Shown in pieces: positions 1 to 64,000 of a stretch of 64,000 nucleotides of DNA. Origin of the DNA: a virus. The position numbers and the translations under genes were made by a program. The notes beneath the pieces were generated by a model, which was not told the origin of the DNA, did not search any database, and saw only the letters and a list, made by a program, of their open reading frames with translations. The DNA lies in IMG/VR virus record IMGVR_UViG_3300037222_000038, positions 1 through 64,000 of that record. One strand, 5' to 3'. Numbering within the stretch: position 1 is the stretch's first letter; the number at the start of each line of letters is the position of its first letter.

Positions 1-1
1 G

Positions 2-388
2 CTCGACTTTGGCGCGTGCTATTCTGGCGTTACGGAATGGGTCGTCGCGAATGACGGCCAGATAGCGGGACACGTCACGGAACATCTTGACAACAAGTAC
101 ATCGCAGGCGCAGCCTGCGCGTCCGGTGACGGTTACGGTTCCGGTGACGGTTTCGGTTACGGTTCCGGTTCCGGTTCCGGTTACGGTTACGGTTCCGGTG
201 ACGGTTCCGGTTCCGGTTCCGGTTACGGTTCCGGTGACGGTTTCGGTTACGGTTCCGGTTCCGGTTACGGTTCCGGTTCCGGTGACGGTTCCGGTTACGG
301 TTCCGGTTCCGGTTACGGTTACGGTTCCGGTGACGGTTTCGGTTACGGTGACGGTTCCGGTTCCGGTTCCGGTTCCGGTTACTCATAG
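2..388 (+). CDS. Gly-X repeat protein, 5'-truncated by window edge
   Basis: The frame is open from the window edge to TAG. It starts with about 40 residues of a compact N-terminal domain (…GACYSGVTEWVVANDG…). The rest is Gly-X dipeptides in which X is only Ser, Asp, Tyr or Phe. It is a close paralogue of the gene at 3690-4187: the 120 bases before the repeat differ at only four positions. The true start is outside the window. Function is unknown; a flexible surface or matrix-like chain is a guess. Confidence 0.75.
   Translation, partial: LDFGACYSGVTEWVVANDGQIAGHVTEHLDNKYIAGAACASGDGYGSGDGFGYGSGSGSGYGYGSGDGSGSGSGYGSGDGFGYGSGSGYGSGSGDGSGYGSGSGYGYGSGDGFGYGDGSGSGSGSGYS
122..385 (+). repeat. Hexanucleotide GGT-NNC tract, copy 1
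   Basis: Tandem hexamers, each GGT followed by TCC, GAC, TAC or TTC, fill the 3' end of the truncated gene. The Gly codon is always GGT and the third base of the X codon is always C. This uniformity suggests expansion by slippage or recombination rather than selection on protein sequence alone. Shadow ORFs (Pro-Val-Thr-Val; Asn-Arg) in other frames are artefacts of the tract. Confidence 0.9.
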
Positions 389-463
389 CGCCCCGCGATA
401 CCCGGCCGTAACGTGCGACCGGGACTCACCGGACGTTACTGGACCTACCACGGAGTACCTACC

Positions 464-772
464 ATGCCACTCTTCAGATTGAGACCGGGCTGCCGCTGGC
501 AAGCCATAGAAGCCCCTGAAATCACTGGCACCGTCGTCAGAATCGGTGAAGGCTCTGCCGTGGTGGACCTGGACGGCGAGCCCTACGTTGACCAATTCGA
601 GGCCCGCGGCAAGATCGTCAGGATACTGCGGTCTGGATCCAAACGCACGACCATTACCAGACGACTCGAAGTGCGGCAGATCAGCTCGCCCCCCATAGCG
701 CAGCCTGCGCAGGTCGAGCGGGTCCAGCCCCAGGCACTGGCCGTTCGTCGGCAGGCTACACTGTTTTCCTAA
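464..772 (+). CDS. Hypothetical small protein with beta-rich N-terminus
   Basis: A 102-residue protein. The ATG at 464 is chosen because a GGAG lies about 8 bases upstream; an upstream in-frame ATG at 413 has no such site. Residues 1-55 look like a small beta barrel (TGTVVRIGEGSAVVDLDGE). The C-terminus is basic and Gln/Pro-rich. No family recognised. It follows the Gly-X gene closely and may share its transcript. Confidence 0.6.
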   Translation: MPLFRLRPGCRWQAIEAPEITGTVVRIGEGSAVVDLDGEPYVDQFEARGKIVRILRSGSKRTTITRRLEVRQISSPPIAQPAQVERVQPQALAVRRQATLFS

Positions 773-795
773 CCCCAACACGAAATGCAGAAATC

Positions 796-1263
796 ATGAC
801 GACCGCGACAAACGCCACCCCATCCCCCGGAGCAATGCGGGCTGCCAAGCGAATCAATCGCACGCCCAATATGACAAATCCATTGGCAGCAACGATTATC
901 GACGAAGAGACGCACGCCACGACCCTATTGGAAGTGTGCAAATCCGCGACCGAACGATTACATGTGCTCTCCGTCGAGGGCCACCACCCCGACATGACCG
1001 ACACCGATCTGATCTGCCTTGTGTGCGCCGATCTTGAGGCCGCTATCGCCCGCGTGGAAGCAAAAATAGGGAAAGGCCCAACAAAGGGAGCGCATGAAAT
1101 GAGGAAAACCGAATCAGCCGAACTTCTAACGGCGCAGATCAAGTTCATGGTCACAACTGATCGACTCTTGGCAGCGGCCGAGGAAGCAAGGCGGAGCCGA
1201 GAAGAGCTGTTTCGACTGCTGCGCGAAGGCCGGGAAAAGCCGGAGGCTGCCCATGCCTCTTAA
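796..1263 (+). CDS. Hypothetical helical protein
   Basis: A 155-residue protein with a disordered Thr/Ala/Pro-rich N-terminus, then predicted helices (DLEAAIARVEAKIG; RLLAAAEEARRSREELFRLLREG) that may form a coiled coil. Its 3' end overlaps the next start by 11 bases, which implies translational coupling. No family recognised. Confidence 0.6.
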   Translation: MTTATNATPSPGAMRAAKRINRTPNMTNPLAATIIDEETHATTLLEVCKSATERLHVLSVEGHHPDMTDTDLICLVCADLEAAIARVEAKIGKGPTKGAHEMRKTESAELLTAQIKFMVTTDRLLAAAEEARRSREELFRLLREGREKPEAAHAS

Positions 1264-1807
1264 GCCTCCTCCCACTGTCTACCTAACGCCCCCGCAATAT
1301 GCGGCCCGGTTGGGTGTGCATCCCGATAAGGTGACGGCGTGGATTCACAGGGGTGAATTGCGAGCGCTCAACCTGGCGCCACCGGGCATCACGTCATCGG
1401 GTGCAATTTACCCATCGTATTTACATGCCGTCCTGCAACGCCTCGAATTGCTCAAATCACTGCCGAATAATTGGAACTCCTACGGAGCGGTTGAGATCAG
1501 TGCTACGGCAATATCCACTGCAAAGAAGGTACTTCTTTCGTTAAAAGACCGGTTCTCTTCAATAATCGACAAGAACGGCGTCCGTGCCGAGGAGATTGAG
1601 CCGTCGGCTGTGTCTCCACTTGACGATGGTGGCGTGCAACTCGAATGGCGCGGAACAAAATACGAGGTCGAGATTGAAATTGCCCCAACAGGAGCAATCG
1701 GATTCTTGTTGATAGAGGGTGCCGGCGCTTCCCGCAAATTCATCGAGGGAAATGAGATCACCTTTAAGCGGGCCATCCAATTGATTGGACAGGTGATTCG
1801 CATTTAG
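1253..1807 (+). CDS. HTH plus GG-LEW-type domain protein
   Basis: A 184-residue protein with GGAGG 6 bases before ATG. Residues about 9-40 (YLTPPQYAARLGVHPDKVTA) resemble an excisionase/MerR-type helix-turn-helix. Residues about 72-180 contain NWNSYGA…SPLDDGGVQLEW…YEVEIEI. That pattern is typical of a small domain of unknown function I recall from planctomycete and proteobacterial proteins. It is probably a DNA-binding regulator. Terminator-like structures follow the gene. Confidence 0.7.
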   Translation: MPLKPPPTVYLTPPQYAARLGVHPDKVTAWIHRGELRALNLAPPGITSSGAIYPSYLHAVLQRLELLKSLPNNWNSYGAVEISATAISTAKKVLLSLKDRFSSIIDKNGVRAEEIEPSAVSPLDDGGVQLEWRGTKYEVEIEIAPTGAIGFLLIEGAGASRKFIEGNEITFKRAIQLIGQVIRI

Positions 1808-1817
1808 GAAACCATAA

Positions 1818-1859
1818 CCTGCAATCCAGGTTCGGCTGGACACTGATTCTGATTGCAGG
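1818..1859 (+). other. Structured segment just upstream of terminator
   Basis: CCTGCAATC (1818-1826) is a perfect complement of GATTGCAGG (1851-1859). Nested inside, TCCAG (1825-1829) pairs CTGGA (1836-1840) around GTTCGG, competing for two bases. Together with the terminator just downstream this makes a two-hairpin 3' end. It could be a processed 3' RNA or protection against exonucleases. Confidence 0.5.
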
Positions 1860-1860
1860 G

Positions 1861-1889
1861 AGCCCCGGTCGTAGTGACCGGGGCTTTTT
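1861..1889 (+). terminator. Rho-independent terminator
   Basis: A perfect 10-bp stem, AGCCCCGGTC (1861-1870) with GACCGGGGCT (1876-1885), has a 5-base loop and is followed by a T run. It ends the transcript from the left edge and separates it from the next leaderless promoter. Confidence 0.9.
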
Positions 1890-1972
1890 GTGTTGACGAA
1901 CGGTTCCCACTTACAGGCCGCCACATCGAACCGAGAGATAGAAAGTATTCGCGGTACATGTGCATTTTTGGA

Positions 1973-2009
1973 TTGCAAGATAGAAACGCAGCGTCTATAC
2001 TGCGATCCA
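1973..2009 (+). promoter_or_regulatory. Leaderless promoter with ACGCAGCGT operator
   Basis: -35 TTGCAA (1973-1978), 17-bp spacer, -10 TATACT (1996-2001). The ATG at 2009 lies only 7 bases after the -10, so the mRNA should start at or next to the start codon. The palindrome ACGCAGCGT (1986-1994) sits in the spacer and is nearly repeated in the next promoter. A protein bound there should block RNA polymerase. Confidence 0.75.
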
Positions 2010-2209
2010 TGAAAAAAGCCGCCGTGAGTACCGTAAAGGATGCCGCCGCAAGGTTCAATCGAACTACCGGACGCATCAGGAAAATCTGTATAGACCACGA
2101 CATCGGGGAGTCGATCGAAGGCCGCATACGGTTCCTGACGGAACGCGACATGGACCGCATCGAACGCGCGATCGACAAGGACTGGCGCAAGAAATCTTCG
2201 GAATCTTGA
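2009..2209 (+). CDS. Small HTH regulator A
   Basis: A 66-residue basic protein (STVKDAAARFNRTTGRIRKI) with a MerR/excisionase-like helix-turn-helix at about residues 7-30 and a second helical region after it. The start is set by the leaderless promoter; there is no ribosome binding site. It is the obvious candidate to bind the ACGC(A/T)GCGT palindromes in its own promoter and that of the next gene. This is inferred from position. Confidence 0.65.
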   Translation: MKKAAVSTVKDAAARFNRTTGRIRKICIDHDIGESIEGRIRFLTERDMDRIERAIDKDWRKKSSES

Positions 2210-2218
2210 ATTTCTCTA

Positions 2219-2256
2219 TTGACTAGACAAAAACGCTGCGTTAGTATTCGTCGTCA
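2219..2256 (+). promoter_or_regulatory. Leaderless promoter with ACGCTGCGT operator
   Basis: -35 TTGACT (2219-2224), 17-bp spacer, -10 TAGTAT (2242-2247), ATG at 2256. ACGCTGCGT (2233-2241) abuts the -10 and matches the operator at 1986-1994 except for the centre base. Spacing to the ATG implies a leaderless or nearly leaderless message. Confidence 0.7.
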
Positions 2257-2417
2257 TGAAAACCACCGTGTATGTTTACTTTCTGATTGATCCGAGGGAC
2301 AGAGTTCCTTGTTATGTCGGCCTTTCAAAAGCTCCTAAGCGCAGGCTCAGAGACCACATAAATAAGCCTACTAATCACCGCGTAGCTGGTTGGGTAAACG
2401 AATTGCGTGTGGGGTGA
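2256..2417 (+). CDS. Short GIY-YIG-like protein
   Basis: A 53-residue protein, begun by a leaderless promoter. Its N-terminal half (VYVYFLIDPRDRVPCYVGLS, then KAPKRRLRDH) fits the start of a GIY-YIG nuclease fold: hydrophobic strand, YVG strand, conserved Arg and His. The C-terminal half with the catalytic Glu of full-length enzymes is missing. It may be a remnant or a nuclease-dead binding protein. Confidence 0.55.
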   Translation: MKTTVYVYFLIDPRDRVPCYVGLSKAPKRRLRDHINKPTNHRVAGWVNELRVG

Positions 2418-2420
2418 AAC

Positions 2421-2678
2421 ATGCGAGACCTGCGCTTGCAACTGAAACCAGAACACGAAAACGCCTTCAATCACGGATGGCTGGCCGCTCATTTCGGATG
2501 GGCACGGTCTCCATTACTGGGTGGTGTCGTCAACGCTGCAAACGAATCCGCCGTCAGCCCAGAACGCATGAAAACGCTCCGCGATGGGTGGCTGCTGGGA
2601 TTCGATACGGCCATTGAAACAGACGAAACTGAAAGGTGTATCGCGCTGTCGAAGATGACCCACTTAGAATTCGATTGA
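2421..2678 (+). CDS. Hypothetical protein
   Basis: An 85-residue protein three bases after the GIY-YIG-like gene, so probably co-transcribed. It contains NHGWLAAHFGWARSPLL and, 25 residues on, RDGWLLGFDTA, two related G-W segments that hint at an internal duplication. No family recognised. Confidence 0.55.
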   Translation: MRDLRLQLKPEHENAFNHGWLAAHFGWARSPLLGGVVNAANESAVSPERMKTLRDGWLLGFDTAIETDETERCIALSKMTHLEFD

Positions 2679-2710
2679 CCAGCAGTTACCCGTACGGTAA
2701 ACTGTCCGCA
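2675..2710 (+). promoter_or_regulatory. Leaderless promoter with TTACC-N5-GGTAA operator
   Basis: -35 TTGACC (2675-2680), 17-bp spacer, -10 TAAACT (2698-2703), ATG at 2710. The inverted repeat TTACC CGTAC GGTAA (2686-2700) overlaps the -10. The same arms recur at the same position in the promoter at 2898. Confidence 0.75.
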
Positions 2711-2901
2711 TGAAACGCACAATCTCTACGGCAGAAGCCGCCGCCCGTCTCGGAATCAAACAGAATCGCGTCACGCAGATATGCCGTGGCCACCGCTCGC
2801 CGCGCAAGTTCGGCAAGAAGCAGGCCCGCGATTGGTTCCTGTCAGAGCACGAATTCGAGGCCATCCAGAAACTTTTCGGAAATCGCGAGAATCAGGATTG
2901 A
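2710..2901 (+). CDS. Small HTH regulator B
   Basis: A 63-residue protein with an excisionase/MerR-type helix-turn-helix (STAEAAARLGIKQNRVTQIC, about residues 6-25) and a basic wing-like segment (RGHRSPRKFGKKQARDW). It is read from a leaderless promoter whose -10 is covered by a TTACC…GGTAA palindrome. By position it is probably an autorepressor that also controls the following csrA unit. Confidence 0.7.
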   Translation: MKRTISTAEAAARLGIKQNRVTQICRGHRSPRKFGKKQARDWFLSEHEFEAIQKLFGNRENQD

Positions 2902-2934
2902 CAATCTGTTACCGTTGCGGTAAATTTACTTCCG
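2898..2934 (+). promoter_or_regulatory. csrA promoter with TTACC-N5-GGTAA operator
   Basis: Consensus -35 TTGACA (2898-2903), 17-bp spacer, -10 TAAATT (2921-2926). TTACCG TTG CGGTAA (2909-2923) is a perfect 6-bp-arm palindrome over the -10, placed as in the HTH-B promoter. Transcription should start near 2933. Confidence 0.75.
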
Positions 2935-3004
2935 TCGTCAACTAATGGTGACGTGGCTCCACGGCAGGGACGTGATGACACCCCGATTACGAGAGGCGTT
3001 AGTG

Positions 3005-3196
3005 ATGCTCTGTTTAACTCGCAAAATTGGAGAGCGGATTGTTCTTGACGGGAACATCGTCGTGACCGTGCTGGAGATTTCACGCGGCCATGTGAGGCTC
3101 GGGCTATCTGCACCACGGCAGGTTTCAATCGAGCGGGAAGAACACAGACACGCGACGGAGCGACTTCGCGCCACGGACTCGGCGCTTTTGAATTGA
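3005..3196 (+). CDS. csrA: CsrA-family translational regulator
   Basis: A 63-residue protein matching CsrA along its length: MLCLTRKIGERIVL at the N-terminus, a central strand VTVLEI, then VRLGLSAPRQVSIEREE. CsrA dimers bind GGA motifs in mRNA leaders to block or stabilise messages. I take the ATG at 3005 because CsrA proteins begin MLxLTRK; an in-frame ATG at 2945 would add 20 residues. The leader contains GGGA near the start, compatible with self-control. Confidence 0.9.
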   Translation: MLCLTRKIGERIVLDGNIVVTVLEISRGHVRLGLSAPRQVSIEREEHRHATERLRATDSALLN

Positions 3197-3266
3197 GGTG
3201 AAAGCGGTCGATTTTGTGAGTAACAGCGATTCAGGGCTTCTGCGCGACCATCGCGAAAAGCGTTTT

Positions 3267-3359
3267 GTGAATCCCCGTCGTTCGCGCCAGCATCCAAGTA
3301 GCTCATTCCGGCCCGAGTGAGCACTGCTGCGATTGCTGGCGCGAACGATTGGGATTCAT
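3267..3359 (+). other. Long inverted repeat / structured RNA candidate
   Basis: A 24-base arm at 3269-3292 (GAATCCCCGTCG…GCCAGCA) pairs with 3334-3357 with only two G·T wobbles. An inner hairpin GCTCATTC/GAGTGAGC caps it. It lies between csrA and the next gene and has no T run, so it is not a simple terminator. It could be a leader or processing element, or a small RNA. Confidence 0.6.
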
Positions 3360-3405
3360 CAGGATTCGACCAAACCATTTCATTTCTCGAAAGGAGTTCA
3401 CTCGC

Positions 3406-3690
3406 GTGAAAAAGGCAACCACACCTAAAGAACGTCCCGTCATAGTTTGTACCGAGCATCGAGGCGTCTTCTTCGGATATTCGTCATGCAAATCCGGAGA
3501 CGAAATCGTACATCTCAAAAAGGCTCGCATGGCAATTTACTTCGGAACAACGAAGGGCGTCATGCAATTGGCCGAGACTGGCCCCACCAGCAGCAGCAAA
3601 ATATCCGCACGCGCCGACCTGGAACTGCGGAAAGTGACCTGCGTCATGGAAGTCACAAAAGCGGCCGCCGCAAAGTGGGAGGCTGCGTAA
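3406..3690 (+). CDS. DUF6948-like phage protein
   Basis: A 94-residue protein. The GTG at 3406 is preferred over the ATG at 3349 because AAGGAG lies 9 bases upstream. The sequence KERPVIVCTEHRGVFFGYSS, then LKKARMAIYF and LAETGP, then VTCVMEVTKAAAAKWEA, fits a small phage family I recall as DUF6948. Function unknown. Its stop overlaps the next ATG. Confidence 0.65.
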   Translation: MKKATTPKERPVIVCTEHRGVFFGYSSCKSGDEIVHLKKARMAIYFGTTKGVMQLAETGPTSSSKISARADLELRKVTCVMEVTKAAAAKWEAA

Positions 3691-4187
3691 TGTCTTGGCC
3701 GAACTATCAGGAGACCGTGACGGTTGCGGACGTGCTCGACTCCGGCGCGTGCTATTCTGGCGTCACGGCATGGGTCGTCGCGAATGACGGCCAGATAGCG
3801 GGACACGTCACGGAACATCTTGACAACAAGTACATCGCAGGCGCAGCCTGCGCGTCCGGTTCCGGTTCCGGTGACGGTTACGGTTCCGGTTCCGGTTACG
3901 GTGACGGTTACGGTTCCGGTTCCGGTTCCGGTTCCGGTGACGGTTACGGTTCCGGTGACGGTTTCGGTTACGGTGACGGTTCCGGTGACGGTTTCGGTTT
4001 CGGTTCCGGTGACGGTTACGGTTACGGTTACGGTTCCGGTGACGGTTTCGGTTCCGGTGACGGTTTCGGTTACGGTTCCGGTTCCGGTTACGGTTTCGGT
4101 TCCGGTGACGGTTTCGGTTACGGTTACGGTTCCGGTTCCGGTTCCGGTTACGGTTACGGTTCCGGCGACGGCTACGGCGAAAGCTAA
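3690..4187 (+). CDS. Gly-X (X = S/D/Y/F) repeat protein, complete copy
   Basis: A 165-residue protein. Residues 1-54 form an N-terminal domain (NYQETVTVADVLDSGACYSG); the rest is Gly-X dipeptides with X limited to Ser, Asp, Tyr or Phe. The tract ends with a few GGC codons and Glu-Ser. Tyr/Asp/Gly composition suggests a disordered, possibly self-associating chain. It is a full-length paralogue of the truncated gene at the left edge. No catalytic motif. Confidence 0.75.
   Translation: MSWPNYQETVTVADVLDSGACYSGVTAWVVANDGQIAGHVTEHLDNKYIAGAACASGSGSGDGYGSGSGYGDGYGSGSGSGSGDGYGSGDGFGYGDGSGDGFGFGSGDGYGYGYGSGDGFGSGDGFGYGSGSGYGFGSGDGFGYGYGSGSGSGYGYGSGDGYGES
3855..4178 (+). repeat. Hexanucleotide GGT-NNC tract, copy 2
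   Basis: The same four hexamers as copy 1 (GGTTCC, GGTGAC, GGTTAC, GGTTTC) in a different order and number, while the flank is almost identical between copies. The tract therefore changes faster than its flank. The last units switch to GGC. Confidence 0.9.
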
Positions 4188-4279
4188 GGGGTGTACGTTT
4201 TAGGATTCTGCCGCCGCGGCAGTCTCGATGTCGGAGGGTTGGCCGTGTTTTTTAACCACTACCTGAAAGGAGTCGGAAC

Positions 4280-4609
4280 ATGCCAGTGAAACTCGAATCA
4301 TTACGGATGGACACGCTCGCGGGACTGGACCCGCGAATCGAACAACTGTTTCAGAAGCACGTTGCAATTATCAAGGCTGATTGCACGCATCGCCCGAACG
4401 ACCTGACGGCTCGCAAACTGACGATCGAACTCGCGTTCAAGCCGATCCCCGATGATGACGGGACGCTTGATGAAGTCGAGATCGAAGTGGCAGCGCAGTC
4501 GAAATGCCCGGTCTACAAGACGAAGGCGTTCCGTCTCAAGCCGACTCGCGAAGGACTGATGTTCAACGCCGAATTGCCCACCGATCTCGACCAGCCCGCG
4601 CTCATGTAA
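4280..4609 (+). CDS. Phage 'replication terminator protein'-like
   Basis: A 109-residue protein with an AAAGGAG ribosome site. It has an N-terminal helix (LDPRIEQLFQKHVAII), then a strand pair (RKLTIELAFKPIPD…DEVEIEVAAQSKCPVYKTKAF). That layout resembles a phage family often labelled replication terminator protein on weak grounds. True role unknown. It precedes the DUF2303-like gene. Confidence 0.5.
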   Translation: MPVKLESLRMDTLAGLDPRIEQLFQKHVAIIKADCTHRPNDLTARKLTIELAFKPIPDDDGTLDEVEIEVAAQSKCPVYKTKAFRLKPTREGLMFNAELPTDLDQPALM

Positions 4610-4640
4610 TCAACCGCAACCAATCATCAGGAATTATTCG

Positions 4641-5423
4641 ATGGGATCATTGAACAACGACACATTGACCACGATTCAAGAGACAGCCATCAAGTCATCT
4701 GGCGCGGCAGGCAAGGCCGTGGTCTTGGAAATTCCGGGACAGCCAGCCCACAAAAAGGCAATTATCGACGCCGCCGGTAAGCTGACGTGGATCGACCTTG
4801 AGCCGATCTGCCGCCAGCACACGATCGTCACTCTCGATGAGTGTATCGAATTCATCAACAGCAAGGGTGGCGAGACGACCGTTGTCTGGTTCGATCGGAC
4901 GGGCGTCGTGGTCGTACTCGACGACAATACGCGGCGCGACATCGCCACTATGAAATTCACGCTCACCCCCGAGATCGTCAAGCTGGCCGAAATCGAGAAG
5001 TCGAAACAGCGGTTCAATCAACGCGACTTTCGGCGGCTCTTGCGGATCGACTTGGGAAACTGCCGCATGGATGACGTGCTGCTGAATTGGGTTTCGAGCG
5101 TAAAGTTCAACACGTCGGCTTCTCAGGGCGGCGTCATCAAGCAGGGCAAGGAATCTCTCGGCTCCGACATCGACGACGCGGCAATCAGCGACCTCGGGGA
5201 ATGCCCTGAAGAAATCGGCTTGCAGGTTCGCGTGTTTGACGATCATCGCCTCAAGGACAAGTGCGGCGTGAAGTGCGCCGTCGAAGTGTTCCTGCGCGAA
5301 GCTGAATTCACACTGACGCCTATGCCGCTGGAGATTCACACGGCGATCGAAATGGAACTGGATGTTGTGGCCGAAAAATTGCGGTCTGGCGTCAAGGTTC
5401 CCGCGTTCCGAGGCCGTCCATAA
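4641..5423 (+). CDS. DUF2303/YfdQ-like protein
   Basis: A 260-residue protein. Size, a beta-rich N-terminal third (FINSKGGETTVVWFDRTGVV), a mixed middle and a C-terminal beta part (EVFLREAEFTLTPMP) resemble the DUF2303 (YfdQ) phage family, which often lies near recombination genes. There is no catalytic motif. The call rests on overall pattern, not a search. A terminator follows. Confidence 0.5.
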   Translation: MGSLNNDTLTTIQETAIKSSGAAGKAVVLEIPGQPAHKKAIIDAAGKLTWIDLEPICRQHTIVTLDECIEFINSKGGETTVVWFDRTGVVVVLDDNTRRDIATMKFTLTPEIVKLAEIEKSKQRFNQRDFRRLLRIDLGNCRMDDVLLNWVSSVKFNTSASQGGVIKQGKESLGSDIDDAAISDLGECPEEIGLQVRVFDDHRLKDKCGVKCAVEVFLREAEFTLTPMPLEIHTAIEMELDVVAEKLRSGVKVPAFRGRP

Positions 5424-5494
5424 CCGTATTCGAGTCGTCCGAGACGTGTGTTCTCGGGTATCGCGGTGGATTAGTAACCCATCGCATCGAGACG

Positions 5495-5527
5495 CCCGCC
5501 GTCAGGAATAGCCCGGCGGCGGGTTTT
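5495..5527 (+). terminator. Rho-independent terminator
   Basis: CCCGCCG (5495-5501) pairs CGGCGGG (5517-5523), followed by TTTT. It ends the csrA-to-DUF2303 unit before the next operon. Confidence 0.75.
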
Positions 5528-5553
5528 GAAACCACTGAACGGAATGGAATCCA

Positions 5554-5739
5554 ATGCTCTGCTTAAAGCGTCGTCGCATGTCGCACACGTTCATCGAAGT
5601 CCCGCCATCAGAGACACCGACGACCATTGAAATCGTCATCAACGAGTGCGGCTTATGGGGCGTCAAGCTGGGGATCATTGCTCCCCGTGAAGTCGAGATT
5701 GCCCGAGAGGAAGCGATTAAGCAGGTGCCGTCATGCTGA
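5554..5739 (+). CDS. Divergent CsrA-family protein
   Basis: A 61-residue protein beginning MLCLKRRRMSHTFIEV and ending LGIIAPREVEIAREE, the N- and C-terminal signatures of CsrA. The middle carries an insertion (PPSETPTTI). It is the second CsrA-type gene in the window and less conserved than the one at 3005. It may form heterodimers or bind different targets. It heads the long early operon, after a terminator and a GGAATGGAA ribosome site. Confidence 0.8.
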   Translation: MLCLKRRRMSHTFIEVPPSETPTTIEIVINECGLWGVKLGIIAPREVEIAREEAIKQVPSC

Positions 5740-5804
5740 TACTGATTGCTATTTCCGCTCTGTCGTTTGGGTTCATCGTGGCCGTCTGCTGGGGGGAAAC
5801 ATGA
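5733..5804 (+). CDS. Membrane micropeptide
   Basis: A 23-residue single-span hydrophobic peptide (MLILIAISALSFGFIVAVCW). It overlaps the csrA-like stop and ends in an ATGA overlap with the next start. The double overlap supports translation, though its size makes it uncertain. Confidence 0.45.
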   Translation: MLILIAISALSFGFIVAVCWGET

Positions 5805-6115
5805 GCGACAACTGGCTTGAAAACCTGAAGCCCGGCGATGAAGTCTGCGCTGATCGCAGCAGGATAGTCAAGATTGCCAAGGTGACGAAGCTCCACGTCA
5901 TCACAGAAGGCGGCTCGAAGTGGGGCAAGCGTGGTGGGTATCTGGTCGGTTCTACTGGATGGGACCGATCTTGGATTCGAGAACTCACACCTGAACTTCG
6001 CGAGCAAATAAATGTCGATCTGGCACGCGAATCAATCGAGCGCATCAAATGGAAAGAGCAGCCGTGCGAATTGATTCTGGCCGTAGCAACGCTGATAACG
6101 CGAGGCCGCAAGTGA
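5801..6115 (+). CDS. Hypothetical protein
   Basis: A 104-residue protein (MSDNWLENLKPGDEVCADRS…). The N-terminal part, with its PGDEV turn and KIAKVTKLHVIT strands, looks like a small SH3-like barrel; a helix follows (LREQINVDLARESIERIKW). Start by ATGA coupling. No family recognised. Confidence 0.6.
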   Translation: MSDNWLENLKPGDEVCADRSRIVKIAKVTKLHVITEGGSKWGKRGGYLVGSTGWDRSWIRELTPELREQINVDLARESIERIKWKEQPCELILAVATLITRGRK

Positions 6116-6477
6116 CTGACAACGCTTGGGGCTGGCTGATCGTAGCAGGCTGTTTCATGGCACTCTGGCTCTGGCCTTGGAAGGAATCCGAGATGAACGA
6201 TGCCGAATCGAAGTCTGTTCGCAAGGGATTGAAGCGTGCCAACAAGGCCGTCGCCCGAATGCTGTTCAGGCAGTTCGGACGGCGCGGTTTGGCGATTCCG
6301 TTCCGGGCGCGGTTCGACAATGCCGAAGACTTCGAGCCGTGGAATATCGAGATCGGAGGCTACACCTGGGAGTGCATCGACTACCACGGATCGACGCCGG
6401 AGGCAGCCGTGGAATCGTTTCGACGGCATGGAATGGGGCTTGTGAGCGTCAGGCTTATGCAGGGGGAGCGGTCGTGA
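6112..6477 (+). CDS. Single-span membrane protein
   Basis: About 121 residues, starting at a GTG that overlaps the previous stop. Residues about 5-21 are hydrophobic (AWGWLIVAGCFMALWLW), followed by a basic helix and a C-terminal globular part (YTWECIDYHGSTPEAAVESF). An internal ATG at 6193 could make a soluble form. Unknown function. Confidence 0.55.
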   Translation: MTDNAWGWLIVAGCFMALWLWPWKESEMNDAESKSVRKGLKRANKAVARMLFRQFGRRGLAIPFRARFDNAEDFEPWNIEIGGYTWECIDYHGSTPEAAVESFRRHGMGLVSVRLMQGERS

Positions 6478-6596
6478 CGATCTACGTCTGCTCTGCCTGC
6501 TGCGCAAAGCACCAATACGATCCACGAAAGCGTGAGGACAAGCCGGGATGTCAGCGCTGTGGGTCGAAGAAAATCAGGAAGGAGTCGGCGAAGTGA
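6474..6596 (+). CDS. Small zinc-ribbon protein
   Basis: 40 residues, GTG start overlapping the upstream stop. Two Cys pairs (VCSACC and CQRCG, about residues 5-9 and 26-29) form a rubredoxin/zinc-ribbon pattern. It could bind DNA, RNA or protein. Confidence 0.6.
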   Translation: MTIYVCSACCAKHQYDPRKREDKPGCQRCGSKKIRKESAK

Positions 6597-6931
6597 ACGG
6601 CAACTGCGGCGTGATAATCGAGGATGAAGACCGCGGAGTGATTTACACGCTCGACGTGAACTTTGACGCTCACGCGGAAGAACCCAAGACCCACGAATAT
6701 CCCGGCTACCCGGCGTACACGGAAATAAACACGGTGAAGTGCCGCAACATTGGAGTGATGAGCGGCGACATCGAGACGACGGCGCACATTCTGGACGGCA
6801 ACGAGATTGCGATCGGATCGTGGGCTATCGAAACGTATACGAAGGAAATCGAGCGACAAGTTGAAGAACACCTGTCGAAATTGGACGAACGCGAACCCGA
6901 ATACGATGAGGAAAGGAACTGGCCGAGATGA
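6593..6931 (+). CDS. Hypothetical acidic protein
   Basis: A 112-residue protein from GTG at 6593, preferred over ATG 6548 because of the preceding AAGGAG and GTGA coupling. The N-terminal two-thirds are beta-rich (GVIIEDEDRGVIYTLDVNF); the C-terminus is an acidic helix (KEIERQVEEHLSKLDE). The central pattern resembles small phage proteins of unknown role. Confidence 0.6.
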   Translation: MNGNCGVIIEDEDRGVIYTLDVNFDAHAEEPKTHEYPGYPAYTEINTVKCRNIGVMSGDIETTAHILDGNEIAIGSWAIETYTKEIERQVEEHLSKLDEREPEYDEERNWPR

Positions 6932-7272
6932 ACGCCAAGACTTTTGAAATCCGCGACTCGATGACGTTCATTCCCGTGCTGGCCGTCAGGCTTTGCCCGG
7001 AAGACGAACGCGACCGCTATCTGTTCGCGCGTGCTGGATATGGGTTGCGACCAGAAGACCAAGAGCAATACGTCGGAATGGCGCGAATCGACGGCGGCAT
7101 CGGCAAGTGGACATCGGACCCGTTTGAATGGTGCGACGGTTCGCGGACGCTCCAGGTTGCCCACCAATTCATTACCGACAACTGGAACACGCTGCGTTCT
7201 GGGGACGTTGTTGACGTGCAGTTTATCCTTGGCGAGACCACATCGCCAAAGGTTTCGGAATCGGAAGTTTGA
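6928..7272 (+). CDS. Hypothetical protein
   Basis: A 114-residue protein in ATGA overlap with its upstream neighbour. It carries RDRYLFARAGYGLRPEDQ and a C-terminal segment DVVDVQFILGETTSPK. No family recognised. Codon use matches the neighbours. Confidence 0.6.
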   Translation: MNAKTFEIRDSMTFIPVLAVRLCPEDERDRYLFARAGYGLRPEDQEQYVGMARIDGGIGKWTSDPFEWCDGSRTLQVAHQFITDNWNTLRSGDVVDVQFILGETTSPKVSESEV

Positions 7273-7302
7273 CGCACTTCAGTACACCTAAAGGGGGACA
7301 TT

Positions 7303-7884
7303 ATGCAGGTCGAAACATTTGAATGCCAAGAGACCGCCGCAGAACCGATCGAGGCCAGCGAAGAAGCCATTGCGATCATCCGCGCCATGGGACTCAAGGG
7401 CCAGGAACAACTCGTATCACCGTGTCAGCGATCTGGCCGCGAAACACGTTCTCCGTACCGACTGATGACGGCCGAAGAACGGTTCGTGTATCTCACACTC
7501 TGCCCCGAGCGCACGAAGATCGAGGATTACGCAGATGGACCGATTCCGCTGCGAATTCTCCAGATCGGTTCGCATGCGAAAGAGATCGGCGTCGGCGAGA
7601 TGTTGCAGGTCTGGCACAGGTCCGTTCCGGCAGTCAAAGACCCCGTTCTGGTGGCGTCCGGCGAAACATACTTGTCGAGCTACATTAGCTCGTCAACGAA
7701 GTTCTGGATTCTCGGGCGCTGGGGCGAGGAACTGGAAGCGTTCTCGACGCTCATCAATCGCGCCGTAGTCGTCGCCCGCGAGCGCCTGATTTACGAAGCG
7801 GCGCAGATGACGCACAAAGCCGAAAACATGACGTTCGGCGAAATGGTGAAGATCGGTCCCGGCATCAATATCGAGATGAAATAG
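7303..7884 (+). CDS. Hypothetical protein
   Basis: A 193-residue protein with a strong AAAGGGGG ribosome site. Mixed alpha/beta. Notable segments are LMTAEERFVYLTLCPE and LSSYISSSTKFWILGRWG. It sits just upstream of the putative annealase and Cas4-like nuclease and may belong to that recombination unit. No motif assigns a reaction. Confidence 0.55.
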   Translation: MQVETFECQETAAEPIEASEEAIAIIRAMGLKGQEQLVSPCQRSGRETRSPYRLMTAEERFVYLTLCPERTKIEDYADGPIPLRILQIGSHAKEIGVGEMLQVWHRSVPAVKDPVLVASGETYLSSYISSSTKFWILGRWGEELEAFSTLINRAVVVARERLIYEAAQMTHKAENMTFGEMVKIGPGINIEMK

Positions 7885-7886
7885 CC

Positions 7887-8831
7887 ATGAAACAGCCCAC
7901 ACTCTTGGACCCGCGCCCAGCGGAATACACGATCCCGGAAGAACCCGCGCCGACAGACACCGCTCTTTCTGTTGTCGAGACGCAGCCTCCCGCCCTGAAG
8001 GACTTCCGCCAGCAATTCTTGATGGCTCCGGTCGCCGTCATGCAGGCCGGTCTTGCCGAGTACAAGGAGCGCCGCGAATCGTTCCGCGAATGGCTCAAAT
8101 CGCAACTAGTCGAGGGTGTGCATTATGGGTATCCGCCCGGATGTGAGCCAAAGTATTGCGACCAGAATGGCCGACCATGTCCCGAGTCGGAAGCCTGGGG
8201 AACCGTGGATAAAAAGAACAACGTATTGGCGCTTTCTACATGGACCCCCAAGCCGTCATTCTACAAAGCCGGTGCCGACTTCGTTTGCGATCTACTGTGG
8301 GCGCGTGACGAATACGAAGCCGACATGAACGCCTGGGAGCAACTCGGAAAGCCTGTCGGGACGTTCGTGTTCCGCTGCCGGCTGCTTTCGAGGGCTACGA
8401 ATGAAGTGCTCGGCGAAGGGCGCGGCTGTCGTCGCATCAGCACGAACCGCATGACCGAACAGGAAAACGGGGCCATTAAAATGGCCAAGAAATCTGCAAA
8501 GGTCGATGCCGTGCTGAACACCTGGGGACTCGCCGATTTGTTCACGCAGGATATCGAGGATGGCATGGGACCGGAGAAGCGCCCGAGTCCCGAAGCAGAC
8601 CCGAACGCAGCCACCGCCCAGCCGCGCGGCGAGCGTGTCACCGCTGCCGAGATCGAGGCCATTGTTGACCGCTGGAAGAGGTGCGTTGAACCGGGGACCG
8701 CAACGGCACCAAATTGGAAGTCGTATGTGCTGACGTGCTCGAAAAGGGAGTTCGATCCGCTGAAGGCACCGAACTGGTCAAAGGCTGACTTCGACGCGGT
8801 TGATGAGGCGTTGAAAGCGAGGGGGGCATGA
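7887..8831 (+). CDS. Candidate single-strand annealing/recombination protein
   Basis: A 314-residue protein. After a variable N-terminus come FREWLKSQLVEGVHYGYPPG, KPSFYKAGADFVCDLL, then LGEGRGCRRIS and GAIKMAKKSAKVDAVLNTWG before a C-terminal extension. The alternation of a GRG-type strand and a KMAxKxAxVDAvL helix recalls Rad52/Erf-like annealases, but I cannot prove homology by eye. A RecB/Cas4-like nuclease downstream supports a recombination role. Confidence 0.5.
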   Translation: MKQPTLLDPRPAEYTIPEEPAPTDTALSVVETQPPALKDFRQQFLMAPVAVMQAGLAEYKERRESFREWLKSQLVEGVHYGYPPGCEPKYCDQNGRPCPESEAWGTVDKKNNVLALSTWTPKPSFYKAGADFVCDLLWARDEYEADMNAWEQLGKPVGTFVFRCRLLSRATNEVLGEGRGCRRISTNRMTEQENGAIKMAKKSAKVDAVLNTWGLADLFTQDIEDGMGPEKRPSPEADPNAATAQPRGERVTAAEIEAIVDRWKRCVEPGTATAPNWKSYVLTCSKREFDPLKAPNWSKADFDAVDEALKARGA

Positions 8832-9073
8832 GCGTCGAATGCAGGTATTGCAATGGCAGCGGCAGGCTATGGACGGCGTGTTGCAATGGAGCCGACGGAT
8901 GCCCATGCGAAGGGCGGGAAATCGAACTTGGCGCATGCCGCGTTTGCGAGGGAATCGGACAACTCGATTCAGATCCGAATCTCAAATGGCAGGACAACCC
9001 CAATCGAGCCGTGATTTTGTCGCACTGCCACGGCGCTGGATTCATCGGCAACCCATACGGAGTCTCACGATGA
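8828..9073 (+). CDS. DnaJ-type zinc-finger protein
   Basis: An 81-residue protein with repeated Cys/Gly motifs: CRYCNGSGR, CCNGADGCPC, CRVCEGIG and CHGAGF. This resembles the CxxCxGxG zinc domain of DnaJ without the J domain. Such stand-alone domains are common in phages. ATGA overlaps on both sides place it inside the operon. Confidence 0.7.
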   Translation: MSVECRYCNGSGRLWTACCNGADGCPCEGREIELGACRVCEGIGQLDSDPNLKWQDNPNRAVILSHCHGAGFIGNPYGVSR

Positions 9074-9231
9074 GCGGACCCGAAGACAATCCCGCAGATG
9101 ACGTTCAGCCCACGAAAGAGGAATACGAAGCGTGGGAGAGCGAATTGCCGCCGCTGACGGAACCACCGAAAAGGCGAGTTCGCATGACACGCCCAACATC
9201 AGACGGAAAGCCACGGGAGGACGAACGATAA
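9070..9231 (+). CDS. Small acidic/basic hypothetical protein
   Basis: A 53-residue protein with an acidic N-terminal half (PEDNPADDVQPTKEEYEAWE) and a basic C-terminal half (KRRVRMTRP). ATGA coupling and the adjacent TAATG support translation. Likely disordered. Confidence 0.5.
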   Translation: MSGPEDNPADDVQPTKEEYEAWESELPPLTEPPKRRVRMTRPTSDGKPREDER

Positions 9232-9560
9232 TGCCGCATACACCGGAACCGTGGATCAACGATGACGGGCTTGTCGCCGGCCGTGAGAGCCGCGAGCGGT
9301 TCCAGCCCGGAGCGTCACACGACATTTTCGACGCCCACGAATGGCCAGATGAACTGCTCGATGAGGCTCTGGCGAATGCCGATCTTATCGCGGCCGCGCC
9401 CGATCTGCTGGCGGCAGTCGAAGCTGTGCTCGCGATTGGCGGCGGCGTGAATCGAACCGATCCTCCGAGAAAATTAGATGAGGCCATGACGTGGCGACAA
9501 CAAGAGGATCTTGTTGCAAAAATGTGTGCCGATGCTGCTGCGAAAGCGAGGGGACAATGA
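9231..9560 (+). CDS. Phage protein with AAAPDLLAAVEAVL motif
   Basis: A 109-residue protein. It starts at the TAATG junction with GGGAGG upstream. The segment NADLIAAAPDLLAAVEAVL is a recurring helical motif in small phage proteins of unknown role. The N-terminus HTPEPWINDDG is typical of the same group. Confidence 0.6.
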   Translation: MPHTPEPWINDDGLVAGRESRERFQPGASHDIFDAHEWPDELLDEALANADLIAAAPDLLAAVEAVLAIGGGVNRTDPPRKLDEAMTWRQQEDLVAKMCADAAAKARGQ

Positions 9561-9970
9561 AGCGTTTCGACTTAGTTGGCGGAATGATGCGAGAGGCTGC
9601 TGACGGAAACTACGTCCACTACGATGGCGGTGGCCAGTGGATGGACTGCACGGAATCTGAAATTAAGCGGCCTGAGTACCTGCTGTCTCATAATTCGCGC
9701 CCGCTCGCCGACTTCATTCAGGAATGGCTGGCGTCGAACTCGATTACGGACATCAGGACGATTTACCACAACCCGTTTCCGATCGGATTCGTGATGACCT
9801 GTATTGACAGATACGAACGAGCCGAGCAGCTACTTCGAGAACTCAAACCCGAAAGGTTCGCGCCACACACGCACGTCGCAGGAGACGGCGACAAAATCGA
9901 CACCTGCAAGGCGTGCGGACATGACATCAGGAACGAGATCCATACACGTTTACGCAAGGCTATGCAATGA
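9557..9970 (+). CDS. Hypothetical protein with C-terminal Cys pair
   Basis: A 137-residue protein starting at an ATGA overlap. The C-terminal part has HTHVAGDGDKIDTCKACGHD, a His/Cys cluster that may bind zinc. Earlier it has a helical EYLLSHNSRPLADFIQEWL. The N-terminus reads as a small beta sheet. No family recognised. Confidence 0.55.
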   Translation: MKRFDLVGGMMREAADGNYVHYDGGGQWMDCTESEIKRPEYLLSHNSRPLADFIQEWLASNSITDIRTIYHNPFPIGFVMTCIDRYERAEQLLRELKPERFAPHTHVAGDGDKIDTCKACGHDIRNEIHTRLRKAMQ

Positions 9971-11013
9971 CCGCTGAAATGTTCGTCGAGCCCGATACGC
10001 TCGCGCCCGTAGATCGCTCCACGCTCGAAACCTGCGCCGAATGCCCGCGACAGGCGAGGTTCATCGAAACCAAGGCGGTGCTCAACGTAAACGGCTTCAT
10101 GTTCAGTGGCCAGGAATGCCATGACGCCATCGGCGAGGTCATCACCGATTACGTCGAATCCCGCGGTCAAACCGGATTCAAGGATACGCAGGAACTCTTG
10201 CTGCAACGACTGTCGGCGGCGCGCCCGGACGTGCAACCAGACGTTATCAAAGCCGTGGAGAGGTCGGCGTATTCGATTTCTAAGTACCTGCACGAAATTC
10301 ACTGGCAGAATATCCGCTGCTGGGACGGCGGGCGCGGGGAACATTCCAGCCAACTGGCGTATGACTTGGAAGAATTCGGGCTTACCGTGACTAGCGAGCT
10401 CGATTTGCTCCACGACTCGGAATCGTCGGAAGTTCTCACCGAAGTTGACTTCAAATCCGGATTTCAGTTGTGGCGGCACGGCGATGTGAAATCCGCGTTC
10501 CAATTCCAGCTTCACGCCCTGCTTGTCGCCGCGAAGTTCCCGACGATCAAAGCCCTTGAAGTTCGCATCTGGAACACCAGACTGAACTCACTGACGTACC
10601 CCGTGCTGTTCAAGCTCGACTCCGAGTCGCTGTATCCGATCAAGTATCGCGTGCGGAATGCGGCGTTGGCCTATTTCAAGACCCGCGACAAAGCCCCGAA
10701 CGACTGCGAAGCGTGGGCGCTTGTCGAGAAATGCGAAGCCTGCCCTGCCGCTCATCTGTGCGATGCCAGCAAGTTCCCGTGCGACGAATCACCCGAGCAA
10801 GTCGTTGATAAGATCGTGGCCCTCGAAGCGCAGGCGAACGGGCTGCGGAAGGTCGCTCAGAAGTTCGTGAAGGACTCAAAACAAGAAATCGTAACTCCCA
10901 ATGGAAATGCGTTCGGCCTGGACCGCCCGAAGCGCAAAACGTCACCAAAGTTCGAGGTCTATCAGTTGAAATCCAAGTCTGAAGAATCCCCAACCGAAGG
11001 AGAAACCGAATGA
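9967..11013 (+). CDS. Cas4/RecB-like PD-(D/E)XK nuclease
   Basis: A 348-residue protein. The PD-(D/E)XK core is visible as ELD (Asp146) and VDFK (Asp161, Lys163), followed by a QFQLHALL helix. Cysteines at 23/26 and at 256, 259 and 265 fit the four-Cys iron-sulphur cluster of Cas4/AddB nucleases. It probably resects DNA ends for the upstream annealase. The C-terminus is basic and Lys-rich. Confidence 0.8.
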   Translation: MTAEMFVEPDTLAPVDRSTLETCAECPRQARFIETKAVLNVNGFMFSGQECHDAIGEVITDYVESRGQTGFKDTQELLLQRLSAARPDVQPDVIKAVERSAYSISKYLHEIHWQNIRCWDGGRGEHSSQLAYDLEEFGLTVTSELDLLHDSESSEVLTEVDFKSGFQLWRHGDVKSAFQFQLHALLVAAKFPTIKALEVRIWNTRLNSLTYPVLFKLDSESLYPIKYRVRNAALAYFKTRDKAPNDCEAWALVEKCEACPAAHLCDASKFPCDESPEQVVDKIVALEAQANGLRKVAQKFVKDSKQEIVTPNGNAFGLDRPKRKTSPKFEVYQLKSKSEESPTEGETE

Positions 11014-11189
11014 GCGACAAGACTGAATCCAAACCGTCCACGATGCCGCCAGTCGCCAGCGTCGATGCCCAGGACACCGCCATGAAGCTCCGCAAGCTCA
11101 CGCTCAAGAAGCTGAACGAACTCACGCCGGAACTGCGGTCGTGGGTCGTGGCCTGCCTCGCGGATGACATCGCGAAAGCGAACGGCTGA
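11010..11189 (+). CDS. Small hypothetical protein
   Basis: A 59-residue protein in ATGA overlap with the nuclease gene. Disordered N-terminus, then a helix (AMKLRKLTLKKLNELTPELR) that may bind a partner. Its tight coupling suggests an accessory of the nuclease. Confidence 0.55.
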   Translation: MSDKTESKPSTMPPVASVDAQDTAMKLRKLTLKKLNELTPELRSWVVACLADDIAKANG

Positions 11190-11217
11190 TTTCCGATACC
11201 GTCACGGAACCGACATC

Positions 11218-11541
11218 ATGCAACTCGCAATCAACTTCGACAGGCCCATACAGCCACGCGACCCGCACATTGACCCGCGAGACGTGCCGCGCGTGTCGAG
11301 GCAGTGCAGGCTGATCCTGGAGAGGCTGCGTGTGGGACCGGCGACTAATGCAGAGCTTGTCGGGATCGCCATGAACCTTACGGGGAGGATCAGCGACCTG
11401 CGCGGCGCGGGGTACGTCATCGTCGGGAAGCGAATTGAGGGCGGTCTTTGGGAATATAGGCTGGGAGATGTACAGGAGAAGGGGAATTCATGCTTCACAT
11501 CCTCTTGTCCAGGCTGCATTCTGGAAAGACAACAAATGTGA
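11218..11541 (+). CDS. Winged-helix protein
   Basis: A 107-residue protein from the ATG at 11218. Residues about 26-75 (SRQCRLILERLRVGPATNAE, then LTGRISDLRGAGYVIVGKRI) match a phage winged-helix pattern of a recognition helix followed by a DLRxxGY wing. Probably DNA-binding. The last 52 bases overlap the next small gene in another frame. Confidence 0.7.
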   Translation: MQLAINFDRPIQPRDPHIDPRDVPRVSRQCRLILERLRVGPATNAELVGIAMNLTGRISDLRGAGYVIVGKRIEGGLWEYRLGDVQEKGNSCFTSSCPGCILERQQM

Positions 11542-11621
11542 GATTGTCACTCGAATTCACAAAGTCCCAATGGACCGCTTTGACCAAAAAGATAGTCTCT
11601 GAACTGAACGAAAGGGACTGA
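11490..11621 (+). CDS. Small protein truncated or re-ended by cassette insertion
   Basis: A 43-residue basic protein (MLHILLSRLHSGKTTNVRLS…) with GGAG upstream. Its TGA (11619-11621) lies inside the left terminal repeat of cassette 1. Removing the cassette and one 8-base duplication restores the reading …SELNEK-stop, so the insertion changed only the last residues. Confidence 0.55.
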   Translation: MLHILLSRLHSGKTTNVRLSLEFTKSQWTALTKKIVSELNERD

Positions 11622-11887
11622 CATACTTGAAGCAGAACCCCAACAAGGAATTACGAGAATGGCAATCACCTACCTGAACCACGAAGTTGTGTTGCATGAC
11701 ATGGGAAACGGAGTGGGCATCAGCGTCAAAGGCGAAATGGTGGAAGGCGAACAACTGAACAGACTTGTGGAATGGATGAATAATTCGACTTCGTTTTGTC
11801 AGGGAAAAATCGACATTCGCAACGTCATAGCCCCAGAGCCCGCTCCGCGAGATTCAATGTAAGTTCTGCTTCAAGTATGTTAGTGCC
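11614..11887 (+). mobile_element. Gene-carrying inverted-repeat cassette 1 (274 bp)
   Basis: Left terminal repeat 11614-11638 (GGGACTGACATACTTGAA then GCAGAAC). Right repeat 11863-11887 is its inverse with two differences. GAACGAAA lies directly outside both ends (11606-11613 and 11888-11895), an 8-base target-site duplication. It carries one small gene and no transposase, like a mobile insertion cassette moved in trans. Confidence 0.85.
11659..11862 (+). CDS. Passenger gene of cassette 1, unknown function
   Basis: A 67-residue protein with AAGGA upstream of ATG. It reads as a short beta sheet (YLNHEVVLHDMGNGVGISVK) plus helix (EQLNRLVEWMNNS). Its stop codon directly abuts the right terminal repeat, so the cassette is essentially gene plus ends. 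No family recognised. Confidence 0.6.
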   Translation: MAITYLNHEVVLHDMGNGVGISVKGEMVEGEQLNRLVEWMNNSTSFCQGKIDIRNVIAPEPAPRDSM

Positions 11888-11905
11888 GAACGAAAAGTAG
11901 CACGG

Positions 11906-12769
11906 ATGGCGAATTACATCGAATGGTCCAAGGGGCTCGCGGATAAGCGCGAGACGGTCATTATGGCCGCTTCTCTGCGGATCGACAGGCACGAGGCCGC
12001 TGGTCGTCTGATGAAGTTTTGGGAGTGGTGCGATGAGAATGTGCCAGAAGAGGTCATCGACAAGGACACTGGGGATGCTGTCATTGTTTTGTCACCGAAT
12101 CGCGGTGACACAGAAAAGTTCATAGATCAGGTTGCGTGCATAAAAGGGTTCTCGAAGGCAATGGAAAGTGTCGGCTGGATTGTTCACAAGAGGTCGGCAA
12201 TCGTGCTTCCAAACTACGGCAGACACAACGGGTCAACTGCCAAGACTCGCAACAGAAACACGAGAAATCAAGCAAAAAGGCGAGTTCCGACTGTCACTAA
12301 TTTGTCACCGATTGACGGTGACAAAAATGCGACCAACGGAACGGAACATAACGTAACTAAACAAAAATGTACGAACGAACGTTCGTCAGAGAATAATGGG
12401 AATGAAAAACGAGGTCCGTGGGAGTTCGAGATACCGTTCTTGTCGAACGTCGTGACAGACCATTTGAAGGACGATGCGGCCATTTGTTTCATTCACAGGA
12501 ATTGCACGTCACAAGTCCCAGCCGCTGTTTCTCCAGATGAGACTGGACTCACGAAAATGTTTGCGTGCGCAGTCATTGGGATTCGAGGAAAGACGAATCC
12601 GTTAAACCTTTTCAAGTCGCTCGTCTCAAATCCATCCAGCACGACGATCGTCGCCGAAGACATGCGGCGCGCCGAATCTCGACTGAAAAAACACCGAACC
12701 TACATCCGCGAGAACCCTGGAATTTATGAATCGAAGTTTACTCCGCTTTGCGACGAGGTGCCGCAATGA
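11906..12769 (+). CDS. Replication-initiator-like protein (O/DnaD type)
   Basis: A 287-residue protein. Residues 1-125 look like the winged-helix replication-initiator domain of phages: IEWSKGLADKRETVIMAASL, LMKFWEWCDENV, FSKAMESVGWIV, then IVLPNYGRHNG. A disordered Asn/Thr-rich linker and a C-terminal domain follow; the latter might contact helicase or loader. It probably melts the phage origin and recruits host replication proteins. No phage helicase or polymerase is nearby. Confidence 0.65.
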   Translation: MANYIEWSKGLADKRETVIMAASLRIDRHEAAGRLMKFWEWCDENVPEEVIDKDTGDAVIVLSPNRGDTEKFIDQVACIKGFSKAMESVGWIVHKRSAIVLPNYGRHNGSTAKTRNRNTRNQAKRRVPTVTNLSPIDGDKNATNGTEHNVTKQKCTNERSSENNGNEKRGPWEFEIPFLSNVVTDHLKDDAAICFIHRNCTSQVPAAVSPDETGLTKMFACAVIGIRGKTNPLNLFKSLVSNPSSTTIVAEDMRRAESRLKKHRTYIRENPGIYESKFTPLCDEVPQ

Positions 12770-13038
12770 CCCTCCGCGAAGAATACGAATCCGGTTGCAC
12801 GATCCTGTGCCTCGCCATTCGCCACAAGACGCATCAGCGGGCGATTCAGGATGAACTCAAGCGTCAGGGCACTCGGATGCGCCCACGTAGCTATCCGCGT
12901 GACTGGAAGGCTGAAAACAACGATCAGATCCTGAGACTGGCCGAGCGCGGGCATACGAAACAGGAAATCGCGCACGCCATCGACTGCTCGGTGCAACACG
13001 TCGGGCGCGTGCTTCGGAAGAACGGAGTGTTCGCATGA
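12766..13038 (+). CDS. Helix-turn-helix protein
   Basis: A 90-residue protein starting at an ATGA overlap. The C-terminal half (RLAERGHTKQEIAHAIDCSV, then QHVGRVLRKNG) is a classic HTH with a resolvase-like look. The N-terminal half is a basic helical segment. It may regulate replication or recombination. Confidence 0.65.
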   Translation: MTLREEYESGCTILCLAIRHKTHQRAIQDELKRQGTRMRPRSYPRDWKAENNDQILRLAERGHTKQEIAHAIDCSVQHVGRVLRKNGVFA

Positions 13039-13292
13039 CCCAACAGCAAATCCTCGCCTTCCTGTCCTCCCAAAAGTCACCGCTGACCGACCGGCAGATT
13101 ACGACACAGAACCGCCTGAACATCCTCGACGCCGCCGACTGCGAGGGTAGCCTGTTGACGATGCTTTACGCGGGATGGCTGTGTGAACCGAATGGAGAGT
13201 TCAACGGCTGGCTGATAACTGACGCGGGCCTCGAAGAGTTGAAGCGTTTGTCGAACGTGAAGCCGGAAAAGAAACAGGCGGCGCTGTTCTAA
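13035..13292 (+). CDS. Winged-helix-like small protein
   Basis: An 85-residue protein, ATGA-coupled. ILAFLSSQKSPLTDRQIT, GSLLTMLYAGWLCE and GWLITDAGLEELKRL give the helix-helix-wing pattern of a small winged-helix domain. Probably DNA-binding. Confidence 0.55.
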   Translation: MTQQQILAFLSSQKSPLTDRQITTQNRLNILDAADCEGSLLTMLYAGWLCEPNGEFNGWLITDAGLEELKRLSNVKPEKKQAALF

Positions 13293-13350
13293 CCAACTCC
13301 CGCCGTCCACATATCACAGAGATCATCAAGGAACTCGGGGAGATCGTGAC

Positions 13351-13545
13351 GTGAGCAAGACATTCGATGACGTGATTCAATACCTGAAGCATCGCGCCGA
13401 TTTACACGACAGCGATTGGGATAAAGAGCCCGATCTGGAAAAGGGCGTGATTCATCTTGCGTGCGAACGGGCCGTAAAGTCTTGCATTCGCGGATTGAAG
13501 GCTATGAAGAAGCGCGGCAAGATCGACAAGGACTCCGTATCGTGA
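13351..13545 (+). CDS. Hypothetical protein
   Basis: A 64-residue protein from GTG. Mostly helical and charged (FDDVIQYLKHRADLHDSDWD; LACERAVKSCIRGLKAMKK). Its stop overlaps the next GTG. No family recognised. Confidence 0.5.
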   Translation: MSKTFDDVIQYLKHRADLHDSDWDKEPDLEKGVIHLACERAVKSCIRGLKAMKKRGKIDKDSVS

Positions 13546-13832
13546 GCCAGAACTACCCGTTCCACTGCGGGACACAGTACATGGACTGGGAAGAGTCGAA
13601 CTGCGGCCGGTGTCGCAAGGCGTCGTTCGGCGAAGGGCTGCCGACGTGTCCGCTGCAACTGGCATTGATGACGGCGTGTTTCGGCGACGGCAGCGTCTCG
13701 GATGATATCGCCGAACGTATCGGATTCACGGAGCACGAAGGCCATTACTGCTGGCCGTGCAAGGAACTGGACGACGCGACTAGGCCACAGACGATCAAGC
13801 CGTTGCTAAACCAGATCGAGATGTTTCAATGA
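13542..13832 (+). CDS. Cys-rich zinc-binding protein
   Basis: A 96-residue protein from a GTGA overlap. It has FHCGTQYMDWEESNCGRCRK, a CPLQ segment and HYCWPC: eight or so Cys/His that could hold one or two zinc ions. A similar small phage protein family with an N-terminal YPFxCGTQ is familiar, but its function is not known. Confidence 0.6.
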   Translation: MSQNYPFHCGTQYMDWEESNCGRCRKASFGEGLPTCPLQLALMTACFGDGSVSDDIAERIGFTEHEGHYCWPCKELDDATRPQTIKPLLNQIEMFQ

Positions 13833-14143
13833 CTACGGGAGTTAATCGGATGACCACAACAGAAAAAATCGCGTTGATTCCTGAAGCGGATCTGCGGATG
13901 GCCACCGCAGAACTCATTGATGCCGTCAAGGCGCAGGGCTATTTGCCAAAGCTCGGGGGAGCGCCGATTTCAAAAGCACTCCGCGCATTCGAGCCGTCGC
14001 CGATCGACATTGGGAGGGATGCACTGAAGGCGGCGGGACTCGTGCGCGTAAATGGAACTAGGTTTCACAGTGACGGTTCAATTTGCTTTTCAACGTATGG
14101 CACTAACTGCGAATTCTGGAATCTCCCGGAGTCAGCGACATGA
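13829..14143 (+). CDS. Hypothetical protein
   Basis: A 104-residue protein. Start at the ATGA overlap; an ATG at 13850 is an alternative. Helical N-terminus (LRMATAELIDAVKAQGYLPK) and beta C-terminus (FHSDGSICFSTYGTNCEFW). The pattern is compatible with a small winged helix. No family recognised. Confidence 0.5.
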   Translation: MTTGVNRMTTTEKIALIPEADLRMATAELIDAVKAQGYLPKLGGAPISKALRAFEPSPIDIGRDALKAAGLVRVNGTRFHSDGSICFSTYGTNCEFWNLPESAT

Positions 14144-14631
14144 AGCGCACTGCCTTCAAACAGACGCCACCCAAACGTCTGCCAGCCGCGGAAGCATTCA
14201 CGTATCACTGGTACGGCGAAGAATTCCCATACGATGAAATCGGCCGCTGGATGGGTTGTCGCGTGCGGGATGGAAAGTTTCGGATGTTCGCCGAGCGGCT
14301 GGATATTTATGGCAATCTGCAACGGCACCACATTGTCCGCGTGGGGCGCAGGAGACATCTTCGCAGCGTACTCATCGTAGTCACGGAAGAGAATCGCCAC
14401 TGGGTGCAGTCGGTATGTCCGAACGAGGGGCTTGTGGCGTGCGTACTGTCGAAGCTCAGAAAAATGGAGTCGCTTGGCGATCCGGCGGAATTCGATCTTG
14501 ATGAGGTCGCTCTGGCGAACGGCGGCAAGTCGGTCAAGGCGGAAATCGAGGCGTTTGTGTTTGAAGAAGAGCGCTGGAGAACATGGCAAGAGGAAACACT
14601 GGAACGGCTTGGAAAGTTGGTGACGACGTGA
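14140..14631 (+). CDS. HNH-like nuclease candidate
   Basis: A 163-residue protein in ATGA overlap. LDIYGNLQRHHIVRVGRRRH, then NRHWVQSV, resembles the His-His strand and downstream Asn/His of HNH/NinG-like nucleases. The zinc-binding Cys pairs of classic HNH enzymes are not clear, so it may be degenerate. Confidence 0.5.
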   Translation: MKRTAFKQTPPKRLPAAEAFTYHWYGEEFPYDEIGRWMGCRVRDGKFRMFAERLDIYGNLQRHHIVRVGRRRHLRSVLIVVTEENRHWVQSVCPNEGLVACVLSKLRKMESLGDPAEFDLDEVALANGGKSVKAEIEAFVFEEERWRTWQEETLERLGKLVTT

Positions 14632-14996
14632 ACACAGAACAGGCAACTGGCGTTACTCCAGACGACATGATCGCTGCCGGGTATGTGCGATACGATCAGA
14701 GCGGACCTTGCCATAAGCACGCCGACTGCATTTATTCCACGACGGTTCGCGGCGAGGGCAAGAAACTGTATTTTCTGCACGCCTACTATTACGACCGCAC
14801 CAAACGATCCGGAGACGAGGTATTCGACTGGCCGCATGGATGGGTTGTCGAGGCTTGCTTTTTCCTTGAGGACGGAACGTATTTCGATGTGGGCCACAAC
14901 AGCCTGAACGAACTCGGCATCAAGGAAATGGAACGCTTTTATGCCGAGATTTACGAAGTGTTGCATTGTGTTCCGGACATCCACAACAACGACTGA
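14628..14996 (+). CDS. Hypothetical protein
   Basis: A 122-residue protein from a GTG overlapping the upstream stop. It contains KKLYFLHAYYYDRTKRSGDE, then FFLEDGTYFDVGHNSLNE, a beta-rich core, then a C-terminal helix (MERFYAEIYEVLHCV). No family recognised. Confidence 0.55.
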   Translation: MNTEQATGVTPDDMIAAGYVRYDQSGPCHKHADCIYSTTVRGEGKKLYFLHAYYYDRTKRSGDEVFDWPHGWVVEACFFLEDGTYFDVGHNSLNELGIKEMERFYAEIYEVLHCVPDIHNND

Positions 14997-15028
14997 GTGA
15001 AATCAAGGCGGGAAGGAGAATCGAAGCC

Positions 15029-15250
15029 ATGAAGAAACCCAAGACACCGAAGCCGATCAGGGGATGGTGCGTTGTCGGCAAATATTCAGGTATTCACTGG
15101 AGCACGTTCGCATTAACGCGAAAGGAGTCAATCAGCGTCGGGGAACAAAACAACTGCGGCGTCTGGAGTAATATGCGCAAGAACGGATTTTCCGTCCAGC
15201 AATTCGATCTGGTCCCCGTCAAGGCTAAGAGAAAGGTGAAGCGATCGTGA
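15029..15250 (+). CDS. Small basic protein
   Basis: A 73-residue protein. ATG 15029 is chosen for the GGAAGGAGAA ribosome site. Basic ends (KKPKTPKPIRG; KAKRKVKRS) surround a beta-like centre. It could bind nucleic acid. Its stop overlaps the next GTG. Confidence 0.5.
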   Translation: MKKPKTPKPIRGWCVVGKYSGIHWSTFALTRKESISVGEQNNCGVWSNMRKNGFSVQQFDLVPVKAKRKVKRS

Positions 15251-15426
15251 GCGATCAAGGCGTGTCGATCCCGTTTTTTTGTGCCGCAATCCGCGTTCTG
15301 GAAAGGGAGCACGGAAAGAAAATGGTTGGTGAAAATGCGGAAGAATTCAGGGCTGCTTTGGCTCGCGCCGAAGCAATCATGAAGGACTGGCCACCTGCCG
15401 AAAAGAAGCGAAAGGCTAAGAAATGA
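15247..15426 (+). CDS. Small helical protein
   Basis: A 59-residue protein from a GTGA overlap, ending in an ATGA overlap. Helical (CAAIRVLEREHGKKMVGE; FRAALARAEAIMKDW) with a Lys-rich tail. Function unknown. Confidence 0.5.
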   Translation: MSDQGVSIPFFCAAIRVLEREHGKKMVGENAEEFRAALARAEAIMKDWPPAEKKRKAKK

Positions 15427-15620
15427 GCGTCACAATCACACTGATCGAGAGGGACTACAAGCCGAAGCATATTGTTCTCGATCGAATTCCGTGCATCCAT
15501 GAGGACATCATTCTGGCCGGCATGGAGTATCACATTACGTCGGTGAGGCACATAGCCGACTTAATTCCGGCGAGTGCGGAAGTCCGTGTGACGCGGTTTG
15601 GGAAGGGGGAACCGGAATGA
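15423..15620 (+). CDS. Hypothetical small beta protein
   Basis: A 65-residue protein. Alternating strands (VTITLIERDYKPKHIVLDRI; EYHITSVRHIADLI). It is coupled by ATGA on both sides. No family recognised. Confidence 0.5.
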   Translation: MSVTITLIERDYKPKHIVLDRIPCIHEDIILAGMEYHITSVRHIADLIPASAEVRVTRFGKGEPE

Positions 15621-15712
15621 GCGAGCATCAACGCTGGTTCTGGCGCATGGATTCACGGCAGCGGCATTGCACGCAAGGCACGTATGCCGCGGACTATTTC
15701 TGGAACGACTGA
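15617..15712 (+). CDS. Micropeptide
   Basis: A 31-residue Trp/Arg-rich peptide (MSEHQRWFWRMDSRQRHCTQ…). It starts in an ATGA overlap and ends just before the next ATG, which supports it as a real operon member. Confidence 0.4.
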   Translation: MSEHQRWFWRMDSRQRHCTQGTYAADYFWND

Positions 15713-15713
15713 T

Positions 15714-15965
15714 ATGACCCAAACCCCCAACATACAAAAGCTGATAACGCACAAGATGGCGCTCATCATGTGCCCGGCAGACGCTGGAATCGGTGCCGCA
15801 TTGAACTCACTGGCGAAGGCCGGAAACATCGGTGCCGTGTGTCGCGAGGCCACGGCATGGGTCGAGAGCGTGATAGCGTTGGTCAAAACAGCACCGGACA
15901 ATCCGTACCAGAGTGACGACGAGATTGCCGGTGCGATACTCAAGGTACTTCAAGAGAGAAAGTAG
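15714..15965 (+). CDS. Hypothetical helical protein
   Basis: An 83-residue protein one base after the previous stop. Ala-rich helices (GIGAALNSLAKAGNIGAVC; WVESVIALVKTA). It may be a small structural or inhibitor protein. No family recognised. Confidence 0.5.
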   Translation: MTQTPNIQKLITHKMALIMCPADAGIGAALNSLAKAGNIGAVCREATAWVESVIALVKTAPDNPYQSDDEIAGAILKVLQERK

Positions 15966-15974
15966 GAGCGAGCG

Positions 15975-16352
15975 GTGGCTTCAAGAAAGTTTCGTGTCAG
16001 TAAACAGTGCTTTCATCCCGGCTGCGATCATTCGGCAATCTGGGAATTCGATTCGAGAAAGGCGTACCTGAACTCGCATGAATTCAGGTTGTACGAGAAG
16101 GGCCACGCTCCCTACTTCTGCGCCAAACACTCTCGCGGAAACGGCGTGTTATCGGCATCGAATCTATTCGCTGAATGGATCTCGGAACCTTCACGGCCAA
16201 TGGAGAAATATCCAGAGGATCCGTACCTCAGTTTTGGTTCGCAGGGAATCATCTTCGGTCCCGGATTCGCTGCTGAAGGGTGCGACTTCCCGACTGGAAC
16301 GCGAATCAAGGTGACTGCCGAAGTGCTCTTGCCGGAGACCGATCATGTGTGA
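15975..16352 (+). CDS. Hypothetical zinc-binding protein
   Basis: A 125-residue protein from GTG. The N-terminus (KQCFHPGCDHSAIWEF…APYFCAKH) has two Cys/His pairs that look like a zinc finger. The rest is beta-rich. Overlaps the next gene by 8 bases. Confidence 0.55.
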   Translation: MASRKFRVSKQCFHPGCDHSAIWEFDSRKAYLNSHEFRLYEKGHAPYFCAKHSRGNGVLSASNLFAEWISEPSRPMEKYPEDPYLSFGSQGIIFGPGFAAEGCDFPTGTRIKVTAEVLLPETDHV

Positions 16353-16779
16353 ATGCGGCTGCGTCGGCAACGACAATAAATACCTATTCCCCGGACCCGG
16401 CAATACGCACTACGTACTGACGCTTCACGGCGGCTGTATCGAATGCGAATCGCCTTCCGGGTTCACAATCGAGCGTGTCGATTCAACGAATGTGCTCTGG
16501 GAAGAGTTCAATCGCGGCGAGTTCTTGACTGGCAATCTGGCGTTCGCCAAGTGGCCCGACAGCGTGGGCGTGGCGTTCATCACCGGCATGTTGCGACCCG
16601 AATTCATCGAGGCCACGAAGTCGCACCTGATCGGCATCGACTCGAAAGACTTCGCTAACGACGCCGACAAACGCAGCCGTGATATCGACGAATACGGAGC
16701 CGAGGCGATCCTTGAAGAGATGTACGAAGACGCACAGACGAAACCCCGATTAGTGGAGCCCAGCGATGGCACTATCTAG
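16345..16779 (+). CDS. Hypothetical protein
   Basis: A 144-residue protein with a Cys-rich start (MCECGCVG) and a mixed body (YVLTLHGGCIECESPSGF; GVAFITGMLRPEFIEATKS). It overlaps the upstream gene. No family recognised. A possible 18-residue Trp-rich ORF at 16766 overlaps its end and is not annotated. Confidence 0.5.
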   Translation: MCECGCVGNDNKYLFPGPGNTHYVLTLHGGCIECESPSGFTIERVDSTNVLWEEFNRGEFLTGNLAFAKWPDSVGVAFITGMLRPEFIEATKSHLIGIDSKDFANDADKRSRDIDEYGAEAILEEMYEDAQTKPRLVEPSDGTI

Positions 16780-16818
16780 AACAAATTGGTGGCCGAACAA
16801 ATCATGGGAGTGGTGGCA

Positions 16819-17076
16819 ATGACCATCGTCGAATCCCAGTCCGATTCCCTGATCCATCTGACTACACCAGGCTCGACAACAGCCCTGTGCGGCAAGACAT
16901 GGCATCGCCCGCTACCGCACATCCCGCTGCACCTGTTCGGCGTCGTCGAGCTGCTGGAAGACGGCACGCCAGACATGCCGTGGTGTCCAGCGTGCACGCG
17001 GAAGCACAGGCCGAGCGGAAACGCTTTGTATCACAAGCACCTGAAGACGATGCGAGAAAAGGGAGTTGTGCAGTAA
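16819..17076 (+). CDS. Small zinc-finger protein
   Basis: An 85-residue protein from ATG 16819 (GGGAG upstream). CGKTWH in the middle and CPACTRKH near the end form a Cys/His zinc site. The stop shares a base with the next ATG. Confidence 0.55.
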   Translation: MTIVESQSDSLIHLTTPGSTTALCGKTWHRPLPHIPLHLFGVVELLEDGTPDMPWCPACTRKHRPSGNALYHKHLKTMREKGVVQ

Positions 17077-17444
17077 TGCCCGGACGAATCGTGATGAAGG
17101 CCCGCTGGAAGAACGCCAGCCGCAAACGCGGGGAAATGAACAAGCTCGAATTAGCCTACAGCCAAGAGCTTGCGTATCGAAAACAGGCCGGGACCATCGT
17201 TGATTGGCGTCACGAACTATTTAAGCTGCGGCTGGCGGACAACACGACATTGACGGTTGACTTCGTGGTGTTCACAAATGACGGGTTCATCGAGCTTCAC
17301 GATTGCAAGGGGAGCTTTTTTCCTGAACACAATAAAATCAAATGGAAGGTCGCAATTGAGCAATGTCCGTGGTTCACGTTCGTGCTGGTGCGCCAGAGAG
17401 CCAAGAAAAACGGCGGCGGATTTGAGTATGAGAGGTTTGAATGA
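17076..17444 (+). CDS. DUF1064-like PD-(D/E)XK nuclease
   Basis: A 122-residue protein. KLELAYSQELAYRKQAGTIV, then LTVDFVVFTNDGFIELHDCK (D…E-x-K type active site), then KWKVAIEQCPWFTFVLV, fits DUF1064. That is a small phage PD-(D/E)XK family related to resolvases or restriction-like enzymes. It directly precedes the methyltransferase cassette, but that pairing may be accidental. Confidence 0.65.
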   Translation: MPGRIVMKARWKNASRKRGEMNKLELAYSQELAYRKQAGTIVDWRHELFKLRLADNTTLTVDFVVFTNDGFIELHDCKGSFFPEHNKIKWKVAIEQCPWFTFVLVRQRAKKNGGGFEYERFE

Positions 17445-17459
17445 AGGATGCCATTTTTA

Positions 17460-18280
17460 GGCACTGACATACTTGAAGCAGAACACGGAAAAACATGACG
17501 CAAAATGAAACACTAACCTTTGGATCACTGTTTGCAGGAATAGGAGGATTCGATCTTGGACTTGAACGCTCCGGGATGCGGTGCCGCTGGCAGGTCGAGA
17601 TCGACCCGTTCGCGCAATCAGTCATCGCAAAGCACTGGCCAGACGTTGGACAATGGGACGACGTGCGCACCTTTCCGCCGCATCCCGCCTCCGATTGGGC
17701 CGTCGATGTCATTTGCGGCGGATTCCCGTGTACAGACATCAGCCAGGCCGGAGGTAAGTCAGGAATTGATGGAGAAATGTCAGGACTTTGGGCCGAGTAT
17801 CGGAGAATCATTCTCGAGATTCGACCCAGAGTCGCGATTGTGGAAAACGTCTCAGCGATCACTTCTCGAGGATTGGATAGAGTTCTCGGGGATCTGGCCG
17901 AGATCGGGTTTGATGCGGTCTGGCACTGTATACCGGCTACGGCCGTTGGCGCGCCGATTGGAGGATGGGGACGAGATCGGATCTGGATTGTGGCCGTGCC
18001 CAACAGCGGAGGATGCAAGCGGCAGGGGCTATCACGGGGATTTGAATGGAAAGTATTACGCAGCTTTGCCGGGAGCGGTGGCGGTGTCGCTCGGCTACCC
18101 GATTCAGCATCCGATCACTGGGAAAATGAACCCGACGTGGGTCGAGTGGCTGTTGGGGTTCCCGACAGAATGGACCGCATCAGGTGTCTCGGAAACTCGG
18201 TAGTTCCACAAGTTGCGGAATGGATAGGACGCCGCATTTTGCAACACAAATGAAAGTTCTGGTTCAAGTATGTCAGTACC
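17460..18280 (+). mobile_element. Gene-carrying inverted-repeat cassette 2 (methyltransferase)
   Basis: Left terminal repeat 17460-17484 (GGCACTGACATACTTGAA then GCAGAAC). Right repeat 18256-18280 is its inverse with two differences. The same 25-base ends bound cassette 1. The interior is a methyltransferase gene with almost no spare DNA and no transposase. No target-site duplication is seen: CATTTTTA on the left, TTACGATG on the right. Confidence 0.8.
17495..18253 (+). CDS. DNA (cytosine-5) methyltransferase
   Basis: A 252-residue protein. Motif I FAGIGG (13-18), motif IV with GGFPC (catalytic Cys79), motif VI ENV (117-119), a GWGRDRIWIVA segment like motif VIII, and motif X GNSVVPQ (233-239). 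The target-recognition region is short. It would add a methyl group to C5 of cytosine, protecting phage DNA or altering host sites. No partner restriction enzyme is certain. It is the passenger of cassette 2. Confidence 0.9.
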   Translation: MTQNETLTFGSLFAGIGGFDLGLERSGMRCRWQVEIDPFAQSVIAKHWPDVGQWDDVRTFPPHPASDWAVDVICGGFPCTDISQAGGKSGIDGEMSGLWAEYRRIILEIRPRVAIVENVSAITSRGLDRVLGDLAEIGFDAVWHCIPATAVGAPIGGWGRDRIWIVAVPNSGGCKRQGLSRGFEWKVLRSFAGSGGGVARLPDSASDHWENEPDVGRVAVGVPDRMDRIRCLGNSVVPQVAEWIGRRILQHK

Positions 18281-18491
18281 TTACGATGACATCAAGCAGG
18301 CGATTAGTGACGCGCCGCAAACATTCCTGCCTGCATTATTGGCAAATTGTGTCGAGGCGTGCATCGACAAGAAGGTATTTCGTGACAACTCGTCAATTGA
18401 GAAATTCGTATCCAGTGTGATTCAAAAGACCGTATTAAATCGGCGAGCAAGTCGGTCTATCCAGACACTCGACGGCGATCCAGCCGGTTAA
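18270..18491 (+). CDS. Hypothetical protein starting inside cassette end
   Basis: A 73-residue protein whose ATG lies within the right terminal repeat of cassette 2. Helical (KQAISDAPQTFLPALLANCV; FVSSVIQKTVLNRRA). The repeat may have replaced the original start. No family recognised. Confidence 0.5.
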   Translation: MSVPYDDIKQAISDAPQTFLPALLANCVEACIDKKVFRDNSSIEKFVSSVIQKTVLNRRASRSIQTLDGDPAG

Positions 18492-18516
18492 ACGCTAACT
18501 TATCCGGAGAGCGGAT

Positions 18517-18735
18517 ATGACTGAACGCGAAATGGTAGACATGATTCGCGGCGACAGAAAACAATTGGCAGAGGCCAAGCGGTTGCGAAATCGAAGGCTC
18601 TATAACGAAATTGCGGAACGAATCGCATTCAACAAGTCACTTTCGTGTGACGGCAAGCTAGACAAATCTCGCCATCGTGAATTACTCGAAGCGATGAAGT
18701 TTGATTACGCCACCCACGACAACCCACAGGAGTAA
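18517..18735 (+). CDS. Small helical protein
   Basis: A 72-residue protein with GGAGAG upstream. Charged helices (DRKQLAEAKRLRNRRLYNEI). No family recognised. It precedes the long modular protein by three bases. Confidence 0.5.
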   Translation: MTEREMVDMIRGDRKQLAEAKRLRNRRLYNEIAERIAFNKSLSCDGKLDKSRHRELLEAMKFDYATHDNPQE

Positions 18736-18738
18736 CCA

Positions 18739-19914
18739 ATGCCTACCGCGTTCCCGTCCGCCGATCGGCGAATACTCGACAAAAGCGATTCCGAAAAAGC
18801 GGCGGCGTGGAGCGATGTGTTCGATGCCATTGAAACTGCATCACCAGGTTGGTTTATGGCTGAACCGATCGCTAGCGGTAGAGACCGTGCCATCGAGTTC
18901 ATTAAGCAGGCGTCCGCCGATCGGCAGGAAGTCGAGCGGCTACAAGGACAAATGATTGAACTCGCAAAGGATGGTGCGGAAGAACGGATGCGGCTGGGCA
19001 TTGAGATCAAGCGGCTGCGTCAGGTCGCTGAGGAGTGTGAGGGGAAGATTAGGGAAATCGTTGACTGTTGGGCGATCTTTGAATCCGGAACACAGTCAAG
19101 ATCGCTTCTCGCAATCTCCGACCGACTCGCAGCGGTGCAGCCTGCCGAGAGCCAGACCGAAACCCAAGAGATCAAGAATGATCCGGAAACAATGGCCGCA
19201 TTGAAGCGGAGTGACGAAGACGTGGCCGCTGGTCGAGTCGTGCCGTTCGAGGAGGTCAAGAGGCAGCTTGGGATCATGCCATCCGCAGAACGACTCACGG
19301 CGGTGCAGCCTGAATACCCTGTCGCTGACTTCATCGCACCGATTTCGATGGAGCGGCGGAATTCCAAGAGCGTGCCACGCGCTGCCGGAGAGACGCTGGC
19401 CGATGCGCTAGAGGCAGCCTACATAGAGGCTGAATCAAAGGGCGTTGTTTTTATCAGCACGTTGCGTCCGATTTTGGCGCGTCACCTCGCCGGCCTCGAA
19501 CTCCCTCCAGCCGTTCCCGCGGTGCCAGTCTCATCGTGGGAGCCTGCGGCTGCGATATGCGAGGATGTAGCCTTGCGAACGTCTATCAATCCGAGAACCC
19601 TCTTGCGAGAAGCCGCCGCGGAGATCCGCAAGCTGCCGGTCGCGGGCGGGAAGCGGAGCGAACAGCGTTGGGGAATCGTGCGAGACGGAAAATTCGTGTG
19701 CTTCAAGGGCATGGCGTGTAATGATCCGTCCGCATTGATAACGCTGTCGTGGGATGATCCCGCAGCCCCGGAGCCTGCGAAGGAGCCGTTCGACGTGAAG
19801 GCTGCGCGAACTCGTCTCGGCGACGAATACGAGCGCGGAAGCATTCAGGGAATGGCGGAAGTCTGCCAAGAGGCATTTGCTGAAATCGAGAGACTGAGAT
19901 TGAATACCCCTTGA
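18739..19914 (+). CDS. Modular protein with antitoxin-like segment
   Basis: A 391-residue protein. Residues about 50-100 form a coiled coil (ADRQEVERLQGQMIELAKDG). Residues about 153-178 (MAALKRSDEDVAAGRVVPFE, then EVKRQLG) resemble the C-terminus of RelB/ParD-type antitoxins (D…aGRvvpxeEV). Related helical segments with LAAVQP and LTAVQP recur at about 128 and 184, suggesting internal duplication. The C-terminal third has WGIVRDGKFVCFKGM. No single function can be assigned. Confidence 0.5.
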   Translation: MPTAFPSADRRILDKSDSEKAAAWSDVFDAIETASPGWFMAEPIASGRDRAIEFIKQASADRQEVERLQGQMIELAKDGAEERMRLGIEIKRLRQVAEECEGKIREIVDCWAIFESGTQSRSLLAISDRLAAVQPAESQTETQEIKNDPETMAALKRSDEDVAAGRVVPFEEVKRQLGIMPSAERLTAVQPEYPVADFIAPISMERRNSKSVPRAAGETLADALEAAYIEAESKGVVFISTLRPILARHLAGLELPPAVPAVPVSSWEPAAAICEDVALRTSINPRTLLREAAAEIRKLPVAGGKRSEQRWGIVRDGKFVCFKGMACNDPSALITLSWDDPAAPEPAKEPFDVKAARTRLGDEYERGSIQGMAEVCQEAFAEIERLRLNTP

Positions 19915-20163
19915 CCCGCGAGCAGGCTGTCCTAGGCCACCGCGCTCAATTAGGAATCCGTTGAATGACCGCCGAAGTCCCGGTTATCAGCCAGCGCAGC
20001 TTCATGCGGCGTGCGGAAATGGGCAGCGGGTTGAGGTTTTTTTAGACGACAATCGAGTCAGGGATGCACGAGTATCCGGCAGAGAAACATTGACTTTCGC
20101 TTCCCAAAGTGCGAAGCTAGCCGTCGATTCCAGAGTTATGACAGCTCTAAACAGGTGCCAACG
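19915..20163 (+). other. Intergenic region between early and middle genes
   Basis: No convincing gene; a 26-residue ORF at 19965-20045 is possible. At about 20090 a TTGACT box is followed by an inverted repeat, TTCGC-N10-GCGAA, in the expected spacer, but no good -10 follows. It may hold a weak or activator-dependent promoter for the next unit. Confidence 0.35.
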
Positions 20164-20442
20164 ATGGCCCGAACACTCGCGCAATATCCCGATTCCGTCG
20201 ATCCCGATGAGGACGACGACGACACGGACGTTGACGCTGCGCCCATCCAGAAGGTCTATCGCCAGACGTTTCAGGATGGCCAGAACGAGCGCGTAACCGT
20301 CATGCGTCAGAGATACCGCAAGGGGCTGGACCTGTTTACCGGGAAGCCACTCGACGCCAAGGCGAAGTCCGAGTTGCGAGAAGTCAGAGCCAATCATTGC
20401 GGCGGGAATGCGCCGCGAAACAAGCCGCAAAGGACTGCATGA
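20164..20442 (+). CDS. Hypothetical protein
   Basis: A 92-residue protein. Acidic start (DSVDPDEDDDDTDVDAAP), then a basic segment (VYRQTFQDGQNERVTVMRQR…). A GTG at 20155 is an alternative start; AGGTG upstream favours ATG 20164. No family recognised. Confidence 0.5.
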   Translation: MARTLAQYPDSVDPDEDDDDTDVDAAPIQKVYRQTFQDGQNERVTVMRQRYRKGLDLFTGKPLDAKAKSELREVRANHCGGNAPRNKPQRTA

Positions 20443-20445
20443 ACC

Positions 20446-20724
20446 ATGCCGCAAGACTGGTTTCAGATGGTGATTACGGTCGGAGGGATCGTGGTCGCCG
20501 CCATCGTGCAATCATTCTGGATTGGCAAAAAATTCGGCGACTTACGGTCTGACATCCGATCGCTGGCAGAAGAGAACGAACATTGCAACAGGGATCGTCA
20601 CTCGATTCGCGGGCATCAACAGGCAATCAGCAGCAAGGTTGAATTGCACTCGATCGAATTGGCGACACTGAAGGCGCAGGCGCCGACGTGGCGGTTGCAC
20701 AAAGAAACCGGAGGCGGATCGTGA
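20446..20724 (+). CDS. Membrane-anchored coiled-coil protein (lysis candidate)
   Basis: A 92-residue protein. One N-terminal membrane span (MVITVGGIVVAAIVQSFWIG) is followed by a long charged helix. This topology fits an inner-membrane spanin or a phage 'hemolysin XhlA'-like lysis accessory. Position next to a two-span protein supports a lysis role. No direct motif proves it. Confidence 0.45.
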   Translation: MPQDWFQMVITVGGIVVAAIVQSFWIGKKFGDLRSDIRSLAEENEHCNRDRHSIRGHQQAISSKVELHSIELATLKAQAPTWRLHKETGGGS

Positions 20725-20960
20725 GTCAGTGGTTCGATTTTGGCTACGGCCCGAAAGAGTTCAAGCGTGATGTTCACGTCGCTTGGGTCGTCGTGTCTGC
20801 CTACCTGATCGTCAGGTTGCCGCAGTGGCAATCGTTCACGCCCGAGAAGTTCAAACAGGATTGCATCGACCTCGCTGTCATCGCGGTCGTCGCCGTGCTC
20901 AAAAGCTGGTCGATGCGGACGCCGACCGATCAGCCGTCATCGAATGTTCCTCCGGGATAA
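20721..20960 (+). CDS. Two-span membrane protein (holin-like)
   Basis: A 79-residue protein from a GTGA overlap. Two hydrophobic segments (VHVAWVVVSAYLIVRL and LAVIAVVAVLKSW) separated by a short charged loop fit a class II holin. Holins form membrane holes that trigger lysis. No endolysin is recognised beside it. Confidence 0.5.
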   Translation: MSQWFDFGYGPKEFKRDVHVAWVVVSAYLIVRLPQWQSFTPEKFKQDCIDLAVIAVVAVLKSWSMRTPTDQPSSNVPPG

Positions 20961-20965
20961 ATGCC

Positions 20966-22321
20966 ATGACCAAAACTGCTCCAGAAGTCGCATTGATTAT
21001 TGCAGGCATGATTTGCCTTCATGCTGGCGAGGAAATCTCGCTGAGTGAAATCAAAAAAAGACTACAGAAGATTGAGTATTCTGTAGTCGCAAGTGCGCAT
21101 GTTCCGCTGGCTGCCGAGAAGATGCCCGCTCACGCCTGGGCGACTGCCCGCATGGAGAATGGCCCCTATTGGTGTTCAACGACGTCGATCAGCAAGGGAC
21201 CGAAGTACGGCCTAGTGCTCGGCTGCGGCCATTGCGTTGACGGGCATGTCGGCGGCGTGTGCACGCTCAATCGGCCGGACGGGTCGAAGTGCAAAGCCGA
21301 ACTGATCGACTTCCATCATCAGGCCACGGAAGACGACGCCGATTTGTCGTTGTTCAGGATTGCGGCGTCAGACGTGATTGCCTTCACGCAAGTCCCGGAA
21401 GAAATGCCCAAGGCAGCGCCGATTTCGTACGACGTTATCGGCTATCCGCGGGGGCAGGGGCCGATCTATTTGCCGCTCGATACGCCGGGCAGCTATGGCA
21501 AAAAGATGTGGACGTTCCGCGTCAAGGGCGGGAAGGTGAATCACGGGAATTCAGGTTGCGGCGTGTTCGTCAACGGCATGTTGTGCGGCGTCACGCATGG
21601 CGGGAACTCGGTTCCGATGAAGGCCGTGCCGCTGTCTGGTCAACTGATCGGCACGCACGTATTCTGCACGAACCACGAACAGATCAAGGTGTTTCTGAAG
21701 AAGAACCGGAAACACTTCGATGATTCGGGTAATCCGTTCTGCCCTGATGGGAAGTGCAATCCGCCGTCAGGATTCAACCCGACTCCGAATGTACCGCTGC
21801 CGCCCAAGCCGGAAGGAATTGACGATCCGCCAGCATTGGTTCCGGTGCCCGATCCGAAGTTCGCCGAAGTGCCGCCCCCGATTCCAGAGCCGCCCTACAA
21901 CGGCAAAGGCAAGCCGCCCCCCGATCTACGAACGCCCCGCGAACGCTCGGCAGCGATCGACCTGTTGCGCCACGAACAACTCGACGCCAGATTGAAGGCC
22001 GTGGAAGCGGCACTCGCCAAACTCCCGACCCATAGCGACCTCGCCTCGTTGCAGAGCCAGCTTGACCAGATCAAAGGACTGATTCCCGGTGGCTCCTCCG
22101 GTCCAGGCGATCGTGGTCCGCAGGGGCCGGCAGGGGCACCCGGTGCTCCGGGCATCGCTGGCAAGGATGGGGCACCCGGAAAAGATGTTGACCCGGCAGT
22201 GCTGGCAGCCATTCAGTCACGATTGACGGCGGTTGAAACCTTTCAGAAGAACCTCACGGGAGCACGACTTTCAGGCAACGTGCGAACCGTTCCGAAGCAG
22301 ACCGCGGCGGTGTCGCCGTAG
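20966..22321 (+). CDS. Secreted trypsin-like protease with collagen-like tail
   Basis: A 451-residue protein. Hydrophobic N-terminus (residues 8-20), a chymotrypsin-fold protease with triad His89 (GCGHC), Asp126 (ADLSLF) and Ser196 (GNSGCG), a Pro-rich linker (about 260-330), a predicted coiled coil, then collagen-like Gly-X-Y triplets at about 379-407 and a C-terminal helix. Likely a trimeric virion-surface or secreted protease. It could process phage proteins or open a protein-rich cell envelope. Confidence 0.8.
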   Translation: MTKTAPEVALIIAGMICLHAGEEISLSEIKKRLQKIEYSVVASAHVPLAAEKMPAHAWATARMENGPYWCSTTSISKGPKYGLVLGCGHCVDGHVGGVCTLNRPDGSKCKAELIDFHHQATEDDADLSLFRIAASDVIAFTQVPEEMPKAAPISYDVIGYPRGQGPIYLPLDTPGSYGKKMWTFRVKGGKVNHGNSGCGVFVNGMLCGVTHGGNSVPMKAVPLSGQLIGTHVFCTNHEQIKVFLKKNRKHFDDSGNPFCPDGKCNPPSGFNPTPNVPLPPKPEGIDDPPALVPVPDPKFAEVPPPIPEPPYNGKGKPPPDLRTPRERSAAIDLLRHEQLDARLKAVEAALAKLPTHSDLASLQSQLDQIKGLIPGGSSGPGDRGPQGPAGAPGAPGIAGKDGAPGKDVDPAVLAAIQSRLTAVETFQKNLTGARLSGNVRTVPKQTAAVSP

Positions 22322-22351
22322 TATTTTTTCCTCGTAGTGGAGACCACGAAG

Positions 22352-22765
22352 ATGAAAGCCAAGTCGAAGTTGTTGTTTGTGTTGTCGTTATTGGTGGCGT
22401 TCTGTGCCGTGTGCCTTGTCACTGAAGACTATGGCAGTCTGGCGAACGTGCTGTGTGCCGCGCCCCTGATTGGTGCAACGATCGTCGATGACGTTGTTGC
22501 GGCACAGTTGAACTCGGCGATTGCCGCCGGAGTCAACACGAACATTTTGGGAGACGGACACGCTCGCGAACGCCTGCGAAGCTCGTTCGACCTGTTGAAC
22601 CATTTCGCCAACGGAGCGATCGGCAACGTCATGTTGCAAGCCAGCCTGCCCACGCAGGACAGCGGCTTGAATGCGGCAATGCGGACGCCCGGCGATGTCG
22701 GTCAGACCGGGAGCATTATCCCGACTGGAGCGGTTGCCGGCGGCGGTGTGGCGGCAAGCAAGTAA
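22352..22765 (+). CDS. Protein with N-terminal signal/anchor
   Basis: A 137-residue protein. ATG 22352 is chosen for the GTGGAG site 10 bases upstream. A signal peptide or anchor (KLLFVLSLLVAFCAVCLV) precedes an Ala/Gly-rich body. Probably membrane or virion associated. No family recognised. Confidence 0.55.
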   Translation: MKAKSKLLFVLSLLVAFCAVCLVTEDYGSLANVLCAAPLIGATIVDDVVAAQLNSAIAAGVNTNILGDGHARERLRSSFDLLNHFANGAIGNVMLQASLPTQDSGLNAAMRTPGDVGQTGSIIPTGAVAGGGVAASK

Positions 22766-22796
22766 CCCCGTTTGAAAAGTAAGGGAGACCACGCCC

Positions 22797-23150
22797 ATGC
22801 CAACCCAAACGGATACGACAAACCCCACGAACGCCGACAGACTTGCCGGCGTCGTGGGTTCTTTACAGGGAATTGTAGCCCAGTTGCCGCAGTTCCGACC
22901 GACAGACCAAGCCGCTCAAAAAGTGTTCGATGCGATGTTCGCCGATTCGCTGACGCTGGTTTCGATGCTCTCGGCAGCGGCTGCCGTAGATCAGGCTCGG
23001 ATCATCGCAGCGGAAGCGGTTGTACAGACTGCCAAGGATCAAGCGGCAGTCAATGCCGATGCCTTGGCAGCACGCTCGAAGCTCCGCGACCAGACTGACG
23101 CCGCCATGCTTCAGGCTTCGACAATCCCTTTCGGGAAGGGGGTGGCGTGA
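22797..23150 (+). CDS. Helical Ala-rich protein
   Basis: A 117-residue protein. Long Ala/Asp-rich helices (ARIIAAEAVVQTAKDQAAVN) may form a bundle. It overlaps the next gene by four bases. It may be a virion or chaperone protein. No family recognised. Confidence 0.55.
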   Translation: MPTQTDTTNPTNADRLAGVVGSLQGIVAQLPQFRPTDQAAQKVFDAMFADSLTLVSMLSAAAAVDQARIIAAEAVVQTAKDQAAVNADALAARSKLRDQTDAAMLQASTIPFGKGVA

Positions 23151-23635
23151 TGGCCAACGGACAAACAGCGCTGCCCCAAGCCGCCGTCGATGACTACTGG
23201 GATGTGAGCGTTGGCGAATACGCGAAACGACAGGCGTTGTTCACGGCTGCGGTGGCACAGGCATACGGATTTCCGGCCTCGCCACCCGGAGGAATTACCC
23301 GTAGCACGGTGACGAACCACAATTATGCCACGCCTGCACAGCCGGCCGCTGCGCCCACAACTCCGGCTGCCCCAAGTGAAACGACGCCGCCCTCAAGCAC
23401 GTCACCTTCACCGGCAGCCGGGTTGTTATCGAGTCCTCTTGCCCAAGGGCTGCTGCTGGGCCTGGGCGGACCTGCACTGCTGGGGGCCGGTGCCCTCTTG
23501 CACAGTTCGGGGCTGTTCGGGAACAGCGGCACGCCAGCTACACCGCCGGTTGTGGCACCGATTCAACAGGCTGTTGACCTCGGGACGATTGGCCCCGATG
23601 GAAAATTTATCCCCCCCGCAGGAACCACGCCATGA
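23147..23635 (+). CDS. Pro/Ala-rich protein with hydrophobic segment
   Basis: A 162-residue protein. Start GTG-ATG at the overlap. The N-terminal 50 residues look folded, then come a Pro/Thr/Ser-rich linker and a Gly/Leu hydrophobic stretch (GLLLGLGGPALLGAGALL) that may insert in membrane. Unknown function; could be an ejection or lysis helper. Confidence 0.5.
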   Translation: MMANGQTALPQAAVDDYWDVSVGEYAKRQALFTAAVAQAYGFPASPPGGITRSTVTNHNYATPAQPAAAPTTPAAPSETTPPSSTSPSPAAGLLSSPLAQGLLLGLGGPALLGAGALLHSSGLFGNSGTPATPPVVAPIQQAVDLGTIGPDGKFIPPAGTTP

Positions 23636-23808
23636 CCCCGAAACAATCCGAGCAAGCCCTCGCCAAGTCGATGGAACGGCTCGAAGCAGCACAGATCAAC
23701 CTTCCCAAAACCTGCAAGGCATACTCCGACGCCCTCGAAGAACTGGCGAGTGCCATGCTCGACGTGGAAGAGAAGCAAGCGGCATTGGTGGCCGCGAACA
23801 GCAAGTGA
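23632..23808 (+). CDS. Small coiled-coil protein
   Basis: A 58-residue protein in ATGA overlap. One long charged helix (MERLEAAQINLPKTCKAYSD…). Unknown. A GTG at 23805 in another frame is an alternative long start for the next gene. Confidence 0.5.
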   Translation: MTPKQSEQALAKSMERLEAAQINLPKTCKAYSDALEELASAMLDVEEKQAALVAANSK

Positions 23809-23891
23809 GTACCCAGTCTGGAGCGCACGGACCCGCCAGTGAGCCATGCGGCAATCCGTGCAAGCCAGCGCATAACCCAAAAGGAAATTTC

Positions 23892-24281
23892 ATGCGCAAA
23901 CTGACAAACCACAAAGTCAACGGACTGAATGAAGCCATCACGATCACGGTCATGGATGAGCCGGGACCGGGCGGTGCGAATCACATCTACGTTGTTCGGG
24001 CTGGCGTTAAGCCGCGAGTTCGAGACGGCAGTAGTTACTATGCCGACGAACAAACGATTCAATTTCAGAACGGACCGATCGGCGAAGTCGGCGTGAACGG
24101 CATCAGCGGCGAGGCGCTCATGGCAATCCTCGAAGATCGGCTCAAATCATTCCAGGCCGGCCCCTACGCTTGCCGTGAGAATGCGCTGGCTCTGACGCAT
24201 CTTCAAGAGGCGATGCACTGGCTGCATCACAGGACTCGGGAGCGAATGCAACGAGGCGTCGAAGGAACAATGGCGAAGTAA
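23892..24281 (+). CDS. Acb2/Tad1-hairpin-like phage protein (candidate anti-defence sponge)
   Basis: A 129-residue protein with AAGGA before ATG. N-terminal strands (EAITITVMDEPGPGGANHIY) are followed by FQNGPIGEVGVNGISGEALM, a DRLKSFQAGPYACRENALAL helix and WLHHRTRERMQRGVEGT. I recall this very widespread phage pattern as now linked to the Acb2/Tad1 helical-hairpin domain. Those proteins sequester cyclic nucleotide signals of CBASS and Thoeris defences. The family link is from memory and the anti-defence role is inference. Confidence 0.55.
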   Translation: MRKLTNHKVNGLNEAITITVMDEPGPGGANHIYVVRAGVKPRVRDGSSYYADEQTIQFQNGPIGEVGVNGISGEALMAILEDRLKSFQAGPYACRENALALTHLQEAMHWLHHRTRERMQRGVEGTMAK

Positions 24282-24336
24282 ATCAGCGGCGTGAATCGTG
24301 GCGAGCCAGCACAATAATCCGCATCGGAGACTTCAA

Positions 24337-24657
24337 ATGCAGCGATCGACCCTCTCTTTAATCGCCTTGTGCATGTTCATGATGCTCGTCGTGTCTCTGG
24401 TCATCGGTTCGGATTCGCACAGGTCATTCGATCCCCAAACCGGCGATGACGTGTTCTACATGCCGTCGAACCGCGAGAGCGACGTGGTGCCTGCCAAGGT
24501 TGTGGCAGCGACTCCCGACAGGATCAGGCTGGCCGTGTTCTTCAAGACGCGCGTGGAATTCATGTGGGTTGATCGAGAGGAGCGGCCAGGAGTTCGCGGG
24601 CATTGGCAGCGAAGTCCGCACTGGAAGGATGGGGCGTTCGAGAGGACTGGCAGATGA
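24337..24657 (+). CDS. Membrane-anchored small protein
   Basis: A 106-residue protein. ATG 24337 is favoured by GGAG upstream; GTG 24298 is the alternative. N-terminal span (LSLIALCMFMMLVVSLVI), then a beta-like domain. Overlaps the next small gene. Confidence 0.5.
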   Translation: MQRSTLSLIALCMFMMLVVSLVIGSDSHRSFDPQTGDDVFYMPSNRESDVVPAKVVAATPDRIRLAVFFKTRVEFMWVDREERPGVRGHWQRSPHWKDGAFERTGR

Positions 24658-24830
24658 TGGAAATCGCAATCGGAATCATCGGAGTCGGCTTGTGTCTCGC
24701 GCTCGCCGCGTGCATTGGATTTGCGATGGCCAAGATGTTGCTTGACCAGTGCTGGGATGACGACCCGAACGCGGCCGGGATGAGCGCGGAAGAGTGGGCT
24801 GAAATCAACGGTGAGGATAAGGATTGGTGA
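24654..24830 (+). CDS. Small membrane protein
   Basis: A 58-residue protein. One hydrophobic span (IAIGIIGVGLCLALAACIGF) and an acidic cytoplasmic tail (SAEEWAEINGEDKDW). It overlaps the upstream stop. Unknown role. Confidence 0.5.
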   Translation: MMEIAIGIIGVGLCLALAACIGFAMAKMLLDQCWDDDPNAAGMSAEEWAEINGEDKDW

Positions 24831-24834
24831 TGAA

Positions 24835-25044
24835 ATGCAACTCGAAACGATCAACAAGCTGTACTTGGAGCTGTCGCAGATTGCCACGGCGAAGACGGCA
24901 AGACAGCTTGAACTTGAGGCCGAAATCGGGCAGGCGCATCACATACTCGACCTGATGAACGTGCCGCGAGAATGTGATGATTCGGATGGCGGCAAATCGA
25001 AACTTACGCTTCTCGGAAGAATTTGTGAGCTACATCGGCCATGA
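24835..25044 (+). CDS. Small coiled-coil protein
   Basis: A 69-residue protein, mostly helical (TINKLYLELSQIATAKTARQ…). It overlaps the next ATG by four bases. No family recognised. Confidence 0.5.
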   Translation: MQLETINKLYLELSQIATAKTARQLELEAEIGQAHHILDLMNVPRECDDSDGGKSKLTLLGRICELHRP

Positions 25045-25229
25045 ACCCCGCCATCGGCATCATCGACGGAGCCTGCAATAAGACAGAGCGGGTGTGCAGC
25101 AAGTGCGGCAAACTGTTCATGTCGGACGGCTTGCGGCGTTGCCCGGCGTGCCAGTTCGCGACGCGCGGGATGGCCAATGTGAATCTGCAATCGGGCGAGC
25201 GGAGACGGGGGAAGAGGGAGAACGAATAG
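25041..25229 (+). CDS. Zinc-ribbon protein
   Basis: A 62-residue protein with CSKCG and CPAC (about residues 19-22 and 34-37), a zinc-ribbon pattern, and a basic C-terminus (RRRGKREN). First of three small zinc-type proteins in a row. Possibly nucleic-acid binding. Confidence 0.6.
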   Translation: MNPAIGIIDGACNKTERVCSKCGKLFMSDGLRRCPACQFATRGMANVNLQSGERRRGKRENE

Positions 25230-25311
25230 GCACATGGTATCGACCGACCGGGGGAAATAACCGACAGGATGTACGGGGCTCCCCCGGCGGTTAAGCACAT
25301 TGAGGTGACGC

Positions 25312-25506
25312 ATGGACGAACACCTGAAGCTGCACGCACATGACTCCCGTAAATGCTGCAATCCGGGGTGTCCGAACTCATCTGAACCGGGATTGATTGC
25401 CTGCCGGGCAGGTGGTAAGGTGCAGGGGTATTGCAGCATGGCGTGCTTGAGAAGCCATGCTGATTTAGTTGCCAGACACGCCCCCGATTTGAGGCCCGAG
25501 TCATGA
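25312..25506 (+). CDS. Cys-rich zinc-binding protein
   Basis: A 64-residue protein with CCNPGCPN, an isolated Cys, and YCSMAC: a likely zinc knuckle or MYND-like pattern. The gap before it holds a 7-bp hairpin, CCGGGGG (25248-25254) with CCCCCGG (25281-25287). Confidence 0.55.
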   Translation: MDEHLKLHAHDSRKCCNPGCPNSSEPGLIACRAGGKVQGYCSMACLRSHADLVARHAPDLRPES

Positions 25507-25700
25507 AGACACAGATCATGGAGCACGTCGAACCGTGCCGTTGCAGGCGCGGGATCGTGCACGACGGCGAGTTATTCTGTTCGGCTTGCGTCGAGGATGC
25601 CGCAAGAAGGACGCAGCGATTCGAGAGGGAATATGTTGATCCCGAGAAGTCGAAAACGATTGGCCCGGAACGGTATCTGACGACGAGAAAGGTGACGTAG
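25503..25700 (+). CDS. Cys-rich small protein
   Basis: A 65-residue protein, ATGA-coupled. CRCRRGIVHDGELFCSAC suggests one zinc site. Third small Cys protein in a row before the fibre gene. Confidence 0.55.
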   Translation: MKTQIMEHVEPCRCRRGIVHDGELFCSACVEDAARRTQRFEREYVDPEKSKTIGPERYLTTRKVT

Positions 25701-25701
25701 C

Positions 25702-27906
25702 GTGGCTCTTATCTGGGCGAATAGGGTAAGGGAAAGCACAGTCTCGACTGGCACAGGCACCGTGTCGCTCGCCGGAGTTCCCAATACGACTTTCTTCCCC
25801 TTCAGCGGCATCGGCAACGGCAACACCTGCAAATACGAGATCGACGACGGCGCTGGCAACGTCGAGATGGGGCAGGGCACGTATTCGTCGAGCGGAAACA
25901 CCCTCTCGCGGGATTCTGTAGAAACCAGCAGTAACTCGAATTCTCTGGTCAACTTCGGGGCTGGAACCAAGACTGTTAGGCTGGATGTTCCGGCGTCGAT
26001 ATTCAGTGCGGTTCCAACGTCCGTTGTGAATGATACCAACGTCACTGGATCGCTGTCGGGGAACGTGCTGACGCTCGGATGGACCGGCACTCTGGCTGCT
26101 GGTCGCGTCTCAACTCTCAACCAGAATACGACTGGATCGGCAGCGACACTGACGACGCCGCGAGCGATCTACGGCAACAACTTCGACGGGTCGGCGGCGC
26201 TGGCACAGATCATCACGTCCGTTTACGGCGGCACGGGCAACGGGTTCACGAAATTCAGCGGCCCGGCGTCCAGCGAAAAGACATTCACGCTTCCCAACGC
26301 ATCGGCCAATGTGCTTACGGATAATGCCGCGGTGACGGTCGCGCAGGGTGGTTCAGGCGCTGCCTCATTCACGGCCTATGCTGTCATCTGTGGAGGTACG
26401 ACATCGACCGGAGCACTGCAAAACGTCTCGGGCGTCGGTACATCAGGGCAGTTGCTAACGTCTGGTGGGGCAGGTGCACTGCCGACATGGACAACGGTTT
26501 CGGCAGGAGCATCAGTCGGCAATCCGGGTGGCGGTGCACAGGTCAATCTGGTCGGAGCGAACGGTTCGGCAGCAACGGCGTTGCGAACCGATTGCGTGCT
26601 GATTCTAGACCAGACGATTGCCCCCAGCATGTCCGGGGCATGGACGTTTACCAACAAATCCGCCGTCACGATTACGCAGGCGGTGATTGCCACGGCATCC
26701 CCCGCATCCGCCCTCACCGTCACCACAGGAACACACACAGCCTTAACTGCTGGTAGCAACTTCATCGCCGGTCTCTTCGACGCTCTGACGAATCAGCCAC
26801 AGTTCGCAACAGGTGCACAATCCGTCTTTACGCCGTGGGTCTTCAAAGGCTCGAAGCCTAAGTACGTGGGTGCCACTACCTGTGCCGCATTCTCAACCGT
26901 CGATATCAATAGCGCTGGGGATGCGACAGGGACGAATTGCACTGCAATCACGAACAACTACTTTCTGACTTGCGGTGGTGCGGCGAGTCCTGTGTTCAGC
27001 GTGAACAGCGTGGGTTCAGCTATAGTGGTAAGTGGTAGCAACGTGGCCAGCTTTGTTAGCACCGGAGTTTCATGCAGCAATACAGGTTCTGGAATTGCTA
27101 ACGCATCCTTCGGTGTCGCAAGCCAAGGGACTGTTGCGGTTACTGCGGGTCACGGAAACCATACTATTACGGTCGGAATGGGAAGCATTTTTGGAGCACA
27201 ATTAACAATCTACGGTTCTGGTATTACTGCAGCGCTCAGTGCGTTTTATTTAAAGGGCGGTGTATACATTGGCGGTACACCAGGTGATTGCATAATTCAA
27301 GCTGGTAATCCGGCATCTGTTGCTAATACGAACGGAGCAAATCTTGTACTTGCTGGCGGCGTTGGCACTGGAACTGGCGGCGGTGGTGACATCAATTTTC
27401 GGTATGCAGCAGTCGGCGTAAGTAGTTCGACGCCAAACACGCTCGCAACGTGCATGACTATTAGCGGGACGACTGGACTCGTCAGCAAGTACAACGCCGT
27501 CGCCACCGCAGGTCTTGGCGTCCCCGCAATCTACGGCCAAGGCCGTACGGTTGGTGCCACTGCTGCTGTCTCAAGCGTGGCATCCTACACGCTCCCGGCA
27601 ACAGACGGAACTTATCGAGTATCGGCTAACGTGCTGGTCACAACGGCCACAACGCACGCATTTACCGTGACTGTGGCGTACACCAGCGAAGACAATACAT
27701 CGCGTGTTCTGACGCTGCAATTCTCCAATCTGGCCGGCACTTTCATCACGTCTATCGCCAATGCGGCAGGCGCAGTACCATACGAAGGCGTGCCGTTACA
27801 CATCCGCTGCAAAGCATCCACGGCCATTACAATCGCTTCCGCTGCGGGCGGTGTTTACACTGCGGTCGCGTACAACATCGAAGGAATAATCGAGCAGTTG
27901 GCTTGA
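25702..27906 (+). CDS. Tail-fibre-like protein
   Basis: A 734-residue protein from GTG. The N-terminal 100 residues (WANRVRESTVSTGTGTVSLA, then YEIDDGAGNVEMGQGTYSSS, then NTLSRDSVETSSNS) are the attachment domain of many phage fibres. The body is Gly/Ser/Thr/Ala-rich beta repeats, including a YGGTGNG…VAQGGSG motif typical of fibres. The C-terminus looks like a compact tip. Likely receptor-binding or head-fibre role. Confidence 0.75.
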   Translation: MALIWANRVRESTVSTGTGTVSLAGVPNTTFFPFSGIGNGNTCKYEIDDGAGNVEMGQGTYSSSGNTLSRDSVETSSNSNSLVNFGAGTKTVRLDVPASIFSAVPTSVVNDTNVTGSLSGNVLTLGWTGTLAAGRVSTLNQNTTGSAATLTTPRAIYGNNFDGSAALAQIITSVYGGTGNGFTKFSGPASSEKTFTLPNASANVLTDNAAVTVAQGGSGAASFTAYAVICGGTTSTGALQNVSGVGTSGQLLTSGGAGALPTWTTVSAGASVGNPGGGAQVNLVGANGSAATALRTDCVLILDQTIAPSMSGAWTFTNKSAVTITQAVIATASPASALTVTTGTHTALTAGSNFIAGLFDALTNQPQFATGAQSVFTPWVFKGSKPKYVGATTCAAFSTVDINSAGDATGTNCTAITNNYFLTCGGAASPVFSVNSVGSAIVVSGSNVASFVSTGVSCSNTGSGIANASFGVASQGTVAVTAGHGNHTITVGMGSIFGAQLTIYGSGITAALSAFYLKGGVYIGGTPGDCIIQAGNPASVANTNGANLVLAGGVGTGTGGGGDINFRYAAVGVSSSTPNTLATCMTISGTTGLVSKYNAVATAGLGVPAIYGQGRTVGATAAVSSVASYTLPATDGTYRVSANVLVTTATTHAFTVTVAYTSEDNTSRVLTLQFSNLAGTFITSIANAAGAVPYEGVPLHIRCKASTAITIASAAGGVYTAVAYNIEGIIEQLA

Positions 27907-27943
27907 TGGTTCAACAGTTTACATCCCCGCTTGGAAATAACTT

Positions 27944-28315
27944 ATGGCACTCGATCGACGTTCGTTCTTCGGTAAGTTCGCAGTGGCGTGCGGCTTACCC
28001 TTCCTGCTCAAGCCAGACACGGAAACTCACGGATGGACATACAAAGGGACGAGACACCTATGCGTTGGTCCGGCTACAGTGACCAACACAGCAATGTTCA
28101 CGGTTGGAGGAGCTGCAAAACCAGTCGTTTCGTACCAGAGCACAGACTACACTGTCGGAGTCGCTGGCGTTCGCGTGCCGTGGACGTTCAATCTGCAAGA
28201 CGGCCGAAAGATCGAACTCGACGATGATTTTCGGTTACTCAGCGGCGACGACATGACGCCAGAGCAGTCGAAGGAAGTCATCCAATTGCTGATTACCACG
28301 ATTGTGAAAAGGTAG
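27944..28315 (+). CDS. Protein with twin-arginine-like leader
   Basis: A 123-residue protein. The N-terminus MALDRRSFFGKFAVACGLPF fits a Tat signal: twin Arg, then x-F-F, then a hydrophobic run. The body is beta-rich (TVGVAGVRVPWTFNLQDGRK). Tat export would be unusual for a phage structural protein. A related RRTFFG leader occurs at 31594. Confidence 0.55.
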   Translation: MALDRRSFFGKFAVACGLPFLLKPDTETHGWTYKGTRHLCVGPATVTNTAMFTVGGAAKPVVSYQSTDYTVGVAGVRVPWTFNLQDGRKIELDDDFRLLSGDDMTPEQSKEVIQLLITTIVKR

Positions 28316-28319
28316 GACT

Positions 28320-28745
28320 ATGGCAACATCAACAGCTACATTTACGATGGATTCGACTCTCTTCGGTCAACTCATCCAAGCCGCCTGTCGGCGAAATGGG
28401 TTTGTAAGTGGCGGAAATCAACTCATCGTGCAAATGCCTCCGGCTTGGACGGCGATGATTCCTGATCCAGCATGGCAACCGCTTGTCAATGGTGAACCAA
28501 ATCCGACGCCACAAGGTCAAGTTGCCAACCCACAGACGCAGATTCAGTATGTCGAACAATGGCTGATCTACAGCGTGTTCGGCACGGTTATCGACGCCGA
28601 TATTCATGCCGTTGGGGATGCCACTAAAATCGCTGCGGACGCCGCAGCAGAGGCGACGAACGAGGCGACGAGAGCGGCGAACGTGGCGGCTGCATTGGCT
28701 GCCAAGAATGCGTTGGTTCCGAGCGTCACAGTAGTAGTTCAATAG
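28320..28745 (+). CDS. Hypothetical virion-region protein
   Basis: A 141-residue protein. N-terminal mixed domain and an Ala-rich C-terminal helix (KIAADAAAEATNEATRAANV). Likely a small structural or chaperone protein of the fibre module. No family recognised. Confidence 0.5.
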   Translation: MATSTATFTMDSTLFGQLIQAACRRNGFVSGGNQLIVQMPPAWTAMIPDPAWQPLVNGEPNPTPQGQVANPQTQIQYVEQWLIYSVFGTVIDADIHAVGDATKIAADAAAEATNEATRAANVAAALAAKNALVPSVTVVVQ

Positions 28746-28753
28746 GAGAAACG

Positions 28754-29071
28754 ATGCCGTTCGATTTATCACAGAAGATCGTGAACCGTGCCGGACAAGA
28801 GGTCGTCTATCCCAAATACGGCCGGAACGTGCAGCATGACGTGCTCTCGCTCATCACGGAAGCACTCTGGGAAGCCGGAGGAAACGACCTGAAAACAGCG
28901 GTCAAGATGGGCGTGTGTGCCGACAGATTGCAGCAGTCAGAGGATCGTGCTACCGTGGAATTGAGCGACGACGACATGTCTCTTGTGCGTCAGGCATTGC
29001 AGATTGTGAAGTACCCACCCTATCTGGCCGTGTCGATTTCCGCAGCGATTCCCAAGCTGATTGAGGGCTGA
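28754..29071 (+). CDS. Hypothetical protein
   Basis: A 105-residue protein with AGGAG upstream. Helical (VLSLITEALWEAGGNDLKTA; DDDMSLVRQALQIVKYPP). Possibly a fibre assembly partner. No family recognised. Confidence 0.5.
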   Translation: MPFDLSQKIVNRAGQEVVYPKYGRNVQHDVLSLITEALWEAGGNDLKTAVKMGVCADRLQQSEDRATVELSDDDMSLVRQALQIVKYPPYLAVSISAAIPKLIEG

Positions 29072-29073
29072 TT

Positions 29074-29214
29074 GTGCTCGGTTTTGCGTCCATCGGTGAA
29101 GTGGCGATCTGCGAGTTGCCGGCTACGGCAGCGCCGCCGGCACCACAAAAAGGCGTCACGTTTCAGGAGCCATCCATGCAAGGCGCTGTGTTCTTTAACC
29201 CGCAGATGAAGTGA
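29074..29214 (+). CDS. Mini-protein with MQGxxFxNPQM motif, copy 1
   Basis: A 46-residue protein from GTG. Ends EPSMQGAVFFNPQMK. The same P-(S/T)-MQG-x2-F-x-NPQM ending appears in the mini-protein at 31055. Too short for a family call. Confidence 0.45.
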   Translation: MLGFASIGEVAICELPATAAPPAPQKGVTFQEPSMQGAVFFNPQMK

Positions 29215-29218
29215 CATC

Positions 29219-29443
29219 ATGAGACTCTTCAGGTTTTTGTTCTCCGAATACATCGTGATTGCGGTCATTGTCGGGGCTGCCTCAGTGTACGGGTGGATCA
29301 TGCAGGTGCCTGATGTTGACCGCACGCCGATTACCGAGGATGGGCTTGCCGAGATAGCCGAGATGCAGATGCTCATCAAGCAGAATCCAGCGGCCTTCTC
29401 GCGTCAGGAAAAGGAGAAATGGTCCGTTTCCCCGACTGAATAA
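29219..29443 (+). CDS. Small membrane protein
   Basis: A 74-residue protein. N-terminal span (YIVIAVIVGAASVYGWIM) and a helical tail. Shares its last base with the next ATG. Unknown role. Confidence 0.5.
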   Translation: MRLFRFLFSEYIVIAVIVGAASVYGWIMQVPDVDRTPITEDGLAEIAEMQMLIKQNPAAFSRQEKEKWSVSPTE

Positions 29444-30027
29444 TGGCAACAACCACATACACTTCAGGTTCTGGTAACTTCACGGTTCCGGCTGGCGTTA
29501 CGTCGGTTGTCGGTGAAGCGTGGGGCGATGGCGGCGGCGGCGGCGGTGGCGGCGGCGGCGGCGGTGGCGGTGGCGGTGGCGGGTACTGCAAAAAGACGTT
29601 GACTGTCAGTCCAGGCGATACGATCGCATATTCTGTCGGGGCTGGCGGATCTGCCGGTTCTGGCGGTGCAATTGGTACGCCTGGTGGAAATGGCACAGGC
29701 TCGACTTTTACGTACGCTGCTGTTGTCTATACGGGCGGCGGCGGCACTGGCGGCCATGCGGGCGGCGGGGGAGGCGGCGGAACAGGAGGTGGGGGTGGCA
29801 CTGCCACGAATGGCGACACCAATACGATTGGCAGCACTGGCGGCAACGCATCTCTTGGAGTTGGCGGAACTGGCGGTGCCGGCGCTCCTCCGACTATCGG
29901 TAATGGCGGCGGTAATGGCGGCCCCACAAACACTGGTGGTCAAGCAGGAGGTCCAGGTCAGGTCAGTTTTACTTACGTGGCGAATACCGCACACGGTCAG
30001 TCTCTTCTCTTGGTAGGGGCAGGATAA
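29443..30027 (+). CDS. Glycine-rich adhesin-like protein
   Basis: A 194-residue protein. SGSGNFTVPAGVTSVVGEAW is the start of the phage Gly-rich tip domain (…G-x-F-x-VPaGVt-x-v). It is followed by a run of about 18 Gly residues and further Gly-rich loops. Such domains form polyglycine sandwiches at fibre tips and bind receptors. GGC runs make the DNA prone to slippage. Confidence 0.7.
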   Translation: MATTTYTSGSGNFTVPAGVTSVVGEAWGDGGGGGGGGGGGGGGGGGGYCKKTLTVSPGDTIAYSVGAGGSAGSGGAIGTPGGNGTGSTFTYAAVVYTGGGGTGGHAGGGGGGGTGGGGGTATNGDTNTIGSTGGNASLGVGGTGGAGAPPTIGNGGGNGGPTNTGGQAGGPGQVSFTYVANTAHGQSLLLVGAG

Positions 30028-31047
30028 ATGGCCAATGACAGTCAAGCCAGCGCAGCGATCGGTGCCGGTGAAATCTTCAATACGACCGATCTGACGACAT
30101 TCACGGCGGTGTCTGTCGATGCCAAGCTGCCGGGGTGTATGTTGTTCGCCACGGGCGGATCAGGCACAAAACCGACGCCGCTGTATCTCGGATCGGCGCT
30201 CTCTGCGGCATCGCTGCCGATCGTCATTGCCAGCGATCAGGTGGCCGTAGCCGTCAAGCAATCCGGGACGTGGAACATCACGAACGTCAGCGGCACGATC
30301 AGCCTGCCCACTGGGGCTTCGACATCCGCTAAACAACCCGCGCTGGGAACGGCAGGGACCGCCTCGACGGACGTTATCACGATCCAGGGTATCGCCAGCA
30401 TGACGAAGCTGCTGGTGACTCCCGACGCTAACAGCGCCATCAACGTCGCGCAGATGAATGGCGTGGCTACCACGATGGGCAACGGCGTATCGGGCACTGG
30501 AGTACAGCGCGTCACGATCGCCAGCGACTCGACAGGGCAGGTGGCCTTGGCTGCCGGGTCGGCGGTGATTGGGCATGTTATCGTCGATTCCGGGACCGTC
30601 ACGACTGTCTCGACAGTGGCCGCGGTTACAGCAATCACCAACGCTTTACCCGCTGGAACGAACACGCTCGGCGGCGTCACGAACGTCGGCACAGCGACCG
30701 GCAGCGGCCTTACCCAAAAGACGTTCGTATCGGCCAATAGCGACAACGCGACGTGCCTGAAGGCGTCGGCTGGGCAGGTGTATTCGATTCAGGCATTCAA
30801 CCTGAACGCAGCACCCCGATACCTGAAGTTCCAGAACAAGGCTACCACGCCTACGATCGGTACTGACACGAACACAAAAGTGATTATGATCCCCGGCAAC
30901 ACGGCAGGGGCTGGCGTCGTCATCAACTTCCACACGCCGATTCCGTTCTCGACTGGCATCTCATACGGTCTTGTCACGGGCATCGCAAACAACGATGATA
31001 CGTCAGTTGGCGCTGGCGATTGCGTTGTGAATATCGACTACATTTGA
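30028..31047 (+). CDS. Fibre/baseplate structural protein
   Basis: A 339-residue Ser/Thr/Ala/Val-rich beta protein (PIVIASDQVAVAVKQSGTWN; GVQRVTIASDSTGQVALAAG). The repeated xVTIASDSTGQV pattern is common in phage fibre and baseplate proteins. It begins one base after the adhesin stop. Confidence 0.6.
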   Translation: MANDSQASAAIGAGEIFNTTDLTTFTAVSVDAKLPGCMLFATGGSGTKPTPLYLGSALSAASLPIVIASDQVAVAVKQSGTWNITNVSGTISLPTGASTSAKQPALGTAGTASTDVITIQGIASMTKLLVTPDANSAINVAQMNGVATTMGNGVSGTGVQRVTIASDSTGQVALAAGSAVIGHVIVDSGTVTTVSTVAAVTAITNALPAGTNTLGGVTNVGTATGSGLTQKTFVSANSDNATCLKASAGQVYSIQAFNLNAAPRYLKFQNKATTPTIGTDTNTKVIMIPGNTAGAGVVINFHTPIPFSTGISYGLVTGIANNDDTSVGAGDCVVNIDYI

Positions 31048-31054
31048 GGCTGAA

Positions 31055-31180
31055 ATGACCACGATCCTGTACTTCTTCTGGCTGGGATTCAAGGGCAACG
31101 CCTCGGCTGCCGGTGCCGAGTTCGAGAACCCCACGATGCAAGGCCCGACGTTCTCGAATCCTCAAATGTCGGCGTACTAA
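31055..31180 (+). CDS. Mini-protein with MQGxxFxNPQM motif, copy 2
   Basis: A 41-residue protein. Hydrophobic start (TTILYFFWLGF), then ENPTMQGPTFSNPQMSAY, matching the ending of the mini-protein at 29074. Two divergent copies in one module suggest a conserved role, perhaps a short fibre peptide or chaperone. Confidence 0.5.
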   Translation: MTTILYFFWLGFKGNASAAGAEFENPTMQGPTFSNPQMSAY

Positions 31181-31189
31181 GGTGCTTTA

Positions 31190-31597
31190 ATGGACGATTT
31201 CCTCTCAGATAATCAACGGACGTGGCAGGATGGCGACACGCCCAATCTGACCGTCACGATTCTCGACGGCGCAAGCAATCCGATCCCGCTGTCGAACGTC
31301 GTGACGCTGAAGCTCGATCAGTGGATTGCACAGGGGAAGGGCTTGCCGGGACTGAAGATCAACAACCGCAAGGGACAGAATGTCCTCAACGCGAACAACG
31401 TCACGGTCGGGTCAACCAGCGGTCTTGTGACGTGGCAGTTACAGACGGCAGACACGGCCATGCAGGCGAACGATACGACCGTGCTGGAGGAAAAGCACTG
31501 GTACGAATTCACGCTGACTTATACAGCAGCGGTCGGAACGCTTCAGAAGGCGTACCGGGATTACTACATTGTGCAGAGAAAGACGGTGGTGAAATAA
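31190..31597 (+). CDS. BppU-N-like baseplate protein
   Basis: A 135-residue protein. DFLSDNQRTWQDGDTPNLTV, then a beta sandwich ending AAVGTLQKAYRDYYIVQRKT, resembles the N-terminal domain of upper-baseplate proteins. The last 24 codons recur as a fragment at 32537-32608, and the last about 12 codons at the end of the next gene. Confidence 0.6.
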   Translation: MDDFLSDNQRTWQDGDTPNLTVTILDGASNPIPLSNVVTLKLDQWIAQGKGLPGLKINNRKGQNVLNANNVTVGSTSGLVTWQLQTADTAMQANDTTVLEEKHWYEFTLTYTAAVGTLQKAYRDYYIVQRKTVVK

Positions 31598-31977
31598 ACA
31601 GACGCACATTCTTCGGATCGCTTGTGGCGTTTTGTGCCGCGCCGTTCACTCACTGGAGACGAAAACTTCCGGTTAAAACTCCCATCTATGAGTGGGAAAT
31701 TTACATTCCGGGATCAAATATTATCACCTATTTGCGAACCAGCGTAGACGAAATACAGCATATCGTCGTAGTCAGGAATGGCGTGGTGCAGAGATTTGAT
31801 AAATCTGGATTTCGAGAGGACATACTCCTGATCGGCGGCAACGAAAACATATACCAGTCCAGCGGAAACGCTAGAGATATTGTAAGAATTAATGAGTGGG
31901 AAAAGATGGGTTCATTGCCGACCAAGCCGACCAAGAGATGCTACGACATTGTGCAGAGAAAGACGGCCGTGAAATGA
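31594..31977 (+). CDS. Twin-arginine-like leader protein with non-standard start
   Basis: About 127 residues. The leader NRRTFFGSLVAFCAAPF matches the Tat pattern seen at 27944. In frame there is no ATG, GTG or TTG near the leader; an ATA at 31594 overlaps the upstream TAA in the position of a normal ATGA overlap. It may have an ATA start or be a decayed gene. The C-terminus repeats YDIVQRKTAVK. Confidence 0.45.
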   Translation: MNRRTFFGSLVAFCAAPFTHWRRKLPVKTPIYEWEIYIPGSNIITYLRTSVDEIQHIVVVRNGVVQRFDKSGFREDILLIGGNENIYQSSGNARDIVRINEWEKMGSLPTKPTKRCYDIVQRKTAVK

Positions 31978-32258
31978 GGACGATCCCGGACATAGAAAAT
32001 GCCGCCAAAGTGATGTTCAACATGGGCTTCGACAAGATCATCGGTGAGCATCGAGGCTGCATATTCGGGATTCTACGGAACCGCCGCGAATCCCCGGTCG
32101 AGTATTCCGTGTTCTTATATCAACCGAGCGACGAACACGATATAGATGACCCGGAACTGTTCAATTTTCACGTCGCCGATCATGGGTTCGACACACTCTC
32201 ACAATGCCTTCATTCGGTTTACAGATTCTGTATCGAGATGGGGGAGCGTGCGACGTGA
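31974..32258 (+). CDS. Hypothetical protein
   Basis: A 94-residue protein in ATGA overlap. Mixed alpha/beta (AAKVMFNMGFDKIIGEHRGC). It lies between copies of a repeated gene end and may be an acquired module. No family recognised. Confidence 0.5.
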   Translation: MRTIPDIENAAKVMFNMGFDKIIGEHRGCIFGILRNRRESPVEYSVFLYQPSDEHDIDDPELFNFHVADHGFDTLSQCLHSVYRFCIEMGERAT

Positions 32259-32536
32259 TTGAATTTGTAGGAGGTCCACTAGACGGAGAGAAGCACGAAG
32301 AACGGCACGTTGCTGGTCCCGGAGTATGCCAGAACATTCTATTTCCAAGAGATCGTGGCGTCGGAGTCGCGATGTATGAATACATCGAAGTGTGGCCTGA
32401 CTCTGAACAACAGCCATCTAATTATTCCGGGAAAGTAAAGTTCATTGGATATTTCAACCAAAGAATGCAGAGGCTTCGCGCTAATGGAACAAAATATCCA
32501 CATCGCAGAAAATCGAGACGCAATCGCTCAAGATAG
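32255..32536 (+). CDS. FVGGPLDG-type small protein
   Basis: A 93-residue protein from a GTGA overlap. The N-terminus IEFVGGPLDGEKHEERHVAG marks a small family common in phages and planctomycetes, of unknown function. The C-terminus is basic (PHRRKSRRNRSR). Its stop meets a baseplate-gene fragment. Confidence 0.6.
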   Translation: MIEFVGGPLDGEKHEERHVAGPGVCQNILFPRDRGVGVAMYEYIEVWPDSEQQPSNYSGKVKFIGYFNQRMQRLRANGTKYPHRRKSRRNRSR

Positions 32537-32608
32537 GCAGCGGTCGGGACGCTTTCAAAAAGCTACAGAGATTTCTATGTGGTCCAAAGAAAGACAGTTG
32601 TGAAATGA
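32537..32608 (+). pseudogene. 3'-terminal fragment of a BppU-N-like gene
   Basis: 24 codons in frame (AAVGTLSKSYRDFYVVQRKT…) with no start, matching the end of the 31190-31597 gene (AAVGTLQKAYRDYYIVQRKT…) at both DNA and protein level. It ends in a normal ATGA overlap with the next gene, so it is the old 3' end left behind when other genes were inserted. Confidence 0.7.
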
Positions 32609-32847
32609 ACGTTTTTCAGTACGACATGACCGACGAACAGAAGGACAAATTCAAGTCAGACCTGAAGCGTGCCGTTGCCAATCTGTCGCCAGAACAGCGC
32701 GAAGAGATGAGAAACCCGACTCCATTCGTCATCATGGGACATCGCGTCGATGCTCGTGTTGTCAAATTCGGAGACGGAAAGCCCTACGAAAAGACTCTCA
32801 TTTTGACGACATCCCCGCAACCAATTCCCCCACCGACTGCGGAGTGA
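32605..32847 (+). CDS. Hypothetical protein at convergent end
   Basis: An 80-residue protein. Helical start (MTDEQKDKFKSDLKRAVANL). Its 3' end overlaps the end of the opposing 2,082-residue gene by 50 bases. Last gene of the rightward fibre module. Confidence 0.55.
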   Translation: MNVFQYDMTDEQKDKFKSDLKRAVANLSPEQREEMRNPTPFVIMGHRVDARVVKFGDGKPYEKTLILTTSPQPIPPPTAE

Positions 32848-35800
32848 CGCGCATTCCCTTCTTGGCATTCTCGGTGATAACGATCCTCGCCACATCGGCC
32901 GGCGTGTAGCCCAATCGCTTGAACTCCTGCGCCGCCCATTCCCGTTGCACTCGCGAGGCATCGAGTCGTTCCGGGAACTTGTCGGCTTGCTCCTTCGTGC
33001 GGATGCCCTTGGGGCTGGGATTCGACGTGATCGAATGGGCCAGTGAGAGCACGAACTTCTGACGCACTTCAGCGACTTCCTTGGGCACGTCTTTGTCGCT
33101 GTTCTTGAGGGGATTCGGGAAGCTCTGACGCTCTGGTTTTCCGAGGGCGTAATCGGCCATACCCACGGCGTAGGCTTCCAGTTTCAACTTGGCGTCGAAG
33201 CTCCCACCAGTCACGGCGCTCTTGCGGATCGCTGAAATCACGTCCTTGTAGCGGTCCATCTGGCGCAGGTGCTCGGCATCAATCTTCTCTTGATCGCCCA
33301 GCGGTGCCTTCGGCGGCCGAATATGCGTGGCCGTGGCCACCTTCCCCTCAATGTCGCGATGCTGATCGTAGAACTCACTCGTTGAACGCTGGTACAACCC
33401 TTTGGTCATCTGGCGACGGATAATCGGGAACGTCTGGCGATCGAGATTTCCAGTCAATGCTTTCTCGCCAGTGCCTACGACATCGGAGTACATTGTGCCG
33501 CTCGCCTGATTGAGCAGGTATTCCGTTTTGGCAGGCGAGAGGCCCGCGTATTTCGTGAAGAAGTGGCTCAGGAACTTGCTGGATTCAAGCGTGAATGGTC
33601 GCGTTCTGTGCTCTGGCGCAATGCCCTTTTCTACCTGCCAGCGGTCGTCAATTGGTCGGCCTGCCCAGTCTTGATTTTGGTGCAACTGGTACATCGTGCC
33701 GATCCCGGCCGACCAGTTTATGGGATTTGAAAAGCTCACCGGAGATAGTTCGCTGACTTCGATTCCCAGCTTTTCCATGACGTGCGGGTCGCGTCGATCC
33801 ACTACGGCATCGAGCAGCCCCTCGATCGCATTGATGAAGATTCCGTAGGCCCGCGGCTTGGCGATTTTGAAGTAGGGAATGCCGTCGTGCGAGAACGTCC
33901 AGAAGCGATTAGCGATTGCCGGGTCCATGTCCTTGCGGTCGTCGTCATCGTGATTGAACCACCAGTACAAGGCTGCTGCCGTGGCGATAGAGGCCAATCC
34001 CGCCAGCTTGGGACCGAAGTTCTGCACGTTGCTCGGCTTGCCGGTTATGGCTCGACCGATGCCGCCTCCGAGTTCTCCGACCGTGCTGACTTCCTTCATC
34101 AGACCGGCCATGCGAGCGGTAAAGAACGGCACGAACTTGCCGACTTCCGTAGCGACCGATCCCTTGGGTTTGTAGTTGGTGATGACTTCGTTGTTGTGCC
34201 GCAACATCCCGTTCAAGACAGGACCGGGCGGCGAATCAATCGGGATTCCCGCCGGTGTCAGCCAGCCATTCTTGCCCGCTTCGATGTCCGCAAACGAGGC
34301 ATTCTTGTTGACGGTGTATCCTTTGGAGCGGGCATATCCGACCATTTCCGCCAAGCGCACGCCGGAGTCGAGAACCGCCATCCAATCGCGGTAGGCTTCC
34401 ATCTTGGGGCCGAGAGATTCCCTGATCGACGTGTACCAGTTGGCCTGTTTCTGTTCGGGCATGAACAGTTTCTGCATGTTCTTGGCGGTCATTCGGCCAG
34501 ACCCGAACAGCTTGTCGGAAGCGACAGTGCCAGCCTCTTGGCTTTGTGTGTGGCGCAGGATCATGCCCGCTTTAACTTCCCGTTTGACCAGCCGTTTGAC
34601 CAGACCGGGCGTCACGGCACCGATGATGCTCTGTGCCCACTTCGGGGTGACGCCGTGGAAGTCTTCGTAGGCCATTGCCGCTGCCAGGCGGGCGATATTT
34701 CCCAGCGGGGCGTAGAACCGCTCGGCAGCGCCGGTGTAGTTGCTCTGAAGCAGGAATCCCATGTAGTCCATCGGGAATAATGCCGCGACGGCCGTGGGAT
34801 TCATCCCCACGGTGATTGATTGCAGCGGCCCGGTGATCTTGTGCCGGAATCCATCGGCGATCGCCGTGTAGAGCATCGAGTAAATTTCGGCATCGCCCAT
34901 GTTTCTCATGCCGCGCATGGCTCGCCACAACGAGTCATCTTTGATCTGGACCCAGATATCTTTACCGTCCAGATGTATGAACATAATGTGCTCTTTTTCG
35001 CTCGTTCCAAAGTCCGGTTTCCAGAACTGGATCGCTTCCCGCAGACTGCGCACGTCGTGAGTTGCGTGCTTCAAGGCAGTCTCGTCTCTAGTTCCGTAGA
35101 GGGCTTCGAGTCGCTTCAAGGCCGACTGGCTGATGCCGCCACGTCGAAGTTCTGCCACATCCTTGATAAGCTGCCCTTCGGCGGGGTCCATCAGGGGCTT
35201 GATTGTCTTGCCGTTCTTGTCCTTGTCGGTGGTCAACTGGTCGATGATCTTGCCGAGATTCGATTCGGTCATCTTCGACTTGGGATCGACTTGTGTAATG
35301 ATGTCGCCCATGCCGTCGATGCCTCCCAGACTCGGAAGCAACCGGCGCAGGAACGACCAGGCCATTGTCGCCTTGACAGCCATGCGGTTTGAATCGGCAG
35401 TGGCTTTGACAATTGCCTCTTCGAGCGGCAGGTACTGGTCGGTCGATCCTTTTTCGCTCATGCGCTTGGCGGTGCCCTTGACGTTCAGGAACCCGGATGG
35501 TCCACCCATGATCCGATTGACGACGTTATCGACGCCGTAGCTCTTGGTGCGGATGCGGGGCATGTAGTATTTGAGCGGCGACTTGACGATGCGGTCGTGC
35601 TCTGCCCAGTCCCTCACGCCGGCCGTGGTTTCCTTCTCTTGTAAGGCATGGAAATACTCGGTCATGTCGAGAGCAGCTTGCTCGAATCGTGCGAGTTTTG
35701 CCTTGTCTTTCCCGACTTCGGCGAGCAGGTCTTTGTACTCTTGCTCGGTGCGGCCAGGCGTGTATCCCGGCACACGGGCGATGCGATCAAGGCCGTCGAG

Positions 35801-38800
35801 TGCGTCGTAGGTGGCCTTGAATTCATCGACTTCATCGGGATTGATCGTCTTCCAGATTTCCTGCATCGACTTCGACAGTTTCTTGCCGTTGATCGTGTGC
35901 ACCCCGTAGGCCAGATCGTGTTTGGTGTGGTTGTAATCGCTGCCCGTCAGGCGGTTCCAGAGGTTGTAGAACAGTTCGGGATCGACGCCTTTCTTGATGT
36001 CGGCCGCTTTCACGACTTTGAGCATCCGGTCTTCGGCGTTGTGCATCTTTTCGAGATAATGCTGCGACCAAGTGTTCCACTTGTCTTTGACGGTATCCCA
36101 GAATCCTTTGTCTTTCTCCAAGTCGATGATCGGCTGTGCCTGCAACTGCTGCGAGAGCACCACGTCGAGAGGATTTCGTTCCCGCAGCGTGTCGATCATC
36201 TGGCGGGCGTCATCGACTTTCTTCTTCAGGTCGGCATCGCTGGCCAACAGCTTCTCAAATTCAGCAAGCGTTTCCTTTGCTTTGGTCGGCGCGTCGTCCA
36301 GCGTTAGGTAGTGCCGCATGAACTCAGCAAACCCTTCGTCGAGGCTCGCGCCCTTGGGGTCCAGTGCCAAGAGTTCCGTCATCGCAGCGACGTTGCTCGT
36401 GCCTGCAATCTTATTGATGATCTTGTGCGTGTGTTGGATCGCGTGGCCGATTTCGTGCGTCATCACGACGACGTTCGACCACAAATCGGAGGCCAGTCGA
36501 ATCACCTTGTCGGCAGTGTTAAACTGGCCTGCGTGGCCGGGCTTGACGCGACCGCGAAATGTCGGAATCTCGAACAGTTTGCCGATGGAATCGACGACTT
36601 CGCGTTCATTCAGGGGCGTTGATTGTGGGGCTGCCTTCTGTGCTGGCGCGAGCGGCGACGGCTTGCCTTTGAAGGGGTGAATCTTGCCGGGCGTCTCATC
36701 CGGCTTCGCGGATTCCGCTGCCTTAGTCGCTGTCGGTTTCGTCTCCATGACGACGGGCTTCGGTTCGGGAGTCTTTTCGGCAGGCGCAGGCTCGTATTTC
36801 GCCAGTTCCTCTTGAACCTGCGGTCTTGTCAGTGAATCAACCTTTTCGGTGGCCTTGCGTTGACTGACTCCGCGAGACAGCATCTTTCTTCGGAGCTTCG
36901 CGCGTTCGTCGTTTTCCTCTGCGACAGCAGCGTTATCAATCTCAGGAGCCTTTGTTTCCGGTTCCTTTGGTGTCTCTTTCGTGGCTTCCTGTGGTACGCT
37001 CTCGGCGACAGGCTGCCTGAATGGGTTTTGTGCCGTTGGGCCTTTTGGCGTAACAGGCTCCGGAGGATTCGCTTCGATGGGCTTAGGGGTTCTCGACCAA
37101 TCAGACACATCTCCTCGCACGGCCCGGATGATCCGTAGCTTCTCGTCGTGCGGCATGTCTAGCGGGATTTTTCCAGCAATCTCCACATCGCTGAATCCTC
37201 TCCCGGCGAGTCTCACGATTGCTTCATATATCCCAATTTCCTCGGCTCGATTCACATCGGCCAACATCCCGGATTCTGTCGTATTCAGCGGCTGCTCGAC
37301 GGGTGCGATTTGGGCCGCGCTCGGAATAATTCCGGCGCTTTCCGGGACTTTTTCCGAGGTCGCAACTGGTTTGTTTTCAGGTACTTGCGGATTATGGCTC
37401 GGAATAATTCCGGCGGAATTCTGATTTATTCCGGCGCTTTTTTCCGGCGCTGTCATTGGCCGAAACGTCTCCATCAGCTTGGGCGTGGGATTCTCCTTGA
37501 ACCGCCATTCTCCCTGTTTGCCCGTCTTCTTTCCGCCAGCATCCTCGAACAACTGCTTCAGTCCGCTGGTTGCCCCGTTGACGTACCAGTAGGTCTGTTT
37601 CCCAGATTCCTTCGTGCGGATATTCAGGCCATTATCGGTCAGCCACTTCTGCTCGGCGACTTCCTTGTGAATCACGTCCTGCGGCAACGGACCTTCCTGC
37701 GCTACTGCCGGTTGTTGCCCTTGCGGTTCGGGCGTCGGAGCCGGGGGCGTGGCTTGGGCCTCTTGTGCAACAGGCTCTGGAGCAGCGTTCGGAGGCAGTG
37801 GCACCGTCGCATCATGCGTCTCCGGTGGAGTTTCAGGGGCTTGTTGGACTTCCGGGCGTGCGTTTGGCGCAGGTTCGGACGCTGCGGGCGGCTGTTCGGG
37901 CGTCTGGACGACTGCGTTCGCTGGTGGGGCTTGTGGAGCGTTTGGCTGGGGCTGGCCGCTGGGGTTCTGGGGGGTTATCAGTGTCGAACTCCGGCCATCC
38001 CGGTTGTCGATGTCGGCCTGCCCCCTATTTACGTGTCGGACACCGGCGAGTTCAGCCTGCCTTTCCTCTGGCGTAAGTGCCTTGATTTGCTCGGGAGTAA
38101 GTCCGGATTGTGCCCAATCCTGCTTCTGTTGTTCTCGATTCTGGTTGTGGCTGTGAACCGCATTCGGTCCCGCAATTGCGCCGCCCGTCAATCCGCCAAC
38201 GGCAGCCGCCTCAACCACCCCTTCGAGCAATTGGTTCCAGCCCTTGATGCCGTGCATAGCGGCATTGCCGTTCTGGATGATCTGGTTTATGCCTTCTTCG
38301 GCAGCTTCTTGACCGCCGTTGACGAGCATGTGCCAGAGGCCATTCTTGATCGCTTTTTTGACGGTTGTGGCCTCGGCGAGAGCGCCCCAACCCTTCTTCC
38401 ACGGCACGAATTCTGTGAGCACTTCGGCAGCGGCATTGACCCCTGCGTATCCGTGTGCCTGCGCTCCCGTGATGCCGTGGTCAGCAGCCTCTTTCAGTCC
38501 ATCGTCGTATCCCCGAAGTCCCATCGCGGTCATATACTTGATCGGCCCTAGCCCCTTGCCGATTGACATGATTTCCGAGAGTCCCTGAACTGTTCCGGAA
38601 ACTAGCCTCTCGGCCAGCGGCGTTGCGTGTCCGAACTTCTTCTGATATTCGCGCTCCACGTCCTGATTGATCTGTGAAATCTCTCCGGAAACGTCGGTTC
38701 CCGTGGCCAAATTAAGTGGCATCGCGGCGATTTGTGCCATGCTTCCGCCAGCCTGTGCTAATCCACGAAACACCGGATTAGTTGCCAGCCAAGGAGGGGT

Positions 38801-39046
38801 CGGAGAGAACTGGAATTCGGCGGCGCGAGTCTGTTCGTTGAGTTGCGTCTGCCTCTGCGGGGTTACTCCGTATGGCTGCTGGCCGGTGATCGGCTGTTGC
38901 ACCTTGACGCCCCGCGACTCAAGAATGGCGTCGATGTCAGCCGTGGGAGACTGCTGTTGTTGAGGCTGCGCGGGCTGATCGGGATTGACGCCGCGAGAGG
39001 CCAGAATCGAGTCGATATCGGCGACAGGAGAAAGCAGTTGAGACAT
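32798..39046 (-). CDS. Giant polyvalent virion protein with metallopeptidase
   Basis: A 2,082-residue protein. Two N-terminal DIDxILxSRGV repeats, a hydrophobic/helical region (residues about 90-310), a long Pro/Gln-rich linker, a zinc metallopeptidase at about 864-868 (HEIGH, with a downstream DEGFAEF glutamate region), then a very long C-terminal part that resembles large-polyvalent-protein domains of phages. Such proteins are thought to be injected with DNA and act early in the host. AGGAA precedes the ATG. The gene is intact. Confidence 0.75.
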   Translation of the reverse strand: MSQLLSPVADIDSILASRGVNPDQPAQPQQQQSPTADIDAILESRGVKVQQPITGQQPYGVTPQRQTQLNEQTRAAEFQFSPTPPWLATNPVFRGLAQAGGSMAQIAAMPLNLATGTDVSGEISQINQDVEREYQKKFGHATPLAERLVSGTVQGLSEIMSIGKGLGPIKYMTAMGLRGYDDGLKEAADHGITGAQAHGYAGVNAAAEVLTEFVPWKKGWGALAEATTVKKAIKNGLWHMLVNGGQEAAEEGINQIIQNGNAAMHGIKGWNQLLEGVVEAAAVGGLTGGAIAGPNAVHSHNQNREQQKQDWAQSGLTPEQIKALTPEERQAELAGVRHVNRGQADIDNRDGRSSTLITPQNPSGQPQPNAPQAPPANAVVQTPEQPPAASEPAPNARPEVQQAPETPPETHDATVPLPPNAAPEPVAQEAQATPPAPTPEPQGQQPAVAQEGPLPQDVIHKEVAEQKWLTDNGLNIRTKESGKQTYWYVNGATSGLKQLFEDAGGKKTGKQGEWRFKENPTPKLMETFRPMTAPEKSAGINQNSAGIIPSHNPQVPENKPVATSEKVPESAGIIPSAAQIAPVEQPLNTTESGMLADVNRAEEIGIYEAIVRLAGRGFSDVEIAGKIPLDMPHDEKLRIIRAVRGDVSDWSRTPKPIEANPPEPVTPKGPTAQNPFRQPVAESVPQEATKETPKEPETKAPEIDNAAVAEENDERAKLRRKMLSRGVSQRKATEKVDSLTRPQVQEELAKYEPAPAEKTPEPKPVVMETKPTATKAAESAKPDETPGKIHPFKGKPSPLAPAQKAAPQSTPLNEREVVDSIGKLFEIPTFRGRVKPGHAGQFNTADKVIRLASDLWSNVVVMTHEIGHAIQHTHKIINKIAGTSNVAAMTELLALDPKGASLDEGFAEFMRHYLTLDDAPTKAKETLAEFEKLLASDADLKKKVDDARQMIDTLRERNPLDVVLSQQLQAQPIIDLEKDKGFWDTVKDKWNTWSQHYLEKMHNAEDRMLKVVKAADIKKGVDPELFYNLWNRLTGSDYNHTKHDLAYGVHTINGKKLSKSMQEIWKTINPDEVDEFKATYDALDGLDRIARVPGYTPGRTEQEYKDLLAEVGKDKAKLARFEQAALDMTEYFHALQEKETTAGVRDWAEHDRIVKSPLKYYMPRIRTKSYGVDNVVNRIMGGPSGFLNVKGTAKRMSEKGSTDQYLPLEEAIVKATADSNRMAVKATMAWSFLRRLLPSLGGIDGMGDIITQVDPKSKMTESNLGKIIDQLTTDKDKNGKTIKPLMDPAEGQLIKDVAELRRGGISQSALKRLEALYGTRDETALKHATHDVRSLREAIQFWKPDFGTSEKEHIMFIHLDGKDIWVQIKDDSLWRAMRGMRNMGDAEIYSMLYTAIADGFRHKITGPLQSITVGMNPTAVAALFPMDYMGFLLQSNYTGAAERFYAPLGNIARLAAAMAYEDFHGVTPKWAQSIIGAVTPGLVKRLVKREVKAGMILRHTQSQEAGTVASDKLFGSGRMTAKNMQKLFMPEQKQANWYTSIRESLGPKMEAYRDWMAVLDSGVRLAEMVGYARSKGYTVNKNASFADIEAGKNGWLTPAGIPIDSPPGPVLNGMLRHNNEVITNYKPKGSVATEVGKFVPFFTARMAGLMKEVSTVGELGGGIGRAITGKPSNVQNFGPKLAGLASIATAAALYWWFNHDDDDRKDMDPAIANRFWTFSHDGIPYFKIAKPRAYGIFINAIEGLLDAVVDRRDPHVMEKLGIEVSELSPVSFSNPINWSAGIGTMYQLHQNQDWAGRPIDDRWQVEKGIAPEHRTRPFTLESSKFLSHFFTKYAGLSPAKTEYLLNQASGTMYSDVVGTGEKALTGNLDRQTFPIIRRQMTKGLYQRSTSEFYDQHRDIEGKVATATHIRPPKAPLGDQEKIDAEHLRQMDRYKDVISAIRKSAVTGGSFDAKLKLEAYAVGMADYALGKPERQSFPNPLKNSDKDVPKEVAEVRQKFVLSLAHSITSNPSPKGIRTKEQADKFPERLDASRVQREWAAQEFKRLGYTPADVARIVITENAKKGMRVTPQSVGELVAGMSSK

Positions 39047-39056
39047 GGGATTCCTG

Positions 39057-40565
39057 TTAGGAACTTGATCCCAGAATCATCCTTGCTTTCCTGAGTGCAA
39101 GCAGGTCTTCTGTGGACCATCGGTTGAGGTCGGGATGCTGCTGGGCGTGGTGCATAACCGCTTCTGCCCACGGCCTGTCACGATTCATATTGCTCTGGTC
39201 GTTGGGATTGGCGGCTGGTTGTGCCTGTTGCGGTTGTCCCTGCGGATTCTGGGGAGTGACTTGCGGCTGACCGTTGGCGACAGGTGCCTGCGGCGCTGGA
39301 GCGGGGATGCCTGCGGGAGGTGGCTGAGCGCCGCCAGCGGGAGCCGCTTGCGGTCCAACGCCACGTTGCGGGAGCTTGGCCTTATCCGCCTCAACCCTAG
39401 CCTTTCCGGCCGCTCTGTTTTGAGCATGTTCCTGCATCATTTCCTGAGAGACTTGCTGATACATCGCCTCTCGCCATCCGGGTTGATTCACGCTATCATC
39501 TTTATCCATCAATCCGGCATGCCACCGGTTTTCAACCTCAGCTTTGATTTCCCTTGGACTCGGGGGAGCTTCCAGCGCAGTTGCCATCTTCTCGGCTTTG
39601 TAGCCAGCTTCAAGCACCTCCATGTCCTGTTTGGCTTCGTCATTCGCACGCGAACCACCACCAGCCACGTCGCCGGGCCTGATGATCTTGCTTTCCCACT
39701 GTTGAGTTTTCTTGTTTAATTGAACTGGAATCGCCCCGGCCGATGGTGTATCGGAATAGATTTGTGACGGTTCGGTCGCATTTGGCTGATACCAAACAGT
39801 GCCCTGTGCAAACTGCTGCGAAGGGCTTACTGGAGGCGGCTTGCCGGGATTCGAATAGATATTCGATAGTGCCGTCATGGCCTGCTTGACGGCCGGCATG
39901 ACCGATGCCGTCGTGGCCGTGCCAGCGCCTTCCGTTGGTCCAACTGCCGACTGCGCCGCCTGCAAAGTCTGTTGGTGCGTCTGGATTTGCTGTTGCTGGG
40001 CGTCGGTGTAGCTCGACCCGTCTTGTGTGGCTTGCTGCTGAATCTGCTGCAAGCGTTTCTGGTACGACCCGTCCTGAAACTGGCCCATCATCTGCTGGTC
40101 GCTGTTGAACTGCGCCATCTGCTGCTGGTTCGACAGTTGCCCCTGCTGCTGAAGCGTGATTTGTGCGGCCTGATTGTCGGCCTGTTGCTGGGCTTGCTGG
40201 GCAGACAACTGCTGCTGTTCGGCGGCGTCTTGCGTGCTCTGCTGGCTGCCGAGATAGGAACGCAGCATCTGCTGCTGGGCGTCAGCTTGCGTACCGAGTT
40301 GCGATTGAAAGGCTTGGTTCTGCTGCTGATACGCGGCCTGCACCGGCATCTGCTGCATCTGAAAGTTCTGCTGGTTTTGCTGCATCTGCGCGTCTTGCGC
40401 AGCCTGCGCCATGGCCATCAGCCGCGAGTTCTGAATCTGCGCGGCGGTTTGCCATTGTTGCGTCAGAAGCTGATTGGCGTTTTGGGCGTACTGCCCCTGT
40501 CCCGCAAGAAGCGAAGAACCGGCGACGAGGCCGGCGGCTGGCTGATAGCTGATATTTATGGGCAT
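39057..40565 (-). CDS. Gln-rich virion protein
   Basis: A 502-residue protein. Residues about 30-200 are extremely Gln-rich heptad-like helices; a smaller structured part follows (TVWYQPNATEPSQIY), then Pro/Gln linker and a C-terminal helix (STEDLLALRKARMI). Position suggests an internal or ejection protein. Low-complexity Gln helices resemble tape-measure-like or core proteins, but that is inference. Confidence 0.6.
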   Translation of the reverse strand: MPINISYQPAAGLVAGSSLLAGQGQYAQNANQLLTQQWQTAAQIQNSRLMAMAQAAQDAQMQQNQQNFQMQQMPVQAAYQQQNQAFQSQLGTQADAQQQMLRSYLGSQQSTQDAAEQQQLSAQQAQQQADNQAAQITLQQQGQLSNQQQMAQFNSDQQMMGQFQDGSYQKRLQQIQQQATQDGSSYTDAQQQQIQTHQQTLQAAQSAVGPTEGAGTATTASVMPAVKQAMTALSNIYSNPGKPPPVSPSQQFAQGTVWYQPNATEPSQIYSDTPSAGAIPVQLNKKTQQWESKIIRPGDVAGGGSRANDEAKQDMEVLEAGYKAEKMATALEAPPSPREIKAEVENRWHAGLMDKDDSVNQPGWREAMYQQVSQEMMQEHAQNRAAGKARVEADKAKLPQRGVGPQAAPAGGAQPPPAGIPAPAPQAPVANGQPQVTPQNPQGQPQQAQPAANPNDQSNMNRDRPWAEAVMHHAQQHPDLNRWSTEDLLALRKARMILGSSS

Positions 40566-40574
40566 CGACTTACC

Positions 40575-41678
40575 TTATCCTCGACGCATGTTATTCCACG
40601 CGGGATGTCGCATGGTGTTCGCGCCGAGCGCTCCCGGCACGGGAGTCGCCCCGCCATACGTGAGTCCGCTGTCCGTTGTGCCACCCATCGCCCCGCCGTA
40701 TGTGAGTCCGCTGTCCGTTGTGCCACCCATCGCCCCGCCGTATGTGAGTCCGCTGTCCGTTGTGCCACCCATCGCCCCGCCGATCTGTGCCGCCGCTGGA
40801 CCTGTCGGTGTCTGTGCCGTGTCCATTCCGGTCGGCGCAGCAGCCGGTGATCCCCCCTGCATCTGTGGTTGGTTCCACCAATTCGTGGGGTTCTGTGCCG
40901 TGCCGTTGGGGTTCGCGGCATTGAAGTTTTGCAGGTTCTGCTGCGACTGAAACGGGTTGCTGCTGGGCTGATTCTGGCCTGCGCCAGCTTGCGTTGGAGA
41001 GTATCCACCACTCCCGTTCGGAGTCATTCCGGCCGATGGATTACCCGTGGAACCGAACTGCGATCCTTGTGCCGCGGCATTGGTTCCCAAGCCGTTCGCA
41101 CCCGTCCCGGCGAGGTTCTGCATGAACTGGTTGCGGGCATCGTTGGCAGCCTGCATGTTGGAATCGAACGGCGACGGGGGCGTCGAAGAACCGGGAGTTG
41201 ACGCTGCCGGACTTGACGGAGACTGTGCCGTGTTCTGTGCGAGTGCTGGCGACGGTTGCGGTGTCGGGCTGGCGGGGGATGCCGTGGGACTTGCCGGTGA
41301 TTGCGACGTGTTCTGCGCCAATGCTCCCATGCCGTTTGTCGGAGAGGGGGGGCTGCTCGGCGAAGGTGCCATGCCGCCCGGTCCTGCGGGACTCATCTGA
41401 CCGGGAGGCGAACCGAATCCAGCCGGCGTACCACCCGTGGATGAGTAGCCGCCCTGTCCGGGAAGCTGCGACATGCCGCCCCCGAACATGGCATTACGTC
41501 CCATGGGAGGCATGGCCGTCGTCCAGCCGCCCCCATTCGGTGCCGTGTACGTCGGTGGCTGGCTTGGCTGCTGCTGCTGATAGGTGTAGTCGCCGGGCAT
41601 TCCCGGCACGGGAGTCACCCCGCCGTATGTGAGTCCGCTGCCAGTCATACCGCCCATCGCTTGATTGAGAATCGACAT
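40575..41678 (-). CDS. Gly/Pro/Asn-rich virion protein with tandem repeats
   Basis: A 367-residue, nearly all low-complexity protein (P/G/S/N/T). The N-terminus has GSGLTYGGVTPVPG; the C-terminus carries three copies of GGAMGGTTDSGLTY plus a related tail GGATPVPG. Ends and repeats share the same theme, so the protein seems built by duplicating its terminal motif. Likely a virion core protein. Confidence 0.55.
   Translation of the reverse strand: MSILNQAMGGMTGSGLTYGGVTPVPGMPGDYTYQQQQPSQPPTYTAPNGGGWTTAMPPMGRNAMFGGGMSQLPGQGGYSSTGGTPAGFGSPPGQMSPAGPGGMAPSPSSPPSPTNGMGALAQNTSQSPASPTASPASPTPQPSPALAQNTAQSPSSPAASTPGSSTPPSPFDSNMQAANDARNQFMQNLAGTGANGLGTNAAAQGSQFGSTGNPSAGMTPNGSGGYSPTQAGAGQNQPSSNPFQSQQNLQNFNAANPNGTAQNPTNWWNQPQMQGGSPAAAPTGMDTAQTPTGPAAAQIGGAMGGTTDSGLTYGGAMGGTTDSGLTYGGAMGGTTDSGLTYGGATPVPGALGANTMRHPAWNNMRRG
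40647..40772 (-). repeat. 42-bp coding tandem repeat, three units
   Basis: Three 42-base units (40647-40688, 40689-40730, 40731-40772). Units two and three are identical and unit one differs by a few bases. They encode GGAMGGTTDSGLTY-type segments. Near-identity of units shows recent expansion. Confidence 0.9.
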
Positions 41679-41687
41679 GGTTGATCC

Positions 41688-44111
41688 TTACGCGGCCTGA
41701 GTTTGAAACTGTTGTGTACCAAGCGGTGTCGGCACTGCGGGAATCTGTCCGTATCCGGTCGTTGCCGGACCCTGAAGCTGACCGAGTGTACCAGACGGAG
41801 CGACGCTCCCCAAACTCGCCGGCAGGTTGTTGTACCCGTTCACGCCGTATCCGGTTCCAGCCTGTCCGACCGCTTGCATCAACTGGGCGAGAGTCTGGTA
41901 ATTCGGTCCAGTCTGGTTGATCGAGTTCAGGAATCCCAACTGACTGAGACCCAACTGGTTTTGGGTGTTGTTCGCGTTCTGACCGAAGTTGAGCGCCTGC
42001 CCTTGCAGGTTCGCCAGTCCGGTAGCGCCTTGGTACTGCTGGTTCAACGCATTCTGACCCAGCGCCGTGTTGGCCGCGACCCCCTGTTGAGCCATGCCGG
42101 TGACGTTGTTCAAGCCTTGCTGTTGGGCCTGAAGCTGTGCCCCCGTGGTGGTAGTCAACGCATTATTCACCATCTGCTGCGTGTTGCCTTCGTTCGCCAG
42201 ATTTGCCATCAGGGCGTTCTGATTGATGCCGCTGTCCACGGAATTGCCGATGGTCGTGTTGCCGAGGCCACGGTTCACCAGTCCCTGATTTGCATTGGCC
42301 GTCTGGGTCTGGGCGTTCTGTGCGATCTGCTGGGCTTGCTGTTGCCCGTACAGATTCAGGTTGTTCATCACGGCATTCGTGACGTTGCCATAGCCCTGAT
42401 TGATGCCTTGCTGGCCTTGAGACAACTGACTGACAAGGTTCGCGTAGTCTTGGTTCTGCGTGGACCCCAAGTTGTTGAAACCGGAGTTCACGTTGCTCGC
42501 GGCGTCGGCGAAGTTGTTCTGCTGCGTGCCGAACAATCCTGAGAGTCCGCCAAGAACATTGGCCGACTGGCTTGAGAGGTTGTTGTAGCCCTGCGTGATG
42601 CTGTTGGCCAGATTCGTGTTGGCCGCGTTCGACTGGTTCTGTGCGTTTTGGAAGCTCTGTGCCGTGTTCGCCAAGAGAGCGGAAGCACCGGCGTTGTTCC
42701 CTGGAGCAGGAGCCATCAGTCCCGGCATCAGGCTTTGCGGACTGAGATTTCCGCCGGGAATCATGCCGCCGGAACCGCCAGAGACACCGCCGCCGCCGGC
42801 CATATTGCCGTAGCCATTTCCGGGGCTGTTGCCGTTTGCCAGACTGTTAAAGGCATCGGAGTTCGCGCCTGCGATACCGGCAGAACCAGCGTTGTTCTGG
42901 GCTTGCTTGGCGAGGTACTGCTGTTGTGCAATCTGATCCGGAGTGAGTGCCCCGCCTGGAGATTGGCCAGTGCCTGGCGTCTGTTGGCCAGTGCCTTTTG
43001 ATCCCGTTCCACCACCTCCCGAGCCAGTTCCACTACCTCCCGAGCCAGTTCCACCACCTCCCGAGCCAGTTCCACCGCCGCCGGTGCCGCCTGCTCCATT
43101 CGGGCCAAGACCGGGATTCGGAGTTCCGTTCGGGGACGCGGATGCCCCGTTCGGTCCTACGCTTTGTCCGTTGAAGCCAATACCGCCACCAGCGTTGGGA
43201 GCAACGCCAGTATTCGGGCCATTCGGTCCCACACCTCCGGGATTAGCTGGACCTGTCGATGCCGTCGAACCTCCCGGCGGCTGCGCTTCCGGATTGGTTG
43301 TGGCACCGCTGCTTTGAGACGATCCCTGATCCGGTACAGCCGATGTCTGTTCTCCGGGGCTTCCTGCCGATGGGCCACTTACCGGAGGCGGCGCAGGTGG
43401 TATTCCCCCCGGAGGCCCAATTGAATTCGGGTCCGGTGCCGTGTTCGTAGATGGATCAACCGGGGCACCCGCTCCCGGTCCCGGAACTGGACCGCCATTG
43501 ACGCCGGGAGTGTTCGGAGGAGGTTCGACGTGTGGCTGCCCTGTGGCCGGGTCAATTGAGGTCACGGAACCGTCTGGGTTTACTGTAGGAGATCCCGGTT
43601 GCGGTCCCATACCCGGAGGTGGAGTACCGGGAGTTCCAGAAACAGGTGGCGGCGCTTGCGGAACGCTATTGTTGTCTCCCAATCCCGGAATTTGAGGGCC
43701 AGATGGTCCCGCGCCATTGTTATCGGGGAGTCCTGGAATTTGCGGACCCATGTTTGGTCCGCCAGCGAACGAACCGCCGCCGCCACCAGGCGCTGGTGGT
43801 GGTGATTGTGATACTGGCGGTGGTGCAGCCGGAACACTTCCGCCTTGTGGGGAGGCCCCCGCAGAACCGGTTCCCATGCCAGCGCCGGACAGTCCGGGAA
43901 TGGCATCTCCGGGATTGGGAACAGTTGCACCCGGAGGCCCGAAGATGCTTCCCAGCGGGTTGTTATCGTAGGTCGATTGAGCAGGGGCCGCATTGGGATC
44001 AGGTGGCATCGGCTGTCCACTCGATGCCCCGCCAGCCGCCAGCCATGCCTTAAAAGCCGGGTCTGTTCGTGCCGGAGCCTGCGCCATACCGCCAACTGTA
44101 ATATCCGCCAT
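41688..44111 (-). CDS. Large low-complexity virion protein
   Basis: An 807-residue protein. ATG at 44111 is chosen for the GGGAGC ribosome site (an upstream ATG would add 12 odd residues). N-terminal Pro/Gly-rich half, a 7-residue GSGGGGT repeat, then a Gln/Asn-rich helical half (NAQNQSNAANTNLANSITQG). With its two neighbours it forms a set of low-complexity proteins likely inside the virion or ejected. Confidence 0.6.
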   Translation of the reverse strand: MADITVGGMAQAPARTDPAFKAWLAAGGASSGQPMPPDPNAAPAQSTYDNNPLGSIFGPPGATVPNPGDAIPGLSGAGMGTGSAGASPQGGSVPAAPPPVSQSPPPAPGGGGGSFAGGPNMGPQIPGLPDNNGAGPSGPQIPGLGDNNSVPQAPPPVSGTPGTPPPGMGPQPGSPTVNPDGSVTSIDPATGQPHVEPPPNTPGVNGGPVPGPGAGAPVDPSTNTAPDPNSIGPPGGIPPAPPPVSGPSAGSPGEQTSAVPDQGSSQSSGATTNPEAQPPGGSTASTGPANPGGVGPNGPNTGVAPNAGGGIGFNGQSVGPNGASASPNGTPNPGLGPNGAGGTGGGGTGSGGGGTGSGGSGTGSGGGGTGSKGTGQQTPGTGQSPGGALTPDQIAQQQYLAKQAQNNAGSAGIAGANSDAFNSLANGNSPGNGYGNMAGGGGVSGGSGGMIPGGNLSPQSLMPGLMAPAPGNNAGASALLANTAQSFQNAQNQSNAANTNLANSITQGYNNLSSQSANVLGGLSGLFGTQQNNFADAASNVNSGFNNLGSTQNQDYANLVSQLSQGQQGINQGYGNVTNAVMNNLNLYGQQQAQQIAQNAQTQTANANQGLVNRGLGNTTIGNSVDSGINQNALMANLANEGNTQQMVNNALTTTTGAQLQAQQQGLNNVTGMAQQGVAANTALGQNALNQQYQGATGLANLQGQALNFGQNANNTQNQLGLSQLGFLNSINQTGPNYQTLAQLMQAVGQAGTGYGVNGYNNLPASLGSVAPSGTLGQLQGPATTGYGQIPAVPTPLGTQQFQTQAA
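43006..43068 (-). repeat. 21-bp coding tandem repeat, three units
   Basis: Three near-identical 21-base units encode GSGGGGT within the 807-residue protein. They probably act as a flexible linker whose length can vary by slippage. Confidence 0.8.
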
Positions 44112-44121
44112 CTGATGCTCC

Positions 44122-44646
44122 CTACAGCAGTGTAACCTGTGCGACAATTCCCGTAACGGTTGATGTTCCCGCCACTGGATTGTACGCCAGAACGATGTAA
44201 TCGCCAGCCGTCAACGACACGACGCCCGACAATAATACTTGGCCGGTTGTCAGATTGGATATGTACGACGCTTCGAGCAGTTTCGTAGCCCCTACATTCT
44301 TCAACGCACGCATGTACACAATCCCGCCACCCGGAGCCGCAACATACAACGAAGCCGTCACCAGATACAGCCCCGTGGCAGTCACTGTGATATGCGACGA
44401 CGAAGCCGTGAACCACCCATCCGTGTCGTAAGTAGCAGCTCCCCACGCAATCGGATTGTCGGTTGCGTCGGTCGTCGTACACGATCCATTGTACACCGAA
44501 CAGCCGTGTGCTGAACCTGCCAGAATGTCGCTTTTTGTGGGCGCATTCAGGTTCGATGCCAGTCTCTGAATAGTGCGAGTCGCCGCACGTCGAGTCGAGG
44601 CTCTGGCCGTGTGCCTTTCCATTGCCGGAATCGGACCTGTGCTCAT
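44122..44646 (-). CDS. C1q/TNF-like jelly-roll virion protein
   Basis: A 174-residue protein. After a basic N-terminus the C-terminal 125 residues (AATYDTDGWFTASSSHITVT, then TGLYLVTASLYV, then AGDYIVLAYNP) look like a C1q/TNF-type jelly roll. Phages use this fold for head fibres or receptor binding. Its ATG overlaps the upstream gene stop. Confidence 0.6.
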   Translation of the reverse strand: MSTGPIPAMERHTARASTRRAATRTIQRLASNLNAPTKSDILAGSAHGCSVYNGSCTTTDATDNPIAWGAATYDTDGWFTASSSHITVTATGLYLVTASLYVAAPGGGIVYMRALKNVGATKLLEASYISNLTTGQVLLSGVVSLTAGDYIVLAYNPVAGTSTVTGIVAQVTLL

Positions 44647-46223
44647 ACCAGTCTCCCAGCGGCGCGACCAGTTCCTTCAAGCCATGCCCAAATCGCCTCG
44701 AATTGCCACGACTCATTGAGCACGGAATTCGAGAGCTTCAGGTACATATTTTGTGCCACTGCACCCGACCGAATCGCCGGTGAACGTCCCGGATAAATCG
44801 TCCGTGCGAAACGTGGTTCAGCCGACAGAAACGCATCTTCTGCCGAGTTCCCGGAGTAGAGTTCCAGTGTCACCGGGTCGCTGTTCATGCCGAGCACTGT
44901 TCTCAATTCACGCAACCGCAGTTTGCCGCCAGCTGATCCCAACGGACCAATCAACACGTAGCTGTTGATCGCCGTGCCGTCGTCGCTTTCAGCAGTGTAA
45001 TCCAACTGGCGAATGATCCCGTCTTGGCCACCCAGCAACACAACGCGGTCGTTCGGATTGTCGCCGTCCATCAGATGCACAGACGAGGGGTTGTGGTTCA
45101 GATTGCTGAAACTGTCCTGCCAGAACGCCTGATTGCGAATGTCGTAGCACCAGTTGATCGTGGCCGCTCCGTTCGTAGGCGTAATGAACAGCATGACCGA
45201 CTGAAATCTGTCGTCCCAGACCATGCGAATCACGTTGTTGGCGAGGTTCACATTCAGCAGGTTTTCGTCAACACGCATGGACGAAATACGTACCGGAACA
45301 GCCGTTCCGCCTGCGCTGGGATTCACCGAATACAGACCCCCGCGAGAGCCGAAGAAGTAGATCGTGCCGTAGCAGTCTTTGCACCACGGCGTACCGAAAG
45401 CCATGCCGACGACATCGCTGATTCGGTCGATCTGTCCCCCGGCAGCGGGGTCGCCGGTCATTTGCCAGAGAGATGAATCACCTCCAATCAGCATGAGGTC
45501 GTCGGAATACGGGACCATCGACGTAACAATGTCGGGCACCAGACCCGCTTCGCAGTTGTTTCCAGCCACGGCTTGCTGGCTGTTGGCGCTTGTCACCACA
45601 TTCGGGTTGTAGTCGTAATCGAGGGGATCAAACTGCCGTGACATGAACCAGTTTTGCGGGTCGCCGATGAGTCCCGACCAGACTAATCGGCCTCGCCAAG
45701 TGCAGATCAATCGCGGGGCACGGCCCGATCCGTCAACCGGAAGTGTGCCCGCATCGGCCACCATTGCCGTCACGGTATTCGTGCTGGAATTCCAATAGTT
45801 CCAGCCGACTCCATCCGAGAAGTACACGTTCCCGAAGATGATCGCCGATCCGATGTACGGCGTTGATGCGTTCAGGGCAGATGTTCCGTTGGTTGCGGTG
45901 ACGTAGCCGCCTGCTCGCGTGAACTGGGCGACTGTCCCGTTCGAGACAGCAATTCCAGTCAGCGTGCGAACACCGGTTCCGGCACTGGCCGAGATCGACA
46001 CATGGTCGATGCACTGCACGGGCGACGTGGTGGACGCGACTTGACCCACACAATACTTCGAGAGGCCGGAGCGTTGTGCGCCACGCAATTGATTGGTCGT
46101 GGGGTCATACCCGCGGACGTTCATTGCGGAAACACAGGTGCCCGCATCCTGATGGGTGTAGCCGCTGTGTACGGACATTCCGCCGATTGGAAACCCGATT
46201 TCCGTCATAGTCGTTTTTGCCAT
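44643..46223 (-). CDS. Tail hub / packaged-DNA stabilisation protein (P22 gp10-like)
   Basis: A 526-residue beta-rich protein. PRLICTWRGRLVWSGLIGDP, then NWFMSRQFDPLDYDYNPN, LMLIGGDSSLWQMTGDPAAG and IYFFGSRGGLYSVNPS read as propeller blades like those of short-tailed phage hub proteins such as P22 gp10. Likely seals the portal and anchors tail parts. Homology is by pattern only. Confidence 0.55.
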   Translation of the reverse strand: MAKTTMTEIGFPIGGMSVHSGYTHQDAGTCVSAMNVRGYDPTTNQLRGAQRSGLSKYCVGQVASTTSPVQCIDHVSISASAGTGVRTLTGIAVSNGTVAQFTRAGGYVTATNGTSALNASTPYIGSAIIFGNVYFSDGVGWNYWNSSTNTVTAMVADAGTLPVDGSGRAPRLICTWRGRLVWSGLIGDPQNWFMSRQFDPLDYDYNPNVVTSANSQQAVAGNNCEAGLVPDIVTSMVPYSDDLMLIGGDSSLWQMTGDPAAGGQIDRISDVVGMAFGTPWCKDCYGTIYFFGSRGGLYSVNPSAGGTAVPVRISSMRVDENLLNVNLANNVIRMVWDDRFQSVMLFITPTNGAATINWCYDIRNQAFWQDSFSNLNHNPSSVHLMDGDNPNDRVVLLGGQDGIIRQLDYTAESDDGTAINSYVLIGPLGSAGGKLRLRELRTVLGMNSDPVTLELYSGNSAEDAFLSAEPRFARTIYPGRSPAIRSGAVAQNMYLKLSNSVLNESWQFEAIWAWLEGTGRAAGRLV

Positions 46224-46234
46224 GACGATGACTC

Positions 46235-46693
46235 CTACAGGACCAAACGGATGCCCACGGTGGCCGTCGCCGTGTTCAGGTTCTTGGCCTTGATCTTCTG
46301 GATTTTGGAGAGCGTGCCGCCCCCGAAACCGGCCGTGTAATTGGCGTAGGATGCGTTGGAGGCAAGCGGCAGAGGCATGTTGGCCAAGAGTGCCATCGTG
46401 GCGTACTTGATCCCATAGACGTTACCCTCGTCCGTGGTCAGTTCCAGCATGACCCACCCGTTGACCGCATCGCCAGTGTCGCTCAATATCTCCAGATACG
46501 TGAAGTCTGAAGGACCGACAGCGGCATCCCAAAGAGTACCCGTAGCATTTTGGGCCAGCGATAACGTGTTGCAGTATTCCTGCGCAGTCGAACTCGCCGG
46601 AATGATGAGCGGCACATCAAGGCTACCAGACCCGATCGTGCTTCCATCATTCGCGGTGAATTCAAAGGCACTCCACTTTGCAATCGAGGGCAT
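46235..46693 (-). CDS. Hypothetical structural protein
   Basis: A 152-residue beta-rich protein (FTANDGSTIGSGSLDVPLII; VNGWVMLELTTDEGNVYGIK). Pattern compatible with a decoration or head-tail joining protein. Lies between the hub and an upstream structural gene. No family recognised. Confidence 0.5.
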   Translation of the reverse strand: MPSIAKWSAFEFTANDGSTIGSGSLDVPLIIPASSTAQEYCNTLSLAQNATGTLWDAAVGPSDFTYLEILSDTGDAVNGWVMLELTTDEGNVYGIKYATMALLANMPLPLASNASYANYTAGFGGGTLSKIQKIKAKNLNTATATVGIRLVL

Positions 46694-46702
46694 TGGTTCT
46701 CA

Positions 46703-47578
46703 TTAGGCAGCGGCGATTACCGTACAAATTCTCTGCATCGTAAGGGTCGTCGCGGTGTTGAATGTGACCTGATATTTGACCGAGAAAAGGTGCGTCACGA
46801 CGCCCGATCCAGTCAGTGTCACACCAGTTCCGGCTGTGATCGTCATGTCGTTCGAGCCCGCGAGATTCACGACTTCCAGCACGTAGGTCGATCCCACTTG
46901 TGCATTGGGGAAGTCGTTAATCATCAACGTGGCTGTGCGCGTGGCGATTGATCCGGGGGTCGCGGCCGTGCTGACGTAGGTCGTGTATCCGCCGCCGCCC
47001 AACTGACCAGCCGTAAATGTCGTGGTCGTGGTTCCCGTGGACCACGCAGACTCCAGCATCCCGCAACCGAAAATCGCCCACGTTCCGGCGACAATGCAGC
47101 GAAACTCGAGAGTGCTTCCAGCGGCCACCAGCATGGAAACCGTCGTACCGAGACTCTGAATCACGTCGCTGGCACCCAATGGATACACATCCATGTGGTT
47201 CGCCCCGGCGTTCTGTACCTGCACGGAAGCCCCGGCCAGTGCTGCCGGAAGGGCACAGGAGTCGTGCAAGGCAGCGACCGTGATGACTTTGTTCAGACCG
47301 CTTTTGAGGGCTGTGGCACCGGATTGACCGCCGCCCGACAAGGCAACCAACGCCCCTTGAATCGAGCCGTTGACGACACCGCCGTTGGCAATCAGTGCGC
47401 CAGTCAGTGTGGTTACTCCGGTCACTGCCAGCGTCGTATCGCATGTCACGGCACCGGCGAATTCAGCCGCCCCGTCGATCTTGATGGGCAGGTTCAATTC
47501 CAAGACATTGGTCGTCTTCGGAACGACTTTGACATCGGCCAAGTTGGCAATCTGACGAGAAAGATTTTCAACGGACAT
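46703..47578 (-). CDS. Structural protein with fibre-like repeats
   Basis: A 291-residue protein. An N-terminal helix, then hydrophobic-Thr strands (CDTTLAVTGVTTLTGALIAN) that resemble fibre shaft repeats, and a C-terminal beta domain. Probably a short fibre or spike. It has a normal ATG after an AGGAG site. Confidence 0.55.
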   Translation of the reverse strand: MSVENLSRQIANLADVKVVPKTTNVLELNLPIKIDGAAEFAGAVTCDTTLAVTGVTTLTGALIANGGVVNGSIQGALVALSGGGQSGATALKSGLNKVITVAALHDSCALPAALAGASVQVQNAGANHMDVYPLGASDVIQSLGTTVSMLVAAGSTLEFRCIVAGTWAIFGCGMLESAWSTGTTTTTFTAGQLGGGGYTTYVSTAATPGSIATRTATLMINDFPNAQVGSTYVLEVVNLAGSNDMTITAGTGVTLTGSGVVTHLFSVKYQVTFNTATTLTMQRICTVIAAA

Positions 47579-47589
47579 GGTTTTTCTCC

Positions 47590-47901
47590 TTACGTGCTTG
47601 CTCGCAGATATTCAATGACTGTGACGTTGGTCGAATTGGTGCCGTTAAAAGTGACTGTCATCCCCGCAATGTCGGCCGCTTCCAGAATCAGCAGCGGAGG
47701 CGCTGACTGGCCATTCGGTAACACGATCGGGGCGTGAGACGATGAAGCAGACGCGATGTACATGGAGCTGGTTGCCGCACTGGCCTGAATTTGAGCCGAT
47801 CGCGTGAGCTTGCTGAACGTAAAGGCCACGTCGGAACCCGTCTGGGGAACCTGCGTTACCTGAATGCAGAGATTCGTTGAAAGATCGACCGTGTTGGCCA
47901 T
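47590..47901 (-). CDS. Small beta structural protein
   Basis: A 103-residue Ser/Thr-rich beta protein (SSHAPIVLPNGQSAPPLLIL). Could be a decoration or joining protein. No family recognised. Confidence 0.5.
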   Translation of the reverse strand: MANTVDLSTNLCIQVTQVPQTGSDVAFTFSKLTRSAQIQASAATSSMYIASASSSHAPIVLPNGQSAPPLLILEAADIAGMTVTFNGTNSTNVTVIEYLRAST

Positions 47902-47904
47902 TGC

Positions 47905-48714
47905 TTACCCGCTGTAGACGTTTCCGCCGTAGGTGATTGATCCGAAATTATCGAAGTATCCAGCACCGTCCGGACGCATCAAAGCACTGGCTTCTCCCAT
48001 CCGTCCGTCCCCGCAATACCCCAGCGATTCCGGGGCGTGCATCTGGTTGTCGAGCACAATCGAGGTCCACAAACACGCCTTGAACTCGGCTGCGTGCGTC
48101 CCCGGCTGTCCTTCGATCTGGATTTCCGCTTGTGCCAGACACGATTCGAGGATTGTCTGGGAATGTTCGTTTCCGCCGTAAAAATACTCCTGCGTCCCGT
48201 TGGGGCCAAGAGGATGAATCCGCATGGTTCCCGCCAAGCTGTAGACTGCACTGGGGGCTGGCCAGAGCATGATCTTCCAGCGTGTGCTTTGCGTTCCGCC
48301 TTGCGAGACTGCCCGTTCGGCATACATCACCGGCCAGTTTGTCAGTGTGACTTGCATCTGCCGTTGCCAGAGGATTTTGGCAGCCGTCACTTTGGCAACC
48401 GACACCTTGATCTGATCTGGCGGATTGTGGTACAGCGGCCCGATGGCACCCCCGAAGTTGAACGGCATCACGTAGTCCTGAGTCCCGACTTCCGTGATGA
48501 AACTGAAGTCCGAAATCAGGAACGACCAGTCATGTCGCAATTCGGCATCGACCTGTGCCGGGTAGTAAAACCGACGCAAGCCGTTGTTGATGAGAGCCAG
48601 CAGGTTTTCGTTTTCGTCGGGGCTGAGCGACTGAAGATTGCGTGTTCCGTAGGTGAACTGCGCGACCTGCTTTTGAAGCTCGTCGTAAGTGAGTGCCAAG
48701 GCTGTTTCAGGCAT
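47905..48714 (-). CDS. Head-tail adaptor-like protein
   Basis: A 269-residue protein. Helical N-terminus (LTYDELQKQVAQFTYGTRNL, then ENENLLALINNGLRRFYYPA), a beta middle (RWKIMLWPAPSAVYSLAGTM) and a helical C-terminal region (CLAQAEIQIEGQPGTHAAEF). This is the usual layout of ring adaptors below the portal in short-tailed phages. Position between capsid and hub genes agrees. Confidence 0.55.
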   Translation of the reverse strand: MPETALALTYDELQKQVAQFTYGTRNLQSLSPDENENLLALINNGLRRFYYPAQVDAELRHDWSFLISDFSFITEVGTQDYVMPFNFGGAIGPLYHNPPDQIKVSVAKVTAAKILWQRQMQVTLTNWPVMYAERAVSQGGTQSTRWKIMLWPAPSAVYSLAGTMRIHPLGPNGTQEYFYGGNEHSQTILESCLAQAEIQIEGQPGTHAAEFKACLWTSIVLDNQMHAPESLGYCGDGRMGEASALMRPDGAGYFDNFGSITYGGNVYSG

Positions 48715-48725
48715 CGGGCTCCCTG

Positions 48726-49304
48726 TTATGCACGAGCCGCAGTCAGCTCGCCCTTAACCTTGCTCAAATCGACCAGCGGCGGACCCGCACTGAGAGGCCG
48801 CAACACTTCGGCCGCATTCACCTTCTGGGCACCCACGCGGGCATTCTTGTTCAGTTCCGAATCGAAGACCGCCGACTCATCCATTTCCAAGTGTTCGGAC
48901 TTCACCACGAATACGTCGCCTTGGCAGTTGACGAGGTGCATTCCCAACGGAGCGGGATGCCAGTAGCGCCCCGAACGATTGAGGGTCTTGACGAGCACCG
49001 TCGAACCGGGAATGTACGGCAGATTGGTCTGATGCCGCATCGTGGGCAACAGCGTGTGTGTCTGCACGATGATGTTGGCCAGAGACTCGAAACCCCACGA
49101 ATGATCGGTGAACTGTCTGGCGTATGCCTTGTGCAGCGCCAGCATGATCCACAACGCTTCCGGCAATTCCTCATCGTAATCGAGGCCGATCATGGTCCGC
49201 AGGTTGCGAATCACGTCGATGTCGATGACGAATTTCTTCCACAATTCCAGCTTGGGTTTTGCGGGAGGAGCTTCCGGTTCGGGAGTCTTTTCGGCTTCAG
49301 CCAT
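48726..49304 (-). CDS. Hypothetical head-region protein
   Basis: A 192-residue protein. Charged Pro-rich start, helical core (RNLRTMIGLDYDEELPEALW), then a beta segment (GDVFVVKSEHLEMDESAVFD). Overlaps the upstream small gene by one base. Possibly a head completion protein. No family recognised. Confidence 0.5.
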   Translation of the reverse strand: MAEAEKTPEPEAPPAKPKLELWKKFVIDIDVIRNLRTMIGLDYDEELPEALWIMLALHKAYARQFTDHSWGFESLANIIVQTHTLLPTMRHQTNLPYIPGSTVLVKTLNRSGRYWHPAPLGMHLVNCQGDVFVVKSEHLEMDESAVFDSELNKNARVGAQKVNAAEVLRPLSAGPPLVDLSKVKGELTAARA

Positions 49305-49561
49305 CAGTCGTAATCTTCCATTTCTTCGGTGCCACTGCCGGAGTTCTCTTCGTTGCCGGAGTTAAACGAGGACGCTTCGTCGGCAGCCCGTTGTGCCATG
49401 CTGATCGAATTGTCCTTCTCGCAGCCGGGCATCGTGTACCCGCCTGCGCCGGACCCTTCCTCTTCGCCGCCGATCGGACCTTTGCCGGCCGACGCCGCAC
49501 GGGTTTCGATCTCGCGCTCTTCGTCGCGAATCGCGTTGCTGTCACCTGATTTCTTCGCCAT
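49304..49561 (-). CDS. Small disordered protein
   Basis: An 85-residue Glu/Ser/Gly-rich protein, probably disordered. Coupled to the downstream gene. It could be a minor head protein or regulator. Confidence 0.45.
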   Translation of the reverse strand: MAKKSGDSNAIRDEEREIETRAASAGKGPIGGEEEGSGAGGYTMPGCEKDNSISMAQRAADEASSFNSGNEENSGSGTEEMEDYD

Positions 49562-49590
49562 GATCTATCTCCCCAAAAAGGGACCGTGAA

Positions 49591-50421
49591 TTACTGATCG
49601 TCGATGGTTTGAGCGAACCGCCACCAGTCAACTTCCAGTTTGGTGGCAACCGATCCGCCGGCTTCCTTGGCAGCGAACATGGCAGCCATCTGCACTGCAT
49701 TCGGGAAGTTCGCAGCCGTGACGGCCACTCCCAAAGTCCCGGCCGTGTTGGCCACTTCCTGTCCGTTGATGTAGAAGCGAACCTTGTTGCCTTGGGTGCT
49801 GCCGAAGTAGTGCCAGCCGAACTTGACCCACGTGTTCACAACGAGGGTCGTGGCACCGGCCACATACACCGTTTCGGTCGAGGCCGTGTTGTACACGATA
49901 TCCATTTTCGTGGGAGTCGCCGCCAGATTGGCCAGCCCCACGTAATCCGCCGACGCTCGCACAAACGACGTGCTGGTCAGGAACGCGCTGGCCATGTCGG
50001 ACGGCCGGGTCAGACCAAGGAAGTATCCCGACGCATTCGTGATGTCCTGCACGCGGAATCGCGTCTCGAACCACATCTGATTGCGGGTATCTTTCTTGAA
50101 CTGGGCGTGCGATCCCACCGCCGATCCGAAGCACAAATAGGATTCGTTCGCGGCCGACGTGCTGGTCGCCATTTGCATGACGCCGCCGTCATCCGTGGCC
50201 AGCAATGCCGCCGTGCCGTTGGTGCCGACGACCTTGTAGCCGGGAACCTGCGCATTGGCACCCGTGTTGTACTCAAACAGGAAGTCGTCGAAGAACTGGC
50301 ATCCGCTGGCAACCGCCGAGTCACCCGCGAAGATTTCCAGCCACGGGCAACTGTTCCAGATCGCGTCAGACGGATTCCGGCGCGTGTCCAATTGGTTGAC
50401 GCCGATGTTTGATTTGGCCAT
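49591..50421 (-). CDS. ConA/LamG-like capsid-region protein
   Basis: A 276-residue protein. QFFDDFLFEYNTGANAQVPG, MWFETRFRVQDIT, WVKFGWHYFGSTQGNKVRFY, then INGQEVANTAG fits a concanavalin-like jelly roll often found beside phage capsid genes. Likely a head decoration or receptor-facing protein. Confidence 0.6.
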   Translation of the reverse strand: MAKSNIGVNQLDTRRNPSDAIWNSCPWLEIFAGDSAVASGCQFFDDFLFEYNTGANAQVPGYKVVGTNGTAALLATDDGGVMQMATSTSAANESYLCFGSAVGSHAQFKKDTRNQMWFETRFRVQDITNASGYFLGLTRPSDMASAFLTSTSFVRASADYVGLANLAATPTKMDIVYNTASTETVYVAGATTLVVNTWVKFGWHYFGSTQGNKVRFYINGQEVANTAGTLGVAVTAANFPNAVQMAAMFAAKEAGGSVATKLEVDWWRFAQTIDDQ

Positions 50422-50458
50422 CGCTTATTCTCCTTGAGTCAGAATCCGCCAACCGAAA

Positions 50459-51544
50459 TTACTTGCTGAAGACTGCGTTGCGACGACGATCGACGCAGAG
50501 ATAGTTGTACGACAGGTCGATGAAGATACGGAACACGTTGTGCTGCGTCGGAGCCCGCAAAACCGGACTCTCGCGCAGGTAGTCGCCGGCCAGACAGACC
50601 GGATAGAACGTGCTGTGGTCAATGAAGTACACGGGGTTCGTGGCCGCAGTGAAGACAGCCGTGTCGTCCATCTGCGGAATCCAGCGAATCGGATGACGCC
50701 GGAACGTCAACGTGGCTTCGACGTACTTCACGTCGTCCGCGCCGCCGTAGGCACCGAGGTCGCGGCCGAGATTCTCGTTCTGCGATTCCCCGACCGTCTC
50801 AAAGGCCCGCAATGTGGCTTCGTCCGTGTAGCACTGGAGATCTCCGTACTCACCCTTGCGGTAGTCGGAGACGTTGACCGGACTGTGCCAGAAGATCCGG
50901 CGATGCCCGGCCCGCATCGAGTTGATGAGGTCGGCCTTGCTGACGCTTGTGTACGTGCAGCAGTAATTCTGGAAGTTCGGGGCTTGCGTCAGGTTGATGC
51001 CCGCCAGCGTCGAGTATCCCGAAGGATAACCACCGACGAATGCACCAGGCGCGGCAGCACCCGAAGCGGTATACACGATCCAGTACGGCAGACCGTAGGG
51101 CAGCGTCGTGTCCCCCACGGGAGCCAGCGTCCACGCCTTGTTTTCGAGTTCGGCCGCAATCGAGATCATGCAGTCGGTGCGCCGGGGCTGGATGACGTTG
51201 AAGATCAACGCCTTGCCGCGGTTCACCAGAATTTCCTGATATGCAAAGGCCCAGGCGTTCTGCATGTGACGCCAGTTGATCGACAACTGCGCCATCAGGC
51301 TGGGAATGTCGGCCGTATCGGTCGTCATGACTCCCGTGTGCCGGGCCTGGTTCGACAGCGTAATCATCAGATTCCGCTGGATACCCAGACCTTCGTCGAA
51401 CTGCACCTTGTTCTTGCGGAACCACCGTGAAATCACGGGATACTGCTGCAAGGGCTGTGCGATCTGCTGGAATCGGTTGCGACCGAGTTCCTTCAGGGTG
51501 CCCAACAGCAGGTCATTGATTTGTTCGAGGGCAAGTTCGGCCAT
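50459..51544 (-). CDS. Major capsid protein candidate
   Basis: A 361-residue protein immediately downstream of a scaffold-like gene and upstream of a decoration-like gene, the usual capsid position. Helical N-terminus (LALEQINDLLLGTLKELGRN), basic/aromatic core and a C-terminal strand (HNVFRIFIDLSYNYLCVDRR). Size fits an HK97-fold shell protein. Fold not proven from sequence. Confidence 0.7.
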   Translation of the reverse strand: MAELALEQINDLLLGTLKELGRNRFQQIAQPLQQYPVISRWFRKNKVQFDEGLGIQRNLMITLSNQARHTGVMTTDTADIPSLMAQLSINWRHMQNAWAFAYQEILVNRGKALIFNVIQPRRTDCMISIAAELENKAWTLAPVGDTTLPYGLPYWIVYTASGAAAPGAFVGGYPSGYSTLAGINLTQAPNFQNYCCTYTSVSKADLINSMRAGHRRIFWHSPVNVSDYRKGEYGDLQCYTDEATLRAFETVGESQNENLGRDLGAYGGADDVKYVEATLTFRRHPIRWIPQMDDTAVFTAATNPVYFIDHSTFYPVCLAGDYLRESPVLRAPTQHNVFRIFIDLSYNYLCVDRRRNAVFSK

Positions 51545-51576
51545 GACGAGTCTCCTTCTTGGAACCTATACGTGAG

Positions 51577-52668
51577 CTAAACTTCCACGCCGCTGCTGTC
51601 AGACGGCATTCCGATTTGTCGATAGAAATTTTCGAGATACGCGGCGGCACGATCGACGCCGAGAGGCAATTCTGCCTTGGAGCCGCCCGATGCGGACGAG
51701 GGACGAGTGGTGGCACGAGCCCGGTGCGTCTTGACTTCTTCGCGCACGGTTTCTGTCGCCGTCTGCTGAATCTTCTCGCCCAGTGCGGCGTACATGGCCG
51801 TCTTGAAGGCGACGGAATTGGGCGGCAACTGCTGTCCGGTTTGGGCCATGCCGACCAGCAGCATGTTGGCCGTTTGCATGATTTGCGCACGGGCTTCGGG
51901 AGTGTTCACCAGCTTCTGAACGGATTCGGAAAGCCCTGATTTGAACGACTCGTAATCGCGGTCGATGAGTTCCCGCTGATGCTGCGCCTGCAACGCCTGA
52001 AACTGCTGCGTCTGACCGTGCATGTACTGCTGGGTCTTGGCGTTGTAGTCGTCCTGCGCCCGCATCCTCGCGACCATCAGATTGTAATTCTGGGTGGCGA
52101 ATTGATGGCTGACGAGGTTCTGCGCATGACCCTGTTTGGCCGTTCCCACAATGGCTTCGACCAGACTGGGATCGAAGTTCTTTTGGGCCAGATCCAACCG
52201 CATCGCGTTCTCGTCGAACACAGGTGCTGCGGGCGGCGGCGGCAGTTGCAGAGTCTGCTGAACGGGGGCTGCGACCGGGGCGGGGGCTTGCTGCTGGCGC
52301 GCGACATTGTAGGCTTGGAAGGCCACGTTCTCGGCAGTCCGCACGACGGCTTCGAGTTGAATCGGGTCTTTGAACGTCGCGATGACTTCCGGGGTGTACC
52401 CAATCTGCGCGGCACGTTGCATGAGCGCATCGGAAATCACGGGGGCGGCGGGAGCAACGGCCGCAGCTTCGGGGCTTGCGGCCGGTGCGGCTCCCGCGAC
52501 AGGAGGTGGATCGTTTTCGCCCGGAGGACCAAAGTCGTACTGGTCTTCGAGCGGTGTCGAAGCGGGAGCGGAGGCAGGAGACGGGGGAGCGTCGGATGTT
52601 GCCGGAATCGACGTGTCTACGGCATCGGCAACCGGATTTGTGTCTGGTCCGTCTTCGAGATCAACCAT
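51577..52668 (-). CDS. Scaffold-like protein
   Basis: A 363-residue protein. ATG 52668 is favoured by AGGAA upstream; a longer reading from 52794 has no such site. Acidic Pro-rich N-terminus, then long Gln/Ala helices (YNAKTQQYMHGQTQQFQALQ…) and a short C-terminal domain. Composition and position fit a capsid scaffold. Transcription reaches it past a terminator at 52780, so it may have its own promoter or need read-through. Confidence 0.65.
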   Translation of the reverse strand: MVDLEDGPDTNPVADAVDTSIPATSDAPPSPASAPASTPLEDQYDFGPPGENDPPPVAGAAPAASPEAAAVAPAAPVISDALMQRAAQIGYTPEVIATFKDPIQLEAVVRTAENVAFQAYNVARQQQAPAPVAAPVQQTLQLPPPPAAPVFDENAMRLDLAQKNFDPSLVEAIVGTAKQGHAQNLVSHQFATQNYNLMVARMRAQDDYNAKTQQYMHGQTQQFQALQAQHQRELIDRDYESFKSGLSESVQKLVNTPEARAQIMQTANMLLVGMAQTGQQLPPNSVAFKTAMYAALGEKIQQTATETVREEVKTHRARATTRPSSASGGSKAELPLGVDRAAAYLENFYRQIGMPSDSSGVEV

Positions 52669-52779
52669 TCCGCGTTCCTGAAACGAAAAGAGGTCAACAG
52701 CGACTGCTGCGGACCTTCTCGAAAAGGAACGCTGTGTTCGAGCACGCCGGGGGCATGACTCCCGGTTGCATCCTGTCTC

Positions 52780-52805
52780 AAAAATCAACAGCAATCGCTG
52801 TTGAC
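52780..52805 (-). terminator. Rho-independent terminator (minus strand)
   Basis: On the minus strand TCAACAGC-GATT-GCTGTTGA is followed by TTTTT. It ends transcripts of the small gene at 52817. A related arm, GTCAACAGCGACTGCTG, lies downstream at 52693-52709 and could pair with the terminator arm in longer RNAs. Confidence 0.75.
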
Positions 52806-52816
52806 CCCGTTAATCT

Positions 52817-52972
52817 TTAACGTTTACCCGACTTCAATTGATTCTTCGGCGGCTTGCCAGTTTTCAATGCCTCGCCCGTGACGGCCTGTGCGATCTTGGC
52901 AGCGGACTCTTCCGAGTGCCCCTGTGCCTTGAGATTGGCGAAGGTCTTGTGGACGTGGCTGTTTTTTGGCAT
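52817..52972 (-). CDS. Small phage protein (AAKIA…TGK type)
   Basis: A 51-residue protein (MPKNSHVHKTFANLKAQGHS, then EESAAKIAQAVTGEAL). The KxxGHSEESAAKIA…TGxALxTGK pattern occurs in small basic phage proteins of unknown role. It has its own promoter, a long leader and a terminator, so it is a stand-alone late-region unit. Confidence 0.65.
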   Translation of the reverse strand: MPKNSHVHKTFANLKAQGHSEESAAKIAQAVTGEALKTGKPPKNQLKSGKR

Positions 52973-53133
52973 TCAAACCCCAAGAGCGGACGTTCGGACT
53001 TGCACCGAAATCTCCAGTTGGCACTCATCGGTTCAGTTCGTGATCGGCCGTGTCACGATCCTTTGGACTCGAACCTCCGACAACCAACCAGCGGCGTTCT
53101 AATTCCCCCACATCCGCATTATTAACAACTCGT
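52973..53133 (-). other. Structured leader of the small gene
   Basis: About 160 bases between the predicted start of transcription and the ATG, with no gene. It contains the hairpin CGTGA-N9-TCACG (53039-53057) and a tRNA T-arm-like GGAGGTTCGAGTCC (minus strand, 53065-53078) whose 3' stem does not pair. A regulatory leader is possible; no known riboswitch class is established. Confidence 0.45.
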
Positions 53134-53169
53134 TTCGCGATTATGGATAAATATCCATTCCGGTGTCAA
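53133..53169 (-). promoter_or_regulatory. Promoter inside the late operon (minus strand)
   Basis: -35 TTGACA (53169-53164), 18-bp spacer, -10 CATAAT (53145-53140), start near 53133. It lies directly downstream of groES and drives the stand-alone small gene. Confidence 0.65.
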
Positions 53170-53186
53170 GTGGGAATTCTCGGATT

Positions 53187-53477
53187 TCAGTTCTCGACAA
53201 CGGCAATCACGTCGGATTCTCGGATGACAACGATGCCATCTTCGACTTCCATTGCGGTGTAATCGTTGAACAAAATCTCGTTCCCCTTGCGTACTTGCAT
53301 GGAGATTCTATTGTCGCCGCCAAGAGAATCACATTGCCGTCCAGGTCCACTGGCGATTACAAGACCGCGAGTGCATTTCTCGCGAGTTCCGTCAGGCAGA
53401 ACGATACCTCCCTTGGTGACTTTGTTCGCTTCAATAAGTTCGACAACGAGATGGTCTTCTGTCGGCTTCAGCTTCAT
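53187..53477 (-). CDS. groES: GroES-like co-chaperonin
   Basis: A 96-residue protein matching GroES end to end: MKLKPTEDHLVVELIEANKV, mobile loop KGGIVLPDG, GLVIASGPGRQ, a central VRKGNEILFNDYTAMEVEDG and VVIRESDVIAVVE. The IVL in the loop binds GroEL. Phage co-chaperonins replace host GroES to fold capsid protein, as T4 gp31 does. Position in the capsid cluster fits. No phage GroEL is present. Confidence 0.9.
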   Translation of the reverse strand: MKLKPTEDHLVVELIEANKVTKGGIVLPDGTREKCTRGLVIASGPGRQCDSLGGDNRISMQVRKGNEILFNDYTAMEVEDGIVVIRESDVIAVVEN

Positions 53478-53500
53478 CTGCCTCTCCTTGGGTGAAATGA

Positions 53501-54028
53501 TTAATATGGCAACTGATCTTCCGTGGTGAGTCCCGGTATGTACATCGGCTGTTCTTCTTCGTAGGAAATCTGCGGTAGACCGCGAATATCTCGCTCCCGC
53601 GCATCGAGTTTCTGGGGGTCGCTGTAGCTTCCGCCTTTGCCGTGGCAGGAGTAGAAGCCGTGTGATTCGGCGTAGCGCTTGTACTGACCTTTCGATCGGA
53701 ACACGGCCCGTCCCGCCTCATCGTATTCGATCGGGCATCCCAGTTCGGCATCGGCTTTCATGTGCTTCACTCGGTCGTCGGGGTTGATTCCGAGTTCGTC
53801 CGATTTCATCACGAACACGCCCGTCCCGTGGGTGGCACCAGTCTTGCCGATCTTCAGCAACGTCTCGGTGTGCTTACTGCCGTCGAGCCTGGACTCGAAC
53901 GTGAACTTGTCGCCCGGCTTGATCGGCCCGCGTTTCTTCTTACGGCGCGAGAGCAACAGGTCGCAGTCGATCTTGAGCGTGTATTCGCTGCCGGTGTCGT
54001 CTCGTTTCATGCGGAACTGCTGGATCAT
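53501..54028 (-). CDS. Hypothetical packaging-region protein
   Basis: A 175-residue protein. The start ATG at 54028 overlaps the portal stop. Basic N-terminal beta part (LLLSRRKKKRGPIKPGDKFT), then a segment (HGFYSCHGKGGSYSDPQKLD) that may bind metal. Possibly a head maturation or DNA-binding protein. No family recognised. Confidence 0.5.
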   Translation of the reverse strand: MIQQFRMKRDDTGSEYTLKIDCDLLLSRRKKKRGPIKPGDKFTFESRLDGSKHTETLLKIGKTGATHGTGVFVMKSDELGINPDDRVKHMKADAELGCPIEYDEAGRAVFRSKGQYKRYAESHGFYSCHGKGGSYSDPQKLDARERDIRGLPQISYEEEQPMYIPGLTTEDQLPY

Positions 54029-55962
54029 GCAACACCCGGTTTCGTGTTTGTTGAACCCATGTTTGATACCAATTCGGCCGTACTTTCCTTCCCGGTTTTC
54101 GGCTTCACGACTCGATCGTACTGGCGAGTTGTGTTTTGTTTGCCCGGTGACGTGTTCGCCATCTGTTGATCCGGGTCGGGCAACTGCTGGTTGAACTTGA
54201 TGATGTCCCGCAACTGCTTTACGCCGCTCAACTCTTCCTTGGCCTGCATCCACGCCTGCGCGTCCACGGTGACGCCCTGCTGTTGCAGGAACGGCAACAG
54301 TGGAATGAGCTGCTGCACCGTGCCGTCAATCGCCGCAAGCTGCTGACTGGGGGTCATGTCGATCAGCGAATACGGAACCACGGTGAAGTTCAGATCGTTG
54401 AACTCGCCCTGCCGCAGATCGTGCTCCTGCCCGAACATATCCGTCTCTTTCGGCCACTGGATTTCATACTCCACGTCGGTATCCGGGAGATTGTCCATCA
54501 CCGAAACCTTGACGAGCGGGTCATTCCAGAGATACCAGGCGATCGCCGTGATGACGCTCTTGGTGACGTTGATGATCTCCTGTTGCATCATCTGAATGCG
54601 GCCCGATGCCGACTGCTGAAGGATCTGCTCTTGACCGAGCGTGTCAGCGCCGGTTGCAGTGCCACCCATCGTATCGAGGTTTCCGGCCTCTTCCGAAGCG
54701 CGATGAGCCACGACTTGTTCCGTGGTCATTAAGCCTTGGTCGGCACCCCCGAACTTCATGAACTTGATCGCGTCGGGATGCGTAACAGCGATAACTTCAC
54801 CGTCGCCGGCTCGCACGACTTTCTCGGCATCTTTGAACGCCGCCATCGACGCAAACCCCACGTCTTTCTGGCGACTGGCCTGCTGTCCCATCTTCTCGAA
54901 CAGCCTGTTGTCGAGGTCCGACAGCGGCGCAATGTCGATCGCCGGGGGCTTGGGCATGATCTGATTGAGCACCAGCTTGTAGCGCCCGATCCGGTACGGT
55001 CCTTCAGGATGCCCGGTCCACGCCTCGACCCGCAACGGCTTATCGCCTGCCACGGGATACGTGACGATCAGTTTCTTGCGCGGCAGGTAAATATCCCAGA
55101 GCCACACATCATCGCTCTCTTCGGTGTCCAGCGCAGCCTGCTTGTTGCCACCCATGTCGCTGGCTGATTCCTGCCCGGTCGCTTGATCGAAGGCCGTCAT
55201 CTGGCCTTGCAGATTCTGCGCGACTTCCCGGTCGTTGCGGCCATCGGCGATGATCGACTTGCGGGAGGCTTTGTATTTATCCCCCATGAACTTGCATTCG
55301 GCCAGCCGCGAGACTGAAGTGTCGTACACGAAGTCCTCGAACCACACGGCATCGCAGAACGGCATGGCCGATGCGTCGAACGGGTAGTTCCGTTGCGTGT
55401 ACTGCGGGTCTTCCACGCCGACTTTCATTACCATCATGCTGAACAACGATTCGAGAACCCCCATGCGCAGGGATTCTTTCAGGTTGATCTGAGTCAGAAT
55501 GTGGTTCAGAGCCAGTTGGAAGTAGCGACAACCGGCCTTGAGCACCAGCTTGTTCGTGAGGATCAGGCACTGCGGGTTTCCGCTGATGAGCTTCTGCATG
55601 TAGACTTCAACCATGCGATCCAGCAGGTTGACGACGCAGGCGTGCGCTCCCTGTCCATCGCCAGCCGTTCCCAGCGAGTTGCCGACGTACTGCTTCAGGG
55701 TCCGCAAACGATTCGTGCGTTGCGGCTGCATGTTCTGATAGCTCTTGCTCACCTTGTCCTTGAGCTTCAGGAACTCTTCGTCAGTCAGCAGCGGCTTGGC
55801 GACTTGACCGGCCGCTATCGACTGCACCTGTTGCAAGTGCGGATCGACCGGAGGCGGCGGGGGGGTCGGTTGTGGAGGCTGAGGCGGCTGCTGTTGCGGC
55901 ATCCCTTGGGGCGGCATGGGCGGTCGGGGCATCGGCTGAGGCGGCTGCATTATTGACATCAT
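54025..55962 (-). CDS. Portal protein
   Basis: A 645-residue protein just downstream of the large terminase. Pro/Gln-rich N-terminus, then a helical wing/stem pattern (QRTNRLRTLKQYVGNSLGTA; LSDLDNRLFEKMGQQASRQK) and a helical C-terminal domain (QMMQQEIINVTKSVITAIAW). Length, position and pattern fit a short-tailed phage portal that forms the DNA channel. Confidence 0.8.
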   Translation of the reverse strand: MMSIMQPPQPMPRPPMPPQGMPQQQPPQPPQPTPPPPPVDPHLQQVQSIAAGQVAKPLLTDEEFLKLKDKVSKSYQNMQPQRTNRLRTLKQYVGNSLGTAGDGQGAHACVVNLLDRMVEVYMQKLISGNPQCLILTNKLVLKAGCRYFQLALNHILTQINLKESLRMGVLESLFSMMVMKVGVEDPQYTQRNYPFDASAMPFCDAVWFEDFVYDTSVSRLAECKFMGDKYKASRKSIIADGRNDREVAQNLQGQMTAFDQATGQESASDMGGNKQAALDTEESDDVWLWDIYLPRKKLIVTYPVAGDKPLRVEAWTGHPEGPYRIGRYKLVLNQIMPKPPAIDIAPLSDLDNRLFEKMGQQASRQKDVGFASMAAFKDAEKVVRAGDGEVIAVTHPDAIKFMKFGGADQGLMTTEQVVAHRASEEAGNLDTMGGTATGADTLGQEQILQQSASGRIQMMQQEIINVTKSVITAIAWYLWNDPLVKVSVMDNLPDTDVEYEIQWPKETDMFGQEHDLRQGEFNDLNFTVVPYSLIDMTPSQQLAAIDGTVQQLIPLLPFLQQQGVTVDAQAWMQAKEELSGVKQLRDIIKFNQQLPDPDQQMANTSPGKQNTTRQYDRVVKPKTGKESTAELVSNMGSTNTKPGVA

Positions 55963-55967
55963 GTCTC

Positions 55968-57926
55968 CTAAACTTCCACGATTTCTTCGTGTTTACGCTG
56001 CTGCGACTCAAGCGGATCCCAATACCGCAACGTCTCTGTCCGCTGTCCCAGATATTGTTGCCGACGCCACTCGAAACCGCCATACGGAGCTTCTTCTTCC
56101 GGTGTTTTGGAGGACACAAACTCCGGTTCGCTGTGAATTGCAAACCACGCGGCCCCCATCGCAATGGCGCAGTCACCGTGCGACTTTTCCGGCGCATCAG
56201 CACGCCCGGCACCGACCAGAGGGTGCTTCAAGTCGCCATTCGAGTTGATGTAGTACCGTTCGCACTCGGCAATCGCCCGTTTCGATCGCGGCGTGAACTT
56301 GTCGCGCGATATTCCGTGCTGCAACTCCCCTAAAAGCTGTTGTCCACCGTCTTTATTGTCGTATCCGACCCGGTGACCCATCATTTGCCGCACGTCGTCG
56401 CGCGAGGCGGGTCGATTCCAGAGATTCGGGTACTGCAATTCGAGGATTTTGGCCAGAAACCGACTCCCGACACCAGTAATTTCAGGCAGCATGATCGCCC
56501 GGTTGAAAACACGACCGATTTGCGAGCAAAACACCGCAAAATCTTCCGGTTCGATGCGATTGTAGGCGTATTCCGCGACTTGGCGACTCATGCGACGGTC
56601 GATTATCGAAAAACTGGAGCAGGATGAGTACGATCCCCCCTTTCCGCCGGCGATATCGACGCCCATCGAGTACATTCGCCCCTCCGGAACCAGCAAAATG
56701 CCGTGTTCGTCGATCTTCAACTCCGATCCCGGCTCGATCCACACGTCAATCGGGTTGTCGCGGTCTGTTCTACGCAGTTCTGCGATCCATTCCCGGCTGA
56801 TTTTCGTCAATTCGAGGCGTTCCGTGGGCTCTTTGCAGAGTGCCTGAGCCTTGAAGATGCACGACGAATGAAAGAATCGCGACGTGGCACCCCCGAAGTT
56901 CATCCCCAACTCGGCGGCGATCGACTGTTCGGTCGCTCCGGCCCGCTTGCACTCATAGTCGTAGTAGGGGGAACGTGTCTGACCATCGCGCACGAACTTG
57001 TAATTGGCCGGAAACTGGTATTCCTTGTCCACAATCTCGATGGAGTTGCCATCCGAGCGGTAGAGGCCGGCCGCTTTGTCTTTGTCGAGCCACCACGGCC
57101 ACTCGAATCGCACAATGTCGGAGTTCTGGTCCTCGCACACGTCGTAGAACATGCCCGCCTGGCCGCGGTCGCGGTTCGGTGTCGAGATCAGAATGCGGCA
57201 GTGCGTGATGTGCTGCAATGAGTCCATCGCCGCATTGTCAGAGATCGGAGGCCATGCGTGCGCTTCGTCGCCGAAGAACGCTTTCTTGCGGCCACCGCGA
57301 GCCATGTTTCCTGTGCAGGCATACCCGGTGATCGACGATCCGTTGTCACGGTTCAGAATCGTGTGGTGCGTCCTGTTGCGGTCGCGCTGCGGGCGCAGGA
57401 ACTCCGGCAGATGGTCGTCGATGAAGTCCATCTTGGCTAAGAGGGAGTCGGGATCGTCTGGGCTGTCAACGGAGTCTTCGTCTTTCGACACGACGCCAAA
57501 GTGCGAGTGCGCGTGAAACCGCCAATCCCAGTCGAACAGGTACAGCACCATCCACGTGGCACCCATTTCACGGGACTTCTTAGCCACCATATCCTTCTTG
57601 CCAAGGTTTTTCTGCATCGTCAGGAAGGCTTCTTCCTGATAATCACGCGGCAGGAAAGGAATCTCTTTGGCTGATCCGAAGTTGCGGGTATCCTGCCATT
57701 GGGCGGTATTACGCGGTTCGAGAAGCCACCCAAAAACGGAGATGTAGAACAGCAGATCCCGCGAGCAGATGATCCACAACTCTTCGGCAATCTCTGGATC
57801 GGACCACGCTTTGTCGAGGCACCACTTGCGGAACTCGACGTTTTCCCACGGGTCTTTAGGAACCAGAGTTCTATAAAACCAGTCCGTAGGTCCGAGCGGG
57901 CAGTGATGGCGGTCAAGCAGTTTCAA
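55968..57926 (-). CDS. terL: Terminase large subunit
   Basis: A 652-residue protein. ATPase: deviant Walker A KKSREMGATW (116-125), Walker B AFFGDE (216-221), motif C LISTPN (246-251). Nuclease: MGVDIAGG with Asp424, Glu482 (PEITG) and Asp584 (SHGDCAIA). It cuts concatemeric DNA and pumps it through the portal. Complete, with no obvious lesion. Confidence 0.92.
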   Translation of the reverse strand: MKLLDRHHCPLGPTDWFYRTLVPKDPWENVEFRKWCLDKAWSDPEIAEELWIICSRDLLFYISVFGWLLEPRNTAQWQDTRNFGSAKEIPFLPRDYQEEAFLTMQKNLGKKDMVAKKSREMGATWMVLYLFDWDWRFHAHSHFGVVSKDEDSVDSPDDPDSLLAKMDFIDDHLPEFLRPQRDRNRTHHTILNRDNGSSITGYACTGNMARGGRKKAFFGDEAHAWPPISDNAAMDSLQHITHCRILISTPNRDRGQAGMFYDVCEDQNSDIVRFEWPWWLDKDKAAGLYRSDGNSIEIVDKEYQFPANYKFVRDGQTRSPYYDYECKRAGATEQSIAAELGMNFGGATSRFFHSSCIFKAQALCKEPTERLELTKISREWIAELRRTDRDNPIDVWIEPGSELKIDEHGILLVPEGRMYSMGVDIAGGKGGSYSSCSSFSIIDRRMSRQVAEYAYNRIEPEDFAVFCSQIGRVFNRAIMLPEITGVGSRFLAKILELQYPNLWNRPASRDDVRQMMGHRVGYDNKDGGQQLLGELQHGISRDKFTPRSKRAIAECERYYINSNGDLKHPLVGAGRADAPEKSHGDCAIAMGAAWFAIHSEPEFVSSKTPEEEAPYGGFEWRRQQYLGQRTETLRYWDPLESQQRKHEEIVEV

Positions 57927-58338
57927 CGGGCGGCTCCGTGAGTCTGACCAGCGTGTACAGCGGCTTCACGCCCATTGGCAGATAGCCCACAATGTCCACG
58001 AACGGAATCTGAGAACCGTCGTCCTTCAACTTCTGGATTCGCTGCCGGATGTTCTCCTTCACGGCGTCTCGGGCTTCGTCGCGGGTCTTGCCGACTCCGG
58101 CCTTGATGCCTTCCAGGTCCTTCGACCATGCCTCGAATCCGTTCTCGTTCGGGACGATAATCACTCGGCAGACGTAGCCCTTATACTCTTCGCGCCACCC
58201 GGTATCTTTCTTGAATTTCTCTTTATGAGACTGCGACGAGGGCGGACTCTGGCGGGACGTTTGCGGCAACCTCGCAGCTTCCGACAACGACGGACTCGGT
58301 GTCGATCGCAACATCTGCATTTCTCGGGAATTGCTCAT
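57913..58338 (-). CDS. Protein with HicB-like fold
   Basis: A 141-residue protein. Residues about 60-110 (NENGFEAWSKDLEGIKAGVG, then TRDEARDAVKENIRQRIQKL, then DDGSQIP) match the partial RNase-H fold of HicB antitoxins. The C-terminus adds a strand. Its first 116 bases overlap the upstream gene in another frame, and it overlaps terL by 14 bases. No HicA toxin is next to it, so an adapted packaging role is possible. Confidence 0.6.
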   Translation of the reverse strand: MSNSREMQMLRSTPSPSLSEAARLPQTSRQSPPSSQSHKEKFKKDTGWREEYKGYVCRVIIVPNENGFEAWSKDLEGIKAGVGKTRDEARDAVKENIRQRIQKLKDDGSQIPFVDIVGYLPMGVKPLYTLVRLTEPPVETA

Positions 58339-58651
58339 TCAGTAGCTCCGGTTTCTCTGCTTCAAGCAGGTCGAAAAGGCGCATGAACTTTCGGTTGTCA
58401 TCGCTCATCGTCTTGCCGATTTCGGGCGGCTTCTCTTTCCGCACGACTACGGCGTAGACCGACTTCATGAAATCGCTCTTGGATTTCTCGTCCACGGAAG
58501 CGATCTTGTACATTTCCCAAGCGGCCGGCGACGGGGCCAATTTCTGGTCGGGATTGGCCGACAGGTTCGACATCACCCACCGCACGTCAAGCTCGTTCGA
58601 GCCTGCCGGGGCATCCACCTGATTCGTTGTCTTCTTGCGGGGGCGTCCCAT
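58223..58651 (-). CDS. Terminase-small-subunit-position protein
   Basis: A 142-residue protein beginning MGRPRKKTTNQ. First gene of the leftward packaging operon, upstream of terL, where a small terminase subunit is expected. Helices (ANPDQKLAPSPAAWEMYKIA; NRKFMRLFDLLEAEKPELLN) are present but a clear DNA-binding HTH is not. Small terminase is a guess from position. Confidence 0.5.
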   Translation of the reverse strand: MGRPRKKTTNQVDAPAGSNELDVRWVMSNLSANPDQKLAPSPAAWEMYKIASVDEKSKSDFMKSVYAVVVRKEKPPEIGKTMSDDNRKFMRLFDLLEAEKPELLNEQFPRNADVAIDTESVVVGSCEVAANVPPESALVAVS

Positions 58652-58666
58652 TGATATTTACCAGAA

Positions 58667-58672
58667 ATTATA
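58667..58672 (-). promoter_or_regulatory. Late promoter -10 (minus strand)
   Basis: A perfect TATAAT on the minus strand lies 15 bases upstream of the packaging operon ATG (58651). No good -35 is visible, so an activator may be needed. A second AT-rich box lies upstream at about 58686. Confidence 0.5.
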
Positions 58673-58731
58673 GACGTTTCCGATATTTATACACTACTGG
58701 TTCTTGGGATGGTAGCCCAATGTGACTACTG

Positions 58732-58767
58732 TTGACAATAGGGTCTGGTCATGTTAGGTTGGTGACT
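58732..58767 (+). promoter_or_regulatory. Rightward promoter of recombinase operon
   Basis: -35 TTGACA (58732-58737), 17-bp spacer, -10 TAGGTT (58755-58760). Start of transcription is predicted near 58767, just before a strong leader hairpin. Divergent from the late packaging operon. Confidence 0.6.
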
Positions 58768-58772
58768 GGCAC

Positions 58773-58798
58773 CAAATACGTCGTTGCCGACGTATTTG
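58773..58798 (+). other. Leader hairpin/operator palindrome
   Basis: CAAATACGTCG (58773-58783) pairs perfectly with CGACGTATTTG (58788-58798) around TTGC. It lies at the 5' end of the predicted rightward transcript. It may be a protein-binding operator for the divergent promoters or a 5' protective hairpin. Confidence 0.65.
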
Positions 58799-58829
58799 AC
58801 TCCGACTCCAGTCCCGCGAAAGGAACCCG

Positions 58830-59528
58830 ATGCACATTCTACCGTTGATTCTGTCCGTGTTTTCCTACAAGCAGCACATGACCGACCGCTATTTGCGGAG
58901 CCTGTCGTCAGTCGCTCCCAGGCGGTTCGCCAACGTAGAGATTCCCAAGCTGGCCGTCTCGTCGTCCGGGGAATTGAGGGTCATCGCCGGCGAGACCGGT
59001 CTGATGGCACCGGATGAAGTCGAGGCCATTCGGAGCCGACCGCGAGATATGTCGGCGGGTCCGCCGCGACCGGCAACGCGCGTGAATCCCGTCACAAAGG
59101 AAGTCGAGGAAACCAACGAGATCATCGGCTCGTACTTCGCCAGCAACGAGATCACGCACAACGGCACAGACGCATGGAACAGCCTGCTGGCGCGTCTCGG
59201 GGAGAACGGCATCGTCATCGACGAGGATCGCGTGGCGGAACTCTCGGCTGGCTTCTACGCCGAACGCAAGATGCAGGAGATTCTCGGTCGCTCCGACAAG
59301 CAGCGGCTCCGGGACGAACTCTCTGGCGACCTGCTGAACGATGAGGGCGGAATGCTCTACAACGCCCACTGGGTCCGGGAACTGGAGTCGCACCCAGACG
59401 CCGAGAACATCGCCCAAGAGTGCTACGACAATCTGCACAAGAACTTCCCGCGAGCACTGGGTTCCGACGTGGCGGCTGTCGGGAAGTCCATCACGTTTGA
59501 CAAGAACACGATCGAGGTGGAATCTTGA
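58830..59528 (+). CDS. Hypothetical protein
   Basis: A 232-residue protein with AAAGGAA upstream. Mixed domain with a helical C-terminal half (HWVRELESHPDAENIAQECY). The first gene of the rightward operon. No family recognised. Confidence 0.6.
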   Translation: MHILPLILSVFSYKQHMTDRYLRSLSSVAPRRFANVEIPKLAVSSSGELRVIAGETGLMAPDEVEAIRSRPRDMSAGPPRPATRVNPVTKEVEETNEIIGSYFASNEITHNGTDAWNSLLARLGENGIVIDEDRVAELSAGFYAERKMQEILGRSDKQRLRDELSGDLLNDEGGMLYNAHWVRELESHPDAENIAQECYDNLHKNFPRALGSDVAAVGKSITFDKNTIEVES

Positions 59529-59998
59529 CATACCGCGATCTGATTAAGGTGGCGATGGACTGGCAGCGGATTCTGGATTCAAATGATCTGGATTCACTTT
59601 CAATAGGACGCAGGAAGCCGTCGCCACTGACATTCATTCTCGGAAGAGTCATGAGGATGATTCCGGAAGAGTTGCGTGGAACTTCGATCGAAGATTTCGA
59701 GAGCAATTGTCGCACACTTTTTGCCGTCGATGCCGCCAACAAAGTTTACGATGCCCTCGGAAGGGGGACAGCCGAAAGACAGCCCTTGGACGCGACTCGA
59801 TTATGGTCTTCTGAAACCTACCCCGGTCGCATTTGCGCTGTTCGCATTCAGATTGATTCAAAGGGAGTCGATCCTCTCCGCGAACAACTCCTTAAACCCA
59901 TCAGCCACGGCCACGTCTACCACATCCTCGCCGCACTGTATCCCAAGTTCCCGGAGTTCTGCGACAAGAAATTCCCTCTGGAGTCCCCGCACGTATAA
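59525..59998 (+). CDS. Hypothetical protein, TTG start
   Basis: A 157-residue protein starting at TTG that overlaps the upstream TGA. Helical N-terminus (DLIKVAMDWQRILDSNDLDS). Its stop overlaps the recombinase ATG. No family recognised. Confidence 0.55.
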   Translation: MTYRDLIKVAMDWQRILDSNDLDSLSIGRRKPSPLTFILGRVMRMIPEELRGTSIEDFESNCRTLFAVDAANKVYDALGRGTAERQPLDATRLWSSETYPGRICAVRIQIDSKGVDPLREQLLKPISHGHVYHILAALYPKFPEFCDKKFPLESPHV

Positions 59999-60678
59999 TG
60001 AAATTCACCGCCCTGTACGTCCGGGTCTCGACCTTTGAGCAGAACGAGGCCAGCCAGATCGCCGTCATCGAGAAGTGGCTGGAAGGCAACGGCATCCTGC
60101 CCGAGTCCTTGCGCTGGTACATCGACAAAGGCAGGAGCGGCGACAACCTGGTTCGTCCGGAATTCGACCGCCTGACCGGGGACATTTTCCTTGGCCAGAT
60201 CGAGACGGTCGTGACCTACAAACTCGACCGTGTGTCCCGCAACCTGCGCGATGGAGTCAACACGATCTGCGATTGGTGCGACCGCGGCTTACGAATCGTG
60301 TCCGTCACCCAGCAGATCGACTTCAACGGCATCGTCGGCAAGATGCTCGCCGCCATTCTGTTCGCCATTGCCGAGAGCGAACAGGATACCCGTAGAGACC
60401 GACAAGCGGCCGGGATCGCCGTCGCCAAGGCCAATGGAAAGTACAAGGGCCGCGCGAAAGGCTGGCGAAAAGGGAACCCGGAACGGGCCAAACAACTCAA
60501 GGCTATGGGACTCAGTTACCACGAAATCGCCGTGATTCTCGGCGTGTCCCGAGCAGCAGCCATTAACTATGTCACCGATTACGCCAAAAAGAGAGCACAA
60601 AAATGTTTGCCCCAGAATGCGAGCCAAGTTCCCCTGGAAACTCCCCCGGAGCCGACTACAAACTCCGCGCCAGCGTGA
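59998..60678 (+). CDS. Serine recombinase (resolvase/invertase type)
   Basis: A 226-residue protein. Catalytic domain with YVRVSTFEQ (nucleophile Ser11), YKLDRVSRNLRD and the E-helix, then a C-terminal HTH (LSYHEIAVILGVSRAAAINY). Size fits a resolvase/invertase rather than a large serine integrase. It may resolve dimers, invert DNA or help integration. It does not match cassette mobility: such enzymes do not normally make 8-bp target duplications. Confidence 0.85.
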   Translation: MKFTALYVRVSTFEQNEASQIAVIEKWLEGNGILPESLRWYIDKGRSGDNLVRPEFDRLTGDIFLGQIETVVTYKLDRVSRNLRDGVNTICDWCDRGLRIVSVTQQIDFNGIVGKMLAAILFAIAESEQDTRRDRQAAGIAVAKANGKYKGRAKGWRKGNPERAKQLKAMGLSYHEIAVILGVSRAAAINYVTDYAKKRAQKCLPQNASQVPLETPPEPTTNSAPA

Positions 60679-60842
60679 AAGAATCGTCGATGCAGACGGC
60701 CGCAACGATCGCCGCCATTCAGACGATCCTTGTGAAGAAAAAGCTCACGACGGTCAAGGAAATCGAGGCACTCACCGCGGCTGCGTTGGCCGATATGGAC
60801 CGGCAGGCACTGGACCTTGAAGACAAGGAGACGACGGAATGA
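60675..60842 (+). CDS. Small helical protein
   Basis: A 55-residue protein from a GTGA overlap (preferred over an overlapping ATG at 60603). Helical and charged (TILVKKKLTTVKEIEALTAA). No family recognised. Confidence 0.45.
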   Translation: MKESSMQTAATIAAIQTILVKKKLTTVKEIEALTAAALADMDRQALDLEDKETTE

Positions 60843-61027
60843 ACGAACACGAACGAATCCTGAAAGAATTGCGTGCGATTTTCTCCGGTGAATCGCAGAA
60901 CGAATCGGCCAACCTGTGCACTCTTCAAGAGGCAGCGGCCGTCTTGGCACCCATGCAGAACCAGCTTGACGAACTGAGGATTGCGTTCTACGACGCGATG
61001 ACTAAAGTAATCGGGGAACTCCCATGA
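60839..61027 (+). CDS. Small helical protein
   Basis: A 62-residue protein in ATGA overlaps on both sides. Helical (HERILKELRAIFSGESQNES). No family recognised. Confidence 0.5.
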   Translation: MNEHERILKELRAIFSGESQNESANLCTLQEAAAVLAPMQNQLDELRIAFYDAMTKVIGELP

Positions 61028-61308
61028 CCGCCCTACCTATTATCCGCCTTGAAGTTGACCGAATGAAGTACGCGATAACTGCGTGTCTGACCGAGCACGC
61101 CGCACAGATGGACAAGGATTTGCGTGAAACTGTTGAGAAATTCTTTCTGACAAACCAGCCCGCCATAATCATCCGGGAGACTGCCATCGCTACCATCAAG
61201 AAGGTCATGGAGGAGGAAGTAAAGCACTTCTTTCTGTACGGTGATGGACGCCGGGCACTGAAGAAGGCGATTCAGGAAGAGATGGAAAAGGATGGGTGGG
61301 GAACATGA
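61024..61308 (+). CDS. Hypothetical helical protein
   Basis: A 94-residue protein. Long charged helices (MDKDLRETVEKFFLTNQPAI). Coupled to the trypsin-like gene by ATGA. Resembles small uncharacterised phage proteins with a C-terminal basic/acidic helix. Confidence 0.5.
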   Translation: MTALPIIRLEVDRMKYAITACLTEHAAQMDKDLRETVEKFFLTNQPAIIIRETAIATIKKVMEEEVKHFFLYGDGRRALKKAIQEEMEKDGWGT

Positions 61309-61904
61309 CCGCCATTTTCATCGCCGCCGTCTTCTGTGCCGATCCCGGCCGCTATAATTCCGTTGTCAAACTGAACAGCGCGACCAGCCAATCAAGCGGG
61401 GCCGTTATCCAGCAGCGACAGACTGACATGCTCATCCTGACCTGCGCCCACGGCAAGAAGCTCAACCAGTACCACACGGTGACGGTCGGGGGTCACGCGG
61501 AACTCAAAGGCTGGGTCGTGTGCATCGACGAGAAACGCGATCTGGCCATCATCTCGTCCGAACTGACCAGAGTCAGAGTCAATTCCATCCCGCGGCCCCG
61601 CGCGCAGCCTCCGGCGCTGGGCGATATTGTTCGGATCAAAGGCTACGGTTTCGGCCACTACACCGAACGCCAAACCACCGTCGTCGGAGTCAACAACGTG
61701 ACGGCGGGAGGCAACGTCCGGGACCGCCTGCGGGTCAAGGGCGAGACCAAACCCGGTGACTCCGGGGGCGTTCTCATCAACGACTGGGGCCAACTAATCG
61801 GCATCTCGAATTCCTACTCGACTGGCCAGAAAGACGTGGACGGATTCTTCGTGACGCTCGAAGACATCCGGGACTTCCTTGACGAAAACGGGGTGCAACT
61901 GTGA
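61305..61904 (+). CDS. Trypsin-like serine protease
   Basis: A 199-residue chymotrypsin-fold protease. Triad His49 (LTCAHG), Asp79 (KRDLAII), Ser153 (KPGDSGGVL). The N-terminus MTAIFIAAVFCADPG looks like a short signal peptide. Second trypsin-type enzyme in the phage, without collagen tail. It could process virion or host proteins. ATG 61305 is chosen by overlap. Confidence 0.85.
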   Translation: MTAIFIAAVFCADPGRYNSVVKLNSATSQSSGAVIQQRQTDMLILTCAHGKKLNQYHTVTVGGHAELKGWVVCIDEKRDLAIISSELTRVRVNSIPRPRAQPPALGDIVRIKGYGFGHYTERQTTVVGVNNVTAGGNVRDRLRVKGETKPGDSGGVLINDWGQLIGISNSYSTGQKDVDGFFVTLEDIRDFLDENGVQL

Positions 61905-62116
61905 CGGATTGGATCGAAGACGCAGCCGACAGAATCGAAGACGTACGGAAATTCGACAGCGATATTGGATTCGACAGGGTAAACAAGGAGCGCGTGGCCC
62001 GGATCATCCGCGAGGCGTACCAGAAGCACCAGCAATCTCAACTGGCCAGCGCCGCCCCGGATAACACACGCTGCCTCAAGTACATTCCCGGAGGTCTGAC
62101 TGTCAGAAACGCGTAA
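61901..62116 (+). CDS. Small hypothetical protein
   Basis: A 71-residue protein from GTG overlapping the protease stop. Acidic start (MTDWIEDAADRIEDVRKFDS), then a helix. No family recognised. Confidence 0.5.
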   Translation: MTDWIEDAADRIEDVRKFDSDIGFDRVNKERVARIIREAYQKHQQSQLASAAPDNTRCLKYIPGGLTVRNA

Positions 62117-62499
62117 TGCCCACGATCAAACAGGCAGTCGCCGACCGAATCCGGCAAGTCGAACAGAACCTGAAAATTCACATGGCGATGATGCACCTCG
62201 CCGCAGGACGAACGACCCCAGAAGCCATCGCCGAATACGAGTCCCAGATGAAGAAGAAGCGCCAAGCCGAAGAGGCCCGCCTCGCCGCCATCGAAGCCGC
62301 CAAGACACCGGCACAACGCCTCAAGGAGAAGCAGGCCGCTTGCGACCACGAGTTCAGAGACGGCAACGCGCGATCCGTCTGCCACATCTGCAAACTGAGC
62401 GTGCCAAAGATATTTGCGGCCGGATACAACATGGGACACAATGTCGGCTACGACGCCGGCTATCAGGAACGCGGTCAACACGACTCTGACGAGGAATAA
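62116..62499 (+). CDS. Coiled-coil protein with zinc-like site
   Basis: A 127-residue protein. Long helix (RTTPEAIAEYESQMKKKRQA…) and a C-terminal CDHEFRDGNARSVCHIC metal-site pattern. Last clear gene of the rightward operon. Confidence 0.55.
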   Translation: MPTIKQAVADRIRQVEQNLKIHMAMMHLAAGRTTPEAIAEYESQMKKKRQAEEARLAAIEAAKTPAQRLKEKQAACDHEFRDGNARSVCHICKLSVPKIFAAGYNMGHNVGYDAGYQERGQHDSDEE

Positions 62500-62502
62500 G
62501 CC

Positions 62503-62577
62503 ATGCCCATCGGCGTGCCCTCTGGCGGGCTATACTGGGGACGCCGCAAGTTCGAATCCTGCCGGGATTGCTCTTGA
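62503..62577 (+). CDS. Possible micropeptide
   Basis: A 24-residue ORF (MPIGVPSGGLYWGRRKFESC…) with GAGGA 7 bases upstream. The same DNA resembles a tRNA T-arm (GCAAGTTCGAATCCTGC), but no full tRNA is present. Its stop lies in the -35 of the next promoter. Confidence 0.35.
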   Translation: MPIGVPSGGLYWGRRKFESCRDCS

Positions 62578-62602
62578 CACACGACGGGCGGGACTCAATA
62601 AT
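62574..62602 (+). promoter_or_regulatory. Strong promoter of structured RNA
   Basis: Consensus -35 TTGACA (62574-62579), 17-bp spacer, -10 AATAAT (62597-62602). The predicted start falls at about 62609, exactly the first base of the RNA's outer stem. Confidence 0.75.
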
Positions 62603-62608
62603 TCGACT

Positions 62609-62730
62609 GGCGAGACAGTCAGTTGATAAGGATAGAAGCCCCGTAGGGGGCGATGGAGTGTCGAAAGACACACGGCTCTGAATCAACTGACTGGCCGTCG
62701 CCACCGTCGATCCCTACGGGGTTTCTACTT
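62609..62730 (+). ncRNA. Candidate structured RNA with pseudoknot
   Basis: Stems: GGCGA (62609-62613)/TCGCC (62698-62702); CAGTCAGTTGAT (62616-62627)/ATCAACTGACTG (62682-62693), perfect; a GTGTC-GAAA-GACAC tetraloop hairpin (62658-62671). A 16-bp stem (62633-62648 with 62712-62727, one G·T) has its 5' arm inside the second stem and its 3' arm outside, making a pseudoknot. No protein explains it. Class not recognised. Confidence 0.7.
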
Positions 62731-63018
62731 TGAACGGAGTCACTGCCTCCCAGAACGCAAGATGCGTCCCGCCCCCGGCAATCCATGCTTTCGCCGGCCA
62801 CAGCCCATGTCAGGCACACCTCAAAGCAGCATGGAGTAACCCTCGCAGGAGAAACCCCTGTTGGCCTCGGGCGATTGAAACAACATCGCCGACAAGCCGT
62901 GACGACTCGGTAGCCACCCCATGTCACAGCGACCGCCAGGCACGCGAGAACGCTGGTAGCGACGTGCCCCATCTCGCCAATGGATCAGTGCCCCGCCGGG
63001 TAATATCCACCCAGCACC
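62731..63018 (+). other. Non-coding stretch with hairpins
   Basis: No convincing gene. Visible hairpins include GGCGAT-N9-ATCGCC near 62870 and GGCACG (62939-62944)/CGTGCC (62963-62968) with inner CGCT-GGT-AGCG. It may be further RNA or regulatory DNA downstream of the structured RNA. Confidence 0.4.
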
Positions 63019-63168
63019 ATGCAGCAACAAACGACCGTCGTGAGGAATCTGACAGAGACTGCGAACGACGCTAAACAACTCGCGGGGAGAGTCACGTTTC
63101 AAGATCGCGCTTCGTCACACAAGCCACAGTACGTCGTCTTCATGATCGTCGTAAATCAGGTCCAGTAA
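63019..63168 (+). CDS. Possible small protein
   Basis: A 49-residue ORF (MQQQTTVVRNLTETANDAKQ…YVVFMIVVNQVQ) with protein-like hydrophobic and charged pattern but no clear ribosome site. Its end shares GGTCCAGTAACC with the end of the next gene (63543-63554). Confidence 0.4.
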   Translation: MQQQTTVVRNLTETANDAKQLAGRVTFQDRASSHKPQYVVFMIVVNQVQ

Positions 63169-63237
63169 CCACCATTTCACCACAAAAACCCCGTACGGTC
63201 AGTCCGACATTCTACAGCCAGAAAGCGAGAATTCCCC

Positions 63238-63552
63238 ATGAAATTCGCCGTCCGCGTCATCGAACCACACGAGACATACACCAACCTCGGCCGTGATCTT
63301 CCGCACTTTAGCGGACCCACAAGCCACGCCACGGTTTACGTCGAGGCTGACATCATCAAGATTGGAACAAACAGCATGGCCGGGGCCGGATGCCTCATCC
63401 TAATCAAAGCCAAACAGGGGAGCCACGAAGAGCAGACCGTCGCTGTATTCTCTCCGGGTTTTTGGTGCTACTGGACCATCGTGGAGCAACCACACATGCC
63501 GGAAGATCGAAGTAAAGCCAAATCTCACAAGAATCAAGAGCGGGTCCAGTAA
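63238..63552 (+). CDS. Hypothetical protein
   Basis: A 104-residue protein. Beta-rich (KFAVRVIEPHETYTNLGRDL; TVAVFSPGFWCYWTIVEQPH). The end ERVQ-stop shares a 12-base DNA sequence with the end of the 63019 ORF. No family recognised. Confidence 0.55.
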   Translation: MKFAVRVIEPHETYTNLGRDLPHFSGPTSHATVYVEADIIKIGTNSMAGAGCLILIKAKQGSHEEQTVAVFSPGFWCYWTIVEQPHMPEDRSKAKSHKNQERVQ

Positions 63553-63843
63553 CCTTTAAAGCGTGCAAAGACCCCCCTGGGGTCCGTCCGAATTCCTGGC
63601 AGGGAAAAGAATGCTTTCCCCTCGAGAATCTTGGAGCTCCCCTTGACACGCTGCACGATTTCGGCCTAAAATGCACGAGTTCGACCTACGAGCACAAGTC
63701 TACTTTGGGGTTTGGTCTAAACTGGACCTGAACTCGCCAAAACATGGCAAAAACAGGCCAAAAACAGGCTTGAAACGCTGGTCAAACAAGCCCGGAAATG
63801 GCAGGTCCGGCAAGTCATTCCTGCAATCTTTACCAGGTTAGTG
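63553..63843 (+). other. Non-coding stretch with hairpins and direct repeats
   Basis: Holds hairpins GACCCC-CCT-GGGGTC (near 63570) and GGGAAA/TTTCCC (near 63605), a promoter at 63643, and a direct repeat GGC(C)AAAAACA near 63747-63766. An ORF of 55 codons from 63671 lacks a ribosome site. Could be part of an origin or the genome's control end. Confidence 0.4.
63643..63680 (+). promoter_or_regulatory. Promoter with direct repeats flanking -10
   Basis: -35 TTGACA (63643-63648), 18-bp spacer, -10 TAAAAT (63667-63672). TGCACGATTTCGGCC (63652-63666) recurs as TGCACGAGTTCGACC (63672-63686), 20 bases apart, on each side of the -10. Likely operator half-sites. Confidence 0.6.
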
Positions 63844-64000
63844 ATGATTGATTGTGCCGTCATGGCGCATCCCGCTACTGGCAAGCCACGCTACGGTACT
63901 CGCAGACGACACCGCAATCGTCGCGCTTGGGACGTACCGCGTTCCGTGGAAGCTCCTGTTGCCGGCAAGCGTGTCGATACACGGCTTACGTGGTCGCTCT
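63844..64000 (+). CDS. Possible gene running off right edge
   Basis: An open frame from ATG (GTG at 63841 is an alternative) to the window end: MIDCAVMAHPATGKPRYGTR…, basic and Arg-rich. No ribosome site is clear and the end is missing. Low confidence. Confidence 0.25.
   Translation, partial: MIDCAVMAHPATGKPRYGTRRRHRNRRAWDVPRSVEAPVAGKRVDTRLTWSL

Follow-up and report, generated by a model that had tools for sequence, protein, structure and literature searches.

The 740-base gap between the predicted genes at 62116-62499 and 63238-63552 of a virus record raises the question of what kind of molecule it specifies, if any, and what such a molecule would do. A sequence-only reading had proposed that the gap houses a strongly promoted pseudoknot RNA lacking a coding frame. 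The locus was analysed within the whole available stretch of DNA, referred to below as the window, which covers 64,000 bases out of the 68,896-base (68.9-kb) record. The structured RNA element in this gap is real, statistically strong and linked to a promoter, as documented by its complementarities, its excess over shuffled sequences, its strand preference, its promoter match and the absence of coding usage. It is ordinary in kind, being a candidate phage regulatory RNA, and matches no known class; in the absence of relatives, it does not yet qualify as a class of its own.

Genomic setting and likely host

The genome is probably that of a planctomycete phage and its host probably a planctomycete bacterium, because the nearest relative of its terminase (gene at 55968-57926; PHROG terminase match) is located on a contig of a Bythopirellula metagenome-assembled genome (MAG), with 42% identity. 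The next relatives were found mainly in planctomycete MAGs, and those in IMG/VR reached 39% identity at most. The phage also encodes CsrA (2945-3196; PF02599, E 9e-19), the chaperonin Cpn10/GroES (53187-53477, minus strand; E 8.5e-18) and a small serine recombinase. A CsrA-like stretch with 59% identity was present in the terminase-relative locus L074, and two planctomycete MAGs holding terminase relatives yielded 10 and 4 CsrA matches, respectively. An open reading frame at 3750-4184 (plus strand) specifies a low-complexity Gly/Ser/Tyr/Asp repeat (GSGDGYGSG...). The Bythopirellula contig with the nearest terminase (L131) additionally carries a tRNA (2215-2309, minus strand) with a tRNA-Ser-like body and a long variable arm, whose GAU anticodon led to its being called tRNA-Ile, so that it may be a miscoding tRNA. 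On another terminase-relative viral contig (L064), a Type-P5 twister ribozyme (Rfam RF02684; 7635-7699, minus strand) was detected about 1 kb away from a stretch resembling a tRNA 3' end.

Promoter and non-coding gap

The coordinates of all features are listed in the table below. Promoter sites matching the consensus at 11/12 positions occur three times in the 64 kb, compared to a mean of 0.27 expected from shuffled sequences. At the usual 7-nt offset, the predicted start site (+1) falls on G62609, with which the G residues of the closing stem begin, so that it was fair to describe the promoter as starting right at the first stem. The description "strongly promoted" is derived from the near-consensus match only. 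No frame over positions 62500-63000 had the codon usage of the confidently predicted genes, in line with the absence of a coding frame noted earlier. A longer RNA of 600 nt was rejected, the remainder of the gap being without structure.

Table. Predicted features of the structured element and its surroundings (positions in the window).
Feature	Position	Strand	Basis
Sigma70-type promoter TTGACA-17-AATAAT, predicted +1 at ~62609	62574-62602	+	11/12 matches
Structured RNA core, ~124 nt from +1	62604-62732	+	MFE -67.5, z -7.38; signal confined here
Closing stem, 5' strand UGGCGA	62608-62613	+	Sequence, folding
Stem A, 5' strand CAGUCAGUUGAU	62616-62627	+	12/12 complementary
Linker L1 AAGGA, joining stems A and B; ANGGA (CsrA-type) motif	62628-62632	+	Motif scan
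Stem B, 5' strand UAGAAGCCCCGUAGGG	62633-62648	+	Complementarity, folding
AUGGA, second ANGGA motif, in the linker ahead of the GAAA hairpin	62653-62657	+	Motif scan
Hairpin GUGUC-GAAA-GACAC	62658-62671	+	Sequence, folding
Stem A, 3' strand (A') AUCAACUGACUG	62682-62693	+	12/12 complementary
Closing stem, 3' strand UCGCCA	62698-62703	+	Sequence, folding
Stem B, 3' strand (B') CCCUACGGGGUUUCUA	62712-62727	+	Complementarity
U-rich tail UUUCUACUUU following the GC-rich portion of stem B; resembles a weak intrinsic terminator	62722-62731	+	
Largely non-coding stretch lacking structure, as far as the next clear gene (63238-63552)	62740-63237	+	Folding scan, codon usage

Architecture of the element

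In 5' to 3' direction, the element consists of the closing stem, stem A, AAGGA, stem B, GGCGAUGGA, the GAAA hairpin, ACGGCUCUGA, A', the second strand of the closing stem, B' and CUUUG. Stems A and B are truly interleaved (strand order A, B, A', B'), so the element fits the pseudoknot arrangement proposed by the sequence-only reading, with its GAAA hairpin and closing stem. Counted from +1, the closing stem comprises GGCGA (62609-62613) and UCGCC (62698-62702). The claim of perfect 12-bp and 16-bp stems holds for stem A; stem B has 16 bp including one G-U, or 17 bp with a terminal G-U, and is therefore perfect only in plus-strand RNA. The 5' strand of stem B may alternatively form a local hairpin, GCCCC-GUAG-GGGGC (62638-62651). 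The linkers have lengths of 5 nt, 33 nt (including the hairpin) and 18 or ~10 nt, which would permit side-by-side placement of both helices.

Fold strength and competing folds

None of 200 shuffled sequences folded as well as the core (-67.5 kcal/mol). For positions 62600-62740, the z-score was -6.7 on the plus strand versus -4.0 on the minus strand, the better-folding strand thus being the one on which the flanking genes are read. The signal is local, as neighbouring 120-nt segments scanned in 40-nt steps between 60 and 64 kb were near z = 0. Among the highest-ranking interleaved pairs listed on the two strands of the window, stems A and B had the best summed stacking energy (-57.2 kcal/mol); the best pair in each of ten shuffled 64-kb sequences lay between -42.4 and -49.0 kcal/mol. 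Judged by the energy of its weaker stem alone, the pair is not exceptional, so that it is the combination of A and B that counts.

Structures of comparable strength are found at two other places in the genome, 3230-3375 (plus strand) and 52680-52820 (minus strand). The first contains an intergenic stem-loop (3268-3358; z -7.6) with 25-nt arms that are 92% complementary, flanked by csrA and a DUF6948 gene. The second, with z -7.3 on the coding strand, is a long stem preceding a gene that probably starts near 52671 (minus strand), and the 5' arm of this stem is also able to form a perfect 8-bp local hairpin.

The nested minimum-free-energy (MFE) structure of the core differs from the pseudoknot, and two nested folds compete. 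The first 106 nt alone (62604-62709) adopt a nested form with the closing stem, stem A and two hairpins (-52.5 kcal/mol, z -6.1), whereas addition of the last ~20 nt shifts the MFE structure (-67.5 kcal/mol) to a near-perfect helix of 21 bp around B, accompanied by a 5' hairpin. This rival 5' hairpin requires bases upstream of the predicted +1 and is therefore removed from a transcript starting there. From +1 onward, the nested optimum was -56 to -60 kcal/mol, compared to an estimate of about -66 kcal/mol for the pseudoknot, which was obtained by adding stem A to the B-form and depends on a single assumed pseudoknot penalty of +9.6 kcal/mol. Provided that the promoter is correctly assigned, the pseudoknot is thus the best estimate of the fold, and the energy model suggests that it would be the main state.

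Search for relatives

The Rfam 15 covariance models gave no match in the window, consistent with the earlier assignment to no recognized RNA class. Weaker Rfam matches for the element had E values of 3.7-7.5 at best, far under the gathering scores; a similarity to CRISPR-DR36 (E 6.8) was taken as chance. ARAGORN found no tmRNA or tRNA. A hammerhead ribozyme (CUGANGA ... GAAA core) is likewise not supported, with no CUGANGA at 62604-62740 and no Rfam match.

Searches of phage and plasmid collections with blastn returned only chance-level pieces of ~20-55 nt, and exact and gapped patterns retrieved no homologue from IMG/VR. Three IMG/VR contigs hit by the stem A pattern share this stem only, and none of them matched a covariance model of the element (R1); two of them, L172 and L173, have AT-rich sequence that appears to be coding. 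R1 was built from this one sequence and is therefore weak, so that absence of a match is not proof of absence. The 40 loci of terminase relatives scanned with it, distant and in many cases fragmentary, gave no match, and neither did a set of five records. Among 397 genomes from the order of the Bythopirellula MAG, R1 produced two weak matches that look like chance in coding DNA, and it detected no homologue in 392 genomes of the phylum (planctomycete total ~790). With blastn, the 397 genomes of the order yielded only pieces of 20-42 nt. No relatives were retrieved with neighbouring proteins as bait (62116-62499, the terminase alone or two paralogous small proteins), and the 68.9-kb record holds no second copy. 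As no relative was found, the shape and the job of the element remain predictions.

Outside the element, positions 63033-63088 are 80% identical over 56 nt to positions 5588-5641 of L074 (E ~1e-5; best of 100 shuffles 0.005). The two stretches lie in different reading frames and are similarly far upstream of the terminase, and a hairpin within them seems to change on both sides.

Possible roles of the element

Of the functions suggested by the sequence-only reading (a decoy, packaging or regulatory RNA), the last fared best, with a promoter-linked, non-coding, structured element supported and a leader or small RNA (sRNA) as the most economical interpretation. Our tentative preference is for a promoter-proximal leader whose last helix serves as a weak, conditional terminator or pause site. 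We infer transcription and a leader or attenuator role from the promoter start, the co-directional plus-strand genes predicted downstream, the switch in fold upon addition of the last 20 nt and the presence of UUUCUACUUU after the last helix. The shift of the MFE structure towards the B helix is, as modelled, the behaviour of a co-transcriptional switch. In the proposed sequence of events, transcription from the sigma70-type promoter would begin at the closing stem, and the RNA would fold during its synthesis into a compact element of ~125 nt. The first structures to form would be the closing stem, stem A and both hairpins; B' would emerge later and establish the 16-bp pairing with the B strand held in the loop, which would yield a pseudoknot of the H type into which the GAAA hairpin is inserted. 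With UUUCUACUUU behind its GC-rich part, stem B could then cause weak conditional termination or pausing, and the last helix would set the amount of transcription entering the co-directional downstream genes. The terminator-like site (62709-62723) is weak, with a U-tract of 7/10, and the number of sites of this kind does not exceed expectation (3 found versus 4.5 in shuffles). Against a leader, the first clear downstream gene starts ~500 nt past the element, and another 11/12 promoter (63643) is located between the element and most of the downstream genes.

The HK022 put RNAs are two simple stem-loops. Like these RNAs and the attenuator 5' leaders of phage early operons, the element is a structured RNA placed right after a promoter with co-directional genes downstream; unlike the put RNAs, it fits a pseudoknot with long stems, and no sequence relation is to be expected.

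It is possible, if rather less probable than a leader, that the element is a free trans-acting sRNA of ~125 nt, with its 3' end at the U-rich tail, whose single-stranded linkers bind an mRNA or a protein such as the CsrA of phage or host, in the latter case acting as a decoy or sponge. Its own promoter, compact size and U-rich 3' end would suit an sRNA, but no convincing complementary target was identified, the longest matches elsewhere in the window being 10-13 nt and thus approximately at chance level. As for CsrA, the protein is encoded by the phage itself and has matches in two planctomycete MAGs with terminase relatives; moreover, AAGGA makes up the whole of linker L1 and AUGGA is found in the next linker, each conforming to ANGGA. 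The core contains two such motifs, or three counting to position 62740, but at least three per 137 nt are also found in 2.7% of the plus-strand segments of this length. The decoy role put forward earlier is weakly favoured by the phage CsrA gene and the motifs in both single-stranded linkers, and the motif count at the 2.7% level speaks against it. Known CsrA sponges carry many more sites. The element resembles sponges of the CsrB/RsmZ type in having ANGGA motifs in single-stranded parts and a CsrA gene in the same phage, but it differs from their many GGA hairpins in having only two or three sites and a pseudoknot. A new class of regulatory RNA, in which binding of phage CsrA to the linker sites opens or closes the terminal helix and thereby gates downstream genes or titrates host CsrA, appears improbable.

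An RNase III processing or stability stem within a polycistronic transcript is unlikely. The early mRNA of T7 is cut by RNase III between operon segments, at sites marked by long near-perfect duplexes. The element shares with these stems a long near-perfect intergenic duplex, of 21 bp in the nested MFE structure, and the intergenic duplexes at 3268-3358 (plus strand) and 52680-52820 (minus strand) likewise have the better fold on the strand that carries their flanking genes. Unlike T7-type stems, however, it starts at a promoter of its own and contains an interleaved second stem, neither of which is needed by a processing site.

Still more doubtful is a DNA-level feature such as a recombination or att site, a transposon remnant or an origin hairpin. 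The serine recombinase gene is located ~2 kb upstream, a stretch resembling the 3' half of a tRNA (about 62545-62572) abuts the promoter, and an outer inverted repeat (62586-62597/62763-62774) brackets the element. The strand asymmetry and the G-U pairing nevertheless favour RNA, the element is single-copy in the 68.9-kb record, and no target-site duplication was seen. An integrase-type attachment site was rejected, with no tyrosine integrase found in the genome and the tRNA-like 24-mer absent from all GTDB genome contigs searched. The tRNA-like stretch, taken over 62525-62572, comprises a T-arm (GCAAG-TTCGAAT-CCTGC) followed by CGGGATTG and is possibly a decayed attachment site.

A self-cleaving double-pseudoknot ribozyme of the HDV/theta type, processing the upstream tRNA-like piece, is highly improbable. 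Theta ribozymes are HDV-like and linked to tRNAs of gut phages (PMC10879173), and the element is reminiscent of these RNAs in its strand order (A, B, hairpin, A', B', as in HDV) and in the tRNA-like T-arm just upstream. It differs from them in its stems of 12 and 16 bp, in the lack of an Rfam ribozyme match, and in that a descriptor for P1-P2-P3-P1'-P4-P2' with a short P3 and a catalytic C in J4/2 gave no hits on the plus strand; nor did ARAGORN find a tRNA. The suggested packaging RNA is without support, as nothing resembles pRNA and the element is absent from the 40 searched loci of terminase relatives (distant, often fragments).

Significance

Publications on RNA control in planctomycete phages appear to be scarce, and a limited literature search on such phages found nothing. 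A strongly folded, promoter-linked RNA in a CsrA-encoding phage that probably infects planctomycetes offers a well-defined subject for probing and binding tests at low cost.
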